Part shown: one piece after another, positions 1 through 64,000 of the stretch
How the letters are laid out: each line of letters begins with the position of its first letter
Position numbering within the stretch: position 1 is the stretch's first letter
Source of the DNA: Bacteroidales bacterium
GTDB lineage: Bacteria > Bacteroidota > Bacteroidia > Bacteroidales > UBA932
Length of the DNA: 64,000 nucleotides
NCBI GenBank assembly: GCA_016281015.1
Contig: JAEEHS010000033.1
Location: 31,814 to 95,813 of the forward strand
Direction of reading: 5' to 3'
The notes under the pieces: generated by a model
What the model saw: only the letters and a program-made list of their open reading frames with translations
The model's database searches: none
Told to the model about the DNA's origin: nothing
Made by a program: the position numbers and the translations under genes

Positions 1-750
1 GCCCTCGGCCCCCTCGACGGGAACCGGGACGCCCCAGTCCAGGTCGCGGGTCACGGCACGGGGCAGCAGTCCGCCGTCCAGCCAGCTCTTGCACTGTCCA
101 TAGACATTGGTCTTCCACTCTTTGTGCTGCTCCAGGATCCACTCCCGGAGCCAGGGCTCATAGCGGTCCAGCGGCAGGTACCAGTGCTTGGTCTTTTTCT
201 TGACCGGAGGCTCCCCGCTGAGCCGGGACTTCGGCTCCAGGAGTTCTTCCGGGCTGAGGGTCGAGCCGCACTTCTCGCACTGGTCCCCGTAGGCGCGGGG
301 ATTGCCGCACTTGGGGCAGATGCCCTCGATCAGACGGTCCGTCAGGAACATGCCGGCCTTCTCGTCATAGAGCTGCTCGCTCTCCTGGGTAATGAAATCA
401 TCCTGGTCGTAGAGCTTCCGGAAAAACGCCGAGGCATTCCGGGCATGGACCTCGGACGAGGTGCGGGAATAGATGTCAAAGTTGATACCGAGGCCCGTGA
501 ACGCGTCCTTCATAATCTTGTGGTAGCGGTCCACGATGTCCTGCGGGGTCACCCCCTCGTCCTTCGCCTTGAGGGTGATGGGCACGCCATGCTCGTCCGA
601 GCCGCAGATGAAGACGACATCCTCGCCCCGCAGGCGCAGGTAACGGACATAGATGTCGCCGGGAATGTAGGCGCCGGCCAGATGGCCGATATGGACAGGA
701 CCATTCGCGTAGGGAAGCGCACAGGTCACGAGGGTTCGCTTGAAACTCAT
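1..750 (-). CDS. metG: Methionyl-tRNA synthetase (N-terminal part; runs off the left edge)
   Basis: Reverse strand from CAT at 748-750 reads [62 protein letters not shown], a class I MetRS with HIGH-type motif (HIGH) and GSDEHG. Not in the ORF track because no stop lies in the window. Confidence 0.95.
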
Positions 751-754
751 ATCT

Positions 755-2740
755 TTACTCTTTTCTGATTCTACCCAATTTGATATTGATGCGTTTGATG
801 AGGCTGTTGATTTTGCCCATTTCGGCCATGATTTCCACCTGCCGCTCCACCGGAGCGTCCGAGAGTTCCCGGGTCAGGGCGTTCTGACGGCCTTCCAGCC
901 GCTTGATGTGGTAGGCGAGAATGGCCTTCGGGACGTAAATGACCAGCCAGGAAGCCTTGGCCGTCAGGGCCGAGGAGAAGTTCTTGACCGAAATTTCGTA
1001 TTTCTGGAAGGCACAGCGGGCGGTCACGGCCGCCACTTCCCGGTCCTCCCCGTCCAGCAGCTCCCGGAGAATCTGTTCCTGGTCCATTCCCTTGTCATAG
1101 CGCTCGAAATAAGCGTCATAGGTCCGCCGGAAGGCCTCGTTGGAGAAGACGATCTGGTCCGCACCGAGGGCTGCGTCGATGAACTCGGCAACATTCTGCG
1201 CCCCTTCCGGGTCGTAGAATTCCGAATCCGACTCGAAGGCAAGAGGCTCCATGCCGTCCGCGAGGATAAAGCCCAGCAGTTCCTCCTCGGAAGGAGCCAG
1301 GAGCGGGTCACTGACCAGCGGATCCTGCCGGCGGGGCTGGAAGCTGGCGGAAGGGGTCTGAACGGTGGGGCCGCTCTCAGAGGCCGCAGGCGTCTCTTCC
1401 CGGCGGACCGAAGCACGGCTTTCCGAAGCTATCTTTTCCCTCGTGACGCGGATTCTCGCCTGCAGCAGGTCTTCGTCCACACGGAAACGCCGGGCCGCCG
1501 CCTCCAGGAACACCGCACGCTTGACTCCGTCCGGAATCAGGGCGACCGTGTCGGCAACGTCGTTGATGAGGTTGGCCCGCGCGAGGGGATCGTCTCCCAC
1601 CGGATCCAGCTGCTGAGCGGCCTTGAACTCGATAAAGTCCACCTCGTGCTCCTCGATGAAGCTGCGCACCTCCTCGAGGGTATGCTTCTGCGAGAAAGAA
1701 TCCGGATCGTCCCCGTCGGGGAGGAGGACGGCCTTGACGTTCATCCCCTCCTTCAGGATCAGGTTGATCGCCCGGAGGGTCGCATGGATGCCGGCCGAAT
1801 CGCCGTCGTAGATGACCGTGACGTTCTCGGTAAAGCGCTTGATAAGCCGCACCTGCTCCTCCGTGAGGGAAGTGCCGCAGGAGGCGACGACGTTCTTCAT
1901 GCCGAGCTGGTGCATCGAAAGGACATCCAGGTAGCCCTCCACCAGGATGCACTTGTCCTGCCGGGCGATTTCGTTCTTTCCCTGCCAGAGGGCATAGAGT
2001 GCCCGGTTCTTGACATAGATTTCGGACTCCTTGGAGTTGACGTACTTGCCGATTTTCTTGGCCTCATCACCGGATTTGAGGGTCCGGCCGCCGAAGGCGA
2101 TGACCCGGCCGCTGACCGAATGGATCGGGAAAATCACCCGGTCGTAGAAACGGTCATGGACCGAACCGTCCTCCCACTCGGAAGAAAGCCCTGTCTCGAC
2201 GAGATACTCTTTCTTGTAGCCCTTTTCCAGGGCGGCCGTCGTCAAGGCATCACGGGTGGAAGGAGCCCATCCGAGGCCATACTGCTCGATGGTCTCATCC
2301 AGCAGGCCGCGGGAACGGAAATACTGGAAGCCGACGGCACGTCCCTCCCCCTGCTTCAACTGCTCCCGGAAGAACTCCAGGGCGAAGTCGGATACGAGAT
2401 GGAGGCTTTCGTTGTGCTGGCGGGCGGCGATTTCCTCTGCCGTCTCCTCTTTCTCATGGACCTCGATATGGTACTTGTCGGCCAGGTATTTCAGGGCCTC
2501 GCCATAACTCATGCGCTCGTAGTCCATCAAAAAGCCCACGGCGCTGCCGGCCTTGCCGCAGCCGAAGCATTTGTAGATGCCGCGGGAGGGGACCACATGG
2601 AACGAAGGCGACTTTTCATGGTGGAAGGGACAGCACGCCCAGTAGCTGCCGCCCTGACGCTTCAGGGTGACAAAATCCCCCACGACCTCTTCGATACGGG
2701 TCGCGTCCAGAATCTGGTCTACTGTCTCCTTGGGAATCAT
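755..2740 (-). CDS. dnaG: DNA primase
   Basis: CHC2 zinc finger ([29 protein letters not shown]) and TOPRIM ([27 protein letters not shown]). Confidence 0.97.
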
Positions 2741-2982
2741 GCCTCTTTCTCTACTTCCACTTCTTTCACGTCCGACAGGTCCGTGATGGTTATCTTGTTG
2801 TCTGACGGAGCCGGGGAGGCCGCCTCAGCGCGCTTCCGGGCCCTTTTCAGCAGGATCTGACGCCGAAGGCCCGCTCCGGCCCAAAGCGCCAGGGGAAGGC
2901 CCAGGACGATGCCGAAGAAACGTCCCTTGACCATCAGCAGGAGGGCGATGGCCAGAATGATGATATTCCGTACAAAATCCAT
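2737..2982 (-). CDS. Small membrane protein (DUF4834-like)
   Basis: Overlaps the dnaG start by 4 nt; single hydrophobic segment. ATG at 2982; the track start at 2991 would be a TTG. Confidence 0.6.
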   Translation of the reverse strand: MDFVRNIIILAIALLLMVKGRFFGIVLGLPLALWAGAGLRRQILLKRARKRAEAASPAPSDNKITITDLSDVKEVEVEKEA

Positions 2983-3113
2983 ATCATGCAAAGATAATCA
3001 TTTTAGAGCGATTTTGAAATTATGCGTCCCCGTATGAGGACAAAAACGCCCGGCAGCGGGATGCTGTCGGGCGGAAAATCAGGCGGAAACGGCGACCTCA
3101 GGCCGCAGCTTCC

Positions 3114-3542
3114 TCAGAAGGGCAGGTCATCTTCGCCTTCAGCGGCGGGCATGTCTTCCACGGTCGGGGCCGGGACGGCGGGTGCAGGCGGCGGGGTCGG
3201 CGTGGCGGCATAGCCGGAGGGCTGTGCCGGGGCCGGAGCGTAAGCGCCCTGGGGCGAGGGAGTGCCGGCAGGGGCGATGCGCCAGATCTGCAAGTCCGTG
3301 TACCAGCGGCCGTTGAACTCGCGGCTGCGAAGGTTGAAGGAGACCTTGATCTTGTCGCCGGGATTGTACTTGTCCAGTTCGGCGACTTTCTCCGTCCCGA
3401 AGGCGGTGAAACAGACCTGGGCCGTGAAATTGCCGTCAGGATATTCCAGGATGAATTCCTGCTTCGACCAGGCACCCCTTGCGGAGGTCCCGGACTGGGC
3501 GGCTAATTTCTGCCGGAGGGTTCCTTCAATTTCGAGTGCCAT
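3114..3542 (-). CDS. DUF3127 domain protein
   Basis: MALEIEGTLRQKLAAQSGTSARGAWSKQEFILEYPDGNFTAQVCFTAFGTEKV..., typical DUF3127; P/A-rich tail ending DDLPF. Confidence 0.8.
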   Translation of the reverse strand: MALEIEGTLRQKLAAQSGTSARGAWSKQEFILEYPDGNFTAQVCFTAFGTEKVAELDKYNPGDKIKVSFNLRSREFNGRWYTDLQIWRIAPAGTPSPQGAYAPAPAQPSGYAATPTPPPAPAVPAPTVEDMPAAEGEDDLPF

Positions 3543-3547
3543 GATGA

Positions 3548-4318
3548 CTATTTCTTACCTTTCTTCGCTTTGACAGGCTCCTCGACCGGCTCGACATAGG
3601 CGCCGACCTTGTTGACGGTCACGTCGAAGACGAGGGTCTCGTTGGGCTCGATGCCCCGGTTGCCATACTCGCCGTAAGCGAGTTCACCCGGGATGACCAG
3701 GATGATGTGGCCACCTTCGCCGACGAGCTTCATACCCTCGGTCCAGCCCTTGATCACGCGGTTCAGGGAGAAGTTGATGTCCTTGTTCTCATCGAAGGTC
3801 GTGCCGTCGAGGTGGGTTCCTTTGTAGTCCACCCACACGGTGTCCTTGTCGGAGACAGCCTTCACGTCGCTGCCGGCCTCGAGGATCTTGTAGGCGATAC
3901 CGCTCTCGGTCTGCTGGACACCCTCTTCCTTCAAGAAGGAGGCGATGTAAGCCTCACCCTTCTCGGTGTTGAGGGCCTTGGTGTAGGAACGGCGCTTCTG
4001 GACGAAGTTGTCCAGCACGGTGTTCATCTCGTTGGGATCGACCTTGAACTGGGCGAAGAAGGTGCTGTCCTGGGGCGTGCCCTTGGCCTTCATCCAATCC
4101 TTCATACCCTTGACAATCTCGCTGTAGTTGAGTTCGCCGAAGTTGTTGCCCTTGATCCAGGAACCGAAGTTCACGCCGATCAGGTAGCTGGCGGAGTCAA
4201 TCTGGGACTTGGTGGGCAGGAAAGCCTGGGCTTCCTTGCTGCCTTCTGCGGCGGGGGTGCCGCATGCCACCACGAGGAGCGTTGCTGCCGCAGCGGCGAA
4301 AATCTTGGAAATACGCAT
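3548..4318 (-). CDS. FKBP-type peptidyl-prolyl cis-trans isomerase, lipoprotein
   Basis: Lipobox VVACG; FKBP core VWVDYKGTHLDGTTFDEN...VIKGWTEGMKLVGEGGHIILVIPGELAYGEYG. Confidence 0.92.
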   Translation of the reverse strand: MRISKIFAAAAATLLVVACGTPAAEGSKEAQAFLPTKSQIDSASYLIGVNFGSWIKGNNFGELNYSEIVKGMKDWMKAKGTPQDSTFFAQFKVDPNEMNTVLDNFVQKRRSYTKALNTEKGEAYIASFLKEEGVQQTESGIAYKILEAGSDVKAVSDKDTVWVDYKGTHLDGTTFDENKDINFSLNRVIKGWTEGMKLVGEGGHIILVIPGELAYGEYGNRGIEPNETLVFDVTVNKVGAYVEPVEEPVKAKKGKK

Positions 4319-4493
4319 AAGTATAAAAATTTAAGTGTTTGTCCATTCATTCCGGCGTTACAATCCGGAATCTTGCAAATTTACAAGTTTTTTCTCAATT
4401 CCGGTAATTTTTGTTGTTTATCTTTCCCGGCGACGGAAAAATTTGGAATTGAGATGGAAAATCACTAAATTGGCAGAAACAAGTTCTGCGCCC

Positions 4494-6689
<2,196 letters not shown>

Positions 6690-6764
6690 CTGCCTCCTGA
6701 TTGCCCGAGGCTGCCGACACTATCCATCAGCCTATTCATAACGCACTCGTTTTCAATCACTTAC

Positions 6765-6915
6765 AAAACATCCCATGGACAGCCCTCCTGTTTTAGCCCC
6801 CGGTGTCCATGGACGCTTTTGTAACATACTAATGGACAATTAGTTACAATTCATCCCATGGACGCCCCTCCTGCAGGACTGGACATCCTCGTTACAACAT
6901 GGCGTCCAGCACGTC
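6765..6915 (-). repeat. Left arm of an inverted repeat: RAYT-A 3' tail plus palindromic repeat units
   Basis: Reverse complement reads gggcgacgtgctggacgccatgttgtaacgaggatgtccagtcctgcaggaggggcgtccatgggatgaattgtaactaattgtccattagtatgttacaaaagcgtccatggacaccgggggctaaaacaggaggg. Matches the + strand at 8861-9010 with small differences. Confidence 0.85.
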
Positions 6916-7827
6916 GCCCTCAATTCCCAGCAGCCGTCCGATCTGTGCTTTCGAAGCGCCGAAGCGGCGGGCGAGAGATCGGGCGAGCCGGAGCAATGAT
7001 TTCCTGTCCAGCTGCCGCGGGTTGGCGACATGAAACTCCTCCCGGCACAGGATGTGGACCCTTTCCATCAATTCTGAATCGGTGAAACGGAGTTGTTCCG
7101 CGAGCCCATGGGACAGGGCGACGATGGATTCCAAATCGTATTTCCGCAGGAGGTCGAACAGCTGAAGAGAGCCCTCGAACTGCGCCTGGACGCGCCTGTA
7201 ATCCACGAAGCATTTGTTCAGCAGGCATCCGCTCCGGTGCTCCCAGTCGGAAGGAATATGCTGCCGGGTATGGAACAGCACCCTCGCTTCCGCCGGGCCC
7301 GGGATGGGCTCGCCCCGGACATAATCCAGATCCTCCCGGAACAACACGTCGGCCGCACTCCATCGATAAGACAGTGGGCTGCATACCCTCGCTTTGTAGG
7401 GGTTCCGAAGTTGATAGGCAACTTCATTGCGTAACATCTGTGGGTCCCCGACCACGGAAATGTCCACATCCCCCAAATGGAGGATGTCCCGGAGACCGTA
7501 CTGCTCCCGTAGTATCCGGGCGAGCCGGAGCATGACCCAGTCATAGTAGGCGCAGCAGTCCGGGAATGAACCCTCCAGGAGCAGGTGCAGATGACTGTCC
7601 ATCAGCACGTAACAAAGCAGATGGACAGGAAATTTCACGGTTCCGATGGCCAGGGAATTGACACCGAAAACATAATCGGCGTCCTGATGGAAGAGCAGGT
7701 GTCTTTCCAGATGCTTCGAAGTAAACTGAAAAATGCCGGTGGCGGCGCCGAACGGCGGGGTATAATCTTTTCGTATCATCGTTTTTTCCGGAAAGTTGGC
7801 TATCATTTTCCACTTTGGCAACGACAT
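6892..7827 (-). CDS. REP-associated tyrosine transposase-like (Y1/HUH superfamily) protein with C-terminal HTH-like region (RAYT-A)
   Basis: HLLCYVLMDSHLHLLLEG (HUH-like) motif; C-terminal SLLRLARSLARRFGASKAQIGRLLGIEGDVL resembles an HTH; flanked by palindromic repeats. Confidence 0.75.
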   Translation of the reverse strand: MSLPKWKMIANFPEKTMIRKDYTPPFGAATGIFQFTSKHLERHLLFHQDADYVFGVNSLAIGTVKFPVHLLCYVLMDSHLHLLLEGSFPDCCAYYDWVMLRLARILREQYGLRDILHLGDVDISVVGDPQMLRNEVAYQLRNPYKARVCSPLSYRWSAADVLFREDLDYVRGEPIPGPAEARVLFHTRQHIPSDWEHRSGCLLNKCFVDYRRVQAQFEGSLQLFDLLRKYDLESIVALSHGLAEQLRFTDSELMERVHILCREEFHVANPRQLDRKSLLRLARSLARRFGASKAQIGRLLGIEGDVLDAML

Positions 7828-7952
7828 GAAAGATATTTCCCTGACACGCGAAAACGATTATTCGTAATTAACTGGTTTATAAGAAATTATCGGCCACCCT
7901 TGGGCGACCGATGAAAGAAAATTTATTGTGCACTATTTTTGTAGTGCAGCCG

Positions 7953-8801
7953 CTATTTGTTCAGGTTGATGAAAGGAAGGGCGTTGGAGCCGTTGTAGGT
8001 CGGCAGTTCGCCGTTCCACTTTTCAATGGCATACTGCTGGACCAGAAGGGCGTTCAGGGACGCCGCCACGACGCGGTTGTAGTAGGCCTCGCCGTCGCCC
8101 TGGATCTTCTGGGCTTCGGCCTCGCCCTTTGCCTTGGCGATGGCGATCTTTGCCTCAGCCTCTGCTTCTTTCACCTTGTTTTCGGCCTTGAGGGCATTCT
8201 GGACTGCTTCGTTCTTGGCATTGATGGCCGCAGTCAGGGAGGCCGGCGGATCGATCTTCGTCGTGAACTCCCGGACGATAAAGCCTTCCCGGTTCATGGA
8301 CTCGTCCAGCCGGGCGCGCACTTCGGCTTCGAACTTGGCCCGGTTGGCCATCAGTTCGTCGGAAGTGTAGTTGTTGGCGCAGGTCCGGTAGGCCTCGAAG
8401 ATACAGGTATTGATATAGCCCATTTCCAGTTCCCGCACCGGTTTGCGGTACTTGACGAAGATGTCAACCGCCTTTGATTCGTCAATCTGATAGGCCAGGG
8501 TCGGGGTCATGGAGAAGATGGCGGCATCCTTCGGGTTGACGGTGAAGGGTTCATAAGTCACCCGCTGGATGTAGGTCGGGTATTCGAAAATGCTCTCGGT
8601 GATGGGATTGTACCAGACCCATCCACGGCAGGTCCCTTCCACGCCGCCTTTGAGCGCCGCATTGGAGGACCATTTCTTGAACTTGATGCCGACCGACGCG
8701 GAGTCGATGGTGGTGCAGCAGGAAGTCATGACAAAGAGGATGAGGGCGACGACGCCGAGGGAAATCCAGGTGGCCTTCGCGGCCGTAGAAGTAGTTTTCA
8801 T
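7953..8801 (-). CDS. SPFH/prohibitin-family membrane protein
   Basis: N-terminal TM segment, prohibitin-like core, coiled coil AENKVKEAEAEAKIAIAKAKGEAEAQKIQGDGEA. Confidence 0.85.
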   Translation of the reverse strand: MKTTSTAAKATWISLGVVALILFVMTSCCTTIDSASVGIKFKKWSSNAALKGGVEGTCRGWVWYNPITESIFEYPTYIQRVTYEPFTVNPKDAAIFSMTPTLAYQIDESKAVDIFVKYRKPVRELEMGYINTCIFEAYRTCANNYTSDELMANRAKFEAEVRARLDESMNREGFIVREFTTKIDPPASLTAAINAKNEAVQNALKAENKVKEAEAEAKIAIAKAKGEAEAQKIQGDGEAYYNRVVAASLNALLVQQYAIEKWNGELPTYNGSNALPFINLNK

Positions 8802-8860
8802 GTCAGTTCGTATTTATACAAAGGTAAGTGTTTTGATCGGGAAATGCAAACCGGCCGGAT

Positions 8861-9090
8861 GGGCGACGTGCTGGACACCCCGGTGTAATGAGGATGTCCA
8901 GTCTATAGTCTATCTGGAGGGCTATCCATCGGGCATATTATAACGGGCTGCTAATGAGAGTGTTACGAAAGCGTCCATGGACACCGGGGGCTAAAACAGG
9001 AGGGGTATCCATGGGATGGATTGTAACTAACTGTCCATTAGTATGTTACGAAAGCGCCCATGGACACCAGGGGCTAAAACTGGAGGGGCG
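8861..9090 (+). repeat. Right arm: remnant RAYT-A 3' tail plus two 83-bp-period repeat units
   Basis: gggcgacgtgctggacaccccggtgtaatgaggatgtccag matches the RAYT-A tail (GDVLD..stop). tgttacgaaagcg(t/c)ccatggacacc(g/a)ggggctaaaac(a/t)ggagggg starts at 8961 and again at 9044. Confidence 0.85.
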
Positions 9091-9170
9091 GCCAGAGGGT
9101 CAGGGGCGAGGAGCCTTACTCGGCAGGGCGGGAAACCGGCGGGGAGCCGGGAAACTTACTCGGCGGGGAG

Positions 9171-10034
9171 TCAGTGGATGGCGCTGATCCAGTGGATGGT
9201 GGGGTCGCGGCGCCACCAGGTGAGCTGGCGCTTGGCGTAGTGGCGGGTGTCCACCTGGATGCGGCGGACGGCTTCCTCCAGCTCGCACTTGCCGTCGAAG
9301 TAGTCGAAGAGTTCGCGGTAGCCGACGGTCTGAAGGGCCGGAAGGTTCCGGTACGGGAGCATCCGCTCCGCCTCGGCGAGGAGCCCCTCGTCCATCATCC
9401 TGAGCACCCTCGCATTGATGCGTTCATAGAGTTCCTCCCGGGGCCGGTCCAGACCGATTTTCACGATGTCGAAGGAGCGTTCCTTGAAACGGCGGGATTT
9501 GAAGGAGGAGAAAGGCTTCCCGGTGTAGAGGCAGACTTCCAGCGCCCGGATGACCCGGCGGCCGTTCGAACGGTCGATTTCCGCCCAGGTCTCGGGGTCC
9601 ATCTCCTTCAGCTGCTCCGCCAGGACCCCCACTCCCTCGCTCTGGAGGCATTCCATGAGATGCTCCCGAAGTTGGATGGGCACTTCCGGGAAGTCGTCCA
9701 GTCCATAGCAGAGCGCGTCGATGTACATCATGGAACCGCCGGAGACGATGAGGGTTTCATGTCCCTCGGCGAAAAGCCGTTCAATCAGCTCCAGGGCCTC
9801 CGCTTCGTAGATGCCGGCGGTGTAGGGGGTGTGGATGGAATGGGATTGGATAAAAAAATGCGGGACGGCGGCCAGCTGTTCCGCGCTCGGGACGGCCGTC
9901 CCGATGGAAAGTTCCCGGAAAATCTGCCGGCTGTCACAGGAGATGACGGGGCTCCCGCATTCCAGCGCGCGGGAAATACTGTAGTCCGTTTTTCCCACCG
10001 CCGTCGGCCCAAGAATGATTTCCAGGCGCCTCAC
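9171..10034 (-). CDS. miaA: tRNA dimethylallyltransferase
   Basis: ILGPTAVGKTDYSI...VISCDSRQIFRELSIGTAVPS; C-terminal TRHYAKRQLTWWRRDPTIHW. Confidence 0.96.
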   Translation of the reverse strand: MRRLEIILGPTAVGKTDYSISRALECGSPVISCDSRQIFRELSIGTAVPSAEQLAAVPHFFIQSHSIHTPYTAGIYEAEALELIERLFAEGHETLIVSGGSMMYIDALCYGLDDFPEVPIQLREHLMECLQSEGVGVLAEQLKEMDPETWAEIDRSNGRRVIRALEVCLYTGKPFSSFKSRRFKERSFDIVKIGLDRPREELYERINARVLRMMDEGLLAEAERMLPYRNLPALQTVGYRELFDYFDGKCELEEAVRRIQVDTRHYAKRQLTWWRRDPTIHWISAIH

Positions 10035-10579
10035 TCGTTCTCGTCGTAGATTTCCTTGCCTTCCTCGTCGTCATCCTCCGGCTCTGCGTCCTCCTCGTCC
10101 TCGTCGTCATAGTCCTCGTCATCCCCTTCTCCGGGCAGATGGCGTTCCTTGGCGGGAAGGTCTTCGAAAGCGACATAGCCGTTCTCGAATTCGATGGGAT
10201 TCGGCCCTTTGACCTCCACCAGCACCGGGGAAAGCGCGGTGGCGGCGGAGGGACCCTCCACCGTGGCTTCCACCGTGATATTGACAGACTTACGGTTCGT
10301 CACGTCGTAGAAGTACACGAAAGCGCTCGCACCGGCTTTCACCACTGCGGCAAGCGTCACCTGGTCGACCGTGCCGGAGCCCAGGTCAAAGAGGCCGTAG
10401 CGGCCGACCACCCCGCCCTCCGCCGTGAGGGCCTTGAACATGATCAGCTGGTCCTGCGGGAACTCCAGGTCCGCGCGAAGCTGACGGTGGAACGTATATA
10501 ATGTGGTATCTCCATGGACCTGATAGACCCGGAAGAAACCTTTGATACCGGACAAACTTACTCTCAGAACGAAAACCAT
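10031..10579 (-). CDS. Plasmid pRiA4b ORF-3-like / IS1096 TnpR-like family protein with acidic tail
   Basis: MVFVLRVSLSGIKGFFRVYQVHGDTTLYTFHRQL...; tail GEGDDEDYDDEDEEDAEPEDDDEEGK; ATGA overlap with miaA. ATG at 10579 preferred. Confidence 0.65.
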   Translation of the reverse strand: MVFVLRVSLSGIKGFFRVYQVHGDTTLYTFHRQLRADLEFPQDQLIMFKALTAEGGVVGRYGLFDLGSGTVDQVTLAAVVKAGASAFVYFYDVTNRKSVNITVEATVEGPSAATALSPVLVEVKGPNPIEFENGYVAFEDLPAKERHLPGEGDDEDYDDEDEEDAEPEDDDEEGKEIYDENE

Positions 10580-10662
10580 ATCTATCGTTTTTATGTTCAA
10601 ATATACACAATTTTTCCATCCCGATTGCAAATTATCTTAAAAAACGCTAATTTCGTACCGAG

Positions 10663-11265
10663 ATGGAAATGAAGGACACATACAGGAGCATAGAATCGCC
10701 CTCTGAAGGCCTCTTCAAAGACAATGGCTCCCGCTTCATTGCCCTTGCCTATCCTGTGGAAAGCGAACAGGAGGTCAAGGAGCATGTGTCCGCCCTCAAA
10801 AAAGAATACCACGACGCCCGCCATCACTGCTACGCCTACCGCCTCGGCCACAGGGGCGAGACCTTCCGTGCCAATGACGACGGGGAGCCTTCCGGCAGCG
10901 CCGGCCGTCCCATCCTCGGCCAGATCGACGCGGCCGCGCTGAGCGACGTGCTGGTCGTGGTGGTCCGCTATTTCGGGGGCATCAAACTCGGCATTCCGGG
11001 GCTGATCCGGGCTTACAAAAGTTCCACCGCGGACGCCCTCTCCAACGCCCGGATCATCGAAAAAACCGCCGGGAAACACTTCCTGGTCCAGTTTGACTAC
11101 CTCAGCATGAACCCGGTCATGAAAGTGCTCAAGGACCTGGGCATCGCCCCGCAGGACCCGGTGTACGGCGAACGCTGCAGCCTCCGCTCCCGGGTGCGGC
11201 TCAGTGCCATCGACAGCTTCCGGGAGCGGCTCAAAGATATCGCAGTAATACAAGAAACCATATAA
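10663..11265 (+). CDS. YigZ/IMPACT family protein
   Basis: [12 protein letters not shown]...[48 protein letters not shown]. Confidence 0.93.
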
Positions 11266-11279
11266 TTATCCCTCTTTTT

Positions 11280-12353
11280 ATGTCAAAGAAACATGTATTC
11301 AACGCCGGTCCCTGCCTGCTGCCGCAGGTGGCCATCGACCGGACTATCGAAGCCCTGAAAGATTTCAGCGGCACCGGCGTGTCGCTGATCAGCATTTCCC
11401 ACCGGACCAAGGAATGGGATGCCGTGATGGACGAGTGCCGCGCCCTCTGGCGGGAGCTGCTCCATATTCCGGACACGCACGAGGTCGTTTTCCTCGGCGG
11501 CGGCGCTTCGCTTCAGTTCCTGTATGTGGCCATGAACTACCTGGAGAAGACAGCGGCCTACCTGGACACGGGCGTATGGGCCCATAAGGCCCTGAAAGAG
11601 GCCCAGGGCATCGGGGAGGCCTATGCCATCGCCTCGTCGAAGGACAAGAATTACACCTATATTCCGAAGGGATTCGAAATCCCCGCGGACCTGGATTACC
11701 TCCACATCACCACAAACAACACCATCTATGGAACCGAGATCCATGAGGATATGGACTGCCCGGTCCCGCTGATCGCCGACATGTCCTCCGACATCATGTC
11801 GCGGCCGGTGGACGTTTCGAAGTACGACCTCATCTACGGCGGCGCCCAGAAGAACGTGGGCCCTGCCGGCGTCATCTTCGCCATCATCCGGAAGGACTCC
11901 CTGGGAAAGGTCAGCCGCTACATCCCGACGATGCTCGACTACCGGACCCATATCGACAAGCTGTCCATGTTCAACACCCCGCCGGTCTTCGCCATCTTCG
12001 TGATGAAGGAGACCCTGAAATGGATCAAGAGCATCGGCGGGGTCGAGGCCATCTACGAGATCAACCAGCGCAAGGCCCGGACCCTCTACGACGAGATTGA
12101 CCGCAATTCGCTCTTTGTCGGCACGGCCGAAAAGGAGGACCGCTCCCTGATGAATGTCTGCTTTGTGATGGCTCCCGGAAAGGAAGATCTTCAGGATGAG
12201 TTCTTTGCCTTCGCCAAGGAGCGGGGCATGGTCGGCATCAAGGGTCACCGCTCCGTCGGCGGCTTCCGCGCTTCGCTTTACAATGCCTGCTCCCAGGAAG
12301 ATGTCGACGCCCTCGTCGCCTGCATGCAAGAATTTGAATCGTTGAAAAAATGA
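11280..12353 (+). CDS. serC: Phosphoserine aminotransferase
   Basis: [17 protein letters not shown]...[10 protein letters not shown]...[13 protein letters not shown]...[15 protein letters not shown]. Confidence 0.96.
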
Positions 12354-13270
12354 AAGTACTGTTAGCAACACAGAAACCCTTTGCGGCTCAGGCCGTGGAA
12401 GGGATCACCGGGATTCTGACCGAAGCGGGTCACGAGGTGGTGAAACTGGAAAAATATCCCGATCAGGCCGACCTCGTGAAGGGGGTCGCCGACATCGACG
12501 CCCTCATCATCCGTTCCGACAAGGTGACCGCTGAAGTGATCGCCGCCGCCCCCCGGCTCAAGATCGTCGTCCGCGCAGGAGCCGGCTACGACAATGTGGA
12601 CCTCGCCGCGGCCAGAGCCAAGGGCATCGTCGTGATGAACACCCCGGGACAGAACTCCAACGCCGTCGCCGAACTCGCCCTCGGCATGATGGTCTTCATG
12701 GCCCGGACCCAGTTCACCCCGGCCACCGGCAGCGAACTGCTGGGAAAACGCCTCGGCGTCCAGGCCTACGGCCATGTGGGCCGCCTGGTCGGCGAGAAAG
12801 CCAAGGCCCTCGGGATGAGCGTCTCGGCCCTCGATCCCTTCCTCAGCGACGAGCAGATCCTCGCCGGCGGTGCGACCCCCGTCCACAGCGTGGAAGAGCT
12901 TTATGCCGCTGCGGACTATCTGTCCATCCACATCCCCGCCCTGCCTTCGACCATCGGTTCCATCGGCTACGACCTTATCACCCGGATGCCGAAGGGAGCA
13001 ACCCTCATCAATACCGCCCGGAAAGAAGTAATTGACGAAGAAGGCCTTATGAAAGCGTTGGAGGATCGTCCGGACCTGAAATACGTCACCGACGTCATGC
13101 CCGACAACTATGCCGCCCTTCAGGAGAAATTCGGCCTCCGGGTCTTCGCCACGCCGAAGAAGATGGGCGCCCAGACGGCCGAGGCCAATATCAACGCCGG
13201 CCTCGCCGCCGCCCGGCAGATCGCCGATTTCTTCGCCACGGGCAACACGCGTTTCCAAGTCAACAAATAA
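12350..13270 (+). CDS. serA: D-3-phosphoglycerate dehydrogenase-type 2-hydroxyacid dehydrogenase
   Basis: [46 protein letters not shown] overlap with serC. Confidence 0.9.
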
Positions 13271-13289
13271 TCTTTAAATCTCCCCTACC

Positions 13290-13814
13290 ATGAAAGTACT
13301 TTACCGCATCGTGGCCGCCATCCTGGCCTTCTGCATCATCAACTCCTGCTCCGTCCTGTCGAAGGTCGCGGGCAGCGGAAACGGCAACCAGAACGGCCTG
13401 GCCACCGGCCTCGCCCTCCTCGGCCTGTACAAAGCCATCAAAGGTGCCAACACCGGCTCCACGGCTCCTGTCAACGCCAACAACCTGGACCTGTCGAACA
13501 CGACCAACCTGCTGAACCTCGGCCAGCTTCTCACCGGTGCCAGCACCCTTCAGAACGCGACCCCGAACTACACCTCGCAGTTCTCCAACGGGCTGATCAG
13601 CGGCTCCTCCAACCTGGTGAACCAGAACAACGTGTCGAGCATCATTTCCAGCCTGCTGGGCCTGAACAACATCAACAATTCAGCCCTTCTGGCCGCTGCC
13701 CAGACGCCGCAGACCAAGAGCGCGACGACAACGACCCCGGCCGTCACAACCCAGACGACGGGCGTTTCCGAGACCCTCTCCGCCCTCACGGGGATCCTCG
13801 GCCTGTTGAAATAA
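13290..13814 (+). CDS. Putative lipoprotein, Asn/Ser/Leu-rich
   Basis: Signal with lipobox-like INSC; low-complexity NNLDLSNTTNLLNLGQLL. Confidence 0.6.
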   Translation: MKVLYRIVAAILAFCIINSCSVLSKVAGSGNGNQNGLATGLALLGLYKAIKGANTGSTAPVNANNLDLSNTTNLLNLGQLLTGASTLQNATPNYTSQFSNGLISGSSNLVNQNNVSSIISSLLGLNNINNSALLAAAQTPQTKSATTTTPAVTTQTTGVSETLSALTGILGLLK

Positions 13815-13820
13815 AGGGTA

Positions 13821-14345
13821 TTACCTCACCATCTCCCAGAGGACCACACCGACGCTGACGGAGACGTTGAGCGAGTGTTTGGTTCCTCTCTGGGGAATTT
13901 CCAATGCGAAGTCGGAGGCGTCAACAACATCCTGGGAGACGCCTTCGACTTCGTTTCCGAAGACGAGGGCGTACTTGTGGCCCGGCTCAGGGCGGAAGGT
14001 GCCGAGTTTCACGGAATGGACCGTCTGCTCGACAGCGATGAGCGTATAGCCTTCGGCGCGAAGCTGCCGGACCACCGAAAGCGTATCGGCCGCATGTTCC
14101 CAGGGAACCGCGTCCTCGGCTCCGAGGGCGGATTTGTGGATTTCCGGCGAGGGAGGGGCGGCGCTGATGCCGCAGAGCCAGAGCTTGTCCACCCCGAAAG
14201 CGTCCGCGCTCCGGAAGGCGGAGCCGACATTATGGGCCGAGCGGATATTGTCCAGGACAAGGACGATGCCGCTGTCCGCTTTCCGGCGGTACTGCTCCGG
14301 GCTGAGGCGCCCCAGTTCGATATTCAGCAGTTTCCGGTCTTTCAT
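13821..14345 (-). CDS. TrmH/SpoU-family RNA methyltransferase
   Basis: [32 protein letters not shown]...[18 protein letters not shown]...[22 protein letters not shown]. True start taken as MKDRKLL at 14345. Confidence 0.92.
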
Positions 14346-14379
14346 GGACACAAAGATAGCGTTTTCCCCGAAAAAAGCG

Positions 14380-14387
14380 TATATTTG
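14380..14387 (+). promoter_or_regulatory. Bacteroidetes -7 box TATATTTG upstream of glyA
   Basis: Matches TAnnTTTG, 18 nt upstream of ATG 14406; no clear -33 box checked. Confidence 0.5.
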
Positions 14388-14405
14388 TCCATCAAACCAC
14401 ATCGC

Positions 14406-15749
14406 ATGAAACAAGATCTTCAGGTCTTCGACCTTATCAAGAAGGAGCAGGAACGCCAGTCCTCCGGGCTGGAACTGATTGCTTCCGAGAATTATGTATC
14501 CGACCAGGTGCTCGCGGCCATGGGCTCGATCTGCACCAACAAATACGCCGAAGGCTATCCCGGCAAACGCTATTACGGCGGCTGCGAAGTCGTGGACCAG
14601 ATCGAACAGCTGGCCATCGACCGCCTCTGCGCCCTGTACGAGGCCGAATATGCCAATGTCCAGCCCCATTCCGGCGCCCAGGCGAACATGGCCGTCATCA
14701 TGGCCTGCCTGCGTCCGGGAGACGTGTTTATGGGTCTGGACCTCTCGATGGGCGGACACCTGACCCACGGCTCCCCCGTCAACGCTTCCGGCATCCTCTA
14801 CAAGCCGGTTGCCTATGGCCTGGACCCCGAAACGGGGCTCGTGGACTATGACGAGATGGAGCGGAAGGCCCTGGAGCACCAGCCGAAACTCATCATCGGC
14901 GGCGCCTCGGCCTACAGCCGCGAATGGGATTACGAGCGCATGCGCCGCATCGCCGACAAGGTGGGCGCGCTCCTTTGGATCGATATGGCCCATACCGCCG
15001 GCCTCATTGCCGCCGGGCTCCTGAAAAACCCGGTCAAATACGCCCATATCGTTACCTCCACGACCCACAAGACCCTCCGCGGCCCCCGCGGCGGGGTCAT
15101 CCTGATGGGGAAGGACTTCGACAATCCCTGGGGGCTCACCACCCCGAAGGGCGAGATCAAGAAGATGTCCGCCATCCTGAACTCCAGCGTCTTCCCGGGC
15201 GTGCAGGGCGGTCCGCTTGAGCACGTGATTGCCGCCAAGGCCGTTGCCTTCTACGAGGCGGCCCAGCCGGAATTCCGGCAGTACCAGCAGCAGGTCGTCA
15301 CCAACGCCGCCGCCATGGCCGACGAGTTCCTGCGCCGGGGCTACAAGCTGATTTCCGGCGGGACGGACAACCACCTGATGCTGCTGGACCTGAGGACCAA
15401 ATTCCCGGATCTGAGCGGCCGGGTGGCCGAGAAAGAACTCGGCCGCGCCGATATTACCGTCAACAAGAACATGGTCCCCTTCGACAGCCGCAGCGCCTTC
15501 GCGACGAGCGGCCTGAGGGTCGGAACGCCTGCCATCACCTCCCGCGGCTTTGACGAGAAAGACATGGTTTTCGTCGTCGATCTGATTGATACCGTACTTT
15601 CTTCTGCGTCAGCGCATGTTGCCGCCCTGACGGCCAAAGAGCCCACCGAGGCCGACCTATCCGAGCAGAAGGCCCATGCCGACCTTGTCGCCGAAGTACG
15701 CCGGAAGGTCCACATGATGACTGCCGGCAGACCACTTAACCGTTATTAG
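14406..15749 (+). CDS. glyA: Serine hydroxymethyltransferase
   Basis: [22 protein letters not shown]...[19 protein letters not shown]...[16 protein letters not shown]. Confidence 0.97.
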
Positions 15750-15753
15750 TTCC

Positions 15754-17319
15754 ATGAGAATCTGGACCTTCGCCCTGGCACTGGGGCTTGCCGTCAGTTG
15801 TACGGCCCCTGCTGCCGACGCGCCGCTTACCTTCAGCGTCCAGGCCCTTTCGCTTGACGCCAAGGGCTCTGAAGTGACGTTTATCGCCCATACCAAGAGC
15901 GAAACCTGGACGGTCGAGCCGTCCGAGAGTTGGATCCATGTCACGCCGACTAGCGGCAGCGGCACGGTCAACGTCAAAGTCAGCGCCTCCCCCAACCCGC
16001 GGGAAGAGGAGCGGAGCGGCTCGCTGAACTTTTCCATGCCGGGGGCCTTCAACGGCATCATGGCCCTCCCTCTCACCCAGGCGGCCGGGGATGGTTCCGA
16101 GGGGCCTAACGGCCCTGACGGCCCCGGCGGCGAGGCCACGGCGGTCGTAACGACCCTCGCGGCGAGTGAGGTGACGGCCTATTCAGCCATCCTGAATGCT
16201 TCGTTCAGCGGTCTCTCCACCGTCAATCCTCCCCAGAACGTCATTTTCCGCTGGGGTGAGGCCGAAGACCATCTGACGCAGGAAATCGCTGCCGAAGAGA
16301 GCGTTTCCAGCAGCGAGGGGAGCTATTTCGCCACCTTGTCGGAACTCAGCGGCAAGACCCAGTACTACTTCCAGGCCAGCCTGGATGCCTGGGACGAAAC
16401 GGCAGGTGCTTACCGGACGGTCAGCGGCAAGGTCCTCTCGTTCACCACCCGGCAGAACGCCGTCTACACCGGCACCATCGACTGGCCGGAACTTCCCCAG
16501 CTTGATTATACGCACTATACGGAAGGCGGAAACTACTACATCGACAATAACAATCCGGCCCTCTACTACACCCATCACTGGACAAACGAAAAGACAGCCG
16601 CTTCCGGCTCGGCCTACCAGCGGAACTACACCGTCTGCTGGCACAGCCAGTACAAGTGCCCGGTCTGGGTGGCGGCGCCAAGGCACAGCTGGTACAACGG
16701 CGGTTCCGGGCGTTCAAGCTATTCTCACAATCCGGACATGCCGAGGGAGGTCCAGTACACATCGACCAGCGGCAGCGGCACCTACAACCGCGGCCATATG
16801 CTCGGCTCTGCCGAACGCACCCGCTCCAGCGCCATCAACAAGCAGGTTTTCTACGTGACGAACATCGCCCCGCAGCACGCCACCTATTTCAATACCGGCG
16901 GCGGCGGATGGAACAAACTGGAAGACTGGGTGGACAAAAAAGTCTGCTCCGACACCCTCTACATCGTCATCGGCTGCTATTTCGATGACTTCACCGACGG
17001 CTACGGCAACCATGCCGAACCCTCCAAGATTCCGTCTTTCATGGGCACATCCAATGTACAGTGTCCTACGATGATGTACTACGCCCTGCTGCGGACCAAA
17101 AACGGGAACAGCAACAAAGCCGTCAAGGACTGCCGGGCCGACGAACTGATGTGCGCCGCCTTTGTCCGGGCCCATGCCGCCGGCACCAAGGGACAGGAAG
17201 TCACCGCCAAGGAAATGATGACGATCACAGACCTGGAGAAACTGACCGGATTCACGTTCTTCGCAAACGTACCCAATGCCCCGAAAGACAGCATCACCCC
17301 CTCCGACTGGGGACTGTAA
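15754..17319 (+). CDS. Secreted/lipoprotein DNA/RNA non-specific endonuclease (NUC1) with N-terminal BACON-like and FN3-like domains
   Basis: Lipobox LAVSC; WTVEPSESWIHVTPTSGSGTVNVKV (BACON-like); nuclease core YNRGHMLGSAERTRSSAINKQVFYVTNIAPQHATYFNTGGGGWNKLEDWV. Confidence 0.85.
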   Translation: MRIWTFALALGLAVSCTAPAADAPLTFSVQALSLDAKGSEVTFIAHTKSETWTVEPSESWIHVTPTSGSGTVNVKVSASPNPREEERSGSLNFSMPGAFNGIMALPLTQAAGDGSEGPNGPDGPGGEATAVVTTLAASEVTAYSAILNASFSGLSTVNPPQNVIFRWGEAEDHLTQEIAAEESVSSSEGSYFATLSELSGKTQYYFQASLDAWDETAGAYRTVSGKVLSFTTRQNAVYTGTIDWPELPQLDYTHYTEGGNYYIDNNNPALYYTHHWTNEKTAASGSAYQRNYTVCWHSQYKCPVWVAAPRHSWYNGGSGRSSYSHNPDMPREVQYTSTSGSGTYNRGHMLGSAERTRSSAINKQVFYVTNIAPQHATYFNTGGGGWNKLEDWVDKKVCSDTLYIVIGCYFDDFTDGYGNHAEPSKIPSFMGTSNVQCPTMMYYALLRTKNGNSNKAVKDCRADELMCAAFVRAHAAGTKGQEVTAKEMMTITDLEKLTGFTFFANVPNAPKDSITPSDWGL

Positions 17320-17346
17320 GATAATGACTTCTAACCACTGATAATT

Positions 17347-18609
17347 ATGGTCCGAGTAAAACCCTTCGCGGCAATCCGTCCGCCCAAAGATTTGGTGACC
17401 GAGGTCGCCGCACCCCCGTATGATGTCCTGAACTCCGAGGAAGCCCGCGCGATGGCCGGGGAGAAATCCCTGCTGCATATCACCAAGCCGGAGATTGACT
17501 TTAGCCCCATTGCCGGCGAGCACGAGCAGCGCACCTATGACAAGGCCGTAGCGAATTTCAAGGCCTGGAAAGAGAAAGGCTGGCTCCGCCAGGACGGCAA
17601 ACCCGAATACTATGTCTATGCCCAGACGATGGGCCGCCGCACCCAGTACGGCCTCGTCCTCTGTGCCCATACCGACGACTACGCCTCCGGGATTATCAAA
17701 AAGCACGAACTGACCCGCAAGGACAAGGAAGACGACCGGATGATCCATGTCCGTATCCAGAACGCGAACATCGAACCGGTGTTCTTCGCCTACAAGGACA
17801 ACGCCTCCCTCAACGAGATCGTCGCCAAGGCCGCCGCCGGGAAGCCGGAATACAAGTTCACGGACGAGAATGGTTTTGTCCATACCTTCTGGATCATCGA
17901 CGATGACGCGACCATCGCGCGCATCACCGAAATCTTTACGAGTGAGGTGGATGCCTTCTACGTGGCCGACGGCCATCACCGTACGGCGGCCGCTGCCCGG
18001 GTCGGTGCCGAGAAACGCGCCCAGAACCCCGCCCATACCGGAGAGGAAGAGTACAACTGGTTCATGGCGGTCTGCTTCCCCCAGAGCCACCTCGCCATCA
18101 TCGACTACAACCGGGTCGTGAAGGACCTCAACGGACTCAGCGAAGAAGCCTTCCTGAAAGCCCTGGAAGCGGATTTCGAGGTCGCTTTGGCTTCCAAGCC
18201 GCGCTGCGGCCGTCCCGCCAAACCCGCCGCCCCGACCGGCCTCCACAACTTCTCGATGTACCTCGGCGACAAATGGTATTCCCTCACGGCCAAGCCCGGC
18301 CGCTATGACGACAGCGATCCGATCGGCGTGCTGGATGTGACCATCCTGTCCCAGCTGGTGCTGGACAAGATCCTCGGTATCAAGGACCTCCGCACCGACA
18401 AGCGCATCGACTTCGTCGGCGGAATCCGTGGCCTCGGCGAGCTGAGCCGCCGTGTGGACTCCGGAGAGATGAAAGTCGCCTTCGCCCTCTATCCCGTGTC
18501 CATGGACCAGCTCATCCGCATCGCCGACACCGGCAACATCATGCCCCCGAAGACGACCTGGTTCGAGCCCAAGCTCCGCTCCGGCCTCGCCATCCACTCG
18601 CTGGTGTAG
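17347..18609 (+). CDS. DUF1015 family protein
   Basis: VKPFAAIRPPKDLVTEVAAPPYDVLNSEEARAMA...YVADGHHRTAAAARV. Confidence 0.88.
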   Translation: MVRVKPFAAIRPPKDLVTEVAAPPYDVLNSEEARAMAGEKSLLHITKPEIDFSPIAGEHEQRTYDKAVANFKAWKEKGWLRQDGKPEYYVYAQTMGRRTQYGLVLCAHTDDYASGIIKKHELTRKDKEDDRMIHVRIQNANIEPVFFAYKDNASLNEIVAKAAAGKPEYKFTDENGFVHTFWIIDDDATIARITEIFTSEVDAFYVADGHHRTAAAARVGAEKRAQNPAHTGEEEYNWFMAVCFPQSHLAIIDYNRVVKDLNGLSEEAFLKALEADFEVALASKPRCGRPAKPAAPTGLHNFSMYLGDKWYSLTAKPGRYDDSDPIGVLDVTILSQLVLDKILGIKDLRTDKRIDFVGGIRGLGELSRRVDSGEMKVAFALYPVSMDQLIRIADTGNIMPPKTTWFEPKLRSGLAIHSLV

Positions 18610-18640
18610 CGCATCCCCTGTTGGTGTAGCGCATCCCCTG
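18602..18640 (+). repeat. 20-bp-period tandem duplication spanning the DUF1015 stop codon
   Basis: tggtgtagcgcatcccctg at 18602 and again at 18622; includes the TAG stop 18607-18609. Confidence 0.9.
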
Positions 18641-18651
18641 CCGGGGAGACC

Positions 18652-18758
18652 CGTGAAATGGAAACAACTGATTGATAGCTACTTGCCTAATTCAACCTCT
18701 GCAATATGCGGAGGTTGAATTGCATAAAGAATTGGTAGTGAGGCGTTTCCATTTCACG
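18652..18758. repeat. 107-bp palindromic element, copy 1 (module A)
   Basis: Terminal inverted repeats cgtgaaatggaaac/gtttccatttcacg; internal hairpin caacctctgca-ata-tgcggaggttg. Same length as copy 2 at 56885. Confidence 0.9.
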
Positions 18759-18827
18759 CCTCATTGTACCTGCGGGAGAAGCAGCTAGGGCCACGGGTTA
18801 TTGTCAGGGTGTTCCAGAGGTGCCACA

Positions 18828-18987
18828 CGGAGGGCATAGGAGCCGGAGAGGCAGGGGGCCAGCGGACGGCGTAGCCGCCCGTGGCTGCGTGAACGGGAGG
18901 GGCCCACAAGCGCAGCGACGTGGGAGGGATAGGGCCGTAGGCCCGTAACGGGCCGCTGGCCCCCTGCCCGCAGGCGACTGCCCGACG
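18828..18987. repeat. GC-rich structured repeat element, copy 1 (module B)
   Basis: First 33 nt identical to 57228-57260; closed by a perfect 16-bp stem GGCAGGGGGCCAGCGG (18850-18865) / CCGCTGGCCCCCTGCC (18953-18968); internal hairpin cccac-aagcgcagcgac-gtggg. Confidence 0.85.
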
Positions 18988-19023
18988 TGCCGCACCGCCC
19001 GTCCCGGACCTACAGGACGGCGG

Positions 19024-19073
19024 GACCTGCGGGAGAACGAAAATGGCGGAAATCGTTCGGCGGCAGGGACAGC
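19024..19073. repeat. Module C, copy 1
   Basis: gacctgcgggagaacgaaaatggcggaaatcgttcggcggcagggacagc resembles 57472-57525. Confidence 0.75.
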
Positions 19074-19110
19074 GGGACCTGCGGGACAGCGGAACCTGCG
19101 GGACAGCGGG
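19068..19110 (+). repeat. 17-bp tandem repeat beyond the Gfo/Idh/MocA gene stop
   Basis: gacagcggg/aacctgcgg units at 19068, 19085 and a partial at 19102. Confidence 0.85.
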
Positions 19111-19115
19111 AGGGA

Positions 19116-20387
19116 CTACAGGGAGAGGGAGGCGGCGAAGCAGACGAGGAGGCTGTCGCGGGTGGAGGGAAGAGCCGTCAGGGGGGTGTGAGAAGGGTCA
19201 TGGACGGCGTGAAGGAAGTCATCCACGAGGAGAAAGTCGGCGCCGGCGTGGAAAGGAAGCGCGGCTTCGGCGGAGAGGTCGATGCGGCGGGAAGAGAGGC
19301 AGGAAGGGGGGCAGGAAGGGGCCGCTTCGAGTGAGGGTTCGAGTGAGGGTTCGACAGTGATGACGGCCCCGTCGGCGATGATGCGGCCGCGGGTACCCGT
19401 GAGGATGGTCCTCCGCCCCTCATCGGGTGAGAGCCCGTCCATTTCGATGTCCAGGGTAACCCCTTCCCGGGTGAAGACCGTTACCCGCTGCCAATCGGCC
19501 ACGTCGTTGCCCGAATGGAAGGCGCAGCGTCCATAGCGCCCCGTCCGGACCTCCCGCAGCACCGCCTCCTCCTTGGTCTCGCCCGGAAGCGGGAAGAAAG
19601 AGTCGGTCCAGAGGCCACGGCGGAGGTACAGATCCGTAGCCGACCAGGAGCAAGATTCCTGCAGCGGGCAGTCCAGACAGCGCTCTGCAGCACCCTCCGG
19701 GGCCTTCTCCGGACGAAAGAAGGTAAGCCCGCCCTCCGAAGACACCCCGGAGAAACCAGCGGAGGACCCGGGAGAAGCCGGCTCCGCAGGATGGACCCCC
19801 GTCATCCAGAGGAGGATATCCACATCGTGGCAGCACTTCGAAAGAAAAATCGGGGAGGTCTCCCGCGAGGAGCCCCAGGGGCCGCGGACGAAACTGTGAC
19901 ACATCCGGTCACGGCCGATCCGCACCCGGTGGGAGACCGAGCGCAACGCCCCGATGGTCCCCTCTTCCAGCAATGCTTTCAGCCGTCGGTAGAGTGGATG
20001 GTAACGCAGCACATAGCAGCCGCAGGCTACGACGCCGGCGCGCCCCACCTCCTCCAGCAAGGTCTCCAGTTCAGCCACCCCTTCACAGGAAGGCTTTTCC
20101 AGGAGGATATGGTAACCGTAGGATGCCGCCTGGAGCGCCTGCGAGAAATGGCTGCGGTCCGGCGATGAGATGAGCACCGCATCGACGGCGCGGCGCTCGG
20201 CAAAGAACGCCTCCGAAGAAGTGAAACAGGCCTCGGCCGGAACACCGTACTGCTCCCGGGCCGCTTCCAGATGGACCTCGGAAGGCTCGACGACTGCCCC
20301 CACACGGAATGCATCCGGATGTTCCTGAAGATATGCCAGATACTTCCGGGCCCGATTGCCCATGCCGATGACCGCGAGCGAAAGCAT
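19116..20387 (-). CDS. Gfo/Idh/MocA-family oxidoreductase
   Basis: LAVIGMGNRARKYLAYL...VLISSPDRSHFSQALQAASYGYHILLEKPSC; CLDCPLQESC cysteine cluster. Confidence 0.9.
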   Translation of the reverse strand: MLSLAVIGMGNRARKYLAYLQEHPDAFRVGAVVEPSEVHLEAAREQYGVPAEACFTSSEAFFAERRAVDAVLISSPDRSHFSQALQAASYGYHILLEKPSCEGVAELETLLEEVGRAGVVACGCYVLRYHPLYRRLKALLEEGTIGALRSVSHRVRIGRDRMCHSFVRGPWGSSRETSPIFLSKCCHDVDILLWMTGVHPAEPASPGSSAGFSGVSSEGGLTFFRPEKAPEGAAERCLDCPLQESCSWSATDLYLRRGLWTDSFFPLPGETKEEAVLREVRTGRYGRCAFHSGNDVADWQRVTVFTREGVTLDIEMDGLSPDEGRRTILTGTRGRIIADGAVITVEPSLEPSLEAAPSCPPSCLSSRRIDLSAEAALPFHAGADFLLVDDFLHAVHDPSHTPLTALPSTRDSLLVCFAASLSL

Positions 20388-20389
20388 GG

Positions 20390-23017
20390 TCAGATCACCT
20401 CGATGTCAGCGGATTTGATCCATCCCTGCCGGCCATCCGAAAGCTCGATCTGTGAGTAGAGGGACACCTCGTCCATCAATTTGACCTTGGTCCCTTCGTG
20501 AAGGATGAACAGCGTCTTGGCAGCATCCGCACCCGGCGCGCTCTGGACCGAAGTCACCCCGCGCATCACGACCGCCGCATTCTTCAGGCGGGCGTCCGAC
20601 AGCTGCCAGTGGGCAAAATCCCAGCAAAGGAAGGTCAGGATAAGGGTGACGATGCCACTGAAAAAGCCCCAGCGGCGGCTCCGCTCACTGCCGCCCAAAA
20701 GGAACAGCAGCACCAGCGAGAGCGTCAGCGCCAGCAGCACCAGGGACAGGACCGCCCAGACATTGCCCGGGAGGGAATAGCAGAGCTTCCGGCCCCAGGT
20801 TTCCAGGATGAATTCCGGCACCTCGTCGATGCGGTCCTGGGTCATCGCCCGGGCGAAATCGAGGTTGTAACGCACATCGGCATCAGAGGGGTCCATCCGA
20901 AGGGCCCGCTCATAGTTGACGATGGCCTTGCCGAGCTGCTCCGACTTGAAGTAGGCATTGCCGAGGTTGTACAGCAGGTCTTTCGACCGCACGCCCGTCG
21001 AGAGGACCTCTTCCCAGGCCCCGGCGGCGGCGGGATAATCCCCCGCGGTGTAAGCCGTTACGCCGGAGAGGAAGAGGGAATCCGGATAATCTGCCGGAGC
21101 CGCCTCGGCCCCCAGCGGAACGACAAGGAGCAGGGCCCCGACCAGGGCCGCCACGGCAGCGGAAGGAGTCTTTTTCATGGACGCATCAATGGCTGTAATG
21201 ACAGAGAGCGCTTCCTCGTAATGGGCATTCATCGCTTCATGGCCCTCGGAAGGCGCATAGCGGGCAAATTCACAGGCCTCCAGAAGAGCCGTGAACCTTC
21301 CGGCGACCTCCTCGGAAACGCCCCGGCCCTTGAGGGCCTCGGCGATGTTCTCCTGGGTCTGCCGGGCCATATCCATGCCCAGCTTGTCGGTCACAAAGCC
21401 CACCAGCGCCCGGTGCAGCTCCTCATAGAAGGCCGTGTAAAGGTCCTTTTTCAGGAAATCCCCGGCCTGGCTGAGCCGGCGGAGCGCCTGACGGGTCGCC
21501 TGGCGCTTGCGGCTGCCGGAAACGTCCGCCCGGCGGGCGGCGAGTTTCCGAAGCCCCAGCCACAGTCCGGCGGCCACGGCGGCGAGCAGCGCCACAATCA
21601 CCCAATAGAGCGACTTTCCGACCAGGAAGCTTTCGTCAGCACCCAGATCGGTCTTCGTGCGGATAAAGCGGATGTCCTCCCCGAGGTTTTTCACCCCTTT
21701 GCGGTCCACTATGAGGGTCTCAGACCCCTCCACCGAAGCAGCGACCCCGGCGGAGCGGGCAACGCTCAGGTGAAGGGAATCCGTCGCGGCCACCTGGTAG
21801 CGGCGGGCGGCGATGTCGTAATAAGCATACTGGACGGGAGAGAGGGTGAACTCCCCCGGACTCCGCGGAATGAACGGATATTCAAACGTCTTGCTGCCGG
21901 AGGTACCGCCCTTGTCCACAGCACTCGTCGTCTTGACGTCATAGACCTCGAAATCCGGCGGAAACGCGATCTTCGGGGCGCTCACGAGGCTTACATTCCC
22001 CTTCCCGGACACCGTGACGATGAGCGAAGCCGCATCATGGGTCTTGAGCGTATCCTTGCTCAGGCGGGCCGAGACGCGGAAACTGCCCACGCCCCCGCCG
22101 AAGGAGGCCGGCGCCCCGGCAGGCAGGGCGGACACATGGACCGTCTGGGCGGGCGTCGTCACCCGCTGCCGGACGGTCATGAAATCGTTTTCAAAAAAGT
22201 CGTCGAGGAGGGACCCGGTCCGGGTACGCTGGCGGCGCACATTCACCAGGCAAATGATTTCAGAAGGGTCGATGGTCAGGTCGCCGGACTTCTGGGGAAT
22301 CAGGGTCCAGCGGCGCAGGACAGCAGCATTGTAAATCTGTCCGCCCAGCTGTTCCCGCTGGAAGTTGATGTTCTGCGGCGCTTCTACTTCCGCGCTCCAG
22401 AAGCCGTTGAAAGAAGGGAACTTGGCATTCTCGAAACCGGAGAGGTTCGCCCGGTTGTAGATTTTCAAGGTCGCCGTAACCGGCTCGCCGACAACCACTT
22501 TATTGCGGCTCAGCACCAGGCGTAGGAACAGGTCCTCGCCGCTGGACTGGGCGCTGCTCTGGGCGCCGGAGGATCCGGAAGCCGAGGGATTGCCTGCGCC
22601 CTGGGAGGCCCCGGAAGAAGGCTTGGAAGCGTCCCCCGGCACCACCTGGATTTCCACACTGCGGGAATGGATCTCGTTTCCTTTGACCCTGGCCGTCGCC
22701 GGTGGAAGGGTGAAAGTTCCCGCGCGGCGCGCTTGCAGAATATAGGTATAAGAGGTCTGCGAGGAACGCGTGGTTTTTCCATTGACCATGGAAATGCTGG
22801 TCGAAGAGCCTTTCTGAGGCCCCCAGACCAGGGTGAAATCCTCACCCGGCTCCCACTGGAAGTCCGAAGGGCTGTGCTCGCCCTCCACGACGAAGACGAC
22901 ATTGAAACGTTCCGACAGTTCCACGATCGAGTGGACATCCACCCGGATCGTCGCCTGCGCGAAGGCGGCGACGCACCCGAGAAGAGCCATGAGGCTGATG
23001 TAAAGCTTCTTCATCAT
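20390..23017 (-). CDS. BatD-BatE fusion-like protein (aerotolerance BatD, then signal-peptide-like segment, TPR, TM and SH3-like region)
   Basis: BatD-type N-terminal half (oxygen tolerance family) continues without a stop into MKKTPSAAVAALVGALLLVVPLGAEAA, TPR (LLYNLGNAYFKSEQLGKAIVNYERALRMDPSDADVRYNLDFA) and SH3-like LHEGTKVKLMDEVSLYSQIELSDGRQGWIKSADIEVI. Confidence 0.85.
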   Translation of the reverse strand: MMKKLYISLMALLGCVAAFAQATIRVDVHSIVELSERFNVVFVVEGEHSPSDFQWEPGEDFTLVWGPQKGSSTSISMVNGKTTRSSQTSYTYILQARRAGTFTLPPATARVKGNEIHSRSVEIQVVPGDASKPSSGASQGAGNPSASGSSGAQSSAQSSGEDLFLRLVLSRNKVVVGEPVTATLKIYNRANLSGFENAKFPSFNGFWSAEVEAPQNINFQREQLGGQIYNAAVLRRWTLIPQKSGDLTIDPSEIICLVNVRRQRTRTGSLLDDFFENDFMTVRQRVTTPAQTVHVSALPAGAPASFGGGVGSFRVSARLSKDTLKTHDAASLIVTVSGKGNVSLVSAPKIAFPPDFEVYDVKTTSAVDKGGTSGSKTFEYPFIPRSPGEFTLSPVQYAYYDIAARRYQVAATDSLHLSVARSAGVAASVEGSETLIVDRKGVKNLGEDIRFIRTKTDLGADESFLVGKSLYWVIVALLAAVAAGLWLGLRKLAARRADVSGSRKRQATRQALRRLSQAGDFLKKDLYTAFYEELHRALVGFVTDKLGMDMARQTQENIAEALKGRGVSEEVAGRFTALLEACEFARYAPSEGHEAMNAHYEEALSVITAIDASMKKTPSAAVAALVGALLLVVPLGAEAAPADYPDSLFLSGVTAYTAGDYPAAAGAWEEVLSTGVRSKDLLYNLGNAYFKSEQLGKAIVNYERALRMDPSDADVRYNLDFARAMTQDRIDEVPEFILETWGRKLCYSLPGNVWAVLSLVLLALTLSLVLLFLLGGSERSRRWGFFSGIVTLILTFLCWDFAHWQLSDARLKNAAVVMRGVTSVQSAPGADAAKTLFILHEGTKVKLMDEVSLYSQIELSDGRQGWIKSADIEVI

Positions 23018-23018
23018 G

Positions 23019-23762
23019 CTACCAATTCTTTTCCTTCTGGCGGGAGCGGAGGGCCGCCGCCTTTTCTTTCTTCACCTTGTCCTGGGTGTCTTTTTCCTTG
23101 GCCTGGATGGCCTGGAGCATCTGCTGGGCCTGCTGGGGGGAGATTTCCTGCTCCTGAGGCTGTTGCTGCTGCTCCTGATTCTGATCCGGCTTATCCTGGT
23201 CCTGCTTATCCTGGTTATCCTGCTGGTCTTGATTCTGCTGCTGGTCTTGATTTTGCTGCTGGTCCTGATTCTGCTGCTGGTCCTGATTCTGGTTCTCCCC
23301 GCCTCCACCTTGCTGCTGGTTCTGGAGCATCTTCCTGGCATAGAGGTAATTCTCCTTTGCGTCCATGTCGTCCGGATTCACCACCAGCGCCTCCATGAAA
23401 GCCTGGACCGCCTTCTGGTAATCCTTCTTCTGGAGGGCGATGTCACCGGCATTGTACGCACTGTGATGGGCCATTTCCTGCTGCAGCTTCGGATGGAGGA
23501 TCTCCGGGATATGCCGACGGGCCTGGTCCATGTATTTGGCGGCCTCGTCATACGACTGCTCCCGGTAGAGGGCGTTCGCGAGGTTGTAGGCCGCGCGGGC
23601 GGAAGTCGTGTCCACATTCAGGCCCCTTCGGTATTCGATATCCGCATCGGAGAATTTCTCCCGGCGGAAGGCACGGTTTCCTTTCCGCACACTGCGGCTC
23701 TCTGTCTGGGCCATGGCCAGGACCGGAAGCAGTAATGTTATGAGTATCAAGAACTTCTTCAT
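23019..23762 (-). CDS. batC: BatC-like TPR protein with Gln/Asn/Asp tandem repeats
   Basis: TPR units plus NQDQQQNQDQQQNQDQQQNQDQQDNQDKQDQDKPDQ; position in the Bat operon. Confidence 0.8.
   Translation of the reverse strand: MKKFLILITLLLPVLAMAQTESRSVRKGNRAFRREKFSDADIEYRRGLNVDTTSARAAYNLANALYREQSYDEAAKYMDQARRHIPEILHPKLQQEMAHHSAYNAGDIALQKKDYQKAVQAFMEALVVNPDDMDAKENYLYARKMLQNQQQGGGGENQNQDQQQNQDQQQNQDQQQNQDQQDNQDKQDQDKPDQNQEQQQQPQEQEISPQQAQQMLQAIQAKEKDTQDKVKKEKAAALRSRQKEKNW
23210..23292 (+). repeat. In-frame 15-bp tandem repeat inside batC
   Basis: ctgctgctggtc(t/c)tgatt-type units repeated three or more times. Confidence 0.85.
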
Positions 23763-24763
23763 CGCTGAAAGAGTTTTCTGCGGGATCGGCGCTCGCCGAT
23801 GAGCATTTCAATGACAAACAGGAGCAGGGCGATGCCGAAGAAATACATATACTGCTCGTCGTACTCTTCGAAGACGACGCTGCCGAACTCCTCGTCCTCC
23901 ATGGCGCGGACATCGTCCACGATGGGCCCGAGGCCGAATTCTTCGTTGCCGGCATGGATGTAGGCACCGCCGCCGGCCTTGGCCACCTGACGGAGGGTTT
24001 CCTCGTCCAGGCGGGTGACGACGATGTTGCCGTCCTTGTCTTTCATCAGCTCCCCTTCGAAGGGAATGGGCTGGCCTTCGGGCGAGCCGACGCCGATGGT
24101 ATAGACCCGGATGCCGGCCTCGGCGGCTTCCTTCGCGGCGGCGACGGCATCGTCCTCATGGTTCTCGCCGTCGGAAATGACCACGATGACCCGGCTCTTC
24201 TGGCTCTGGGCGCTGAAAGAACGGATGGCCGTATGGATGGCATCGCCGATGGCTGTACCCTGGATGGGAACCGAACCGGTGTCGATGTTCGAGAGGAACA
24301 TTTTGGCGGAGACATAGTCCGTGGTGACCGGAAGCTGGACGAAAGAGGTGCCGGCAAAGATGATGAGGCCGATCCGGTCGTCCTGCAGCTTGTCGGTCAG
24401 GCGCGCGATGGACAGTTTGGCCCGCTCCAGGCGGCTCGGAGAATAATCTTCCGCCAGCATAGAATTGGAAACGTCCAGACAGACAATGATTTCCGCGCCA
24501 CGGGTCTTATGCTCGGAGAGCTTGGCACCGATCTGGGGACGTGCCAGGCCCAGCACGAAAAAGGCAAAGCCCAGGCAGAAGAGCACCACCCGCACCCAGC
24601 CTTTGGCCCCGGACCAGGAGGGCATGAGCTGCTTCACGAGGGCCTCGTCCCCGAAACGCCGGATGCGACGCTCCCGAAGCTGCCGGAGCGCCCCGTATCC
24701 GAGCAGCAGCAGCGGAATGAGCAGGAGCAGCCAGAGGAATCTGTATTGTGCAAATATCAGCAT
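23759..24763 (-). CDS. batB: BatB-like VWA-domain membrane protein
   Basis: IIVCLDVSNSMLAEDYSPSRLERAKLSI...GLIIFAGTSFVQLPVTTDY. Confidence 0.88.
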   Translation of the reverse strand: MLIFAQYRFLWLLLLIPLLLLGYGALRQLRERRIRRFGDEALVKQLMPSWSGAKGWVRVVLFCLGFAFFVLGLARPQIGAKLSEHKTRGAEIIVCLDVSNSMLAEDYSPSRLERAKLSIARLTDKLQDDRIGLIIFAGTSFVQLPVTTDYVSAKMFLSNIDTGSVPIQGTAIGDAIHTAIRSFSAQSQKSRVIVVISDGENHEDDAVAAAKEAAEAGIRVYTIGVGSPEGQPIPFEGELMKDKDGNIVVTRLDEETLRQVAKAGGGAYIHAGNEEFGLGPIVDDVRAMEDEEFGSVVFEEYDEQYMYFFGIALLLFVIEMLIGERRSRRKLFQR

Positions 24764-24766
24764 GGC

Positions 24767-25750
24767 TCAGGGCATTTTACGGATGAGCGCCGTGGCGAGA
24801 ATCTCCAAAAGGAGGCATACGAGGGCCGCCACGGCATATCCCTTGAACAAATCCTTGTACACCGGGAAGGAATCCACGGTGGTCCGGGTCTTTTCCATCC
24901 GGTCGATTTCGCCGTAGATCTCGGAGAGTTTCGTATTGTCGTCCGCCCGGAAATACTTTCCGCCGGTGGTGGAGGCAATGCTGCGGAGCAGCGGTTCGTC
25001 GATCTCCACCTTGACATTCTGGAGGTCCATGCCCCAGGGGGTCATGACCGGATAAGGGGCCTCCCCTTCCCGGCCGACGCCGATGGTGTAGACGCGGATC
25101 CCATAGGTCTTGGCGATGTCCGCGGCCATGGACGGGTCGATCTCGCCGGAATTGTTGACGCCGTCGGTCAGCAGGATGATGACCCGGCTCTTGGCGTCGG
25201 AGTCCTTCATCCGCGCGACGGCGGTCGCCAGGCCGTTGCCGATGGCCGTTCCATCCTCGATCAGGTCCGTCTGGACCTCCTTCATGAGGTTGATCAGGGT
25301 GGCGCGGTCCGTCGTGAGCGGGCACTGGGTGTAGCTTTCACCGGCAAAGACGACGATGCCCATCCGGTCGCTCGGGCGCTGGGCGATGAATTCGATGGAA
25401 ATATCTTTCGCGGCGCTCAGCCGGTCGGGCTTGAAGTCCCGGGCCAGCATGGAGGTGGAAACGTCCATGGCAAAGACAATGTCAATGCCCTCGGTGTCAA
25501 TGCGTTCTACCTCGGAGGAGGAACGGGGCCGGGCGATGGCGATGATGATCAGGGTAAGCGCGGCAAGGCGCAGGATCTCCGGAAGGTGCCGAAGGGCTGG
25601 CAGGAGCTGCCTTCCGCCGGAGAGCCAGGGGGCGATGGTGGAAACGCGGAGGTGCGGCCTCCGCCCGCCCATCTCCCGCCAGAGGTAGAGGGCGCCGAGA
25701 AGCGGAACCACTACCAGCAGCCACAGCAGATAAGGATACTCGAAATACAT
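24767..25750 (-). CDS. batA: BatA-like VWA-domain membrane protein
   Basis: GIDIVFAMDVSTSMLARDFKPDRLSAAKDISIEFI...VVFAGESYTQCPLTTD. Confidence 0.88.
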   Translation of the reverse strand: MYFEYPYLLWLLVVVPLLGALYLWREMGGRRPHLRVSTIAPWLSGGRQLLPALRHLPEILRLAALTLIIIAIARPRSSSEVERIDTEGIDIVFAMDVSTSMLARDFKPDRLSAAKDISIEFIAQRPSDRMGIVVFAGESYTQCPLTTDRATLINLMKEVQTDLIEDGTAIGNGLATAVARMKDSDAKSRVIILLTDGVNNSGEIDPSMAADIAKTYGIRVYTIGVGREGEAPYPVMTPWGMDLQNVKVEIDEPLLRSIASTTGGKYFRADDNTKLSEIYGEIDRMEKTRTTVDSFPVYKDLFKGYAVAALVCLLLEILATALIRKMP

Positions 25751-25753
25751 AGG

Positions 25754-26692
25754 CTATCCTCCCTGGTTTTCCTGTTCAACTTCGGCCTGGTAGGTCGTGG
25801 TCACGAAACGGACGGCGAGCGGAAGCACCGTGGCGTTTTCCTCGTCGGTGGCCGTATGCTTGGCGAATTTGATGAAATCCGCCCGCTCGAAGAGTTCCTT
25901 CAGCTCGTTGTACAGTTCCGGCGTCAGGTCCGTCCCCTTGAGGCCGTCGAAGATTTCGGCCGTCGTCATTTCGAGGGCGCCCACGCCGTAACGGGCGGCG
26001 ATGTACTCCCGCAGGGCGTCCGTCACTCCGGAGTAGAAGGCTTTCTGGCGGGTGGGAGCCCAGTATTCGCTGCCCCGGAACTTATCCAGCTTGCGAAGGG
26101 CCACGACATGGGCCGGATCCTTCACCGCGGCGATCTCTTCCTGACGGCGGCGCGAAAGCAGCCAGCTGACCAGAATCGCTACGAGAAGTCCCCCGAACAG
26201 GCCCCCGAGGGCCCAGGGCAGGACTTCGGAGAAGGTCAGCGGAGCCCCCGCCTGGCCTTTCAGGTCGTGCGGGACGAAGGTCGCCGTGTCAATGGGCATG
26301 GCGGTCACCTCCAGCGAACAGGGCCGGAAGACGAGGGTGTCCAGGGTGCTGTCGGCATAAGGCCGGAGCAGTTTGAGGGCCGGGAGGACGAAGGAGCCCT
26401 CTTCGAAGGGCTGGATGGCGATCTGGGCCCGGATATCCAGCAGCCGCTCATTCGCTCCCTTGATCCGGCGGATTTTGAGGGTATCCACCTGCCAGCGGGG
26501 CAGGGCCAGGATGCCGCCGCCCATGTCCGGCTGGATTTCGGGGAACTGGAGACGGGCGGTGTCGGGCCATTCCTTCAGTTCGACGCCATAGTAGAGGCGG
26601 TCGGCCACGAGGACGGAGTCACGCGGGGTGGCCGGTGTGAGGAAAGCGCCGTCCCGCAGAAGGATGCCCAGTATGAGAATCAGAACATTCAT
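25754..26692 (-). CDS. Bat operon membrane protein (DUF4381-like)
   Basis: One TM segment between a beta-rich N-terminus and helical C-terminus; sits between batA and the DUF58 gene. Start at MNVLILILGILL (26692). Confidence 0.65.
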   Translation of the reverse strand: MNVLILILGILLRDGAFLTPATPRDSVLVADRLYYGVELKEWPDTARLQFPEIQPDMGGGILALPRWQVDTLKIRRIKGANERLLDIRAQIAIQPFEEGSFVLPALKLLRPYADSTLDTLVFRPCSLEVTAMPIDTATFVPHDLKGQAGAPLTFSEVLPWALGGLFGGLLVAILVSWLLSRRRQEEIAAVKDPAHVVALRKLDKFRGSEYWAPTRQKAFYSGVTDALREYIAARYGVGALEMTTAEIFDGLKGTDLTPELYNELKELFERADFIKFAKHTATDEENATVLPLAVRFVTTTYQAEVEQENQGG

Positions 26693-27567
26693 TTTCGATG
26701 GAACAGTGCCATAAGGGCACGGACATAATCTTCGTCGGTCGAGATGCTGACGCTGTCGACCTGGTAACGGTTGAGAAGGCGGGCTGTTTCGGTTTCGACG
26801 TCCCGCCACCAGCGTTCATAGGCCGCCCGCTCGCGGGGGGAATCGGTGTTCACCCAGGCGCCGCGCGCCGTTTCGGAGTCCTTGACATGGACCAGACCCA
26901 CCGCCGGAAGGCTCTTTTCGCGCGGGTCCATGATCCGGATGACGGACAGGTCATGCCGGCCCACAGCCACTTTCAGGGCCTCTTCATAGCGGGGATGGAT
27001 CCCCTCGACATCAACCAGGTCGGAGATCAGGAACACCGTCGCGCGGCGTTTGATGGCGCCGGTCAGGTAGCGGAGGCCTTCGCCGAGGTCGGTCCCGTCA
27101 TGGGCGGGTTCGTACTCCAGGATTTCACGGATGATATGGAGCAGGTGCGTCCGGCCCTTCTTGGGCGGGATGAACATCTCCACCCGGTCGCTCACGAGCA
27201 GGCAGCCGACCTTGTCATTGTTGAGCATCGCGGAGAAGGCGAGGGTCGCGGCGATTTCCGTCGCCATGGCGCGCTTCGTGCTGCCCCGGGTGCCGAACAG
27301 GCCGCTCCGGCTCACATCCACCACCAGGACCACGGTCAGTTCCCGCTCCTCCTCGAATACCTTGACGTAAGGGGCGCTCATCCGCGCGGTGACGTTCCAG
27401 TCCATGTTGCGGACGTCGTCCCCCCACTGGTACTCACGGACCTCGCTGAACGCCATACCGCGCCCTTTGAAGGCGGAATGGTATTCACCGGCGAAGATCT
27501 GGCGGGACAAGGCCTTGGTCTTGATCTCGATCTTCCGTACCTTTTTCAGGAGGTCTTCGGTAGTCAT
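26689..27567 (-). CDS. DUF58 domain (VWA-like) protein
   Basis: GRGMAFSEVREYQWGDDVRNMDWNVTARMSAPYVKVFEEERELTVVLVVDVSRSG. Confidence 0.92.
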   Translation of the reverse strand: MTTEDLLKKVRKIEIKTKALSRQIFAGEYHSAFKGRGMAFSEVREYQWGDDVRNMDWNVTARMSAPYVKVFEEERELTVVLVVDVSRSGLFGTRGSTKRAMATEIAATLAFSAMLNNDKVGCLLVSDRVEMFIPPKKGRTHLLHIIREILEYEPAHDGTDLGEGLRYLTGAIKRRATVFLISDLVDVEGIHPRYEEALKVAVGRHDLSVIRIMDPREKSLPAVGLVHVKDSETARGAWVNTDSPRERAAYERWWRDVETETARLLNRYQVDSVSISTDEDYVRALMALFHRK

Positions 27568-28559
27568 TACGGGACGATGACGGCGTTGAGAATCTTTTCG
27601 ATGATCTGCTCGGGGGTGACATTCTCCGCTTCGGCTTCATAGGTCAGGCCGAGGCGGTGGCGGAGGACCTCATTGGACACGGCGCGGACATCCTCCGGAA
27701 TCACATAACCGCGGCGCTTGATGAAAGCGTAGGCCTTCGCGGCGGCGGCGAGCGAGATGCTGGCACGCGGAGAGGCGCCATAGGAAATCAGGTTGCCCAG
27801 TTCCTTGAGACCATAGTCCCCGGGGGTGCGGGTGGCATAGACGATGTCCACGATATAGCGTTCAATCTTTTCGTCCATGTACACTTCCCGGACGACGCTG
27901 CGGGCGCGGAGGATATCCTCCGGGCTCACGACGGCGTTGGCCCTGGGGAAGTCGCCGCTGTTGTTCATGCGGATGATTTCCCGCTCCTCTTCCTTCTTGG
28001 GATAGCCAACGACCACTTTCAGCATGAAACGGTCCACCTGGGCCTCCGGCAGCGGATAGGTCCCTTCCTGCTCGATGGGGTTCTGGGTTGCCATCACGAG
28101 GAAAGGCTCGGGGAGGCGGAAAGTACTCTCGCCGAGGGTCACCTGGCGCTCCTGCATCGCTTCCAGCAGGGCGCTCTGGACCTTGGCCGGGGAACGGTTG
28201 ATTTCATCCGCCAGCACGAAGTTCGCGAAGATGGGGCCTTTGTGGACCTCGAAATCCTCTTTCTTCTGGGAATAGACCAAGGTGCCCACCACATCCGCCG
28301 GCAACAGGTCCGGAGTAAACTGGATGCGGCTGAATTTGGCGTCGACCGCCTGGGCAAGGGTATTGATCGCGAGGGTCTTGGCCAGGCCCGGAACACCTTC
28401 CAGCAGGATATGGCCACCGGAGAGGAGACCAATCAGCAGGTTGTCCACCAGCCCCTTCTGGCCGACGATGACCTTCCCCATTTCAAGGGTCAGCATGTCC
28501 ACGAAGGAACTCTCCTGCTGGATGCGCTCATTGAGCTGTTTGATGTTGACTGTTTCCAT
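27567..28559 (-). CDS. MoxR-family AAA+ ATPase
   Basis: LLEGVPGLAKTLAINTLAQAV...LADEINRSPAKVQSALLEAMQERQVT...ATQNPIEQEGTYPLPEAQVDRFM. Confidence 0.95.
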   Translation of the reverse strand: METVNIKQLNERIQQESSFVDMLTLEMGKVIVGQKGLVDNLLIGLLSGGHILLEGVPGLAKTLAINTLAQAVDAKFSRIQFTPDLLPADVVGTLVYSQKKEDFEVHKGPIFANFVLADEINRSPAKVQSALLEAMQERQVTLGESTFRLPEPFLVMATQNPIEQEGTYPLPEAQVDRFMLKVVVGYPKKEEEREIIRMNNSGDFPRANAVVSPEDILRARSVVREVYMDEKIERYIVDIVYATRTPGDYGLKELGNLISYGASPRASISLAAAAKAYAFIKRRGYVIPEDVRAVSNEVLRHRLGLTYEAEAENVTPEQIIEKILNAVIVP

Positions 28560-28567
28560 TATTTCAG

Positions 28568-28575
28568 TATATTTG
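28568..28575 (+). promoter_or_regulatory. Bacteroidetes -7 box TATATTTG upstream of truA
   Basis: Matches TAnnTTTG, 20 nt upstream of ATG 28596. Confidence 0.5.
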
Positions 28576-28595
28576 CATCGTTTTCGTTATCGCCT

Positions 28596-29516
28596 ATGCG
28601 TTACATTCTTTGCCTGTCATACAACGGCCGGGATTTCTGCGGCTGGCAGACCCAGCCTTCCGCGCCTTCCGTCCAAGGGGCCCTTGAGACCGCCCTGTCG
28701 CGGCTTCTCGGCTGTCCTGTGGCGGTCACCGGCGCAGGAAGAACCGATACATCCGTCCATGCATCCGGATATATCGCCCACTTCGATCTGAGCGGCCCGC
28801 TGCCCTTCCCTGCAGGGGATTTCTGCTACAAAGTTAATGCCATCCTGCCCCGTTCGGTGGTGGTCCATTCCATCCTGCCGGCGAGGGATGATTTCCACGC
28901 CCGCTTCTCCGCGCGCAAGCGTTCCTATACCTATTTTCTCCACCGGGTCAAAGACCCCTTCCTGGATGCGTTTTCCTGGCAGTGCGGCTATCCGGGGCTG
29001 GATTTCGGGGCCATGAACGAGGCCTGCCATTTTCTTCTCGGGACCCACTCTTTCACTTGCTTCGAAAAGACCGGCGGAAACGCCAAGACCTCCCGCTGTA
29101 CGGTCCATGAGGCCTTCTGGAAGCCCTATACCCCATCACACATCGCTATCCTGGGCTCGCCCCGGCTCGTGCTGGGGGACGCCTGGGGGACGGCCGGCGG
29201 TGCGGGGACAGAATGGACACATGCTGACTATCAGACAGTTGCGGCATCTCCCTTCCCCCAAAACGGGGAAGGGACATCGGCTAAGTCATTGATACACAGC
29301 GCCGAGACTTTCGAGAGCAAATACTGGTACTTCCGCATCAGCGCCGACCGCTTCCTCCGCAACATGGTCCGGGCCGTCGTCGGCTCGCTCATCGAGGTCG
29401 GTCGCGGCAAACAGCGGCCTGAGTGGATCGGGGAACTGGTCATGGACGGGACGCGCTCCGACGCCGGAGAATCCGTCCCCGGCCACGCCCTCTTCCTCAA
29501 CCGGGTGGAGTACTGA
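28596..29516 (+). CDS. truA: tRNA pseudouridine(38-40) synthase TruA with an in-frame repeat-derived insertion
   Basis: LSYNGRDFCGWQTQPSAPSVQGALE, GAGRTDTSVHASGYIAHF, ISADRFLRNMVRAVVGSLIEVGRGK; repeat copy at 29224-29300 inside the ORF. Confidence 0.93.
   Translation: MRYILCLSYNGRDFCGWQTQPSAPSVQGALETALSRLLGCPVAVTGAGRTDTSVHASGYIAHFDLSGPLPFPAGDFCYKVNAILPRSVVVHSILPARDDFHARFSARKRSYTYFLHRVKDPFLDAFSWQCGYPGLDFGAMNEACHFLLGTHSFTCFEKTGGNAKTSRCTVHEAFWKPYTPSHIAILGSPRLVLGDAWGTAGGAGTEWTHADYQTVAASPFPQNGEGTSAKSLIHSAETFESKYWYFRISADRFLRNMVRAVVGSLIEVGRGKQRPEWIGELVMDGTRSDAGESVPGHALFLNRVEY
29224..29300 (+). repeat. RAYT-B-associated palindromic repeat, copy 1 (inside truA)
   Basis: tgactatcagacagttgcggcatctcccttcccccaaaacggggaagggacatcggctaagtcattgata; stem cccttccc/gggaaggg. 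Confidence 0.88.
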
Positions 29517-29527
29517 CAACCTCCCTA

Positions 29528-29603
29528 CTGATTATCAGACAGTTACGCAATTTCCCTTCCCTGATTTGGTGGAAGGGACATCAGCTAAGTCGTTGATATT
29601 CAA
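29528..29603 (+). repeat. RAYT-B-associated palindromic repeat, copy 2
   Basis: tgattatcagacagttacgcaatttcccttccctgatttggtggaagggacatcagctaagtcgttgatattca. Confidence 0.9.
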
Positions 29604-29656
29604 CGCTCATTTCTGCCGAGCCACAACCGCCCCTGCCGAGCACAACGCCGCCCCGG

Positions 29657-30580
29657 CTACATCCGCCGGAGTTCTAGATGGAGGAACTTGGCAATCTGCT
29701 CCGAGCGGGCATAACTGGCTTCCCTCAGAACGGGAAATAACTGCTGCCGATGCGCTGTTTCCATGGCGAGAAAGGCTTTCGGATTGGATGGATACTGCTT
29801 TTCCATGACCGAGAACATGGGACCATAATCCCTGTCACTGACCCCACAAAAGGATTCCTTGATGTCGTATTCCGCCCCCGTATTGGAATTGACGGCCAGA
29901 AGCATGGATTCATAGCTACCATACAAACGGATAGACGCTTGATAGTCAATGACATTATAAGCACAGATAATACGGTCCGTCAGCTGAAACTGTTCTTTCT
30001 CACTGAGCCCGTCAAATAGGCGGCCCAGAAGCGGATAAGTAAGCGGTCGACCTGTCCTGGCCAGACTGTCCACATATTCGATGGCCCATCTCAAATGGGC
30101 AGAAGGGCGACCCGATGAAAGTGGAGAGGAGAAAGGATGGTCGCTGACGGCATAGGCGAGGAAGTTCCACTGGTAATCCTCCGCCCGCTTGGTCAGTTTC
30201 CTTTCCGGCCCATTGTTGGCAAGATAGGCAAAGGCTGTACGAAGCTGCTTCTCTCTTTGTTTCAGTGCACTGCCATACGTCTCAAACACCGGTCCCTTCC
30301 GTCCACAGGATGCGTTCCAGGCCTTGGCGAACCAAGCGTGGGTTTCCCTTTCGTAGCAGATCCGGTCTTGCTCATGGGCCGCACGGACCAGTTCATGGAT
30401 ATGGTCGACCATCAGGCAAAGACCCATCACGTCAATCTGGTACTTCCTGGCCACGACCGAGACAATGCTGAAATAGACCAATCGGTCATGGACACTGTAG
30501 AACAGCAGGCCGCCGTCACAGCTTCTCCTGTAAATGTGCTCCCATGCTCCCGGGATGAATTTTCGAATCTGACCCCTCAT
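29657..30580 (-). CDS. IS200-like / REP-associated Y1 transposase family protein (RAYT-B)
   Basis: GAWEHIYRRSCDGGLLFYSVHDRLVYFSIVSVVARKYQIDVMGLCLMVDHIHELVRA (HUH-like HIH). ATG at 30580 preferred; flanked by repeats at 29528 and 30676. Confidence 0.78.
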   Translation of the reverse strand: MRGQIRKFIPGAWEHIYRRSCDGGLLFYSVHDRLVYFSIVSVVARKYQIDVMGLCLMVDHIHELVRAAHEQDRICYERETHAWFAKAWNASCGRKGPVFETYGSALKQREKQLRTAFAYLANNGPERKLTKRAEDYQWNFLAYAVSDHPFSSPLSSGRPSAHLRWAIEYVDSLARTGRPLTYPLLGRLFDGLSEKEQFQLTDRIICAYNVIDYQASIRLYGSYESMLLAVNSNTGAEYDIKESFCGVSDRDYGPMFSVMEKQYPSNPKAFLAMETAHRQQLFPVLREASYARSEQIAKFLHLELRRM

Positions 30581-30675
30581 ACGCTTTGATGATTTGCATG
30601 GACGACTTGTCCATTGCAAAGTAAAGGAATCGTTTCGGAAAAAGCAAGGATTTTTCTACATTTTTTATGTATGTG

Positions 30676-30752
30676 TTGACTATTAAATAGTTACGCAATG
30701 TCCCTTCCCTGATTTGGGGGAAGGGACATCAGCTAAGTCATTGATAATCAGA
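30676..30752 (+). repeat. RAYT-B-associated palindromic repeat, copy 3
   Basis: tgactattaaatagttacgcaatgtcccttccctgatttgggggaagggacatcagctaagtcattgataatcag. Confidence 0.9.
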
Positions 30753-30815
30753 CTGGATGTCTGCTACCCGGCCGGGGCGAAAGGGGCCGGGGCAGGACTG
30801 GCGCCGCCGAGCGCC

Positions 30816-30858
30816 CACAGCCAGAGGACAGGCCTAGACCCTACAGCCAGAGGACAGG
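30816..30858 (+). repeat. Duplicated 16-bp segment (27-bp period) at the 3' end of the Ig-like lipoprotein gene
   Basis: acagccagaggacagg at 30816 and 30843; the gene stop is at 30841-30843. Confidence 0.85.
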
Positions 30859-33126
30859 ACGGAGGCGGGGTTTCAGAGAATTAGATGTCGGATCCTTTGC
30901 CCGGACCTGAACCGTGGAGAAGTTGAAACACCAGGCCTCGGTCTTGCTGGATTGGGTTGCAGTCCAGTAGTCATAAGGTAATCCCAAGTCTGTCAAATCC
31001 TTAAAAATCGAGGATGAATGCCCAAGGGCGACAATCTTTTCAGCGGTTTCCTTGGTCGGGACCATCCACCCGGTATGGGTAAGGGCGGCAGTCCCGAAGG
31101 TCTTCACATCCATATTGACCACCGCATATCCCGGCTTGATCTTGTGCGAACCGCCGACCCTGTTGTTGTAGTAAACCAACTGGAACTTAAGGGCATATTC
31201 GGTCTGGGCATCGGCATGAGGACCTTCCGTCCATTCGTCCTCGCTGAATATGTCATCATCGTCTTCGCTCCAGCGGAAATAGTTCGTATTGTCCGTATCA
31301 AGGGCCAATTCCGACGAAAGCACGCAGGCGTGTTTGCCGGCTTTGTTTTTAAAGCCTGGTTTGCTCGCAAGTGCATTCCACTCCGGGTCGCTGGGTAGCG
31401 TCGTTGCATACACTTTGCCGATAAAGGTCCCGAGACCGCTCACTTTCTTTGCGGCTGTAGTATTAAAATAGAAATCAGACTCTAACCTTCGCAGACCTCC
31501 GTCTGACCAGTTGAAGCGTTTGCTTGCGCTGTCGTAATAGACATAGTCTCCAGGTTTGAGATCCGTAGAATAAAACTCCGTGAAAAAGAAGTACCTTATT
31601 CCTTTATTATTATTACTGTTTCCCGAAGATGGCGTAATCCTCAGAATATAAGTTTCTCGTCTTCCATAATGGGAATTGGCCGGGTAGGTAATCGTGGTCT
31701 TGAAAGAGGACCCCGACTTGACCGTCGATATGCATTGGGAAGCATCAACGGCTGTGCCTGTAACAAATTCTACGGACTTGTACTCTTGCTTGGCGGTCGC
31801 AGGCAAGATCCGCCAAGTAACTGAGCAGGACTTGCCTTCCTTCAAATTGTAACTTGAGCCATCCAGATCGAAGTCCCCGACGATATCATCAAACTCAACC
31901 CCTGTCGCCGTGTCATAGACATAGACCTTGATCGAGGCCGAGCAGTTGCCGGCCTTTGCCGTAACAGTCGAATAAGTGGCATCTCCGCCTGCGGCATTGC
32001 CGGTAATCTTCCCCCCATAGACCGAGACCAGGCTGCCCGTAGCCGACCAACTGACAGTCGGTTCGTTCTTCATCTTGCCGCTTTTCTCAATTGTATAATA
32101 AAGGGATTCCGTATTTCCTTTGAGGAGGTCGTAACGTTCGCCGGCATTGAAGCTGATGGAGGTCACGTGACCATAGACCGTCACGGGGATTTCGATGCTC
32201 TTGGAGCCTTCACGGATGCCCCGGACGAGGATCTTGGTGCTGCCGGGCTTTTTGCCGGTGACAACCAGCGTGGTGCCGCTGCCCTGGGCGACGGTCGCGA
32301 CCGTCTCGTCCTGGGAGGCGATGATAAGGTCCTTCAGAGCGGCCGCGGAAGGCGTCAGGGTCAGCGTGACGCTGGCCGTGGTCTCGTCTGTCACCTCGAC
32401 CGAAGCAGGAGAACTGCTGATATTGGAAATCACATAGTCCGAATAGGCATCTTTCGAGAGCACGACCACCGCGATGGACTGGGCCGCCGCGGAGCCCTTG
32501 CGGGGCTGGACCTGGACGCTGCCCGTCCCGACTTGCTTCGGGACGAACTTGATCCCGCCATCCACGGCCGACACGGTGACAAGATCCGAGGCGCCGCTGA
32601 ACTTGAGCATCTGGGAAGTTGCGGAGGAGGGCTCCAGGGTCACGCCGACGACCTTGCCCTGGGTGTCGCCTTCCTTCAGGTACACCTCGGAGGAAGAGAG
32701 GATGATCTTGGAGATGGCGGTAGAGGCATAGTCTTCGGACGAGAGGACCCTCACCGTCGCCTGCTGGGAAGAGGCCGGACCGCTCTTGGCCGAAAGGGTC
32801 ACGCTAGCCTCGCCGATCTTCTTGGGCGTAAAAAAGATTCCGCCGGAGCGCCGCTCCCAGGAGACGACATCGTCAGGAGTGACTTTCACGTTCAGCATGT
32901 CGGTCGTACAGCCGGAAGGAGACAGTTTCACCTCCAGAAGGCCGCCGTCGCCGGCAGCATCCAACAGCAGCAGGGGGGCGGGCAGGGTGATGTCCGTAAT
33001 TTCATTCGCATCACCGCCGCCGGAGCCGGAACCGCCGCCGGAAGGACCGGGATCAGGGGTATTGGGTTCTTTTCCGCAGGAAAGGAAAAGCAGGAAAAGA
33101 GAGACGATGGACAAAATCTTTTTCAT
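30841..33126 (-). CDS. Lipoprotein with bacterial Ig-like (Big_2-type) repeats and a C-terminal region resembling the DUF1566/Lcl fold
   Basis: Lipobox LLFLSCG; repeated Ig-like segments; C-terminus WMVPTKETAEKIVA...YWTATQSSKTEAWCFNFSTVQVRAKDPTSNSLKPRLRPVLWL. Confidence 0.75.
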   Translation of the reverse strand: MKKILSIVSLFLLFLSCGKEPNTPDPGPSGGGSGSGGGDANEITDITLPAPLLLLDAAGDGGLLEVKLSPSGCTTDMLNVKVTPDDVVSWERRSGGIFFTPKKIGEASVTLSAKSGPASSQQATVRVLSSEDYASTAISKIILSSSEVYLKEGDTQGKVVGVTLEPSSATSQMLKFSGASDLVTVSAVDGGIKFVPKQVGTGSVQVQPRKGSAAAQSIAVVVLSKDAYSDYVISNISSSPASVEVTDETTASVTLTLTPSAAALKDLIIASQDETVATVAQGSGTTLVVTGKKPGSTKILVRGIREGSKSIEIPVTVYGHVTSISFNAGERYDLLKGNTESLYYTIEKSGKMKNEPTVSWSATGSLVSVYGGKITGNAAGGDATYSTVTAKAGNCSASIKVYVYDTATGVEFDDIVGDFDLDGSSYNLKEGKSCSVTWRILPATAKQEYKSVEFVTGTAVDASQCISTVKSGSSFKTTITYPANSHYGRRETYILRITPSSGNSNNNKGIRYFFFTEFYSTDLKPGDYVYYDSASKRFNWSDGGLRRLESDFYFNTTAAKKVSGLGTFIGKVYATTLPSDPEWNALASKPGFKNKAGKHACVLSSELALDTDNTNYFRWSEDDDDIFSEDEWTEGPHADAQTEYALKFQLVYYNNRVGGSHKIKPGYAVVNMDVKTFGTAALTHTGWMVPTKETAEKIVALGHSSSIFKDLTDLGLPYDYWTATQSSKTEAWCFNFSTVQVRAKDPTSNSLKPRLRPVLWL

Positions 33127-33217
33127 GGCGTCAAAACATTAATCCAAGCAAATGTAATACTTTATTTCCTGAAACGCAAATCGGTAAAATAAAGTAGGAA
33201 AGACGGAATAATTTTTG

Positions 33218-33225
33218 TAAATTTG
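33218..33225 (+). promoter_or_regulatory. Bacteroidetes -7 box TAAATTTG upstream of exbB
   Basis: Matches TAnnTTTG; ATG at 33283. Confidence 0.45.
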
Positions 33226-33282
33226 CAGGTTGATTGGCCTCTTAGGCCCATTACCGACCCGTTTAATACAAAAAACAACGAT

Positions 33283-34041
33283 ATGTTATTCCAACTTCTC
33301 CAAGCCGGCGCCGTCGCCGCGGACAGCCTCAGCGCTGTGGCCGAAGCCGGTGAAACCGCCGTCCAGACGGCCCCTGCCGCCGTCCAGGCCGCACCCGCAG
33401 CCCCGCAGCAGATGTCCGAGAGCCTGTTCTCCCTCTTCACGATGGGCGGTCCCCTGATGTGGGTCCTCCTCGCGCTTTCGGTCCTCGCCATCTACATCAT
33501 CGGGCGCAAATGGTGGCTCATCCACCAGGCTTCCAAGATCAACCCGAATTTCATGAACGACATCCGGGACTACCTCAACGAGGGCAAGACGAAATCCGCC
33601 ATCACCCTCTGCGGGAAGTATGACAACCCGGTGGCCCGCATGGTCGAGACAGGCATCCACCGCCTGGGACGCCCGATGGCCGACATCCAGTCCGCCATCG
33701 AGAACACCGGAAACATCGAGGTCTCCCGCCTCGAGAAGAGCCTGCCGCTGCTGGCGACCATCGCCGGCGGCGCCCCGATGATCGGATTCCTCGGAACGGT
33801 CATGGGCATGGTCCAGGCCTTCTTCAACATGTCCAAGGCCGGCAACAACATCGACATCACCCTGCTTTCCGACGGCATCTACACGGCCATGCTGACGACG
33901 GTCGGCGGCCTGATCGTGGGCATCATCGCCTACTTCGGCTACAACTGGCTGACTTCGAAGGTGTCCGACCTGGTGTACAAGATGGAAAGCTCGACGATGG
34001 AATTCATCGACATCGTCCTGAACGAACCCGGAGAGGAATAG
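33283..34041 (+). CDS. exbB: MotA/TolQ/ExbB proton channel family protein
   Basis: LPLLATIAGGAPMIGFLGTVMGMVQAFFNMSKAG...LTTVGGLIVGIIAYFGYNWL. Confidence 0.93.
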   Translation: MLFQLLQAGAVAADSLSAVAEAGETAVQTAPAAVQAAPAAPQQMSESLFSLFTMGGPLMWVLLALSVLAIYIIGRKWWLIHQASKINPNFMNDIRDYLNEGKTKSAITLCGKYDNPVARMVETGIHRLGRPMADIQSAIENTGNIEVSRLEKSLPLLATIAGGAPMIGFLGTVMGMVQAFFNMSKAGNNIDITLLSDGIYTAMLTTVGGLIVGIIAYFGYNWLTSKVSDLVYKMESSTMEFIDIVLNEPGEE

Positions 34042-34044
34042 CAT

Positions 34045-34455
34045 ATGGCACTCAAGCGATCAACGAAGGTAGATGCGGCGTTCTCGGTGTCCTCGATGAC
34101 GGACATCGTGTTCCTGCTGCTTATTTTCTTCCTCGTGACCTCGACGCTGATCAACCCCAACGCCCTGAAGCTCCTCCTGCCCAAGTCCACGGGCCAGGTC
34201 AACGCGAAGGCGACGGTCTCGGTCAGCATCAAGGACTGGCACGACGACAGCTACACCTACCACATCAACGGCGACGAGACGCCCCTGAGCTATCAGGAAG
34301 TGGAAGATGCGCTGGTGGGACTGCTGGCCGCGGAGGAAGACCCGACCTTCAGCATTTATTCCGACGAGACGGTTCCCGTCGGCGAGGTCGTCCAGATGAT
34401 GAACATCGCCAAACGGAACCATTACAAAGTCATCCTTGCCACCCAGCCCGAATAG
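34045..34455 (+). CDS. exbD: ExbD/TolR biopolymer transport protein
   Basis: FSVSSMTDIVFLLLIFFLVTSTLINPNALKLLLPKS. Confidence 0.93.
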   Translation: MALKRSTKVDAAFSVSSMTDIVFLLLIFFLVTSTLINPNALKLLLPKSTGQVNAKATVSVSIKDWHDDSYTYHINGDETPLSYQEVEDALVGLLAAEEDPTFSIYSDETVPVGEVVQMMNIAKRNHYKVILATQPE

Positions 34456-34459
34456 GTCC

Positions 34460-35251
34460 ATGAAACCCTACCAGCATACCCGGGAGCAGCGGGAGCGGCG
34501 CGCCAAACTCAGCGGGGCCGCCGTCACCCTTACCGTCCATGCGCTTGCGCTCGGACTGTGCCTGGTCACGGGCCTCAGGTACCTGGACCCGCCGCCCCCG
34601 GAGCGGACCTCGCTCCTGATCGAGTTCGACGAGGCGCCCGAGGTGGATGTCAAACCGGTGGAAAACCGCATCGGACGGGAGCCGCAGGCCGACGAGACCG
34701 ACCCGGAGAAGGAGGTGGAACTGATCCAGCGCTCCGCCTCGCCGCATGTGACCACGAAGCCGAATCTCACCCCCGAGACCCGGCCGGACCCCCACGGAGA
34801 CGTCGAGGTTCCGACCCCGAAGGTGGAAGAGCCGAAGCTGGACCCGCGGGCCTCGTTCCCCGGCATGAGCAAGAGCGACAGCCCCTCCACGACCCCGCAC
34901 GGGGCCGCCGAGGCCTCCCCTGAGTTCAAGGCCGGACAGGCGGACGGCAACACCCGGGAAGGCAAGACGGAAGGCAGCGCCAACGCCCATGTCAAGGGGC
35001 GCAACGTGCTGGGCACCCTTCCCCGCCCCAGCTATGCCACCCAGACGGAAGGGGTGGTCGTCGTACAGATCAAAGTGGACCAGTACGGAAACGTCATCGA
35101 GGCCATCCCCGGCTTTGAGGGGACGACCGTGGCGGACAAGAGCCTCTGGCAGGCCGCCAAGAATGCCGCCATGAAGGCGCATTTCAACCAGAGCGCCGAT
35201 GCACCGGTGGTGCAGCTCGGCACGATTACCTACAAATTCAAACTATTGTAA
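34460..35251 (+). CDS. TonB-like energy transducer
   Basis: N-terminal TM, P/E-rich linker, C-terminal GVVVVQIKVDQYGNVIEAIPGFEGTTVADKSLWQAAKNAAMKAHFNQS. Confidence 0.85.
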   Translation: MKPYQHTREQRERRAKLSGAAVTLTVHALALGLCLVTGLRYLDPPPPERTSLLIEFDEAPEVDVKPVENRIGREPQADETDPEKEVELIQRSASPHVTTKPNLTPETRPDPHGDVEVPTPKVEEPKLDPRASFPGMSKSDSPSTTPHGAAEASPEFKAGQADGNTREGKTEGSANAHVKGRNVLGTLPRPSYATQTEGVVVVQIKVDQYGNVIEAIPGFEGTTVADKSLWQAAKNAAMKAHFNQSADAPVVQLGTITYKFKLL

Positions 35252-35274
35252 ACGCGACGTGAGTCGCTATCATT

Positions 35275-36483
35275 ATGGAAGACAACAAGAGAGGCACGAG
35301 AAAACGTATCGTGAGAAAGGCCGGTGAAGGCCGTTCAGAAAAAGTGGATTTTTCAACCAGCCGCAGTTTTGACTCCGGGGAGCGCCCGCGCCGCGCCTAT
35401 ACCCCCCGGGGCGAAGGCCGTCCCTACGGAGAAGGCCGGAGCCACGGTGAGAGCCGCCCCTACGGCGAACGCAAACCCCGCAGCGGCGAAGGCCGCCCTT
35501 ACGGCGAGAGCCGTCCCCCCCGGGAAGAACGTCCTTACGGCGAACGCAAACCCCGCAGCGGCGAAGGCCGCCCTTACGGCGAGAGCCGGGGACCCCGCAG
35601 CGGATATGGAAAACCGGGCGGCGGCTACGGAAAACCGGGCGCAGCCCGCAAGCCCTACGCCAAGCGCAGCGGCGCCTCCGAAGGGATGAGCGCCATGCTT
35701 TCCCGGAAGCCGCAGGTGTCCGGACGCGACTGGTCGGATGACGATACCGTCAAGGCCCCCATCCAGGAGGTCGTCCGCCTCAACAAATACATCGCCAACT
35801 CGGGCGTGTGCTCCCGCCGGGAGGCCGACACGCTGATCCAGAGCGGCGTGGTGACCGTCAACGGCGAAGTCGTGACGGAACTCGGAACGAAAGTGAACGT
35901 CCTCACGGACGACATCCGCTTCAACGGGGAGCGGCTCAAGGGTGAGGACAAGATGTATATCCTGATGAACAAGCCCAAGGGCTATGTCACCACCGCCAGC
36001 GACCCCCATGCGGAGAAGACGGTGATGGACCTGCTGAAAGGCTGTCCGACGCGGGTGTTCCCGGTCGGAAGACTGGATAAGAACACCACCGGCGTGCTGA
36101 TGTTCACCAACGACGGCGAGATGGCCGAGCGCCTGACCCACCCGTCCTACAACAAGAAAAAGATCTACCAGGTGGTGCTGGACCATCCCCTCGCGGACGA
36201 AGACAGGGAGAAGGTGCTCTCGGGCATCGAACTGAGCGACGGGGTGGTCGCGGCGGATGAACTCGAATTCATCGATGCCCATGACCACCGCCAGCTTGGC
36301 ATCGAAATCCATTCCGGCAAGAACCGCATCGTCCGCCGGATTTTCGAATCCATGGGCTATGAGGTCAAGGCCCTGGACCGCGTCTATTTCGCCGGCCTGA
36401 CGAAAAAAGGCCTGAAGAAAGGCGACTGGCGCTACCTGACCGAGGGTGAAGTCAATATCCTTAAAATGGGAGCGTACGTATAA
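35275..36483 (+). CDS. RsuA/RluB-family pseudouridine synthase with a long Arg/Gly repeat N-terminus
   Basis: S4-like VRLNKYIANSGVCSRREADTLIQSGVVTVNG; catalytic VFPVGRLDKNTTGVLMFTNDGEMAERLTHP; GERKPRSGEGRPYGES repeats. Confidence 0.93.
   Translation: MEDNKRGTRKRIVRKAGEGRSEKVDFSTSRSFDSGERPRRAYTPRGEGRPYGEGRSHGESRPYGERKPRSGEGRPYGESRPPREERPYGERKPRSGEGRPYGESRGPRSGYGKPGGGYGKPGAARKPYAKRSGASEGMSAMLSRKPQVSGRDWSDDDTVKAPIQEVVRLNKYIANSGVCSRREADTLIQSGVVTVNGEVVTELGTKVNVLTDDIRFNGERLKGEDKMYILMNKPKGYVTTASDPHAEKTVMDLLKGCPTRVFPVGRLDKNTTGVLMFTNDGEMAERLTHPSYNKKKIYQVVLDHPLADEDREKVLSGIELSDGVVAADELEFIDAHDHRQLGIEIHSGKNRIVRRIFESMGYEVKALDRVYFAGLTKKGLKKGDWRYLTEGEVNILKMGAYV
35400..35650 (+). repeat. In-frame tandem repeats encoding RPYGE/RKPRSGEGRPYGES
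   Basis: cttacggcgaacgcaaaccccgcagcggcgaaggccgcccttacggcgagagccg-type block occurs twice; ggc(g)gcggctacggaaaaccggg-type units at the end. Confidence 0.88.
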
Positions 36484-37361
36484 TGCACAGGGCCGGATTC
36501 GTCAATATCATCGGGAACCCGAATGTCGGCAAGTCCACGCTGATGAACGCCCTGGTGGGTGAAAAACTGTCCATCGTCACGGCGAAGGCGCAGACGACGC
36601 GCCACCGGATCATGGGCATTGTCAACGGAGCGGATTTCCAGATCGTCTATTCGGACACGCCGGGCATCCTGAAGCCCAGCTACCGGCTCCAGCAGAGCAT
36701 GCTGAACTTCGTGGACACGGCCATCGGGGACGCGGACATCATCCTGTATGTCACCGACACCGTCGAAAAGGCGGACAAGAACGACGCCTACATCGAAAAG
36801 CTCCGGAAGGTGGACTGCCCGGTGGTGGTGGTCATCAACAAGATCGACCTTTCCTCGCAGGAAAAGGTGGTCGCGCTGATGCAGTGGTGGAAGAACGAGC
36901 TTCCCAAGGCCGAGATCATCCCGGCTTCGGCCCAGGAGCATTTCAACCTGGAGAGCATCCTGGAGGCGGTTTCATCCCGTCTGCCGGAGGCGCCGGCGTG
37001 GTTCGACAAGGACCAGTTCACGGACAAGAACCTGCGCTTTTTCGCTTCGGAAATCCTGCGGGAGAAGATCTTCCTCAACTACGCCGAGGAAATTCCCTAC
37101 AGCTGCCAGGTGGAGATCGAGGCCTTCCATGAAGGAGAGGACCGCTATGAGATCAGTGCGGTCATCTATGTGATGCGGGACAGCCAGAAAGGCATCCTCA
37201 TCGGCAAGGGCGGCGCGATGCTCAAGAAAGTGGGGACCCAGGCCCGGCTGGAGATGGAGGATTTCTTCCAGAAGAAGGTGTTCCTGTCGACCTTTGTGAA
37301 AGTGGACCCCGACTGGCGGGAATCCCGCAAGGAGCTCCGCCGTTTCGGATACGAATTCTAA
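36483..37361 (+). CDS. era: GTPase Era
   Basis: VNIIGNPNVGKSTLMNAL...SDTPGIL...NKIDL; KH-domain KGILIGKGGAMLKKVGTQAR. Confidence 0.97.
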   Translation: MHRAGFVNIIGNPNVGKSTLMNALVGEKLSIVTAKAQTTRHRIMGIVNGADFQIVYSDTPGILKPSYRLQQSMLNFVDTAIGDADIILYVTDTVEKADKNDAYIEKLRKVDCPVVVVINKIDLSSQEKVVALMQWWKNELPKAEIIPASAQEHFNLESILEAVSSRLPEAPAWFDKDQFTDKNLRFFASEILREKIFLNYAEEIPYSCQVEIEAFHEGEDRYEISAVIYVMRDSQKGILIGKGGAMLKKVGTQARLEMEDFFQKKVFLSTFVKVDPDWRESRKELRRFGYEF

Positions 37362-37371
37362 AATAGTCATT

Positions 37372-40092
37372 ATGAGCGAAGAATGGGACGATATTGAAAA
37401 GCAGCCGGAAGAGCCCGAGGAGCAGGAAGAGCAGCTGGTGGACGAGACGGCGGCGGACAGCGGCAAGTTCTCCCGCCTGCTGGGGGATGACAGCCGGAAG
37501 TTCAAGCTCTCCGGCATGTTCAAGGACTGGTTCCTGGACTACGCCTCCTACGTGATCCTGCAACGGGCGGTGCCGCACATCGTGGACGGGCTCAAGCCGG
37601 TCCAGCGAAGGGTGCTGCATGCGATGTACAAGATGGACGACGGGCGCTACACGAAGGTGGCGAACATCGTCGGACAGGCCATGCAGTACCATCCGCACGG
37701 AGATGCGTCCATCCTCGGCGCCCTTGTCCAGCTCGGGCAAAAAGGCTTCGCCGTGGACTGCCAGGGAAACTGGGGCAACATCCTCACCGGCGACTCGAAC
37801 GCCGCCGCACGTTACATCGAGGCGCGGCTGTCGCGCTTTGCCAAGGAGGTGATTTTCGACCCGAAACTGACCCATTGGATGACTTCCTACGACGGCCGCA
37901 ACCAGGAGCCGACCGAACTGCCGGTGCGTTTCCCGCTGCTGCTGGCCCAGGGGACCGAAGGCATCGCCGTCGGCATGGCCTCGAAAATCCTGCCGCACAA
38001 TTTCAACGAACTCATCGACGCGTCCATCGCCATCCTCAAGGGAGAGCCCTACGACATCTATCCGGACTTCCCGACGGGGGGCCTTGCGGACTGCTCCAAA
38101 TACAATAATGGCCGCCGGGGCGGCCAGGTCAAGGTCCGTGCGCGGATCGAGAAGGTGGACAAATCCACCGTCACCATCACGGAAATCCCGTATGGGAAGA
38201 CCTCCCACATGCTGATTGACAGCATCCTCAAGGCCAAGGACAAGGGCAAGATCAAGATCAAGAAAATCGAGGACATGACCACGGAGAAGGTCGAGATCGT
38301 CATCCATCTCCCGAACGACGTGTCCCCGGACAAGACCATCGACGCCCTGTATGCCTTCACGGACTGCGAAACGACCATCAACCCGAACGCCTGCGTCATC
38401 AAGGAAGACAAGCCGCAGTTCCTCTCAGTGGGTGAAATCCTCGAGTACGACACCTTCCATACGAAAGAGTTGCTGGGCCGGGGGCTGGAAATCAAGCTCG
38501 GCGAACTGGAAGAGCAGTGGCACTACGACTCCCTGGAGCGCATCTTCTTCGAAAACCGGATCTATAAGGTCCTGGAACAGAACCAGATGAGCTGGGAAGA
38601 GCAGCTTGACGACATCTTCTCCCAGATGAAGCAGTACCAGGACCTCCTCCACCGGGAAATCACGATGGACGATATCCTGAAGCTGGTGGAAAAACCGGTC
38701 AGGAAAATCTCCAAGTTCGACACCAAGGCCCTGGACGAAAAGATCTACGCCCTGGAGGACGAGATGGCCAAGGTGCGGGAGAATCTGGCCCAGCTGACCC
38801 AGTACACCATCGACTGGTTCCGCTCGCTGAAGAAGAAATACGGCGCCGCATTCCCGCGCCAGACGGAAATCACGTCCCTGGAGACGATTGCGGCCACCAA
38901 GGTCGTCGCCAACAACGCCAAACTCTACGCCAACCTCGCGGAGGGCTTCGTCGGAACCGGCCTGAAACGGGACGACGGCGGCGAACTCATCGGCGAATGC
39001 TCCGACCTGAGCGAAGTCATCGTCATCGGGCGCGACGGCCGCTACCGGGTCACGAAAGTCTCCGACAAGGCCTTCTTCTGGAAGGACCTGATTTATGCCG
39101 GCGTCTTCCACCGGGGCGATGCGCGGACCATCTACAACGTGATTTACCGGGACGGCGAGACCGGCGTCCATTACGCCAAGCGCTTCGCCATCACCTCCAT
39201 CACCCGGGACAACGACTACGACATCACGATGGGGAGCGAAGGGTCCCGGATTCTCTGGTTCACGGTCAACCACAACGGGGAAGCCGAGACCGTGCGGATC
39301 AACCTCCGCCCGCGCAAGGGCTTGAAAAAGACATCGCTGGAATACGACTTCTCGGCCCTCGCGATCAAGGGACGCGCCTCCAGGGGCAACCTCGTCACCA
39401 AGTATCCGGTCGCGAAGATCGCGCTGAAGAGCCGCGGAACCACCACCCTCGGCGGGAAGGACATCTGGTACGACGCCGACATCCAGCGCCTCAACGAGGA
39501 CGGCCGCGGGCAGTATCTGGGACAGTTCTCCGGCGAGGACCGGGTGCTGGCCATCTTCGCCGACGGCAGTTACTACACGACGAGCTACGACCTGGTGAAC
39601 AAATACCAGGGCGACGTGGTGCGGATCGAGAAATTCGACCCGGGCCTGACCTGGACGGTCCTGTACTGGGACAATGGTGCCAAGGCGTTCTATATCAAGC
39701 GTTTCTCCTTCACGGAATCCAACAACTCCCCGGTCCTGTTCATTTCCGAGGCCAAGGGCTCGCGCCTGGTGGACCTCTCCTCCGACCTCCATCCGCAGGT
39801 CAAGCTCCGCTTCGGCGGAAAGAACGAAGGAAGGGAGGAGGAAACGCTTGATGCCGAGAGCTTTATCGCCAAGAAGGGGCTCGCGGCGAAGGGCAAGAAG
39901 TGCTCGTCGCTGGAACTCGCCGCCGTGGAGTTCGGCGAGCCGCTCCCGGAGAGCGAGGCGGAGGAAGAGGCGGAGGCGGAAATCGCCGCTGAGCCGGAGA
40001 TCCCACAGGAGCCGGAGATCCCGCAGGAGCAGCCTCCGGTAGAGCCGGAGCCCCCGGTGGACCCGGATGACTGGGAGCCGACCCTGTTCTAA
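37372..40092 (+). CDS. DNA gyrase/topoisomerase IV subunit A with acidic Glu/Pro C-terminal tail
   Basis: ILQRAVPHIVDGLKPVQRRVLHAMYKMDDGRYTKVANIVGQAMQYHPHGDASI; catalytic Tyr in ARYIEARLS. Confidence 0.95.
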   Translation: MSEEWDDIEKQPEEPEEQEEQLVDETAADSGKFSRLLGDDSRKFKLSGMFKDWFLDYASYVILQRAVPHIVDGLKPVQRRVLHAMYKMDDGRYTKVANIVGQAMQYHPHGDASILGALVQLGQKGFAVDCQGNWGNILTGDSNAAARYIEARLSRFAKEVIFDPKLTHWMTSYDGRNQEPTELPVRFPLLLAQGTEGIAVGMASKILPHNFNELIDASIAILKGEPYDIYPDFPTGGLADCSKYNNGRRGGQVKVRARIEKVDKSTVTITEIPYGKTSHMLIDSILKAKDKGKIKIKKIEDMTTEKVEIVIHLPNDVSPDKTIDALYAFTDCETTINPNACVIKEDKPQFLSVGEILEYDTFHTKELLGRGLEIKLGELEEQWHYDSLERIFFENRIYKVLEQNQMSWEEQLDDIFSQMKQYQDLLHREITMDDILKLVEKPVRKISKFDTKALDEKIYALEDEMAKVRENLAQLTQYTIDWFRSLKKKYGAAFPRQTEITSLETIAATKVVANNAKLYANLAEGFVGTGLKRDDGGELIGECSDLSEVIVIGRDGRYRVTKVSDKAFFWKDLIYAGVFHRGDARTIYNVIYRDGETGVHYAKRFAITSITRDNDYDITMGSEGSRILWFTVNHNGEAETVRINLRPRKGLKKTSLEYDFSALAIKGRASRGNLVTKYPVAKIALKSRGTTTLGGKDIWYDADIQRLNEDGRGQYLGQFSGEDRVLAIFADGSYYTTSYDLVNKYQGDVVRIEKFDPGLTWTVLYWDNGAKAFYIKRFSFTESNNSPVLFISEAKGSRLVDLSSDLHPQVKLRFGGKNEGREEETLDAESFIAKKGLAAKGKKCSSLELAAVEFGEPLPESEAEEEAEAEIAAEPEIPQEPEIPQEQPPVEPEPPVDPDDWEPTLF

Positions 40093-40102
40093 GCCTTTGA
40101 CA

Positions 40103-40594
40103 ATGAGAAAACTACTCCTGATATTGAGTCTTATGGGAAGCATGCTGTCCGGCTGCGGGGCCGCGGCGCCACGGGGCGCCGAAAGCGATGTGCTGGTCTA
40201 TTGCAGCTATTCCGCCACCCACCATGGCGGCCTGGGAAAAGATTACTGCGAACTCATTGCCGACCCCGGACAGAAGCCGAAAGTCGTGGTGCGCCTCCAT
40301 CAGGGGAACCACCTGGACCCCGGCGAAGTGAACGGGGATTTCACGGTCCGGAAAGCCGTCGTGGCCGATCTCCAAAAGCAATTGGAGGACGCGAACGTGC
40401 GTGCGCTCAACGGCTATCAGGTGGATGAGCAGATGATGGGCGGGACGACCTACCGGATCTACATGGAGTATGCTTCCGGCGAAAAGGTCAACGCCGTCTG
40501 GTTCGGCCATGACATCAAGCGGGAAGCGCTCGCCGCTTACAGTCTGATTGAGCGTTTCTTCCAACCCTGGGTCCAGCAATGCTCCTCGCACTGA
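40103..40594 (+). CDS. Small lipoprotein of unknown function
   Basis: MRKLLLILSLMGSMLSGCGAAAPRG lipobox; 3' end overlaps the shikimate kinase start. Confidence 0.65.
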   Translation: MRKLLLILSLMGSMLSGCGAAAPRGAESDVLVYCSYSATHHGGLGKDYCELIADPGQKPKVVVRLHQGNHLDPGEVNGDFTVRKAVVADLQKQLEDANVRALNGYQVDEQMMGGTTYRIYMEYASGEKVNAVWFGHDIKREALAAYSLIERFFQPWVQQCSSH

Positions 40595-41094
40595 CCGGCA
40601 TGATGGGAAGCGGAAAGTCCACCGTAGGGGCCCTCGTGGCCGATGCGCTGGGCTGTCCGTTCGTGGACCTGGATGAGGAGATTACCCGCCGGGAAGGACG
40701 GAGTATTCCCGAGATCTTTGCTTCGGAAGGAGAAGAAGCCTTCCGGAAGGTGGAAGAGCAGACCCTGAAGGATCTTCTCCGGCGCTACGGCGGTCCGCCG
40801 GACGACGCCCCCCGGGCCGTCCTTTCACTCGGCGGCGGGACGGTGTCCACTCCGGGGGTGGCGGCGCTCGTGAAGGAAAAAACGCTCTGCATCTACCTGC
40901 GCGCTTCGGCCCCCGTCCTCGAAGAGCGGCTATCGGCAGAGAAGGACAGCCGGCCGATGCTGCGGCAGCACTCCGTGGGGGAACTGCTGGACAGGCGGGA
41001 AAAAGACTACCTCGCTGCGGCACAGATTGTCCTGGACACAGACGGGGTGGACGCCTTGGAAATCGCCGATGAAATCCTGATTTCCTGTCTGTAA
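40579..41094 (+). CDS. aroK: Shikimate kinase
   Basis: LTGMMGSGKSTVGALVADALGCPFVDLDEEI...SLGGGTVSTPGV. Confidence 0.93.
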   Translation: MLLALTGMMGSGKSTVGALVADALGCPFVDLDEEITRREGRSIPEIFASEGEEAFRKVEEQTLKDLLRRYGGPPDDAPRAVLSLGGGTVSTPGVAALVKEKTLCIYLRASAPVLEERLSAEKDSRPMLRQHSVGELLDRREKDYLAAAQIVLDTDGVDALEIADEILISCL

Positions 41095-41232
41095 ATGAGC
41101 AAAATGATTCATTTTTTGCTGTTTTTTTAAATTTTTTTGCGAAAGAATTTGCTTATTTGCTTGAAATAGCGTAAATTGGCCGTCGCGTTTTGATAAAACA
41201 CCAATACAATAAACCACTAACAAACCAAAATT

Positions 41233-41388
41233 ATGGAAAAGATCATTGCTGAAATCAAAGCTCAGATCAACGCTATCTGCGCCGACATCGACAAGGTGGA
41301 CAACAAGGCTGCCAAGGCCCGCGTCCGCAAAGCTACCCTCGCCCTCGAGAAGATTGGCAAGGAGTATCGCAAAGTCAGCGTTAAGTAA
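41233..41388 (+). CDS. Histone H1-like (Hc1-type) DNA-associated protein, 51 aa
   Basis: MEKIIAEIKAQINAICADIDKVDNKAAKARVRKATLALEKIGKEYRKVSVK; missing from the ORF track because of length; followed by a terminator. Confidence 0.85.
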   Translation: MEKIIAEIKAQINAICADIDKVDNKAAKARVRKATLALEKIGKEYRKVSVK

Positions 41389-41408
41389 CTGAGATACAGC
41401 GTTTGCTG

Positions 41409-41437
41409 AGCCGTTCCTTTGGGGACGGCTTTTTTTG
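41409..41437 (+). terminator. Rho-independent terminator after the histone-like gene
   Basis: agccgttcc-tttg-gggacggct followed by ttttttt. Confidence 0.9.
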
Positions 41438-41492
41438 TGCCTATTTCCTCAAAAAAACTATAATAAAAAATATAACTTTTTAAGTTTTTTTC

Positions 41493-41500
41493 TACATTTG
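41493..41500 (+). promoter_or_regulatory. Bacteroidetes -7 box TACATTTG upstream of the transporter/SusCD operon
   Basis: Matches TAnnTTTG in an AT-rich region; ATG at 41532. Confidence 0.6.
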
Positions 41501-41531
41501 TGATTACTAAGGTAATAACACGTTATTCGAG

Positions 41532-42908
41532 ATGAGTTTTTTATCGTTTTTTAAGAATGAGCTCCCCGCCAACATCCCCCAGGTGAGCGCGGAGAAAGTA
41601 GACAAGACTTACAAAAGACTGAGAATCCAGACCTTCCTGGCCGCGACCTTCGGCTACGCCCTCTACTACGTGTGCCGTCTGTCGATGGGTGTGATGAAGC
41701 AGCCGCTGATCGACGCGGGCCTTTTGAACGCCACCCAGCTCGGTATCATCGGCGCCTGCCTGTACTGGGCCTATGCCGTCGGCAAGTTCGTCAACGGTTT
41801 CCTCGCTGACGGGGCCAACATCAAACGTTTCATGGCCGCGGGCCTCGTCGCCTCGGTGGCGATGAACTTCATCATGGGCATCCTCGGGGTGAGCGCCCTG
41901 AACGGCGCCATGGCCAATTCCACGCTCTTTATCGCCTTCGCGGTCTGCTGGGCCATCAACGGATGGGCCCAGTCCATGGGAGCGCCGCCCGCCATCATCT
42001 CGCTCTCGCGCTGGTTCCCCCTGCGGATCCGCGGCACCTTCTACGGCTTCTTCAGTTCTTCCCACAATATCGGCGAAGGACTCTCCTTTGTATTCGTGAG
42101 CGCGCTCGTGGCCGCATTCGGCTGGAAATGGGGCTTCTTCGGAGCGGCCCTCGCCGGCATCCTCGGCGTCGTGATCGTCGTCTTCTTCCTCCACAACAGC
42201 ACGGAGAGCAAGGGACTTCCCTCCATCGAAACCCTCGCGGGCGAAGCGCAGCCCCAAGAGGTTTCCGCCAGTGAAAAACGCGCCCAGACCCGCCGCATGC
42301 AGGCCGCCGTCATCCGGAACCCCGGTGTCTGGATCCTCGCCGCGGCCAGCGCCTTCATGTACATGAGCCGCTATGCCATCAACGAATGGGGCATCATCTT
42401 CCTCCAGGAAGCACGGGGCTACTCGCTCACCGAAGCGGGCGCCATCGTCGGCATCAACCCGATTTTCGGCATCCTCGGCACGGTCTTCTCCGGCTGGCTG
42501 TCGGACGCTGTCTTCAAGGGCGACCGCAAGTACCCGGCCTTTGTCGCCGGCATCCTGGAAGCCATCGCCCTGGTCCTGTTCCTCTTCGGCGGACCCCAGA
42601 AATGGGTCGCCATCCTGTCCATGGTCCTCTTCGGGGTCGCCATCGGCGTACTGATCAGCTTCGTGGGCGGCCTGATGGCCATTGACCTCGTTCCCCGCCA
42701 GGCCACCGGCGCCGCCCTCGGCATCGTGGGCATGGCCTCCTACGCCGCAGCCGGACTGCAGAACGTCGTGACCGGAGTGCTGCTGGACAACCACATCGTG
42801 GACGGTGTCCATGATTTCACCTACGCCAGCTGGTTCTGGATCGGCTCGGCGGTCGTTTCCTTCCTCCTTCCGATCCTGAACTGGAAACGGAAACAGCAAG
42901 TCATCTAA
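41532..42908 (+). CDS. MFS organophosphate:phosphate antiporter-type transporter (GlpT/UhpC-like)
   Basis: YALYYVCRLSMGVMKQPLIDAGLLNATQLGIIGACLYWAYAVGKFVNGFLAD; 12-TM-like hydropathy; OPA-family resemblance. Confidence 0.82.
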   Translation: MSFLSFFKNELPANIPQVSAEKVDKTYKRLRIQTFLAATFGYALYYVCRLSMGVMKQPLIDAGLLNATQLGIIGACLYWAYAVGKFVNGFLADGANIKRFMAAGLVASVAMNFIMGILGVSALNGAMANSTLFIAFAVCWAINGWAQSMGAPPAIISLSRWFPLRIRGTFYGFFSSSHNIGEGLSFVFVSALVAAFGWKWGFFGAALAGILGVVIVVFFLHNSTESKGLPSIETLAGEAQPQEVSASEKRAQTRRMQAAVIRNPGVWILAAASAFMYMSRYAINEWGIIFLQEARGYSLTEAGAIVGINPIFGILGTVFSGWLSDAVFKGDRKYPAFVAGILEAIALVLFLFGGPQKWVAILSMVLFGVAIGVLISFVGGLMAIDLVPRQATGAALGIVGMASYAAAGLQNVVTGVLLDNHIVDGVHDFTYASWFWIGSAVVSFLLPILNWKRKQQVI

Positions 42909-42926
42909 TTCCTAATTTTAACCCAT

Positions 42927-45900
42927 ATGAACCACATGTTGAAACATTTGCTCACTGCGCTGCTTCTCCTGGTGACGGGAGCGGCGGCCGTGGCGCAGAC
43001 GACATGGCTCTGTGAGGGTGTTGTACGTGACAGCGCCGGGGAAGGCATCCCCGGCGTTGCCGTTATGGTCCCAAACGGGCCCAGCACCATTACCGACCTC
43101 GACGGCAAATTCTCCATCCGCGTCTCAGAGGGCGCGACGGTGGAATTTGTCTCCCTCGGGTATGAGACGCAGACGGTCGTCATCGCCGCTGAGCGCCGGC
43201 TGGACATCGTCCTCGCCGAAGAGACCACAGCGCTCGACGAAGTGGTCGTCGTCGGTTACGGTACCCAGAAAAAGGCCAACCTGACCGGCGCCGTCTCCGT
43301 CATCAAGGCAGACGAACTCAAAGACCGCTCGGCCCTCGATGTCGGCCACATGCTCCAGGGCTCCGTCCCGGGACTGAACGTCACCTCCGGTTCCGGCCGT
43401 CCCGGACAGGCTGCGACCCTGAACATCCGCGGATGGAACTCCATCAACGGAGGCTCCCCGCTCGTGCTGATCGACGGCGTGGAAGGTGACATCCAGTACA
43501 TCAACCCCGCCGACGTGGACAACATCTCCGTCATCAAGGACGCCGCCGCGGCGGCCATCTACGGTGCGAAAGGCTCCGCCGGTGTCATCCTCGTGACGAC
43601 GAAAAACGGCACCCGGGAGAAAGACGGACGTGCGAAAGTGAGCTACAGCGGCCGCTTCGGCCTCACCGCTCCCACGACCTCGACCGACTATGAAACCCGC
43701 GGTTACGACCACGTGTATCTGACGAACCTCTTCTGGGAGCGCTACAGCCCCGGTACCAAGTACGCCAATTACACGGAGCAGGACATGCAGGAACTCTGGG
43801 CCCGCCGGAACGACAAGGTGGAGGATCCCGCCCGCCCGTGGGTCGTCATCACCCAGGAGAATGGCCGCGACGTGTATAACTACTATGCCAATACGGACTG
43901 GTATCACGTCCTGTACAACGACATCAAGCCCACCACCAACCACATGATCACCCTGAGCGGCGCCACCGGAGCGATGAATTACCTGGTTTCCGGCGGCTAC
44001 CTCTACGAACAGGGTATGTTCAAGGACGACCCGGACCATTACAACCGGGTGAACCTCCGTGTCAAACTGGGCTTTGACGTGACTGACTGGCTCCGGATCG
44101 GTTCCAACCTGAGCTATTTCAACAGCTCCTACTTCTATCCGGGACAGGGCGGCATCAACAACAATTTCGCCAAGAGTACGGTCCATGTGCTGGCCAGCTA
44201 CCCGGCCATGAATCCGGACGGATCCAATATCTACACGACCAAGTACAATGGCTATGAGGCCATGGACGGTCTGTTGATGCTCCTGAACAGCGACCATTTC
44301 AACGAGGACAAGGTAGACAACCTGTCGGAGACCATCGACTTCACCATCACCCCGCTGAAGGGATTGAAGATCAAAGGAGACTACACCTATGCACTCAAGT
44401 ACAACCGCTACCTGAACCGCAGCGTAAACGGCACCTATTCCAAATACCCCGCTGAAATCCAGGTCAAGGACGACAACTCCGCCTTCTACGACCTTCTCAC
44501 CGAAAGTGCCAACACCAACATTTATCAGGCCTACAACCTTTACGCAACCTATGAACACAGTTTCGCCGAAGCCCACAACCTAAAGTTGATGGCCGGTGTG
44601 AACTACGAGACCCGCTGGATCAAGGATCTCGGCGCGAAAGGTTACAACCTCTACTCCACCGAACTCAACGACCAGGACCTGGTCGGTGCAGATCCGGCAG
44701 ACCCGGATGGTAAGAAGCGGATGGAGACCAGCGGCGGCCAAAACGAACTGAAGACCGCCGGTTACTTTGCCCGGTTGAACTATGACTACAAGGGAAGGTA
44801 TCTTTTGGAACTGAACGCCCGTTATGACGGCTCCTCCCGCTTCCTGCGGGGCAGCCGCTGGGTTTTCTCCCCTTCCGCTTCACTGGGTTGGAAAATCTCC
44901 GAAGAGTCGTTCTTCCAGCCTCTGAAAAGCTGGTGGGACAGCGCCAAGCTTCGTGTGTCCTTCGGTCAGCTGGGCAACCAGCAGCTGAGTGATTACTACC
45001 CGGCCATCCAGACCATCTCCACCGACGGCAAGTCGAGCTACCTGCTCGGCGGCGCCAACCTGCCCCAGGCGACGCTATCCGCCCCGGTATCCTCCGGACT
45101 GACTTGGGAACGCTCCATCCAGAGCAACGTCGGACTGGACCTTGGATTCTTCCAGAACCGCCTGACCTTCAGTGCAGAAGCCTACATCCGTGACACCAAA
45201 GACATGCTCACCGCCGGTGAGCCGCTGCCCGCCGTCTACGGCGCCAGCGTCCCGAAGGAGAACACCGCTGACCTCCGCACGAAGGGTTACGAACTGACCA
45301 TCGGATGGCGGGACACCCGGAGCCTGGCCGGCCGCGCCTTCCACTATGGCGCCAGCGTCGTTTTCAGTGACTATGTGTCCCATATCACCCGCTTCAACAA
45401 CCCCGACAAACTCTTCGCCAAGACCTACTGGGTCGGCCAGAAATACGGGGACATCTGGGGCTACCATGTAGACGGTCTCTTCGCCACCGATGCGGAAGCC
45501 GCCGCCTATACCGTGGACCAGTCCAAGGTGAATGACTCCCAGATCTTCCCCACCACGACCTCTTCCCCGAACGGCTTGTACGCAGGTGAAATGAAATTCG
45601 CCGACCTGGACGGGAACGGAAAAATTGACCAGGGCAATGAACGGGTCGGTGACAGCGGTGACTGGCAGGTTATCGGTAACAGCCAGCCCCGCTTCAACTA
45701 CGGTATCAACCTGAACGCCTCCTGGTTCGGCTTTGACCTGAGTCTATTCTTCCAGGGCATCGGCCGGATGGACTGGTATCCGCCGGCAGGATTCCGTTCC
45801 TTCTGGTTCCTCTACGACCGTCCCTACCAGACCTTCATCCCGCGGGACTTCCTCGACGACTGCTGGTCTCCTGAGAACCCCAATGCGTACTATCCGCGTC

Positions 45901-46202
45901 CTCACGGCTATGTGTCCATGTCGACCGCGCGTCCGCTGGGTGTCAACAATGACCGCTACCTCCAGAACATCGGTTACCTGCGCCTGAAGAACCTCACCTT
46001 CGGTTACACGCTTCCGGAAAGCCTCACCAAGAAGATCTCCATCCAGAAGTTACGCGTTTACTTCACCGGTGAAAACCTCTTCTACCTCGCCCCGGGCCTC
46101 CACGGGAAATTCGTGGATCCTGAAATGGCCCAGACCGGCGGAACGGGACGTATCTATCCCTGGCAGAAGAGCTTCAACATCGGCATCGATATCACCTTCT
46201 AA
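42927..46202 (+). CDS. SusC/RagA-family TonB-linked outer membrane protein
   Basis: Carboxypeptidase-regulatory-like N-domain, LDEVVVVGYGTQKKANLTGAVSVI, plug VRIRGWNSINGG-type segment, C-terminal YPWQKSFNIGIDITF. Confidence 0.97.
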   Translation: MNHMLKHLLTALLLLVTGAAAVAQTTWLCEGVVRDSAGEGIPGVAVMVPNGPSTITDLDGKFSIRVSEGATVEFVSLGYETQTVVIAAERRLDIVLAEETTALDEVVVVGYGTQKKANLTGAVSVIKADELKDRSALDVGHMLQGSVPGLNVTSGSGRPGQAATLNIRGWNSINGGSPLVLIDGVEGDIQYINPADVDNISVIKDAAAAAIYGAKGSAGVILVTTKNGTREKDGRAKVSYSGRFGLTAPTTSTDYETRGYDHVYLTNLFWERYSPGTKYANYTEQDMQELWARRNDKVEDPARPWVVITQENGRDVYNYYANTDWYHVLYNDIKPTTNHMITLSGATGAMNYLVSGGYLYEQGMFKDDPDHYNRVNLRVKLGFDVTDWLRIGSNLSYFNSSYFYPGQGGINNNFAKSTVHVLASYPAMNPDGSNIYTTKYNGYEAMDGLLMLLNSDHFNEDKVDNLSETIDFTITPLKGLKIKGDYTYALKYNRYLNRSVNGTYSKYPAEIQVKDDNSAFYDLLTESANTNIYQAYNLYATYEHSFAEAHNLKLMAGVNYETRWIKDLGAKGYNLYSTELNDQDLVGADPADPDGKKRMETSGGQNELKTAGYFARLNYDYKGRYLLELNARYDGSSRFLRGSRWVFSPSASLGWKISEESFFQPLKSWWDSAKLRVSFGQLGNQQLSDYYPAIQTISTDGKSSYLLGGANLPQATLSAPVSSGLTWERSIQSNVGLDLGFFQNRLTFSAEAYIRDTKDMLTAGEPLPAVYGASVPKENTADLRTKGYELTIGWRDTRSLAGRAFHYGASVVFSDYVSHITRFNNPDKLFAKTYWVGQKYGDIWGYHVDGLFATDAEAAAYTVDQSKVNDSQIFPTTTSSPNGLYAGEMKFADLDGNGKIDQGNERVGDSGDWQVIGNSQPRFNYGINLNASWFGFDLSLFFQGIGRMDWYPPAGFRSFWFLYDRPYQTFIPRDFLDDCWSPENPNAYYPRPHGYVSMSTARPLGVNNDRYLQNIGYLRLKNLTFGYTLPESLTKKISIQKLRVYFTGENLFYLAPGLHGKFVDPEMAQTGGTGRIYPWQKSFNIGIDITF

Positions 46203-46213
46203 TGAATCCTGCC

Positions 46214-48004
46214 ATGAAAAAGATTTTATTCCCTATCCTGTTCGTGCTTGCCGGGTTCGTTTTTACCGGCTGCGATGACCTGCTGGACACCATTCCGAAA
46301 GACCGGCTCACCAAGGACACTTTCTTCAAGAACGAGAGTGAGCTCAAGGCTTTCGCGATCGTCTTCTACGGTGCCTTCCCAGAAGGTGACCTGTACGTCT
46401 CCAATGACGACCATTATACCCAGAACAACCTTTCCAACGAGGAAATGGGCATGCGTACCATTCCCGCCAGCGGAGGCGGCTGGAGTTGGGGGGCGCTGCG
46501 CAATATCAACACCCTGCTGGAGAATCTGGAGAACTGCTCTGATGCGGCGGCCCGGACCAAGTATGAGGCGCTCGCCCGTTTCTTCCGCGCCTACTTCTAT
46601 TTTAATAAGGTGAAGCGCTTCGGTGACGTGCCGTGGTACGACTCGCTCGTCGGTTCCACGGAGACCGAAAAACTGAACCGTCCCCGTGACAACCGCGAAT
46701 TCATCATGGGCAAGATCCTCGAGGACATCAACTTCGCCATCGAGAACCTTCCCGCTGAAAAGAGCACGTACGAGGTCACGAAATGGACCGCCATGGCGCT
46801 GAAATCGCAGATTTGCCTCTTTGAGGGGACCTTCCGCAAGTACCATGCAGGGGATGTCTTCCTGAAGACCCTCCCCGCAGATACCCATGATTACAAGTGG
46901 TACCTGAACGAATGTGCCACCGTATCCCGCGAGTTCATCCAGACCAGCGGCTACGGCCTCCATCCGAGCTACTGGGAACTGTTCCATACCATGGACGCAG
47001 TCGAACTGACGGACGAAGTGATCCTGGCCCGGAACTACAACAAGACCTACGGCGCCTACCACAATGCCGGAAGTACCATGAACACCGGCTCCCGCGGTTG
47101 TCCTTCCATGACCAAGAAACTCATTGCCAGTTTCCTGATGAAAGACGGCACCCGCTTTACGGATATCGCAGGCTGGAGCAAGATGGATTTCGTCCAGGAA
47201 ACCCAGAACCGCGACCCGAGGCTTGCCTCGTGTATCCGCATTCCCGGTTACACCCGGATGGGCGAATTCGCCACGACCTCCCCGGACTTCAAGGTAACCT
47301 TCTCCGGCTATCACCCCGACAAGTATGTCACCACTCCGGAGCAGGATACAAACAATGCCTCGGATATCGACCTGATTCTCTTCCGCTCCGCTGAGGTCTA
47401 TCTGAATTATGCAGAAGCGCTTGCAGAAATCGGGGCCCTGACCCAGGACGACCTCGACATCTCCATCAACCCGCTCCGCAAGCGCGCCGGCGTTACCAAG
47501 AGCCTGGACCTGACGGAAGCCAACACCAACCCGGATCCCTTCCTCACCGACCCGGCCTGGGGCGGTTACCAGAGCCCGGTGCTTGCGGCGGATGCCAACA
47601 AGGGCGTGATTCTCGAAATCCGCCGCGAGCGGGCCGTCGAGCTCTGCCAGGAAGGCTTCCGCTACTATGACCTCATGCGCTGGAAGGAAGGCAAGCTCTT
47701 CGAAAAGCCCTTCTATGGCATGTACTTCCCTTCCGCGGGCACCTTTGACGTGGATGGAAACGGTACCAAAGACCTGGAAATCTTCACCGATGCGAGCACC
47801 AACAGCGCCGCCACCGCCAAGAAGCTCGACGAAGAGATCTTCCTCTCCGAAGGCACGAGCGGCTTGGTTTGGCTCCATAAATCGGTGCTCCGCAACTGGA
47901 ATGAGGACAAAGATTATCTCTATCCCATTCCCACGGACGAACGCAACCTCACCGGTGGTGTCCTTACCCAGAATCCCGGCTGGGATGACGGTTTAACCTT
48001 CTAA
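46214..48004 (+). CDS. SusD/RagB-family nutrient-binding lipoprotein
   Basis: FTGCDDLLDTIPKDRLTKDTFFKNESEL...LARFFRAYFYFNKVKRFGDVPWYD...NPLRKRAGV...EIRRERAVELCQEGFRYYDLMRWKEGKLFEKP. Confidence 0.97.
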   Translation: MKKILFPILFVLAGFVFTGCDDLLDTIPKDRLTKDTFFKNESELKAFAIVFYGAFPEGDLYVSNDDHYTQNNLSNEEMGMRTIPASGGGWSWGALRNINTLLENLENCSDAAARTKYEALARFFRAYFYFNKVKRFGDVPWYDSLVGSTETEKLNRPRDNREFIMGKILEDINFAIENLPAEKSTYEVTKWTAMALKSQICLFEGTFRKYHAGDVFLKTLPADTHDYKWYLNECATVSREFIQTSGYGLHPSYWELFHTMDAVELTDEVILARNYNKTYGAYHNAGSTMNTGSRGCPSMTKKLIASFLMKDGTRFTDIAGWSKMDFVQETQNRDPRLASCIRIPGYTRMGEFATTSPDFKVTFSGYHPDKYVTTPEQDTNNASDIDLILFRSAEVYLNYAEALAEIGALTQDDLDISINPLRKRAGVTKSLDLTEANTNPDPFLTDPAWGGYQSPVLAADANKGVILEIRRERAVELCQEGFRYYDLMRWKEGKLFEKPFYGMYFPSAGTFDVDGNGTKDLEIFTDASTNSAATAKKLDEEIFLSEGTSGLVWLHKSVLRNWNEDKDYLYPIPTDERNLTGGVLTQNPGWDDGLTF

Positions 48005-48016
48005 GCGACCCATACT

Positions 48017-49798
48017 ATGAAAAAGTATATTTCCTACGTTCTGCTTCTTCTTCCGGTCCTGCTTCTTGCGGGCTCCTGTGAAAAGAAGAACAAAGAGAAC
48101 CAGCATGTCCAGGAGACGGCCACGCTGACCGGCACCTACTACGTGGGTTCCGATGCGGCCGGGAAGGTCTATGAAATCGCTTCCGGCAGAAGCGAGACGG
48201 TCCTCATCCGGGCCCTCGCCGATGAAGGGAACGTCTCCGACCTGACTGTAAGCATTTCCTTCAAGGCCGATCCTTCGGCCGTCGCAGCCTACAACAAAGC
48301 CCATGGGACATCCTATGTGATGAGCCCGGGGTCAGCGTACGAATTCACGACGCCCTCTGTCATGATGCCCCGCTATGGCCGCTCCTCGACTTCCGCCAAG
48401 CTCAAGATCAGCGCTTCGGGCCTGGAAGACGGCGTCACCTATATCCTGCCTGTCACCATCGACAAGGTGACCGGAACCGACAAATGGGCGGTTTCCGAGA
48501 CCCCGCAGGTTTACATTCTCTTCAAGCAGGCTCCGCCCCGCCCGGGATCCGGCACCAAGGAGGACCCTTACAACCTCTATACGGTCCAGGACCTCAAGGA
48601 AATGAAGAAACTCCTTATCGCAAAGAAAGTTACCTACTTCCGCCTCGAGCAGGACATCGACATGGCCGGTGTGGAGGACTGGGAACCGCTCAACTGGGAG
48701 TCTCCCTATGAACTGGGGATCGATTTCGACGGCAACGGCCACACCATCTCCAACTTCTACTGCGACTATGCATCGTATCCCAGCTTCTTCGGTGTGCTGA
48801 ACGGCAAGTGCTACGACTTGACCCTCGCCCATGCCAAGGTCGTCGTCGCCGACGCCCGGTCGGGTATCCTGGCCGGTTACTGCGGCCTGCAGGATGCCTC
48901 CAAGGGCATCCGAGGCGACTGCGAGCGGGTCCATATCCAGGGTGAACTGGACCACACGAGCTCCTCCAAATATGGCGCCGGCGGCTTCTTCGGCTTCATG
49001 GGCACAGGCTCGCTCCATGCCTGCTCGGCCGATGTTGTCATCAACTCCAAACTGAACAACGTCGGTGGCCTCTTCGGCTACTGCGGCAAGGTCGTGGAGG
49101 TCAGCGACTGCTGGACCAGCGGTGTGATCACCGGCGGCCAGCGCGTCGGCGGCATCGGCGGCGGTACGGTCGGTGATGATGATCCCGCCATTCCGATCAA
49201 GATCTCCAACTGCTACTCTGTTGCCAAGGTCCATGGCTCGTTCGGTATCGGCGGCATCGGTGGTTATTTCTGCAAGGCTACCGCTACCCCGAAGGATGTG
49301 GATCCCGGTAACATCATCGAAAACTGCATTGCCTGGAATGAAGAGATTCGGGCGAATTCGTCCTACAAAGAGGATGGATCGGTCGGCAATCCGACCCCGA
49401 ACGACAAGAGCCACTACAGCTGCGGCGCCATCATCGGATGGACCGCTATCCGGAATACACTCCAGGGCTGCCTCCGCCATCCTGACATGAAGTACAATGA
49501 AAACATCTTCTTTGACTACACCGACGCGTTCAGCCTCTACAACCAGGCAGATGTGTCTCCCGGCTCCCCGCTGGTGGTGGTGGCCGTGGAAGGAGCGAAC
49601 TACAACTATCCTTACCATGGAAAGGCCGCTCCTGCCGGCAAGACCCTTTCGCAGGTAGCCAAGAGCCTGGGATGGAGTCAGAAGGTATGGGACTTCAGCG
49701 GAGATTTTCCGACACTCAGGCCCAAGTCCGACAGCAGCGAAGAGGAAGAGCCGGATCCTTCCGGACAGCTTCCCGACTTTTACGAGAACGAGTTTTAA
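48017..49798 (+). CDS. Lipoprotein with DUF1735-like N-domain and GLUG-type repeats
   Basis: LLAGSCEKK lipobox; VGGLFGYCGKVVEVSDCWTSGVITGGQRVGGIGGG; C-terminal YPYHGKAAPAGKTLSQVAKSLGWSQKVWDFSGDFPTL. Confidence 0.85.
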   Translation: MKKYISYVLLLLPVLLLAGSCEKKNKENQHVQETATLTGTYYVGSDAAGKVYEIASGRSETVLIRALADEGNVSDLTVSISFKADPSAVAAYNKAHGTSYVMSPGSAYEFTTPSVMMPRYGRSSTSAKLKISASGLEDGVTYILPVTIDKVTGTDKWAVSETPQVYILFKQAPPRPGSGTKEDPYNLYTVQDLKEMKKLLIAKKVTYFRLEQDIDMAGVEDWEPLNWESPYELGIDFDGNGHTISNFYCDYASYPSFFGVLNGKCYDLTLAHAKVVVADARSGILAGYCGLQDASKGIRGDCERVHIQGELDHTSSSKYGAGGFFGFMGTGSLHACSADVVINSKLNNVGGLFGYCGKVVEVSDCWTSGVITGGQRVGGIGGGTVGDDDPAIPIKISNCYSVAKVHGSFGIGGIGGYFCKATATPKDVDPGNIIENCIAWNEEIRANSSYKEDGSVGNPTPNDKSHYSCGAIIGWTAIRNTLQGCLRHPDMKYNENIFFDYTDAFSLYNQADVSPGSPLVVVAVEGANYNYPYHGKAAPAGKTLSQVAKSLGWSQKVWDFSGDFPTLRPKSDSSEEEEPDPSGQLPDFYENEF

Positions 49799-49816
49799 CC
49801 CCAAAACATGCAGATC

Positions 49817-51889
49817 ATGAAAACAAGATATTTCATCATTGCCTTGTCCCTTGCCGGAATGCTCTTCTCGTGCAAAAAAGCCCCGCAGAACGATATTCCT
49901 GCTCCAGGTGAACAGATGACCATCAGCGTGACCATCCCGGATGGGGCCACCAAGGCCGGTGCCGGTGAGGTCAAGACCCTGTCATGGACCTGGTCATCCA
50001 CTGACAAGCTGACCATCGTGGGGGAAACCACCGAAGTATTCTCCATCAAGGCTGGCTTCACGCCCAAGAAGGCGGAATTTACCGGAACGCCCGTCAAGGG
50101 TGAGAAATTCTCCATTTACTATCCCGACCATACGATCGGGACAGCCGATTGGAGCGGCCAGGTGCAGAAAGGCAACAACAACCTCAACCACCTCTCCTAT
50201 GCCGCTGCCATCACGGATGTGGACCAGTACAGCAGTTTCTCCTTCAGTGCGGACTGGGCCGAAGAACACGGCGGCAGCTTCTCCCAGATTGGCGTCCTGA
50301 AATTCGTGATGGCTCCTCCCACAGGGACCAGCCTCTTCACGGAAGTGTCCATCGCTACCGAAGACGAACTCTTCTACAGCGGTAATGGCGACACGAAAGT
50401 CAGGAGCCTGAGCCTGAGCATGGAGGAAATCACCCTGGGCGCTGGGGAAGACCTTGTTGCCTGGATGGTAACTTCCTGCAACGAGGCCGTCATCCCCTCC
50501 GGTACGCCCTACACCGTGACGCTCATCGCCGACGGAAAGACCTATGCCCAGAAGATTTCCAAGACCAGCGATTCCGTCCTGAAAAGCGGCCAGGTCAATG
50601 TGATTACCCTCGCTGACCCGACCCTCTGGAAGGACGATACGCCCCGCTTTGCTTCCGGTGAAGGCACAGCGGCCAGCCCGTACATCATTACGACCATTGC
50701 CCACCTCAAGAACGTAGGCGATGAACTGCTTGCCGGCAGTGCGGTCTACTTCAAGCTGGGCGCCGATATCGACATGACAGGGCTCACCTGGACTCCGATT
50801 TCCTGCGACGGCGGCAAGCAGCTGGTCCTGGATGGCGACGGCCATACCATCAGCCATTTGGGAGCACCGCTGGTGGACAAGTTGAACGGTACTGTCCAGC
50901 ATCTTACCCTTGATGCGGCTGCGATAACGATTTCCGGGGTAGGCGGCATTCTCGCTGCCTCGGTGCCGGCAGACTCCGAAGCGACCATTTCCGATATCCA
51001 GCTCAGCAACAGCAGCATCTCTGCGACCAGCTCCACCGGCGGCGTGCTCGGACAGACGGATGGCAAACTGACCATGTCCAAGGTCACGGTCACCAGCACG
51101 AATGTGTCCAGCAGCAATCTCGCCGGCGGCGTGGTGGGCTTCGTAAATCACAGCGGGACCGCCACCAGCTCGTTGGACGAGTGCTCCTACATCAGCGGCA
51201 CCGTCTCGGCCTCCGCCCGCTATTGCGGCGGTCTGGTCGGCAGCGTGTCCAATGTAGCCCATGTCGTTTCCAACAGCCTGGTCAAAGATGCCACGATCAC
51301 GTCCACCAAAGACCGCGTGGGCGGTGCCCTTGGCCAGCTTCAGAGGGCAGCCAGCCTCCTCCACAGCCAGGTGGAAAACGTGACCATCTCGGGTGGTGAT
51401 AATACCGCCGGCGTCATCGGCGTATGCTACGGAACCGCGTCCCGCTGCTCTGTCACCGGCGGCAGTGTGACCAGTACGACCAAACAACTGGGAGGCTTTA
51501 CCGCCTATCCGGAGAATGCCACCATCACCGACTGCTATGCCGTTACGACCGTCAACGGAGGATCGATCGACTATGTCGGCGGCTTCGTGGGCCTGTGCAA
51601 GGGCGGAAATACCGTCACCAACTGCTATGAGGCCTGCAGCGTCAGTGGGACCGCCACCAACATCGGCGCCTTCATCGGCTACATTGACACGGCCGGCTCG
51701 ACCGTCAGCAAGTGTATCGCTTGGGAGGCCGCACTGCCCTTCGTCGGCGGTGTCAAGACGGCCGGACAGGACAGCAATGTCACCGACAACTATATCGGCA
51801 CCGAGGGGACCGTCTCTGCCAAGGCCCAGTCCATGGGCTGGAGCGCTGACATCTGGGACTTCAGCGGTGATTTCCCTAAACTGAAATAG
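49817..51889 (+). CDS. GLUG-repeat lipoprotein
   Basis: LLFSCKK lipobox; repeated GG(V/F)VG...N(C/S)YxxxS(V/I) units; C-terminal SMGWSADIWDFSGDFPKLK. Confidence 0.85.
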   Translation: MKTRYFIIALSLAGMLFSCKKAPQNDIPAPGEQMTISVTIPDGATKAGAGEVKTLSWTWSSTDKLTIVGETTEVFSIKAGFTPKKAEFTGTPVKGEKFSIYYPDHTIGTADWSGQVQKGNNNLNHLSYAAAITDVDQYSSFSFSADWAEEHGGSFSQIGVLKFVMAPPTGTSLFTEVSIATEDELFYSGNGDTKVRSLSLSMEEITLGAGEDLVAWMVTSCNEAVIPSGTPYTVTLIADGKTYAQKISKTSDSVLKSGQVNVITLADPTLWKDDTPRFASGEGTAASPYIITTIAHLKNVGDELLAGSAVYFKLGADIDMTGLTWTPISCDGGKQLVLDGDGHTISHLGAPLVDKLNGTVQHLTLDAAAITISGVGGILAASVPADSEATISDIQLSNSSISATSSTGGVLGQTDGKLTMSKVTVTSTNVSSSNLAGGVVGFVNHSGTATSSLDECSYISGTVSASARYCGGLVGSVSNVAHVVSNSLVKDATITSTKDRVGGALGQLQRAASLLHSQVENVTISGGDNTAGVIGVCYGTASRCSVTGGSVTSTTKQLGGFTAYPENATITDCYAVTTVNGGSIDYVGGFVGLCKGGNTVTNCYEACSVSGTATNIGAFIGYIDTAGSTVSKCIAWEAALPFVGGVKTAGQDSNVTDNYIGTEGTVSAKAQSMGWSADIWDFSGDFPKLK

Positions 51890-51891
51890 CC

Positions 51892-53016
51892 ATGCGTACA
51901 ATACAACGGATCCTATGGATCACTACTGCTCTCCTGCCGCTATTCTTCTACGGCTGTGAAAAGGGCAAACAACACGTCGAGCTTCCCCCGCCGACGACCG
52001 AGATTCCCGGCGGAGAAGATCCGGGGGGCGGGAACAACCCCGGGGGCGAGACCCCCGGGGGGAGTTCCACCCACTCCGGTCCCTGGGATGAGAACCGCGG
52101 CAAGGTCGTCACTCCCTCCGGGGAAGGATGGACAAGCAAGACGGTCCGCGAAGGCATTGTCTACTATGCTTTCTCCGGGACGGACGCCATCTCCGGCCAG
52201 CCGCAGAAGATTTTTGCCGTCGACCTGGACCTTAGCAATCCCAAGTATGAGCTCAAACTCACCCGGAGCGCTTCGGCCGTCTACACCTCCGAGGTCCATA
52301 AGAACTACAATGCCATCGCCACGATCAATGCGGGCTATGAGGCCCCGTCCATCTACATCCGGTCGGAAGGAAAGGATTTTTCCGTCATCAACAATGTCCA
52401 GATCGGTGATACAGGCCAGGACAATTGGAAAAGCGAAGGGGCGTTTTACCTGACCTCCAGCGGTGAACCCGGCATCGTCTTTGTGGGCTCTCCCAAACGG
52501 GACGGGGTCGTCAGCGGGATCAAGGGCGGCAGCTATGCCGATGCCTGCAAGAAACAGCGGGAGTACTACCAGGGGATGAAGAAGGCCAGCTATCCCTATC
52601 TTCTCTCCAGCGCCCCGCTGATGATCGACGATTACGAGCCGCTCGGAGACACCTTCTGCGACTTCACCATCTCGGAATCCCAGGCCAACGCCTTGAATTC
52701 TGAGAACCTGGAACACCACCAGCGGGTCCGCCATCCCCGTACGGCCATCGGCATTACCGAGAACAAGCATTTCATCATGCTGGTCGTGGACGGGCGGCGC
52801 ACTACCCGGAAAGGCATGTCCTGCAAGGAACTCACCGACTTCATGGTCAAGTGGTTCAATCCACAGTGGGCCCTCAACCTCGACGGCGGCGGTTCGACGA
52901 CCATGTGCGTCGAGAATCTCGGTGACAGCCGAAATGTGGTCAACTCCCCCATTGACGGCAGCGTCAACGGACAGGAGCGCAAGCGCGATACCCATATTGT
53001 TATTTTAGCCAAATAA
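51892..53016 (+). CDS. Phosphodiester glycosidase family (NAGPA-domain) lipoprotein
   Basis: LPLFFYGCEK lipobox; HPRTAIGITENKHFIMLVVDGRRTTRKGMSCKELTDFMVKWFNPQWALNLDGGGSTTMCVENLGDSRNVVNSP. Confidence 0.88.
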   Translation: MRTIQRILWITTALLPLFFYGCEKGKQHVELPPPTTEIPGGEDPGGGNNPGGETPGGSSTHSGPWDENRGKVVTPSGEGWTSKTVREGIVYYAFSGTDAISGQPQKIFAVDLDLSNPKYELKLTRSASAVYTSEVHKNYNAIATINAGYEAPSIYIRSEGKDFSVINNVQIGDTGQDNWKSEGAFYLTSSGEPGIVFVGSPKRDGVVSGIKGGSYADACKKQREYYQGMKKASYPYLLSSAPLMIDDYEPLGDTFCDFTISESQANALNSENLEHHQRVRHPRTAIGITENKHFIMLVVDGRRTTRKGMSCKELTDFMVKWFNPQWALNLDGGGSTTMCVENLGDSRNVVNSPIDGSVNGQERKRDTHIVILAK

Positions 53017-53026
53017 AGCGATCCCC

Positions 53027-55342
53027 ATGAAAACTAGACATTTCCTTTACCTGATTTTTGCTGTGGCGGCACTCGCCTCCTGCGAGAAAACGAAAGAACC
53101 TGCCGCTCCCGGGGGCGGTGGGAGCAGCACCCCAAGCGGTATCAAGGTAACACTTCCCTCCTCGGGGCCCTTCAGCGTGTACCGTTGGGTTGCTTCCGAC
53201 AAGATCCGTGTAGGCGATCTCGTGTATTCCCTTAAGGAAGGCGCCGGGGCAGCCGCCGGTGTATTTGACGGTACACCCAAGAAAGACAATTTCTACACGA
53301 TTGCCTATCCCTCCGAAATCAAGGGGGCGGACACCTATATGGCGTACAATCTGACAGGACAGGTCCAAAGCGGGAACGCGTCCACAGACCACCTGGCCCT
53401 CACGGCCCTCATAGAGGACGCCAATAGCTATGAAGACATTGTCCTCAGCAAGGAATGGGCCACGTCCAAAAGCGGATCGTTCCGCTCCAACGGCGTGGTG
53501 GTGATGAACCTCACGCTGCCTTCTGATGCAGGCTCGCTGAAGCGTATTACCCTCTCGGCCTCCAGTGTTTCGTTCCCGACCAATAACTCCGGCAACGAGA
53601 CCGCAGAGAGCCTGGAGCTCCAGCTGAGCGGTGCATCAGCTTCCGCTCCTGTGAAGGCCTACCTCGCCGTATCGGAAAAAGCGGTTGACCTCCCTGCCGA
53701 AGCACTCAAACTCACCGTAGAGGGAGACGTCACCTATATGATCATGGTTCCCCAGGCCGTGAAGATGGGCGGCGGCATCCTGACCGAAATCACCGTCAGC
53801 ACCGCTTCTTCATGGACCGCCTATACTCCGATCTCGGGGAAGGGCACAGAAGCTTCACCCTACATCCTGGAGTCGGCTGAACATATCGAGCAGATGCCCG
53901 AGCTCATGGAAGAAGGCAAGACCACCTGGTTTGAGCTCGGCGCCGACATCGACATGAAGAACATCCTCGAATGGGAGGCTATCAACGTTATCTCTCCTTA
54001 TTCCAAGGCGGTCCATTTCGACGGAAAAGGCCATACAATTTCCAACTTCAAGTGCGATGCCGCCATCTATCCGAGCCTGTTCGGTGTCCTGAACGGCACC
54101 GTCCAGAATGTAGTCTTTGACAAGGCCGAAATCGACGGAAGCGGCAAGGCCGGCATCGTGGCCGGATACTGCGGCACCAAGGTTGGATCCGACTACGTCA
54201 TCGGCAAGATTTCCGGCATCACGGTGAAGAACTCCTCCGTGAAGACGGACTCCTATGCCGGCGGTATCGTCGGACAGGTCTACTGCCCGACCGAGATTTC
54301 CGACTGTCATGCCATCAATACCTCCATCATTTCCACGGGTGAACGCGTGGGCGGTATCGTCGGACAGGCGGGTGTATCCAGCGAGAACGTGGGCATCACA
54401 CTCAAAGAATGCACCGCGGAGAATGTGACCGCCGAAGCCCAGAAGAATGTGGGCGGGATCATCGGCGTGAGCTATGGCGATGTTCTCAAATGCACGGCCT
54501 CCGGCCACCTGACGACGAATCTTAAAAACGCCAAGGAAGTTTCCGTCGGCGGCGTCATCGGCCACCTGGAAAATGGTAACGCAGCCGACTGCTCGGCTTC
54601 TACCGTCATTGAAGTCACCCTCGAGGGCCGTGGACTGGGTGGATTCGTGGGCACCTTCAAGGCCGGAAAGATTGAGCGCTGCTACTCGACCGGAAGCGTC
54701 AGCGGCATTCACCGCAACACCGGCGGTTTCGTGGGCCTGATCCAGACCTCTCTCGCAGCGGCCACGATCGAGAACTGCTACGCCACCGGCAAGGTGTCGG
54801 CCAATTCCTATGAAGGAGGCTTTGTCGGCCTGGTGGACGGTCAGCCGTACGACGTCCTCATCAAGAACTGCTACTGCACCGGCGACGTCGTGGGTACGAA
54901 GTTCGGCATTGGTGGTTTCGTCGGCTTCCAGTCCTGCACCAAGTTCCAGGCCATCGGTTGTGTGGCATGGAATGAAAAAGTTACGCCCGGCGACATCGCT
55001 GAAGGGAGCTGGAGCAGCGGCGCCTTTGTGGGCGTTACCTACCCGCTGTCCACCATCACCAACTGCTATCGCCATCCCGCGATGGAACTGACGGCCTACT
55101 GGGTCCCGGCGGTGGGTTATTCCCATCCCGACGTCAGCCCGAGTTCGCCGCTCATCAAGCAGGACGGTACGCCTTCCAAGGCCACCTCCACGGCCAACGA
55201 CCAGGACGGCTATCCGCAGTTCCCTTACCACGGGAAGGTCGCGGCTGCCGGGAAGACCCTTCCCCAGCTCGCTTCTGACGTCCTCGGCTGGGACAGCGCC
55301 GTCTGGGATTTCAGCGGAAACCTCCCTGTCCTGAAAAAGTAA
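53027..55342 (+). CDS. GLUG-repeat lipoprotein
   Basis: ALASCEKTKE lipobox; GGFVGTFKAGKIERCYSTGSVSGIHRNTGGFVGL repeats; C-terminal YHGKVAAAGKTLPQLASDVLGWDSAVWDFSGNLPVLKK. Confidence 0.86.
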   Translation: MKTRHFLYLIFAVAALASCEKTKEPAAPGGGGSSTPSGIKVTLPSSGPFSVYRWVASDKIRVGDLVYSLKEGAGAAAGVFDGTPKKDNFYTIAYPSEIKGADTYMAYNLTGQVQSGNASTDHLALTALIEDANSYEDIVLSKEWATSKSGSFRSNGVVVMNLTLPSDAGSLKRITLSASSVSFPTNNSGNETAESLELQLSGASASAPVKAYLAVSEKAVDLPAEALKLTVEGDVTYMIMVPQAVKMGGGILTEITVSTASSWTAYTPISGKGTEASPYILESAEHIEQMPELMEEGKTTWFELGADIDMKNILEWEAINVISPYSKAVHFDGKGHTISNFKCDAAIYPSLFGVLNGTVQNVVFDKAEIDGSGKAGIVAGYCGTKVGSDYVIGKISGITVKNSSVKTDSYAGGIVGQVYCPTEISDCHAINTSIISTGERVGGIVGQAGVSSENVGITLKECTAENVTAEAQKNVGGIIGVSYGDVLKCTASGHLTTNLKNAKEVSVGGVIGHLENGNAADCSASTVIEVTLEGRGLGGFVGTFKAGKIERCYSTGSVSGIHRNTGGFVGLIQTSLAAATIENCYATGKVSANSYEGGFVGLVDGQPYDVLIKNCYCTGDVVGTKFGIGGFVGFQSCTKFQAIGCVAWNEKVTPGDIAEGSWSSGAFVGVTYPLSTITNCYRHPAMELTAYWVPAVGYSHPDVSPSSPLIKQDGTPSKATSTANDQDGYPQFPYHGKVAAAGKTLPQLASDVLGWDSAVWDFSGNLPVLKK

Positions 55343-55348
55343 ACGGCG

Positions 55349-56716
55349 ATGAAGCGAAACGCAATCCTTCTTTTTCTCGCAGCGGCGCTGTCCTCCTGCA
55401 ACAAGACAGCGCCTTCTGCCGAAGTAGTTCCTCCTTCCGGACTGGAAATCAGCGGTGAAGGGACGGAAGTCGCCTTGGTCCAGGCTATGGTTCCCGTCGC
55501 AGAAGGCGTATGGGACCTCTACGGCCAGTTCCACAGCGGCCTGGTCAAGGTCGCCGAGACCGGTGGCAAAGAGTTCGTCTCCTTCAGGGTTAATCCCCTG
55601 AAGGAAGGACTCTGCCGGCTTCGCGTCAAGGCTGACAAGAGCTGGAGCCTTGTCCACATCAACAAGGTCTCCCTCGTCGTGACCGAGGGCGGCGTGGACG
55701 ATCCCAAGACTGGAAACAAACCTCCCATCGAGGCCGTTTACGCGGGTGACGGCGTATGGACCGTACCGAAGTTGTATATCGGAACGGACCATGTCCGCTA
55801 CCGCTTCCATCTGGAAACCGACGCGCCCCAGGAGCTTCAGTACTGGTGTGCCAGTTGGGACAACGCCGGCAGCCAGCCGACGGAGTACACGCCGGAGTAC
55901 CTGAAGATTCGCGCCCTCGGAAGCACGGAATACGAGGCCCTCTACCTGAAGGACAACCGGGCCTGCTGGATGTTCCCTGCTTCCGAGACCGAGCGCCTGG
56001 CAGAGTTCCAGCTGTCCATGAATTCGGCCTCTCCCAGCATGGCGGTCAGTTTCTCCACAGCCCACATGGGCCCCAAGGCTGTGTTCATCGGCGACAGCAT
56101 CACCTGGCAGTGGGGTACTTCCCCGAGAGAGATTGCCAAAACTTCGATCGTGATTCCGCTCTCCCCCCTGCCCTCCTTTCTGGAGGACAAAGGAGCGAAT
56201 GTGAAGGTCACCTGGCATCCGCAGTTCTTCACCTCCAATGGCTATGTGGACAAAGGCGTAAGCGGCGAACGGACCGACCAGATGGTCCTTCGCTACCAGC
56301 GTGACGTGTTGAACCTGGATCCCCAGTGCGTCGTCATCATGGGCGGGACAAACGACCTCGCCAATGGCTACACAGAAGCTACTATCCTGTTGAATATCAA
56401 GAAAATGGCAGAGCAAGCTGAGGCGCTGAACATGAAGGTGGTCCTCTGCTCCGTCACACCCTGCAACCGCGAGTACTCCGCCCTGTCAAATCCCAAGACC
56501 AAGGGCGCCCATATCATCAAGTTGAACCAGATGATCAAGGAGTATGCCGACGAGAAGGGCTTCATCTGGTGTAACTACCACCCTCATCTGGTGGCAGAGG
56601 ACAAACTCTCCATGCAGGAACGCTACTGGCTCTACGACGACCTCCATCCCAACCCCGATGCCTACACGGTGATGGAAGGCATCATCAAGCCCATCATCGA
56701 CTCCCTGACGGAGTAG
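55349..56716 (+). CDS. SGNH/GDSL hydrolase lipoprotein with SusE/F-like N-terminal region
   Basis: KAVFIGDSITWQWGT...VVIMGGTNDLANG...YDDLHPNPDAY; lipobox LSSCNK. Confidence 0.87.
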   Translation: MKRNAILLFLAAALSSCNKTAPSAEVVPPSGLEISGEGTEVALVQAMVPVAEGVWDLYGQFHSGLVKVAETGGKEFVSFRVNPLKEGLCRLRVKADKSWSLVHINKVSLVVTEGGVDDPKTGNKPPIEAVYAGDGVWTVPKLYIGTDHVRYRFHLETDAPQELQYWCASWDNAGSQPTEYTPEYLKIRALGSTEYEALYLKDNRACWMFPASETERLAEFQLSMNSASPSMAVSFSTAHMGPKAVFIGDSITWQWGTSPREIAKTSIVIPLSPLPSFLEDKGANVKVTWHPQFFTSNGYVDKGVSGERTDQMVLRYQRDVLNLDPQCVVIMGGTNDLANGYTEATILLNIKKMAEQAEALNMKVVLCSVTPCNREYSALSNPKTKGAHIIKLNQMIKEYADEKGFIWCNYHPHLVAEDKLSMQERYWLYDDLHPNPDAYTVMEGIIKPIIDSLTE

Positions 56717-56759
56717 ATGACGGAGTAACTGACAGAGTTGCTGACGAAGTAGCTGACAG
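56705..56759 (+). repeat. 12-bp tandem repeat spanning the SGNH gene stop codon
   Basis: ctgacggagtag|atgacggagtaa|ctgacagagttg|ctgacgaagtag|ctgacag; first unit contains the TAG stop. Confidence 0.92.
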
Positions 56760-56773
56760 TTTTACGAAAGCAC

Positions 56774-56799
56774 GAGGCCGACCCTTCGGGGCCGGCCTC
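56774..56799 (+). terminator. Strong hairpin downstream of the SusCD operon
   Basis: gaggccg-acccttcgggg-ccggcctc with TTCG loop; no clear T-tract, so intrinsic termination is tentative. Confidence 0.5.
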
Positions 56800-56884
56800 T
56801 GTGCGTGCGGGGGCGGCTTTGTGTGTGCGGGGCGGCCTTTGTGCGCGAGCGGGCGGGGTGACACTAGCTCGAAACGAGGACAGC

Positions 56885-56991
56885 CGTGAAATGGAAACAA
56901 TTGAGCAACAGTAAATTATGACTTTCAACCTCTGCATTATGCAGAGGTTGGATTGCATAACTCATTGATGGATATGAGTTTCCATTTCACG
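56885..56991. repeat. 107-bp palindromic element, copy 2 (module A)
   Basis: cgtgaaatggaaac...gtttccatttcacg-type termini (agtttccatttcacg) and perfect internal hairpin caacctctgca-tta-tgcagaggttg. Confidence 0.9.
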
Positions 56992-57133
56992 CCTCGGAGG
57001 GCCTGCGGAAGGAACTGCTGGGGCTGCTGGTCTGGTGGTGCTGCTGGACTGATGGGTTACAGGCCTGCGGGGCTGCGGGGTGTTCATCAGCATCTTTGTA
57101 AACTGCTGCTATTCAACACCTTGCAAAGTAGTC

Positions 57134-57225
57134 GATGGACAGTGGCGACGAAAAACAGAGAGGTATCCATGATGCATTTCATAAGTTGTTGCAATTCAAA
57201 ATGTTATGAAAACACCGATGGACAG
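57134..57225 (+). repeat. Divergent RAYT-A-type repeat unit
   Basis: tggacagtggcgacgaaaaacagagaggtatccatg...atgttatgaaaacaccgatggacag parallels tggacacc..ctaaaacaggaggggtatccatg...atgttacgaaagcgcccatggaca at 8979-9066. Confidence 0.7.
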
Positions 57226-57227
57226 CC

Positions 57228-57421
57228 CGGAGGGCATAGGAGCCGGAGAGGCAGGGGGCCGAGGATGGCATGGCCACCCTGTGCACCCCAGCCATCTGAG
57301 ATGGCCGGGGACCCCGACGGCCGTGTTAGAGGGAGGGGCCCACAAGCGAAGCGCAGTGGGAAGGATAGCCCCGAAGGGGCGTACCAGCCGAGGCCCCCTG
57401 CCTGCAGGCGACTACCCGACG
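57228..57421. repeat. GC-rich structured repeat element, copy 2 (module B)
   Basis: cggagggcataggagccggagaggcagggggcc identical to copy 1; stem ggcagggggcc (57250-57260) / ggccccctgcc (57392-57402); internal cccac-aagcgaagcgca-gtggg and cccc-gaa-gggg hairpins. Confidence 0.85.
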
Positions 57422-57471
57422 GGCGAGAGCGAGCCCTTCCGCCCCGACACCCTTCGGCCACGCCCCGCCGT

Positions 57472-57525
57472 GACCTGCGGAAGAACGGAAAAGGCCGATA
57501 GCGTTCGGCGGCAGGGACGGCAGGA
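57472..57525. repeat. Module C, copy 2
   Basis: gacctgcggaagaacggaaaaggccgatagcgttcggcggcagggacggcagga resembles 19024-19073. Confidence 0.75.
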
Positions 57526-57716
57526 TGCTTTGTGCGGCCCGAGGCGTGCACACCGGTCCATCGCAGTTACCTGTAGGCTCAAAAAGGCCCGTTTTTGAGT
57601 ACACCCTGCCACCAGTGTGGACCGGTGGGTTCGGGCGTGGTAACAGAGTGGGCTGATGGAATCGGGCGGTGGAATCGGGCGTGGCGACCGTTATACGCAC
57701 CACCTCCCCCGTGAAG

Positions 57717-57795
57717 AGGGCGCCAGCGGGTGACAGGGGCGTCAGCGGGTGACAAGGGCGCCAGCGCGTGACAAGGGCGTCAGCGGGTGACGAAG
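57717..57795 (+). repeat. 19-bp tandem repeat running into the 3' end of the phosphatase gene
   Basis: Gene-sense: cgccctcttcgtcacccgctga|cgcccttgtcacgcgctgg|cgcccttgtcacccgctga|cgcccctgtcacccgctgg; the first unit contains the TGA stop. Confidence 0.9.
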
Positions 57796-59108
57796 AGGGC
57801 GGTGCGGGCGTTGAGGTAGCTGCGGAGGTCTTCCCAGCGGTAGAAGGGGCCATCGGGGGCCGCGTCAATGCCTTTGAGGGTGCCGAGACGGACCTCTTCG
57901 CCGTTCAGGAGCACTTTCACCAGGACATCACCCCGGCCGCAGGCCTTGTCGAAGAAGACCAGCTGGATATTCGCCGCCATGGGCGAACGGAAATTCTGGA
58001 ACCACAGGGGAAGGTCATCTGCCGAAGCGGGATACTGCCCCATCCGGTCGATGTCCATGATCTGGAGAAGGGTCAGCAGGACATGGTCATGGCCAAAGCG
58101 GAGATCCGCCCCGCAGGCCGCATTGCGGTCCACCCGCCCCTTGGCACCCCGGCGGAGCGCCAGCCGCTCATCCGCCTTCGCGACCATGTCGTCGATAACC
58201 GCCGAACAGCTCGTCCGGTACTTGATGTACTCCCGGAGCGATTCGTAGTTGAACGCCTCCCACATGTGGGCATACTCCGAAGGGGTGAAAATGCCGCTGA
58301 CATCGATACGCTCCGCCTCCGGAAGGCTGTTCATCCCACCCACCAGCATATACAGATAGTGGAGGATGCGCATCTCACTCCGGCCGCCCAGGCAACGCGA
58401 AGGGTCCCGCAGCAGGCGCTTCAGCACATTCCCGTATTCGGGGAAAACGTGTTCCAGAAACGCTTCGTTGCTGTCCGGATACGGGAAGACGTTCTCCGGG
58501 CCCGTGTAGCGGAAGGGATTCTCCCCGCCGTGATTCGGCCGTGTCGCCTGGACATCCAGCATGCTCTGATGGGTGTAGATGGCCGTTTTCGGCGCCTTCC
58601 GTGCGAGAGAGAGGCACTCCGAGGTCATGCTCATGATGGCGCGGGGCGAGGGCGAAGAGCAGCCGTCCACCCGGCTCCCCTTCCCGAAGGCGCCCGGGAA
58701 AGACTGGACCATCTGGGCGGCGATCCATTCATGCTGGGCCCATCCGAGGGGCGTCAGGTCGCCGACCTGCCAGCGGTGCTCCGCCCAGAAAGCTTCGAGC
58801 GCGGTCAGAAGCGTCGCTCCCCGCGGCGTCAACAGCCCCGCATCCGCCCCGCTCCGGAGGACCTCCAGCGGCACCGAATAGGTTTTCTCCGTGTAGGCAT
58901 AGCGGGAGCCATGCCGGGCATAATGGCTGATGTAGAAGGCTTTGTAGCCGGAAGGGGCCGGCGTCTGGGCCTTGGGACTGCAATCATAGACGCAGTCGAG
59001 GCCGCTGGCCTTGTTCCAGTCGGAGAGGACTTCTTCGCGCACCGCCGTGCGCTGGGCCCATCCGAGAACGCTCCAGGCAAGGAGCAAAAGAGTCAGAACG
59101 CGTTTCAT
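57780..59108 (-). CDS. Secreted histidine-type acid phosphatase (MINPP/phytase-like)
   Basis: Signal peptide MKRVLTLLLLAWSVLGWAQ; YISHYARHGSRYAYTEK (RHGSR) and GHDHVLLTL. ATG at 59108 preferred. Confidence 0.82.
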   Translation of the reverse strand: MKRVLTLLLLAWSVLGWAQRTAVREEVLSDWNKASGLDCVYDCSPKAQTPAPSGYKAFYISHYARHGSRYAYTEKTYSVPLEVLRSGADAGLLTPRGATLLTALEAFWAEHRWQVGDLTPLGWAQHEWIAAQMVQSFPGAFGKGSRVDGCSSPSPRAIMSMTSECLSLARKAPKTAIYTHQSMLDVQATRPNHGGENPFRYTGPENVFPYPDSNEAFLEHVFPEYGNVLKRLLRDPSRCLGGRSEMRILHYLYMLVGGMNSLPEAERIDVSGIFTPSEYAHMWEAFNYESLREYIKYRTSCSAVIDDMVAKADERLALRRGAKGRVDRNAACGADLRFGHDHVLLTLLQIMDIDRMGQYPASADDLPLWFQNFRSPMAANIQLVFFDKACGRGDVLVKVLLNGEEVRLGTLKGIDAAPDGPFYRWEDLRSYLNARTALFVTR

Positions 59109-59303
59109 ATCACAAACATAGCGAAAAAACGGCGCAATTGCAACCACCCTACGGCATCCCGGAGACGCATACCGTCCGTTGCTCGCACACACGGCGTAAT
59201 TCGTAAACGCTTCGTTAATAGGCAGTTACGAAAAATTGGTTAGCCCAGACGGACCAACCAATTTTCGATAAACAGTTGTCTATAAGCAACTTACAAATCA
59301 CGC

Positions 59304-61766
59304 CTAGCTTTCCGGGTTGGCCTTCAGCGTCGGGCGGTCGCCGGAGAGGTTCCACACGGCCGTATCCCAACCGAGGCTGGTAGCCAGGGAGGTCACCGTA
59401 GCCGTTGCAGCAGCCGCCGTGCCATGGTAAGGGCACTGGTATTTCTTGCCGGTACCGGGGGTCGTTCCCTTCGCCCAGTTGGTACCGTCGCAGTCCGGCT
59501 GATCCACGCCATGTCCAGCGTATTCACTGTCGCTCGGCTGGTAATCGATGTTCGAATTGCGGTATCCTTTGCTCAAGGTATTCTTCACCGAGGTAAACCC
59601 GACGATGGTACCAGAACCGCCGGCGGAATTGGCATCCCGGGTATCCGTGCAGATGATGGAAGGATTCCAGGCGATGCAAGCCGTGACGGTGTTGTTGGAT
59701 GCTACGGTAACATCCCATGCCGCATTACAGGCACGCCCGACAATGCCGCCGAGAACACGCTGACCGCCGATGGCTGCCATGGAATAGCAGTTGGAAACAG
59801 AGCCGCCGCTGCTGAGTTCACCGACAATACCACCGCCACACTGCGCGCCACAGTTGATGGAACCGATGGAATAGCAGTCCTTGACCGTCACATCCGTATT
59901 CGCGAAACCCACGATGCCACCGGCATGGTTGCTGGTAGACGAGACCGTCCCGCCCGAATAGCATTCCTTCACCGTCGTATTCGGATTGGCGTATGCGACG
60001 ATGCCGCCGGCGTAGTGGGCACCCGAAGCGACTTTTCCTCCTTTGTAGGCACATTTTTCAACCGTCAGATTATTGACTCCGACCTGGCCTACAATACCGG
60101 CTGCCGAATTGTTTTCCGTTGATATATCGGCCGTGGAAGTGCAATTGCGGAGCGCTGTTCCTCCCCACCATCCGACGATACCGCCGGCCACTTCACCATT
60201 CCGGTTATTCATCTTCTTGGCCTTGATGGTCCCGCTGGAAAGGCAGTTCTCCACGGTGACAGCCGTCGGGGCATAACCGATGATGCCACCGGCAAGACGG
60301 CCGCCGTTCAAGGTGGAGTTCTTGAATTCGCAGCTGGTGAACGTGCTGGTATGGGCCCATCCCGCAATACCGCCGTAACCGTTGTCTCCCGTAGAGGTCG
60401 AGCAGGTCGTGGCCGTCAGGGTCACATCTTCCACACTGCAGTTCGTAAAGCTCGCATTGCGGGCCTTACCGGCGATTCCACCCATCTGCTGGACCACATT
60501 CTGCGTAACGGAACCGCCCTTGACATGGACATTTTCCAGGACACCCCAGGTCGTTTCATCGTTGGCACCCGCCCAACAGCAGACTGCTCCGGAGGGATTG
60601 CTGTTCGAAGTCACATCGACTTTTTCGAAAGTGACATTCTTCAGGGTTCCGTAGAGAATCCCGATGAAACCGCCCTCATAAGAGCCGCCATTGACCGTTT
60701 TCATGTTCTTGATCACATGATTGTCGCCATCGAAATGAATCAACTTGTACGGATTGGCCACAATCGTGTCCCAGTCGTTTCCTGCCAGGTCGATATCGCT
60801 GATCAGCTTGAAATAATTAACCGTAGTCGCTTCCGAGGCCACCAGGACCGCCTCGATATTCCCCAGCTGCCTTGCATTCCCGATGAGGTACGGACGCGTC
60901 TCGGTACCGGCGCCGTCGTAGAAGGGCTGGAGGGTGAGTTTGCTCTTGTCGAGGTTGAAGGTGTTGACCTTGCCGGCGAGCAGGTTCAGCGACTCGAAGC
61001 TCAGCGTCCGGGTATAGGTGTCATAGTTGCCGGTCGCGAAGGCGAGGTCGATACTCACAGCGGCCGGAATGGCCATGTCACCGAGCGGCAGGGCCGCATA
61101 GGCCGTGAGGATATGGTCCGAAGAGATGTCGGCGCCACCGGGGAAGTCCAGGGAAATCCATCCCATCGAAGACGAGCCGACCTTGACATGCATGAAGACC
61201 TTGTCGACCGATTTCACCTCGGCGGGGAACTGCTCGCGGATGCGGACCACCCCGTTCTGGCGGAAGCTGCCGCCATGGGCCGTGGCCCACTCTTCGTTGA
61301 ACTGGATGTCCTCAAAGCTGTCGACGCCGCTCAGCACGGCGACATACTTCAAGCCGTCGGTCGAGCCATTGCCGTTCTGGACCTGATTGGCGAAGGGATC
61401 GCCTGCCGCCGCGGCGGACTCGCTCTCGAAGTCAGCGGGATAGATGATGGTGAAGGAGCTGCCGGAGATGGAAGGACCGCTGAACGAAGCGGTATGGCCT
61501 TCAAAACCGGGCTGGATCTCATACACGGCGCTTTCGCTGCCGGAGATGATGCGGATCTTGTCGCCCGCGGCCCAGGAAAGGGCCACACCGCCGTCGGGTT
61601 CTGCGGCCGGGGTGAAAGCGACCTTGCTGAGGGATGCGGGGAGAGAGACCGTGATGGTCTTCACATCAGAGGGAGCCGCGGCGACCGGGCTGTCAACCGC
61701 GGCCTTTTCCTTGGAGCAGGCCAGGATCGCTGCGCCGACCAGGAGGATGGAGAAAATCTTTTTCAT
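59304..61766 (-). CDS. GLUG-repeat lipoprotein, fimbrillin-like N-terminal region
   Basis: ILACSKEKA lipobox; GGIVGFANTDVTVKDCYSIGSI repeats; C-terminal YHGTAAAATATVTSLATSLGWDTAVWNLSGDRPTLK. Confidence 0.86.
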   Translation of the reverse strand: MKKIFSILLVGAAILACSKEKAAVDSPVAAAPSDVKTITVSLPASLSKVAFTPAAEPDGGVALSWAAGDKIRIISGSESAVYEIQPGFEGHTASFSGPSISGSSFTIIYPADFESESAAAAGDPFANQVQNGNGSTDGLKYVAVLSGVDSFEDIQFNEEWATAHGGSFRQNGVVRIREQFPAEVKSVDKVFMHVKVGSSSMGWISLDFPGGADISSDHILTAYAALPLGDMAIPAAVSIDLAFATGNYDTYTRTLSFESLNLLAGKVNTFNLDKSKLTLQPFYDGAGTETRPYLIGNARQLGNIEAVLVASEATTVNYFKLISDIDLAGNDWDTIVANPYKLIHFDGDNHVIKNMKTVNGGSYEGGFIGILYGTLKNVTFEKVDVTSNSNPSGAVCCWAGANDETTWGVLENVHVKGGSVTQNVVQQMGGIAGKARNASFTNCSVEDVTLTATTCSTSTGDNGYGGIAGWAHTSTFTSCEFKNSTLNGGRLAGGIIGYAPTAVTVENCLSSGTIKAKKMNNRNGEVAGGIVGWWGGTALRNCTSTADISTENNSAAGIVGQVGVNNLTVEKCAYKGGKVASGAHYAGGIVAYANPNTTVKECYSGGTVSSTSNHAGGIVGFANTDVTVKDCYSIGSINCGAQCGGGIVGELSSGGSVSNCYSMAAIGGQRVLGGIVGRACNAAWDVTVASNNTVTACIAWNPSIICTDTRDANSAGGSGTIVGFTSVKNTLSKGYRNSNIDYQPSDSEYAGHGVDQPDCDGTNWAKGTTPGTGKKYQCPYHGTAAAATATVTSLATSLGWDTAVWNLSGDRPTLKANPES

Positions 61767-61769
61767 GGC

Positions 61770-61913
61770 TTAGTCCTCCGTAAATGTTTCATCGACAATC
61801 GGATTCGTGTCCATGTCGGACAGGGAACTCGCCAGGATGTTCCCATCGTAAGAAATCGGGCGCATGCGCTGGCCAGGAGCCAGGTAATGCTTTTTGGAAG
61901 GGGATAGATCCAT
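61770..61913 (-). CDS. Small 47-aa ORF between recJ and the GLUG lipoprotein
   Basis: MDLSPSKKHYLAPGQRMRPISYDGNILASSLSDMDTNPIVDETFTED; below the ORF-track cutoff; 3 bp before the downstream ATG. Confidence 0.6.
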   Translation of the reverse strand: MDLSPSKKHYLAPGQRMRPISYDGNILASSLSDMDTNPIVDETFTED

Positions 61914-61930
61914 AGTGTAAGTATTTGAAA

Positions 61931-63667
61931 TTAAATAAGTTCGTCTCTTTCTCGAATATCCTTCAGGCGAAGCTGGAGGGTCGAGGATCCGCGGTAGAAG
62001 TTCTCGACGATCGAATAGCAGATGTCCATCGGGTTGCCGCCCTTGATGTAGTCATAGAAACCGGCCATGTTGAAGCCAATGGCACCGATCTGGCGGTAGG
62101 GCTGCGATCCCTGCATCAGGTCCAGTTTGAGGTGGACCCCGCCGGCGCCGACCTTGCGGCCGTTCCCGGCATCGTAGACGTCCTCGGTGAGGAAAACGGG
62201 CGTGGAATTACCCGGTCCGAAGGGCTGGAACTGCTTGAGGATGCGGAGGAATTTCGGGGTAATCTGCGAGAAATCCAGCGCGGCGTCGATGTCCACGACC
62301 GGGGTCAGTTCCTCCCGGGTGATGTTCCCGGACACAAAACGGTCCATCCGGCGGCAGAACTCCTCCAGATGCTCCTCTTTTAGGGTCAGGCCGGCCGCAT
62401 AGACATGGCCGCCGAAGTTTTCCAGGAGGTCGGCGCAGCTTTCGATGGACGCATACAGGTCGAAACCCTGGACCGAACGGGCGGAGCCCGTGACCATGCC
62501 GTTGGACTTGGTCAGGACCACCGTCGGTTTGTAATAGGCCTCGACAAGGCGCGAGGCGACAATGCCCACGACACCCTTGTTCCAGGTCGGATTGTAGACG
62601 ATCGTGACGTTCTCCGTCGCCAGGGCGCGGCCGTCCTGGACCATGGACAGGGCCTCCTGGGTGATTTCGCGGTCGATGGACTTGCGCTCGTTGTTGTTGT
62701 CGTTGATCTTTTCGCCGATGCGGAAAGCCGTGCGGTCGTCCGCGGCGGTCAGCAGGTCCACCGCCAGGCGTCCGCTTTCCATGCGGCCGGCGGCGTTGAT
62801 CCGGGGACCGATCTTGAAGACAATGTCGTCGATGGTGATATGGCCGGGCTCCAGCTTGGCCAGGTAAATCATGGCGAGGAGGCCCTTGCGCGGGTTCTCA
62901 TTGAGCCGTTTCAGGCCGAAATGGGCCAGGATGCGGTTCTCGCCGGTCATGGACACCAGGTCGGAAGCGATACTCACGACCTGGAGGTCCAGCAGGGGCT
63001 CCAGGGTCTCGAAGGGAATCCCATAGCGCTGGGCATAGCCCTGGACCAGTTTGAAGCCGACGCCGCAGCCGCAGAGGTCGTCGAACGGATAGTGGCAGTC
63101 CTCCCGCTTGGGGTCGAGCACGGCGACGGCCGCGGGGAGCTGCTCCTCCGGAAGATGGTGGTCACAGACGATGACGTCGATGCCCTTGGTGCGGGCGTAT
63201 TCCACCTTGTCGATGGCCTTGATGCCGCAGTCAAGGGTAATCACCAGCGAGAAGCCGTTGTCCGAGGCCCAGTCGAGGGCCTTGTAGGAAAGGCCGTAGC
63301 CTTCGTCATAGCGGTCCGGGATGTAATAGTCCACCTTGTCCGAGAAGCGTCCCAGGAAAGTGACGACCTGCGCCACGGCGGTGGTTCCGTCCACATCGTA
63401 GTCCCCGTAGACCAGGATTTTTTCTTTTCCCTGGAGGGCCGTATGGATCCGGTCCACGGCCTTGTCCATGTCCTTCATCAGGAAGGGGTCGTGGAGATGG
63501 TCCAGGGAAGGGCGGAAGAAACTGCGGGCCTCGTCAAAAGTCTTGACACCGCGCTGGACAAGGAGCTCCGCCAGCACCCGGTCTACGCCGAGTTCGGCCG
63601 AGAGGCGGCTGACGGTATCCTGATCCGCCGCCGGCCTGAGGTTCCATTGTCTGTCTGCCGTACCCAT
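61931..63667 (-). CDS. recJ: Single-stranded-DNA-specific exonuclease RecJ
   Basis: ILVYGDYDVDGTTAVAQVVTFL, VITLDCGIKAIDKVEYARTKGIDVIVCDHHLPEEQLP, GPRINAAGRMESGRLAVDLL. Confidence 0.96.
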   Translation of the reverse strand: MGTADRQWNLRPAADQDTVSRLSAELGVDRVLAELLVQRGVKTFDEARSFFRPSLDHLHDPFLMKDMDKAVDRIHTALQGKEKILVYGDYDVDGTTAVAQVVTFLGRFSDKVDYYIPDRYDEGYGLSYKALDWASDNGFSLVITLDCGIKAIDKVEYARTKGIDVIVCDHHLPEEQLPAAVAVLDPKREDCHYPFDDLCGCGVGFKLVQGYAQRYGIPFETLEPLLDLQVVSIASDLVSMTGENRILAHFGLKRLNENPRKGLLAMIYLAKLEPGHITIDDIVFKIGPRINAAGRMESGRLAVDLLTAADDRTAFRIGEKINDNNNERKSIDREITQEALSMVQDGRALATENVTIVYNPTWNKGVVGIVASRLVEAYYKPTVVLTKSNGMVTGSARSVQGFDLYASIESCADLLENFGGHVYAAGLTLKEEHLEEFCRRMDRFVSGNITREELTPVVDIDAALDFSQITPKFLRILKQFQPFGPGNSTPVFLTEDVYDAGNGRKVGAGGVHLKLDLMQGSQPYRQIGAIGFNMAGFYDYIKGGNPMDICYSIVENFYRGSSTLQLRLKDIRERDELI

Positions 63668-63757
63668 AGTCTTGCAAAGATAACAAAACTCTTTGGAACT
63701 ATCAAGAGGCCGGGAGCCGCAGGGGTGTATGAGGGGGCAGCGCCCCCTGTATTGACG

Positions 63758-63831
63758 TCGGGGTGATGTGACTCGAACACACGACCCTCTGCTCCCAAAG
63801 CAGATGCGCTAGCCAACTGCGCCACACCCCG
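63758..63831 (-). tRNA. tRNA-Pro (anticodon TGG)
   Basis: cggggtgtggcgcagttggctagcgcatctgctttgggagcagagggtcgtgtgttcgagtcacatcaccccga; acceptor cggggtg/caccccg, loop tttggga. Confidence 0.95.
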
Positions 63832-63855
63832 ATAGGGACCGGAAACCCTCCGGTC

Positions 63856-63887
63856 AAAAAATAAAAGCGACCCCGAAAGATCGCTTC
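63856..63887 (-). terminator. Rho-independent terminator after tRNA-Leu
   Basis: Reverse strand agcgatctttcggggtcgct followed by tttatttttt. Confidence 0.8.
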
Positions 63888-63889
63888 TG

Positions 63890-63972
63890 TGCGGATGGAG
63901 AGAGTCGAACTCTCACGGGCCATCGCCCACTACCCCCTCAAAGTAGCGTGTCTACCATTTCACCACATCCGC
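63890..63972 (-). tRNA. tRNA-Leu (anticodon GAG)
   Basis: gcggatgtggtgaaatggtagacacgctactttgagggggtagtgggcgatggcccgtgagagttcgactctctccatccgca; long variable arm, loop ttgaggg. Confidence 0.93.
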
Positions 63973-64000
63973 CTGAGGTTTGGGACTGCAAATGTACTAC

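Follow-up and report, generated by a model that had tools for sequence, protein, structure and literature searches.

The window, that is, the whole stretch of 64,000 nucleotides analysed, contains a RAYT (REP-associated tyrosine transposase) locus, RAYT-A, which is read here, with a probability of roughly 0.7, as a vertically inherited locus of the REPtron/TIRtron type in which the segment lying between the paired arms can invert, with homologous recombination as the probable mechanism. According to this reading, a single-copy, vertically inherited RAYT would stand between two arms in inverted orientation, made up of its own palindromic repeats, and each arm would be, or descend from, a bipartite palindrome of about 151 bp. 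Recombination or copying between the arms, shown in relatives, would keep them alike, and the segment between them would invert as a block, as shown once between sister species and as is probable elsewhere, presumably through the homologous recombination of the host. These inversions, together with other local rearrangements, would swap the core gene located between the RAYT and the far arm, which is SPFH here. The locus gives the impression of a site prone to inversion and not of a mobile gene-carrying unit. As a variant within an already described type of RAYT locus, it is noteworthy for the matching palindromic ends at inversion breakpoints. RAYTs are regarded as domesticated transposases active in copying short repeats, and the locus bears on the question of what maintains them: in the RAYT-A lineage, two large matching ends persist around the gene while the sequence of these ends turns over, and inversion breakpoints in a core-gene neighbourhood fall at these ends. 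The locus offers a concrete system for testing the action of a RAYT on its own flanks and its effect on gene order.

RAYT-A and its two arms in the window

The host genome is a Bacteroidales MAG of 2.35 Mb, in 84 contigs and 84% complete, whose named relatives are mostly ruminant-gut MAGs. The RAYT-A locus is bordered on the left by recQ (4335..6689, + strand) and on the right by miaA, encoding an IPP transferase (9171..10034, - strand). Between them, the window shows the left arm, downstream of RAYT-A (6723..6919, - strand), which contains the hairpin of the RAYT 3' tail and repeat units and overlaps the last 28 bp of the RAYT coding sequence; RAYT-A (6892..7827, - strand), a single-copy gene encoding an HUH/Y1 tyrosine transposase of 311 aa with a helical C-terminal extension; a gene encoding an SPFH/Band_7 protein (7953..8801, - strand; Band_7 E=1e-20), located between the arms; and the right arm, upstream of RAYT-A (8861..9094, + strand), which is inverted with respect to the left arm and contains an orphan RAYT tail (8861-8903) and repeat units. 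The right arm sits in the gap between miaA and SPFH, and the left-arm units run toward recQ. No Rfam match was found across 6600-9200.

The initial annotation had described inverted arms derived from the end of RAYT-A, and this is confirmed: the complement of 6723-6919 aligns with 8861-9064 of the + strand over 204 bp with 73.5% identity (E=2.7e-34, BLAST against a 14-kb stretch), a match far beyond chance. A 98-bp arm piece (6776-6873 versus 8997-9094) is 89% complementary and a 43-bp tail piece (6877-6919 versus 8861-8903) is 88% complementary. The arm size, previously given as about 150 bp, is actually about 200-235 bp. The right-arm copy holds the last 8-9 RAYT codons and the stop, only about 28 bp of coding sequence; it reads GDVLDTPV*, and the end of RAYT-A itself reads GDVLDAML*. 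These coding bases belong to a hairpin, CTGGAC...GTCCAG, within which the RAYT stop codon lies. The right arm also shows one detectable bipartite palindromic element, A-s1-A'-loop-A-s2-A', of 148 bp (8921..9068, + strand), with the stem CATGGACACC / GGTATCCATG. Arm copies elsewhere, which the initial annotation had proposed to look for, exist but are few, and no second whole block is present in the window genome: only two further weak places were found in this genome and about five extra places in G053, rather than the many dispersed repeat copies of a REPIN population, and MAG assembly may hide some of them. The only two dispersed arm-like copies of the window genome lie next to arrays in which 22-bp repeats of the GGGGAAGGTCC type occur together with inverted arms of 36 nt (L007 and L008; C21:105609 and C75:32625).

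No Pfam family matches RAYT-A at E 0.001. The NCBIfam family REP_Tyr_transpos (NF047646) matches the RAYT-A of the window, but below the curated cutoff, and matches 28 of 30 orthologues (best 7.6e-11). In the alignment of these 30 orthologues, H81 and Tyr138 are invariant, H79 is conserved in at least 90%, and the catalytic Tyr lies in the context Y-x-L-R-N, usually Y-I-L-R-N-P. The HUH motif and single catalytic Tyr of RAYT / TnpAREP proteins (class 2 Y1 transposases) are present, as is a match to a profile or fold of a known family. The predicted structure (pLDDT 85) includes the C-terminal helices, and its best PDB match (E 1.6e-4) is 4er8, the structure of a RAYT in complex with a REP hairpin, followed by IS200/IS608-type transposases. 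Since the profile, the conservation of HUH and Tyr138 and the fold match to 4er8 agree, RAYT-A is a RAYT with an extra C-terminal helical region.

Among 400 same-genus genomes searched, 45 show a RAYT-A match at E 1e-45 or better. The orthologues, from rumen Bacteroidales MAGs of the same genus, show 38-53% aa identity, and no closer RAYT-A turned up when nearer relatives were looked for (best, about 53% identical). RAYT-A was not found in plasmid or phage collections at E 1e-8. A scan of genome contigs with the RAYT-A protein as query gave no match. In the window genome, the three other RAYT-like genes are only 22-24% identical to RAYT-A. Decay intermediates, which the initial annotation expected in relatives, are present: in G363 (L139) RAYT-A lost its last residues at the arm, the truncation falling exactly where the arms turn identical, and in G335 (L134) part of the HUH motif is missing.

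Palindromic ends and inversions in the relatives

RAYT-A orthologues in these rumen MAGs are commonly framed by inverted arms. G050 and G053 show inverted arms on both sides of the RAYT, about 164 bp long and 95-97% identical; other two-arm loci are those of G125 (88%), G223 (81%), G363 (66/66 bp) and G091/G085 (67%), and in G020 the arms flank the RAYT without any cargo gene. The typical arm, about 151 bp long, has the form of a bipartite palindrome with the distribution A-s1-A'-loop-A-s2-A'. With a pattern search, RAYT-A loci and their vicinity gave 27 elements measuring 147-156 bp, compared with 0.4 in shuffles; the 27 include two near-identical species and one likely coding false positive (L132), and the 140-160 bp length filter narrows the spread of lengths, the same length being obtained at most RAYT ends in an unfiltered run. 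A reversed-sequence control of the arm scan was uninformative because the element is symmetric. Stems vary by lineage, for example CCGCAGGCCT, GTTCCGAACC, ATGGAAGGTC and TGTTAACCCC, while pairing and spacing persist, and the spacers tend to hold an AT-rich inner palindrome of the form TTTGTAA...TTACAAA. Between G216 and G231, whose genes are 92% identical, the arm stems are already different. The arm is a structure that persists while its sequence turns over.

In one clade of the tree, RAYT-A is paired with DUF1015 between serA and recQ. The DUF1015-RAYT block shows one orientation in G063, G068, G148, G294 and G365, and the other in G231 and G273. As in the window, recQ borders RAYT-A or its arm in the first five genomes and in G231, and the intact contigs of these six show both block orientations within the serA-recQ interval. 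The sister species G216 and G231 (92% DNA identity) show the 3-kb block oppositely oriented, with both joins in arm regions: in their alignment, the block from -2970 to +23 is direct at 92.4% and the serA block is inverted at 92-94%. The link between arms and inversion made by the initial annotation is supported by these breakpoints, although the inverted segment is the DUF1015-RAYT block and not the SPFH block; no relative shows the SPFH block of the window inverted between miaA and recQ. High-identity inversion is shown in this pair only, the comparisons between species use one genome per species, all of them MAGs, and the contig of G216 ends about 740 bp past the RAYT in an insertion-sequence-like stretch. 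Since the arms of G231 are only 74% alike, misassembly by repeat confusion is unlikely there. Judged from these alignments, the arms do mark inversion breakpoints. At the 3' end of the G216 contig (L124), an IS3-like integrase stretch was seen by eye about 200 bp past the RAYT arm. In a sample of 101 genomes, serA and DUF1015 are adjacent and on the same strand in 76, and only G063 and G068, which both have RAYT-A at this place, show DUF1015 immediately downstream of serA in flipped orientation; because the two genomes are related, they do not count as independent cases.

The arms also show concerted evolution, being 91% (G050) and 96.5% (G053) alike within a genome and 81-84% between genomes. 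Such likeness within genomes is the signature of arms that exchange sequence. In G091/G085, a very close pair, no homogenisation within genomes is seen, and arm exchange is thus not constant. As an alternative, dispersed REPINs could have landed independently and by chance on both sides of the RAYT, the rearrangement having other causes. The few dispersed copies of G053 and the window genome are consistent with it, as is rearrangement in places where RAYT-A is absent: DUF1015 is relocated in G023, G046 and G047, which have no RAYT-A, and, in genomes where SPFH has no adjacent RAYT, it faces metG in either orientation. Since the neighbourhood rearranges without RAYT-A too, the arms are one cause at most. 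However, the orphan RAYT coding tail, the high arm identity within G050, G053 and G363 and the arm-bounded inversion point to exchange between arms, and independent insertion is considered unlikely. It is quite unlikely that RAYT-A itself catalyses the inversion and homogenisation of the arms, with the palindrome of about 151 bp as recombination site and lineage-specific stems that co-evolve with the enzyme; if true, this would be a RAYT-driven invertible locus.

The orphan tail and the SPFH gene

Under the preferred reading of a single RAYT between exchanging arms, the terminal hairpin overlaps the RAYT stop codon, and the orphan RAYT tail is for this reason best taken as the inner edge of the repeated arm; the same trace would be left by a conversion tract that extended into the RAYT gene. 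The right arm is the ordinary second arm, and a deleted second RAYT is unneeded. The initial annotation had taken this arm for the remaining tail end of a second RAYT in inverted orientation, the rest of which had been deleted. The in-frame stop and about 28 bp of coding sequence in the orphan tail agree with such a scar, and in G351 and G324 the RAYT is found at the opposite side of SPFH, which indicates that its position varies. However, the RAYT of these two genomes would leave a tail pointing the opposite way, no relative was found with two inverted RAYT-A genes at the locus, and many species show the second arm without any RAYT body. As two arms with one RAYT are common in the orthologues, this explanation was set aside as improbable.

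Between species whose RAYTs share about 46-50% identity, the SPFH proteins share 92-94%, and SPFH is located next to metG and/or miaA without a RAYT beside it in L166, L172, L177, L178, L190, L198 and others. Since the divergences of SPFH and RAYT are discordant and SPFH keeps its miaA/metG neighbourhood without RAYT, SPFH is an ordinary neighbour and not cargo. L166 shows a short, arm-free gap between miaA and SPFH, the equivalent of the empty site for the right arm that the initial annotation had proposed to look for. The comparison of G063 with G148 as an empty site for one arm was rejected: the arm is replaced by an unrelated hairpin, so there is no clean boundary. The 1.3-kb gap between miaA and SPFH in L190 was considered as a dead RAYT and rejected, as it gave no significant RAYT match. 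By eye, L190 shows at about 4700-6000 an unrelated transporter-like gene (sodium:dicarboxylate symporter) between miaA and SPFH, filling the gap that holds the right arm in the window. Among the SPFH loci L165-L225, SPFH faces metG in about ten and follows metG co-directionally in about eight, with no RAYT beside it, so that SPFH changes orientation at places lacking an adjacent RAYT too.

The gene next to the RAYT also differs in position and identity. SPFH is upstream of the RAYT and divergent in G050, G053, G165, G223, G363 and G389, upstream and co-directional in the window and G125, and downstream in G351 and G324; at other loci the arms enclose DUF1015, lpxK, or SPFH together with another gene. 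A mobile composite unit, with the inverted arms as transposon ends and RAYT and SPFH as cargo, had also been suggested and is very improbable: about ten genomes have RAYT next to SPFH, several of them with arms outside the pair, and the HUH and Tyr residues of RAYT-A are intact, but the discordant divergences, on which this explanation was rejected, largely refute it, SPFH stands beside miaA/metG without RAYT (L166, L190 and L198), the pair takes differing relative orientations, no second copy of the block is present in the window genome and none in the plasmid and phage collections, and neither a block at unrelated sites nor the co-inheritance of a transposon with cargo was found.

Comparison with known RAYT loci

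TIRtrons are RAYT genes flanked by long terminal inverted repeats, some of which overlap the gene 3' end (PMC3733652), and most of their RAYTs (TIRYT) fall in TnpAREP subclass 2.1 (PMC6006769). The RAYT-A locus is like them in showing a Y1/HUH transposase with a C-terminal extension and long flanking inverted repeats, and in TIRtrons these repeats can likewise overlap the gene 3' end ('3'ov'), with partial self-complementarity and a moderate number of copies in some cases (PMC3733652). Unlike in TIRtrons, the published motif GGGGWSAS is not common to the RAYT-A arms, being absent from both arms of the window and from most other arms; the published description gives this motif for only some TIRs, so it is not strictly defining. 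The RAYT-A arms differ also in being bipartite palindromes of nearly fixed length, with lineage-specific stems, that often enclose a neighbour gene. Concerning the C-terminal HTH of subclass 2.1 (Bac_DnaA_C, HTH_23 or HTH_28), the matches obtained were weak and Xre-like-HTH (E 0.017 in the RAYT-A of the window and 0.0058 in one orthologue), and the structural model shows helices at the C-terminus. TnpAREP subclass 2.6 shares with RAYT-A its occurrence in Bacteroidetes, atypical flanking structures and copies elsewhere in the genome, but its proteins have about 179 aa (PMC6006769), and RAYT-A has about 300 aa with the C-terminal extension.

As in REPtrons and REPIN-RAYT systems, the RAYT is single-copy and vertical and has its own family of palindromic repeats in inverted relation (PMC3116915, PMC8049555); unlike in these systems, the window arms lack a GTAG-type foot (GT[AG]G, that is, GTAG or GTGG, was looked for), dispersed copies are very few and the elements are of about 151 bp. 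Transposition of REPtrons as whole units is reported not to occur (PMC6006769), and RAYTs are reported to be single-copy and vertically inherited (PMC8049555). The window locus fits this picture of a single-copy, vertically inherited, non-transposing RAYT. A segment between inverted IS or rRNA copies can flip; unlike in such inversions, the repeats here are only the palindromic RAYT ends of about 150-235 bp, and the block includes the RAYT. A limited literature search found no paper on arm-bounded inversion at RAYT loci.

The window contains a second RAYT-like ORF (29657-30619, - strand) of 320 aa, with the HUH-like motif VDHIHELV and a weak match to a RAYT-A orthologue (E 2e-5). Elsewhere in the window genome, L002, L003 and L004 (contigs C74, C46 and C2) show other RAYT-like genes, each with its own, differing tandem repeat units beside it. 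The units are located on both sides of the RAYT-like gene in L002 and L003, and in L003 the 52-bp units recur inverted about 4.1 kb downstream.

Follow-up and report, generated by a model that had tools for sequence, protein, structure and literature searches.

Stacked mobile repeats between convergent genes of a Bacteroidales genome, probably including a palindrome with a remodelled pseudoknot core

The window analyzed here is a stretch of 64,000 nucleotides from the genome assembly of a Bacteroidales bacterium (2.35 Mb in 84 contigs), and it contains two sites at which short repeats are lined up between convergent genes. In the initial annotation, these sites were described as two copies of a single composite intergenic element made up of three modules, termed A, B and C. 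The genes and features, in positions of the window, are as follows.

17395–18609, + strand: left convergent gene, encoding a DUF1015 protein (PF06245, Pfam 3e-104; gene call)
18652–18758, no strand: module A, copy 1, a 107-bp REP-like palindrome (own-genome copies, 13 in number; fold z)
18824–18990, + strand: module B unit, copy 1 (own-genome copies; arm pairing over 99 copies)
about 18824–18866 and 18945–18990: arms P1 of module B copy 1, on either side of the core and a small hairpin
18932–18944: small hairpin of module B copy 1, within arms P1
18867–18929, + strand: core of module B copy 1, matched by covariance model R1 (71.7 bits, E 6.2e-15)
18871–18888, + strand: pseudoknot helix S1, GTAGCC (18871–18876) pairing with GGCTGC (18883–18888), with covariation
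18878–18897, + strand: pseudoknot helix S2, CCCGT (18878–18882) pairing with ACGGG (18893–18897), 100% of cells paired
18903–18924, + strand: core hairpin P3 with a variable loop, 4 pairs with double changes
19024–19080, + strand: module C, copy 1, a repeat unit of ~52 bp that also forms tandem arrays elsewhere
19116–20387, − strand: right convergent gene, encoding a GFO/IDH/MocA oxidoreductase (PF01408, 1e-18)
55487–56716 (+) and 57780–59108 (−): convergent gene pair around copy 2 (gene calls)
56885–56991, no strand: module A, copy 2, 77% identical to copy 1
57080–57225, + strand: module D, two diverged hairpin units abutting B at the copy 2 site
about 57226–57421, + strand: module B, copy 2 (core match 57303–57365, 36.8 bits, E 8.8e-7)
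57472–57525, + strand: module C, copy 2, 85% identical to copy 1
57526–57645, + strand: module E, at the copy 2 site, which follows C in several clusters

By gene calls, convergent genes bracket both sites as annotated, and A, B and C do recur at 56885–57645 in unchanged order and orientation. All three modules lie where they had been placed, A as a near-palindrome, B extending slightly beyond the 18828–18987 first given, and C at 19024–19080. The second site had been described as three modules and additionally carries D and E, neither of which had been named. Directly before module A, a sequence of ~20 bp that includes the DUF1015 stop codon (ctggtgtagcgcatcccctg) is duplicated in tandem (18599–18640). 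At the second site, a palindrome of ~37 bp (CCCCAGCCATC..GATGGC.GGGG) is inserted inside the B pseudoknot at about 57281–57317, and another species has a very similar palindrome at the corresponding point of one of its B copies (L140, near 6759).

The locus is a mosaic of independent repeat families, not one element. The A, B and C families each have about a dozen or more copies in the same genome, where A is solitary at most of its sites and D always abuts B with a gap of 0–3 bases. In the genome stretches examined, clusters are incomplete but never depart from the order A-D-B-C-E on a single strand:

A-B-C: copy 1
A-D-B-C-E: copy 2
A-D-B: contig C15
D-B-C: C75, 32 kb
A-D-B-C-E, B being truncated: C75, 44 kb
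D-B-C-E: C68 and C28
B-C: C57, C67 and C83
B alone: C21, two sites
A alone: C37 four times, C35, C51 and C18
C arrays alone: C46 and C60

On C46, the 52-bp unit of module C forms two arrays (L080, 3723–3873 and 9126–9323) in inverted orientation, ~5.4 kb apart.

The fixed order and orientation of the annotated composite thus stand, whereas its unity does not, since A goes with a Y1 transposase, while B is also inserted in frame in protein-coding genes and has spread through dozens of other species unaccompanied by A or C. One recent segmental duplication would explain the equal order and orientation at the two window sites; it is refuted by the A copies, which are only 77% identical, by the presence of D and E in one copy only and by the independent occurrence of the modules at many other sites. 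The initial annotation had itself named two lone copies lacking covariation as the result that would speak against it, and the checks clearly gave the opposite: 13 copies of A, 12 of B by blastn or 19 by covariance model, numbers far from those of a chance recurrence, and covariation. On the favored reading, small non-autonomous mobile repeats have piled up in the spacer of a convergent gene pair.

Module A consists of an outer inverted repeat (CGTGAAATGGAAAC/GTTTCCATTTCACG) around a central hairpin (TTCAACCTCTGCA/TGCGGAGGTTGAA), and its RNA fold energy is far below that of shuffled sequences (−49.6 versus −20.9 kcal/mol, z −8.75). Its 13 copies are dispersed in a genome that also holds three Y1_Tnp genes. 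One of these, an intact open reading frame on C37 (27272–28231; 319 aa, with DHIH and YIGNNP motifs read in the sequence), is flanked on both sides by A copies (C37:27073–27185 and C37:28207–28319). The second intact Y1 gene has a 107-bp palindrome upstream with outer ends as in A and a different central hairpin, and a decayed Y1 gene lies near a further copy of this variant. Both intact proteins match REP_Tyr_transpos at 31.5 (C37) and 36.3 bits, below its curated cut-off of 80 bits, for which reason module A is filed as REP-like and not as a canonical REP; the PF01797 match exceeds its cut-off. In the module A copies viewed, a 5ʹ GT[AG]G foot beside the hairpin was not evident by eye. It is concluded that A is a REP-like element of the C37 gene for a Y1 (HUH, REP-associated) tyrosine transposase. 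Beside this Y1 element, three tandem 12-bp partial copies of the A end (CGTGAAATGGGG) occur at about 27037–27072 of C37 (L004).

Within the genus, A is confined to the window species at the sensitivity used, with matches of 28 and 37 bases in two other genomes. Neither A nor B nor C follows the DUF1015 gene in any of the 29 best-matching relative loci; relatives carry, after the orthologous DUF1015 stop, their own palindromes of ~110 bp with the architecture of A and other sequence (L410, L413, L421). Throughout the genus, Y1 genes are often bounded by a palindrome on one side or on both (e.g., L400, L402). Module A resembles the REP, BIME and REPIN repeats of TnpA-REP (RAYT) systems in that its palindromes bracket a Y1 gene, much as in a REPtron, and have copies elsewhere, although classical REPs measure 20–40 bp and A measures ~107 bp with a nested central hairpin. 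A particular parallel is the Bacteroidetes TnpA-Y1 subclass 2.6, reported with atypical flanking secondary structures that are copied elsewhere in the genome (PMC6006769).

Module B belongs to a family apart from A that is apparently undescribed, and no description of it was found among open-licence papers. The element is about 150–170 bp long, and the only conserved part is a core of ~62 nt that forms an H-type pseudoknot and a hairpin. Covariation supports this structure, in agreement with the annotation of B as a structured block. In the alignment of 70 copies from which covariance model R1 was built, 91.7% of cells are paired in the proposed structure, and pairing falls to 32–54% when partners are slid by 1–3 columns. 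Double-change cells number 106 versus 28 ± 4 in shuffled controls, a count that related sequences inflate. In S1, for example, columns 7 and 20 pair as GC in 45 cases and as AU in 24; S2, which crosses S1, is 100% paired, with the pair types CG/UA, GC/UA/AU/CG and UA/CG. The minimum-energy fold of B alone lacks the pseudoknot, which the program used is unable to form, and folding as RNA and as single-stranded DNA are indistinguishable in these data. Around the core, the arms are long inverted repeats that differ between copies at nearly every site and pair within each copy: in 93 of 99 copies, pairing with the own partner exceeds the 95th percentile of cross-copy controls. That no rRNA or riboswitch is recognized also holds, as Rfam 15 yielded no match for B at the gathering threshold, and up to E 10 only a chance miRNA match (E 6.1). 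The topologies of the HDV, twister and pistol ribozymes, compared by eye, do not fit the helix order.

All data come from metagenome assemblies. By covariance model, 49 of the 61 genomes searched in the genus carry B; copy numbers run from 0 to 43, and some nearly complete genomes have none. In an order-level sample, five of 295 genomes carry B, one of them the window genome itself and three others belonging to other families, for some of which mis-binning could account. Scanning by pattern, with each species represented by one genome, found at least 119 B stretches, those listed all being in Bacteroidales, Bacteroidia or Bacteroidaceae assemblies. The best matches elsewhere are Bacteroidales MAGs, several of them named Candidatus Cryptobacteroides, which makes this the probable genus. 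At the sensitivity used, plasmid and phage collections gave no match. Viral contigs gave none with the longer pattern; one contig matched a short pattern at 21 bits and was not counted. Between genes, B favors convergent spacers (38 of 84 sites versus 15 of 123 control spacers of at least 100 bp, p 1.2e-7, with gene calls from a simple purpose-made caller). MAG contigs often end at or near the core (e.g., G046:C29, G047:C203, G088:C10), and B is therefore a common assembly breakpoint.

Eleven B copies lie inside predicted genes, five in sense and six in antisense orientation, and hosts of clear family include RsmE, TrmB, TilS, MurB, AroE-AroK and PcrA. The reading frame is open throughout the insert, and in-frame copies occur in both orientations; B stays in frame because five of the six frames of its core are free of stops. 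In TrmB, the affected segment of genome G046 is 144 nt longer than in the insert-free ortholog of G027, and G047 has a short palindrome without core at this site. At the RsmE site, G046, G023 and G057 have B, whereas G047 has a palindrome lacking the core and G027 has little. Other in-frame repeats occur in the same TrmB loop, namely a repeat of the SFRPERSVVEKS type in G004 and a tandem repeat of ~51–54 bp in G023 (L260, L261). B would land where insertion is tolerated, as in convergent spacers and protein loops.

Comparison of orthologous sites in G046 and G023 revealed an inverted core in four of seven (TrmB, RsmE, L324/L338 and L329/L340). At TrmB, RsmE and L329/L340, the core is flipped between conserved arms; at L324/L338, the arms are entirely different while the core and its hairpin loop are nearly the same, and independent insertions could account for the difference in orientation. 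Assembly error is an unlikely, if possible, source of the flips, because the arms of B, at roughly 25–33 bp, are shorter than the usual assembly k-mers. In TrmB, the outer left arm (TTCCGACTC) is normal gene sequence and the right arm carries an inverted copy of it, the outcome expected of template switching. Sites with unrelated flanks, including some within the window genome (100% for L090/L093), have arms that are 80–100% identical over 28 nt; core and arms thus move as one, and the arms come to differ later. No target-site duplication was evident in the trmB and rsmE comparisons. Long alignments of shared flanks around B mostly reflect orthologous loci and not some larger element. At the L148 locus (L358, 1–300), B occurs with a very long inverted duplication of neighboring coding sequence at a contig end; this may be an assembly artefact and was left out of the evidence.

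From these comparisons, we infer that template switching causes the changes in B arms and core. After insertion, switching of DNA polymerase between the arms would keep them complementary, could carry a copy of the flank of one arm over to the other, and would invert the core. Template switching homogenizes the arms of inverted repeats, inverts spacers and creates stems (PMC8604942, PMC8794818), and B would share both arm homogenization and spacer inversion with the repeats so remodelled, although the spacer inversions reported in yeast span 2–5 bp and the structured core of B ~75–100 bp.

Three other accounts of B were weighed against a template-switch-remodelled mobile repeat. Cores might insert into pre-existing palindromes, their random orientation then reflecting a symmetric target and not inversion. 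The coreless palindromes of G047 at the trmB and rsmE sites would fit such targets, and the account keeps some plausibility, yet it is rather unlikely: the core takes its arms along to unrelated sites, the trmB gene of G027 has no palindrome, and flipped pairs with conserved arms also fit simple inversion. A host role for B as a structured non-coding RNA or 3ʹ-end element, for instance in bidirectional termination or RNA stability between convergent genes, is less probable still. The strong convergent bias, the long stable stem, the covariation of the core and the retention of B at orthologous sites in several species would all suit it, but hardly the coding copies in frame in both orientations, the orthologous sites with opposite orientation or the patchy 0–43 copies, with nearly complete genomes lacking B altogether. 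Least credible of the three is a small self-splicing intron or ribozyme that is removed from the mRNA. The idea is invited by finding a conserved core with a pseudoknot in open reading frames, and removal would explain why B is tolerated in genes; however, roughly half the copies in coding regions run antisense to their host gene, an orientation in which a strand-specific ribozyme could not work, the frame runs through B without stops, and no Rfam ribozyme or intron matches.

The best explanation as a whole is probably one of stacked mobile repeats, in which A is a REP-like element of a Y1 transposase and B is a mobile palindrome with a pseudoknot core, remodelled by template switching. The folded core may be the feature recognized by the mobilizing machinery. 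As mobilizer of B, a Y1-type single-strand transposase is the likeliest candidate, a tentative lead only. Among the genus genomes, 43 have both B and Y1, six B only, three Y1 only and nine neither (Fisher p 4.5e-5, kinship ignored), and the association has p 0.009 among the 25 genomes at least 90% complete, kinship likewise ignored. None of the 30 Y1 loci examined for an autonomous partner contains a B core, and the link between Y1 and B therefore rests on co-occurrence.

As a mobile repeat, B is read here as similar to the Rickettsia palindromic elements (RPEs). Together with their Wolbachia analogues, these are palindromic repeats of ~105–146 bp that occur between genes and in frame in conserved protein genes, and in published descriptions they form long stem-loops whose ends are inverted repeats, with conserved peptides (PMC2229807, PMC10969869). 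B is likewise palindromic and shares both kinds of site. Unlike in RPEs, to judge by their descriptions, the conserved part of B is an internal pseudoknot while the arms vary; moreover, it is read in several frames and on both strands, its core is found in either orientation, and it belongs to a different phylum. Conserved terminal inverted repeats with an encoded peptide are absent from B, and it is therefore not filed as an RPE. Correia elements, which can invert (PMC10969869), and other bacterial MITEs are also small non-autonomous inverted-repeat elements, but their terminal repeats are conserved, whereas B arms are common only within subfamilies, contrary to the definition of a classical MITE. 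The inverted ends of REPINs are similarly conserved, and those of B are free.

It is possible, though this is a tentative reading, that B represents a new class of bacterial mobile element recognized not by conserved ends but by an internal pseudoknot folded in RNA or single-stranded DNA. If so, the arms would be free to change at each site and the core able to switch strand. In-frame palindromic inserts in housekeeping genes have so far been known mainly from Rickettsia and Wolbachia. The B family also carries a caution, namely that compensatory changes along a long stem are not in themselves a sign of selection on RNA. In the poorly studied gut Bacteroidales, B provides a natural data set on the movement of small palindromic repeats, one that bears on how template switching reshapes repeats and on the gain of new protein loops.

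Follow-up and report, generated by a model that had tools for sequence, protein, structure and literature searches.

In the window analysed here, the complete stretch of 64,000 nucleotides, the tRNA pseudouridine synthase gene truA holds a palindrome within its reading frame, and further copies of this palindrome lie on both flanks of a neighbouring transposase gene. Very probably, this RAYT-flanking palindrome entered a permissive hairpin tip of truA, a site which is recurrently colonised by palindromic elements. The genome of the window, that of a rumen bacterium, is labelled G000, and its relevant features are as follows.

28596 to 29516, forward strand: truA, tRNA pseudouridine(38-40) synthase, 306 aa, intact, single copy (Pfam, NCBIfam, AlphaFold/Foldseek)
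29172 to 29222, forward strand: further extra loop DNA, about residues 193-209, recognised by loop comparison with congeners
29225 to 29298, forward strand: REP-like palindrome in truA, encoding DYQTVAASPFPQNGEGTSAKSLIH, within residues 210-234
29529 to 29602, forward strand: second palindrome copy, 12 bp downstream of the truA stop codon and 3' of the transposase gene
29657 to 30619, reverse strand: divergent HUH/Y1 (RAYT-like) transposase of 307-320 aa with invariant DHxH and YxxNN motifs
30677 to 30750, forward strand: third palindrome copy, 5' of the transposase gene, with a near-perfect 12-bp hairpin

The palindrome is imperfect and 74 bp long. The copy at 29529-29602 shares 78% identity with the one in truA and 89% with the one at 30677-30750, and a BLAST search of the own genome with 29525-29606 as query retrieved the truA copy at E = 1.2e-12. 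This bears out an earlier, sequence-only reading of the DNA, in which 29224-29300 had been recognised as the same repeat as those at 29528 and 30676; its statement that the repeat lies in frame inside truA and keeps the frame open was equally correct, as was the translation quoted for residues 210-234. The BLAST search yielded ten matches corresponding to nine places, since one palindromic site was matched on both strands. Within the window, a 30-base core pattern was found, on searching both strands, at the three palindrome places alone (chance expectation 0.00), and the copies, treated as single-stranded DNA, form better folds than shuffled sequences do, with z values of -2.9 to -5.0. All copies in the own genome other than that of truA are intergenic or touch the 3' ends of ORFs. 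The truA copy contains stops in five of its six frames, the sole open frame being the one in use. With regard to the properties expected of REPs, the element forms hairpins, is short and palindromic and lies mostly outside genes, while it fails to reach a high copy number, with about nine places in 2.35 Mb of a genome that is 84% complete. The GTAG or CGTC motif is absent from all three window copies. Because this classical tag is missing, the element is termed REP-like; judged from its sequence, it is a RAYT-flanking, REP-like palindrome rather than a classical tagged REP. The earlier proposal that a REP-type element has become coding in an apparently functional TruA is supported in this modified form. 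Soon after the third palindrome, at 30806-30857, a 26-bp tandem duplication is found, whose two copies are 85% alike and which ends in ACAGCCAGAGGACAG; in G081, the closest, syntenic relative, the flanking repeat is followed by a comparable stretch, agccagagaacagg (L241, near position 2630).

According to the ORF list of the window, truA is uninterrupted over its 306 aa. The protein matches Pfam PseudoU_synth_1 (6e-28) and scores 146.7 bits against TIGR00071 of NCBIfam, above the cut-off of 142.85. GAGRTD occupies residues 46-51, including the catalytic Asp within GRTD, the C-terminal domain is intact, and motifs are kept on both sides of the insert. A Foldseek search with the modelled G000 protein gave 1dj0 and 2nqp, both E. 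coli TruA, as best solved structures. Hence, the three hallmarks of the TruA equivalog (TIGR00071 score, GRTD aspartate and TruA fold) are all present. The dN/dS of truA is 0.16 between G000 and G081 and 0.06-0.12 for five other pairs; the gene is intact and under purifying selection. An inactive truA had been named as an observation that would speak against the sequence-only reading, but the open ORF, the intact GRTD and C-terminal domain, this dN/dS and the confident TruA fold contradict inactivity.

Alignment of TruA with relatives and an AlphaFold prediction of the loop, both proposed earlier as checks, were carried out. Measured from FW as far as the F of FRI, the loop comprises 70 aa in G000; congeners whose loop is unfilled have about 19-22 aa, and in other Bacteroidota 8-9 aa is the usual length. 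The earlier reading needs a correction in that the repeat is not the whole extension: the FW-YWY loop is far longer than the repeat, the palindrome supplies 25 of the approximately 48 extra residues, and some 20 others precede it. The additional loop DNA at 29172-29222 is possibly the remnant of an older insertion; when it was compared with the genomes, the self-match alone appeared among the matches listed. In the AlphaFold model, the core of TruA mostly has pLDDT values of 75-97, while residues 189-239 stay below 50; this stretch lies between strands 167-177 and 243-250 and forms the tip of a beta-hairpin. The insert is therefore predicted to reside in a disordered loop at a beta-hairpin tip.

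The transposase gene begins approximately 140 bp past the truA stop codon and carries palindrome copies on both its flanks. Its product was assigned by fold and alignment: a Pfam search of the protein returned no match, and the NCBIfam model NF047646 (REP-associated tyrosine transposase) matched with 1.6e-5 and 24.8 bits, below its cut-off of 80. The DHxH and YxxNN motifs are invariant in an alignment of its relatives, which occur in 243 of 400 genomes of the genus, with five matches in G000. In a Foldseek search with the modelled N-terminal domain, ISDra2 TnpA ranked top, the IS608 transposase and the RAYT structure 4er8 being alike as well; the superposition with 4er8 has an rmsd of 3.4 over 143 columns (E about 0.005). 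Hence, a Y1 HUH fold with its motifs and flanking repeats, as in RAYTs and REPtrons, are both present, while the curated score is not reached. In G081, truA, transposase and REP-like flanks follow in the same order (L241), with another palindrome in the truA loop. The 29657-30619 transposase is likely the mobiliser of the palindrome.

The genus is a Cryptobacteroides-like, large rumen and gut group of Bacteroidales, with Candidatus Cryptobacteroides faecipullorum among the related records. A TruA was recovered from 380 of its 400 genomes, and a clade of 62 truA genes around G000, from genomes which all appear to be metagenome-assembled, was compared further. Loop length in this clade ranges from 19 to 97 aa, and an identified dispersed palindrome occupies the loop in 40 of the 62 members: a GC-rich element in 22, a CGTC-type REP in 17 and the present family in one (G000), leaving 22 with none or an unidentified one. 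The counts of 17 and 22 come from a third, later classification, since a loose first CGTC motif class had contained two doubtful members (L016 and L031) and a strict one had overlooked the GTCATTCTGAGC variant. As the short motif of the GC-rich class is not confined to it, being present in 21 of 496 further truA segments, this class rests on pairwise alignments and genome matches as well. In G003, G005, G019, G028, G044, G050, G053 and G056, the loop DNA is part of repeat families with copies scattered over these genomes, with identities of up to 95-100% over the repeat unit. CGTC-type REPs display the C/T-GTC-ATT head, a stem of about 8-9 bp, a loop of 4-5 bp and dispersed copies known for such elements (for example AACGTCATTCCCGGCTTGACCGGGAATC in L015, with a like unit in L019), and are translated as CHSERSEES, VIPSEVEKS or VIPGLTGN. 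The GC-rich stem element measures 110-190 bp with long perfect arms and is found in either orientation and in several different frames. L014, L023 and L190 have further, unique palindromes in their loops, while several relatives with short loops are without a strong palindrome. Relatives with equally long, unrelated loops had been regarded as evidence against the sequence-only reading; such relatives do exist, yet their loops are themselves dispersed palindromes, which strengthens that reading.

Between well-supported sister species, the loop can differ in holding another element, none at all, or the element with its spacer inverted. Parsimony on a tree built without the loop requires at least 24 state changes within the 62-member clade, which may be an overestimate given the 236 columns and many weak forks of this gene tree. 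With shuffled labels, a mean of 30 and a minimum of 24 changes were obtained; the observed value lies at the low edge, so that turnover appears fast but partly inherited. Because many forks are weak, a conservative count was taken from starred clades of mixed content (L200/L202/L076/L071/L196; L074 with L169/L015/L173; L075/L023/L155; L159/L195; L021/L012/L176), giving at least five switches. On these comparisons, the truA hairpin loop is a recurrent in-frame landing site in the genus. Another long palindrome is located in the same loop in a second, more distant clade (L102 and L208), with a perfect 31-bp arm in L102 and parts that match in inverted orientation between both species. In the bin of G050, contigs C26 and C102 (L018 and L162) hold two different truA genes with different inserts, probably representing two strains or species. 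A known structured RNA or intron was rejected as an explanation, since Rfam recognised no RNA family either in the loops or near the copies of the window; splicing is also disfavoured, as insertions are seen in either orientation and in several frames.

As controls, dnaG, recQ, serC, era, moxR and recJ of the window were searched in 18 genomes of the clade. Their 103 orthologues showed net length changes of -19 to +10 aa, or -2 to +4 aa for all genes but dnaG; against this small six-gene set, the length variation of TruA is exceptional. Nevertheless, truA is not the sole REP target, since REPs also lie inside two other genes: among ten CGTC-type repeats in 400 kb of G056, two fall into recognisable genes, one in frame at residue 241 of an outer-membrane efflux protein, after the first OEP domain (L220:1364-2713), the other in frame as C-terminal tail of a MurG-like glycosyltransferase (L222:5627-6805).

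How inserts change with time can be read from relatives. Compared with the empty truA of L021, the filled gene of L176 is longer by 189 bp, and its right arm carries, in inverted form, host sequence that lies to the left of the insert. L071 and L196/L198 have nearly identical flanks and the same arms, with the spacer between the arms inverted, while in L211 the arms are kept and most of the interior is gone. Within each copy, the two arms of 17-32 bp complement each other perfectly or almost so, yet they differ between species, and the same holds for intergenic copies. The GC-rich element of about 110-190 bp is dispersed outside truA as well (match centre in L041, L046, L047, L052, L062, L064 and L065), its terminal stems of 17-32 bp differing in every copy; in L046, an intergenic copy is nested in a pre-existing stem-loop. 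Replication template switching is recognised by homogenised arms and inverted spacers (PMC8604942), and these patterns in relatives suggest that it probably reshapes the inserts. The published case of template switching in coding DNA resembles L071 and the perfect arms in both respects, but concerns native inverted repeats in yeast rather than mobile palindromes in a bacterial gene.

Taken together, the following course of events is proposed. A copy of the palindrome would have landed at the permissive beta-hairpin tip of truA and survived through entry in its single open frame and orientation; that the G000 gene acquired it by insertion is suggested by the relatives. The adjacent transposase most likely moved the palindrome as single-stranded hairpin DNA in HUH/Y1 fashion. 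Regarding the long GC-rich element of relatives, which does not consistently adjoin RAYT genes, no mobiliser is proposed for this reason. As the loop would project from the enzyme as a disordered tether, selection would tolerate many lengths and sequences, and the inserts may well be neutral. Owing to this tolerance, unrelated palindromes would have come to occupy the site, been lost from it and been replaced over and over in this genus, with template switching then probably homogenising arms, inverting the spacer, extending the stem into host sequence or deleting the interior. Permissiveness is the best explanation for the inserts. Stronger, and rather unlikely, is the idea that the truA hairpin is an active, self-renewing palindrome nursery, in which a defined DNA target is preferred by several families and template switching keeps rebuilding stems from host sequence and giving rise to new protein loops; if true, almost every species would receive a new disordered TruA segment.

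Several other explanations have to be weighed. Should the G000 truA be decaying, the palindrome would sit in a pseudogene or an assembly artefact and its coding status would be meaningless. G000 is a fragmented metagenome assembly of 84 contigs and 84% completeness, and repeats can cause misassembly, but the open 306-aa frame, a single copy per genome, motifs on both sides and the dN/dS of 0.16 contradict decay, and the order of truA, REP-like flank and transposase is repeated in the independent genome G081. A 74-bp repeat is also short relative to usual read lengths, which counts against misassembly. This reading is largely refuted and hardly probable any more. About as improbable is an old extension shared by the lineage, which has drifted and resembles repeats only secondarily: the same insert does occur in the sisters L196/L198/L199/L200 and L015/L174/L175, hence the pattern is partly inherited, but the identity of up to 95-100% between loop DNA and dispersed repeats of the same genomes and the different families in well-supported sisters are at odds with it.

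A more serious candidate, possible though on balance doubtful, is a true insertion hot spot, where the DNA or hairpin remnants attract palindromes, so that targeting adds to tolerance. At least three unrelated families have entered the same stretch of about 20 codons, the intergenic L046 copy lies inside a pre-existing stem-loop, and REPs are known insertion-sequence targets (PMC1525189). Moreover, CGTC REPs are without a dedicated transposase (PMC3733652), for which reason a shared target preference would be needed. However, a common target motif was not found, insert borders vary between species, several short-loop relatives have no strong palindrome, and tolerance combined with random insertion suffices without targeting. 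Improbable, too, is a domestication of the inserts, by which the variable loop would be functional (RNA chaperoning, partner binding or expression control by an mRNA hairpin) and kept by selection. Repeated refilling of one site is in line with this, as is the published remark that REPs target pseudouridine synthase genes of unrelated bacteria (PMC3733652); yet the loops vary in sequence, length, frame and orientation, several close relatives lack any, and AlphaFold predicts disorder. Permissiveness with recurrent colonisation therefore remains the preferred reading.

Intragenic REPs of the GTAG/CGTC superfamilies have been surveyed by Di Nocera et al. 2013 (PMC3733652), who described the CGTC family and reported REPs in truB of several species and in truA of S. 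maltophilia (Stenotrophomonas) as well as different REPs at about the same recB site in two Xanthomonas species. In their view, inserts may be neutral in flexible loops, while the pseudouridine synthase cases were called unclear. A single intragenic case, truA included, is thus not unprecedented. These cases are likewise short dispersed palindromes that lie wholly within ORFs for conserved proteins, where they probably fall into loops or linkers, and the 17 CGTC-type inserts in truA relatives belong to the same superfamily. In contrast to the scattered single cases of that survey, at least three families occupy one loop in most species of the clade here, with replacement between sister species, and the G000 element carries neither tag. 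Rickettsia palindromic elements (RPE-1, RPE-4, RPE-6) also form in-frame insertions in many protein genes, truB among them, and some RPE-bearing proteins are expressed (PMC3733652); by description, their sequences are different, their host is intracellular with a reduced genome, and they hit many genes, whereas here one site is hit many times. As in REPtrons, a Y1/HUH transposase gene is accompanied by repeats on either flank, with one more copy close by, and the model resembles RAYT 4er8 and IS200/IS605 TnpA; unlike in REPtrons, the transposase is about twice the usual TnpA length and fails to reach the NCBIfam cut-off, and the repeat carries no tag, has few copies and, at 74 bp, is longer. 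The literature search retrieved no report on truA loops in Bacteroidota, nor one of recurrence in one loop across a genus with families replacing each other. What appears new from the comparison of genomes is the genus-wide, same-site turnover of several families in the truA loop.

One truA site hence offers dozens of natural experiments in close relatives, in which it is empty, filled, inverted or replaced. With these, it becomes directly testable whether insertion is targeted, tolerated or useful, and also how a mobile palindrome turns into new protein sequence. The recurrence of REPs in pseudouridine synthase genes of unrelated bacteria was left without explanation in the earlier survey (PMC3733652).
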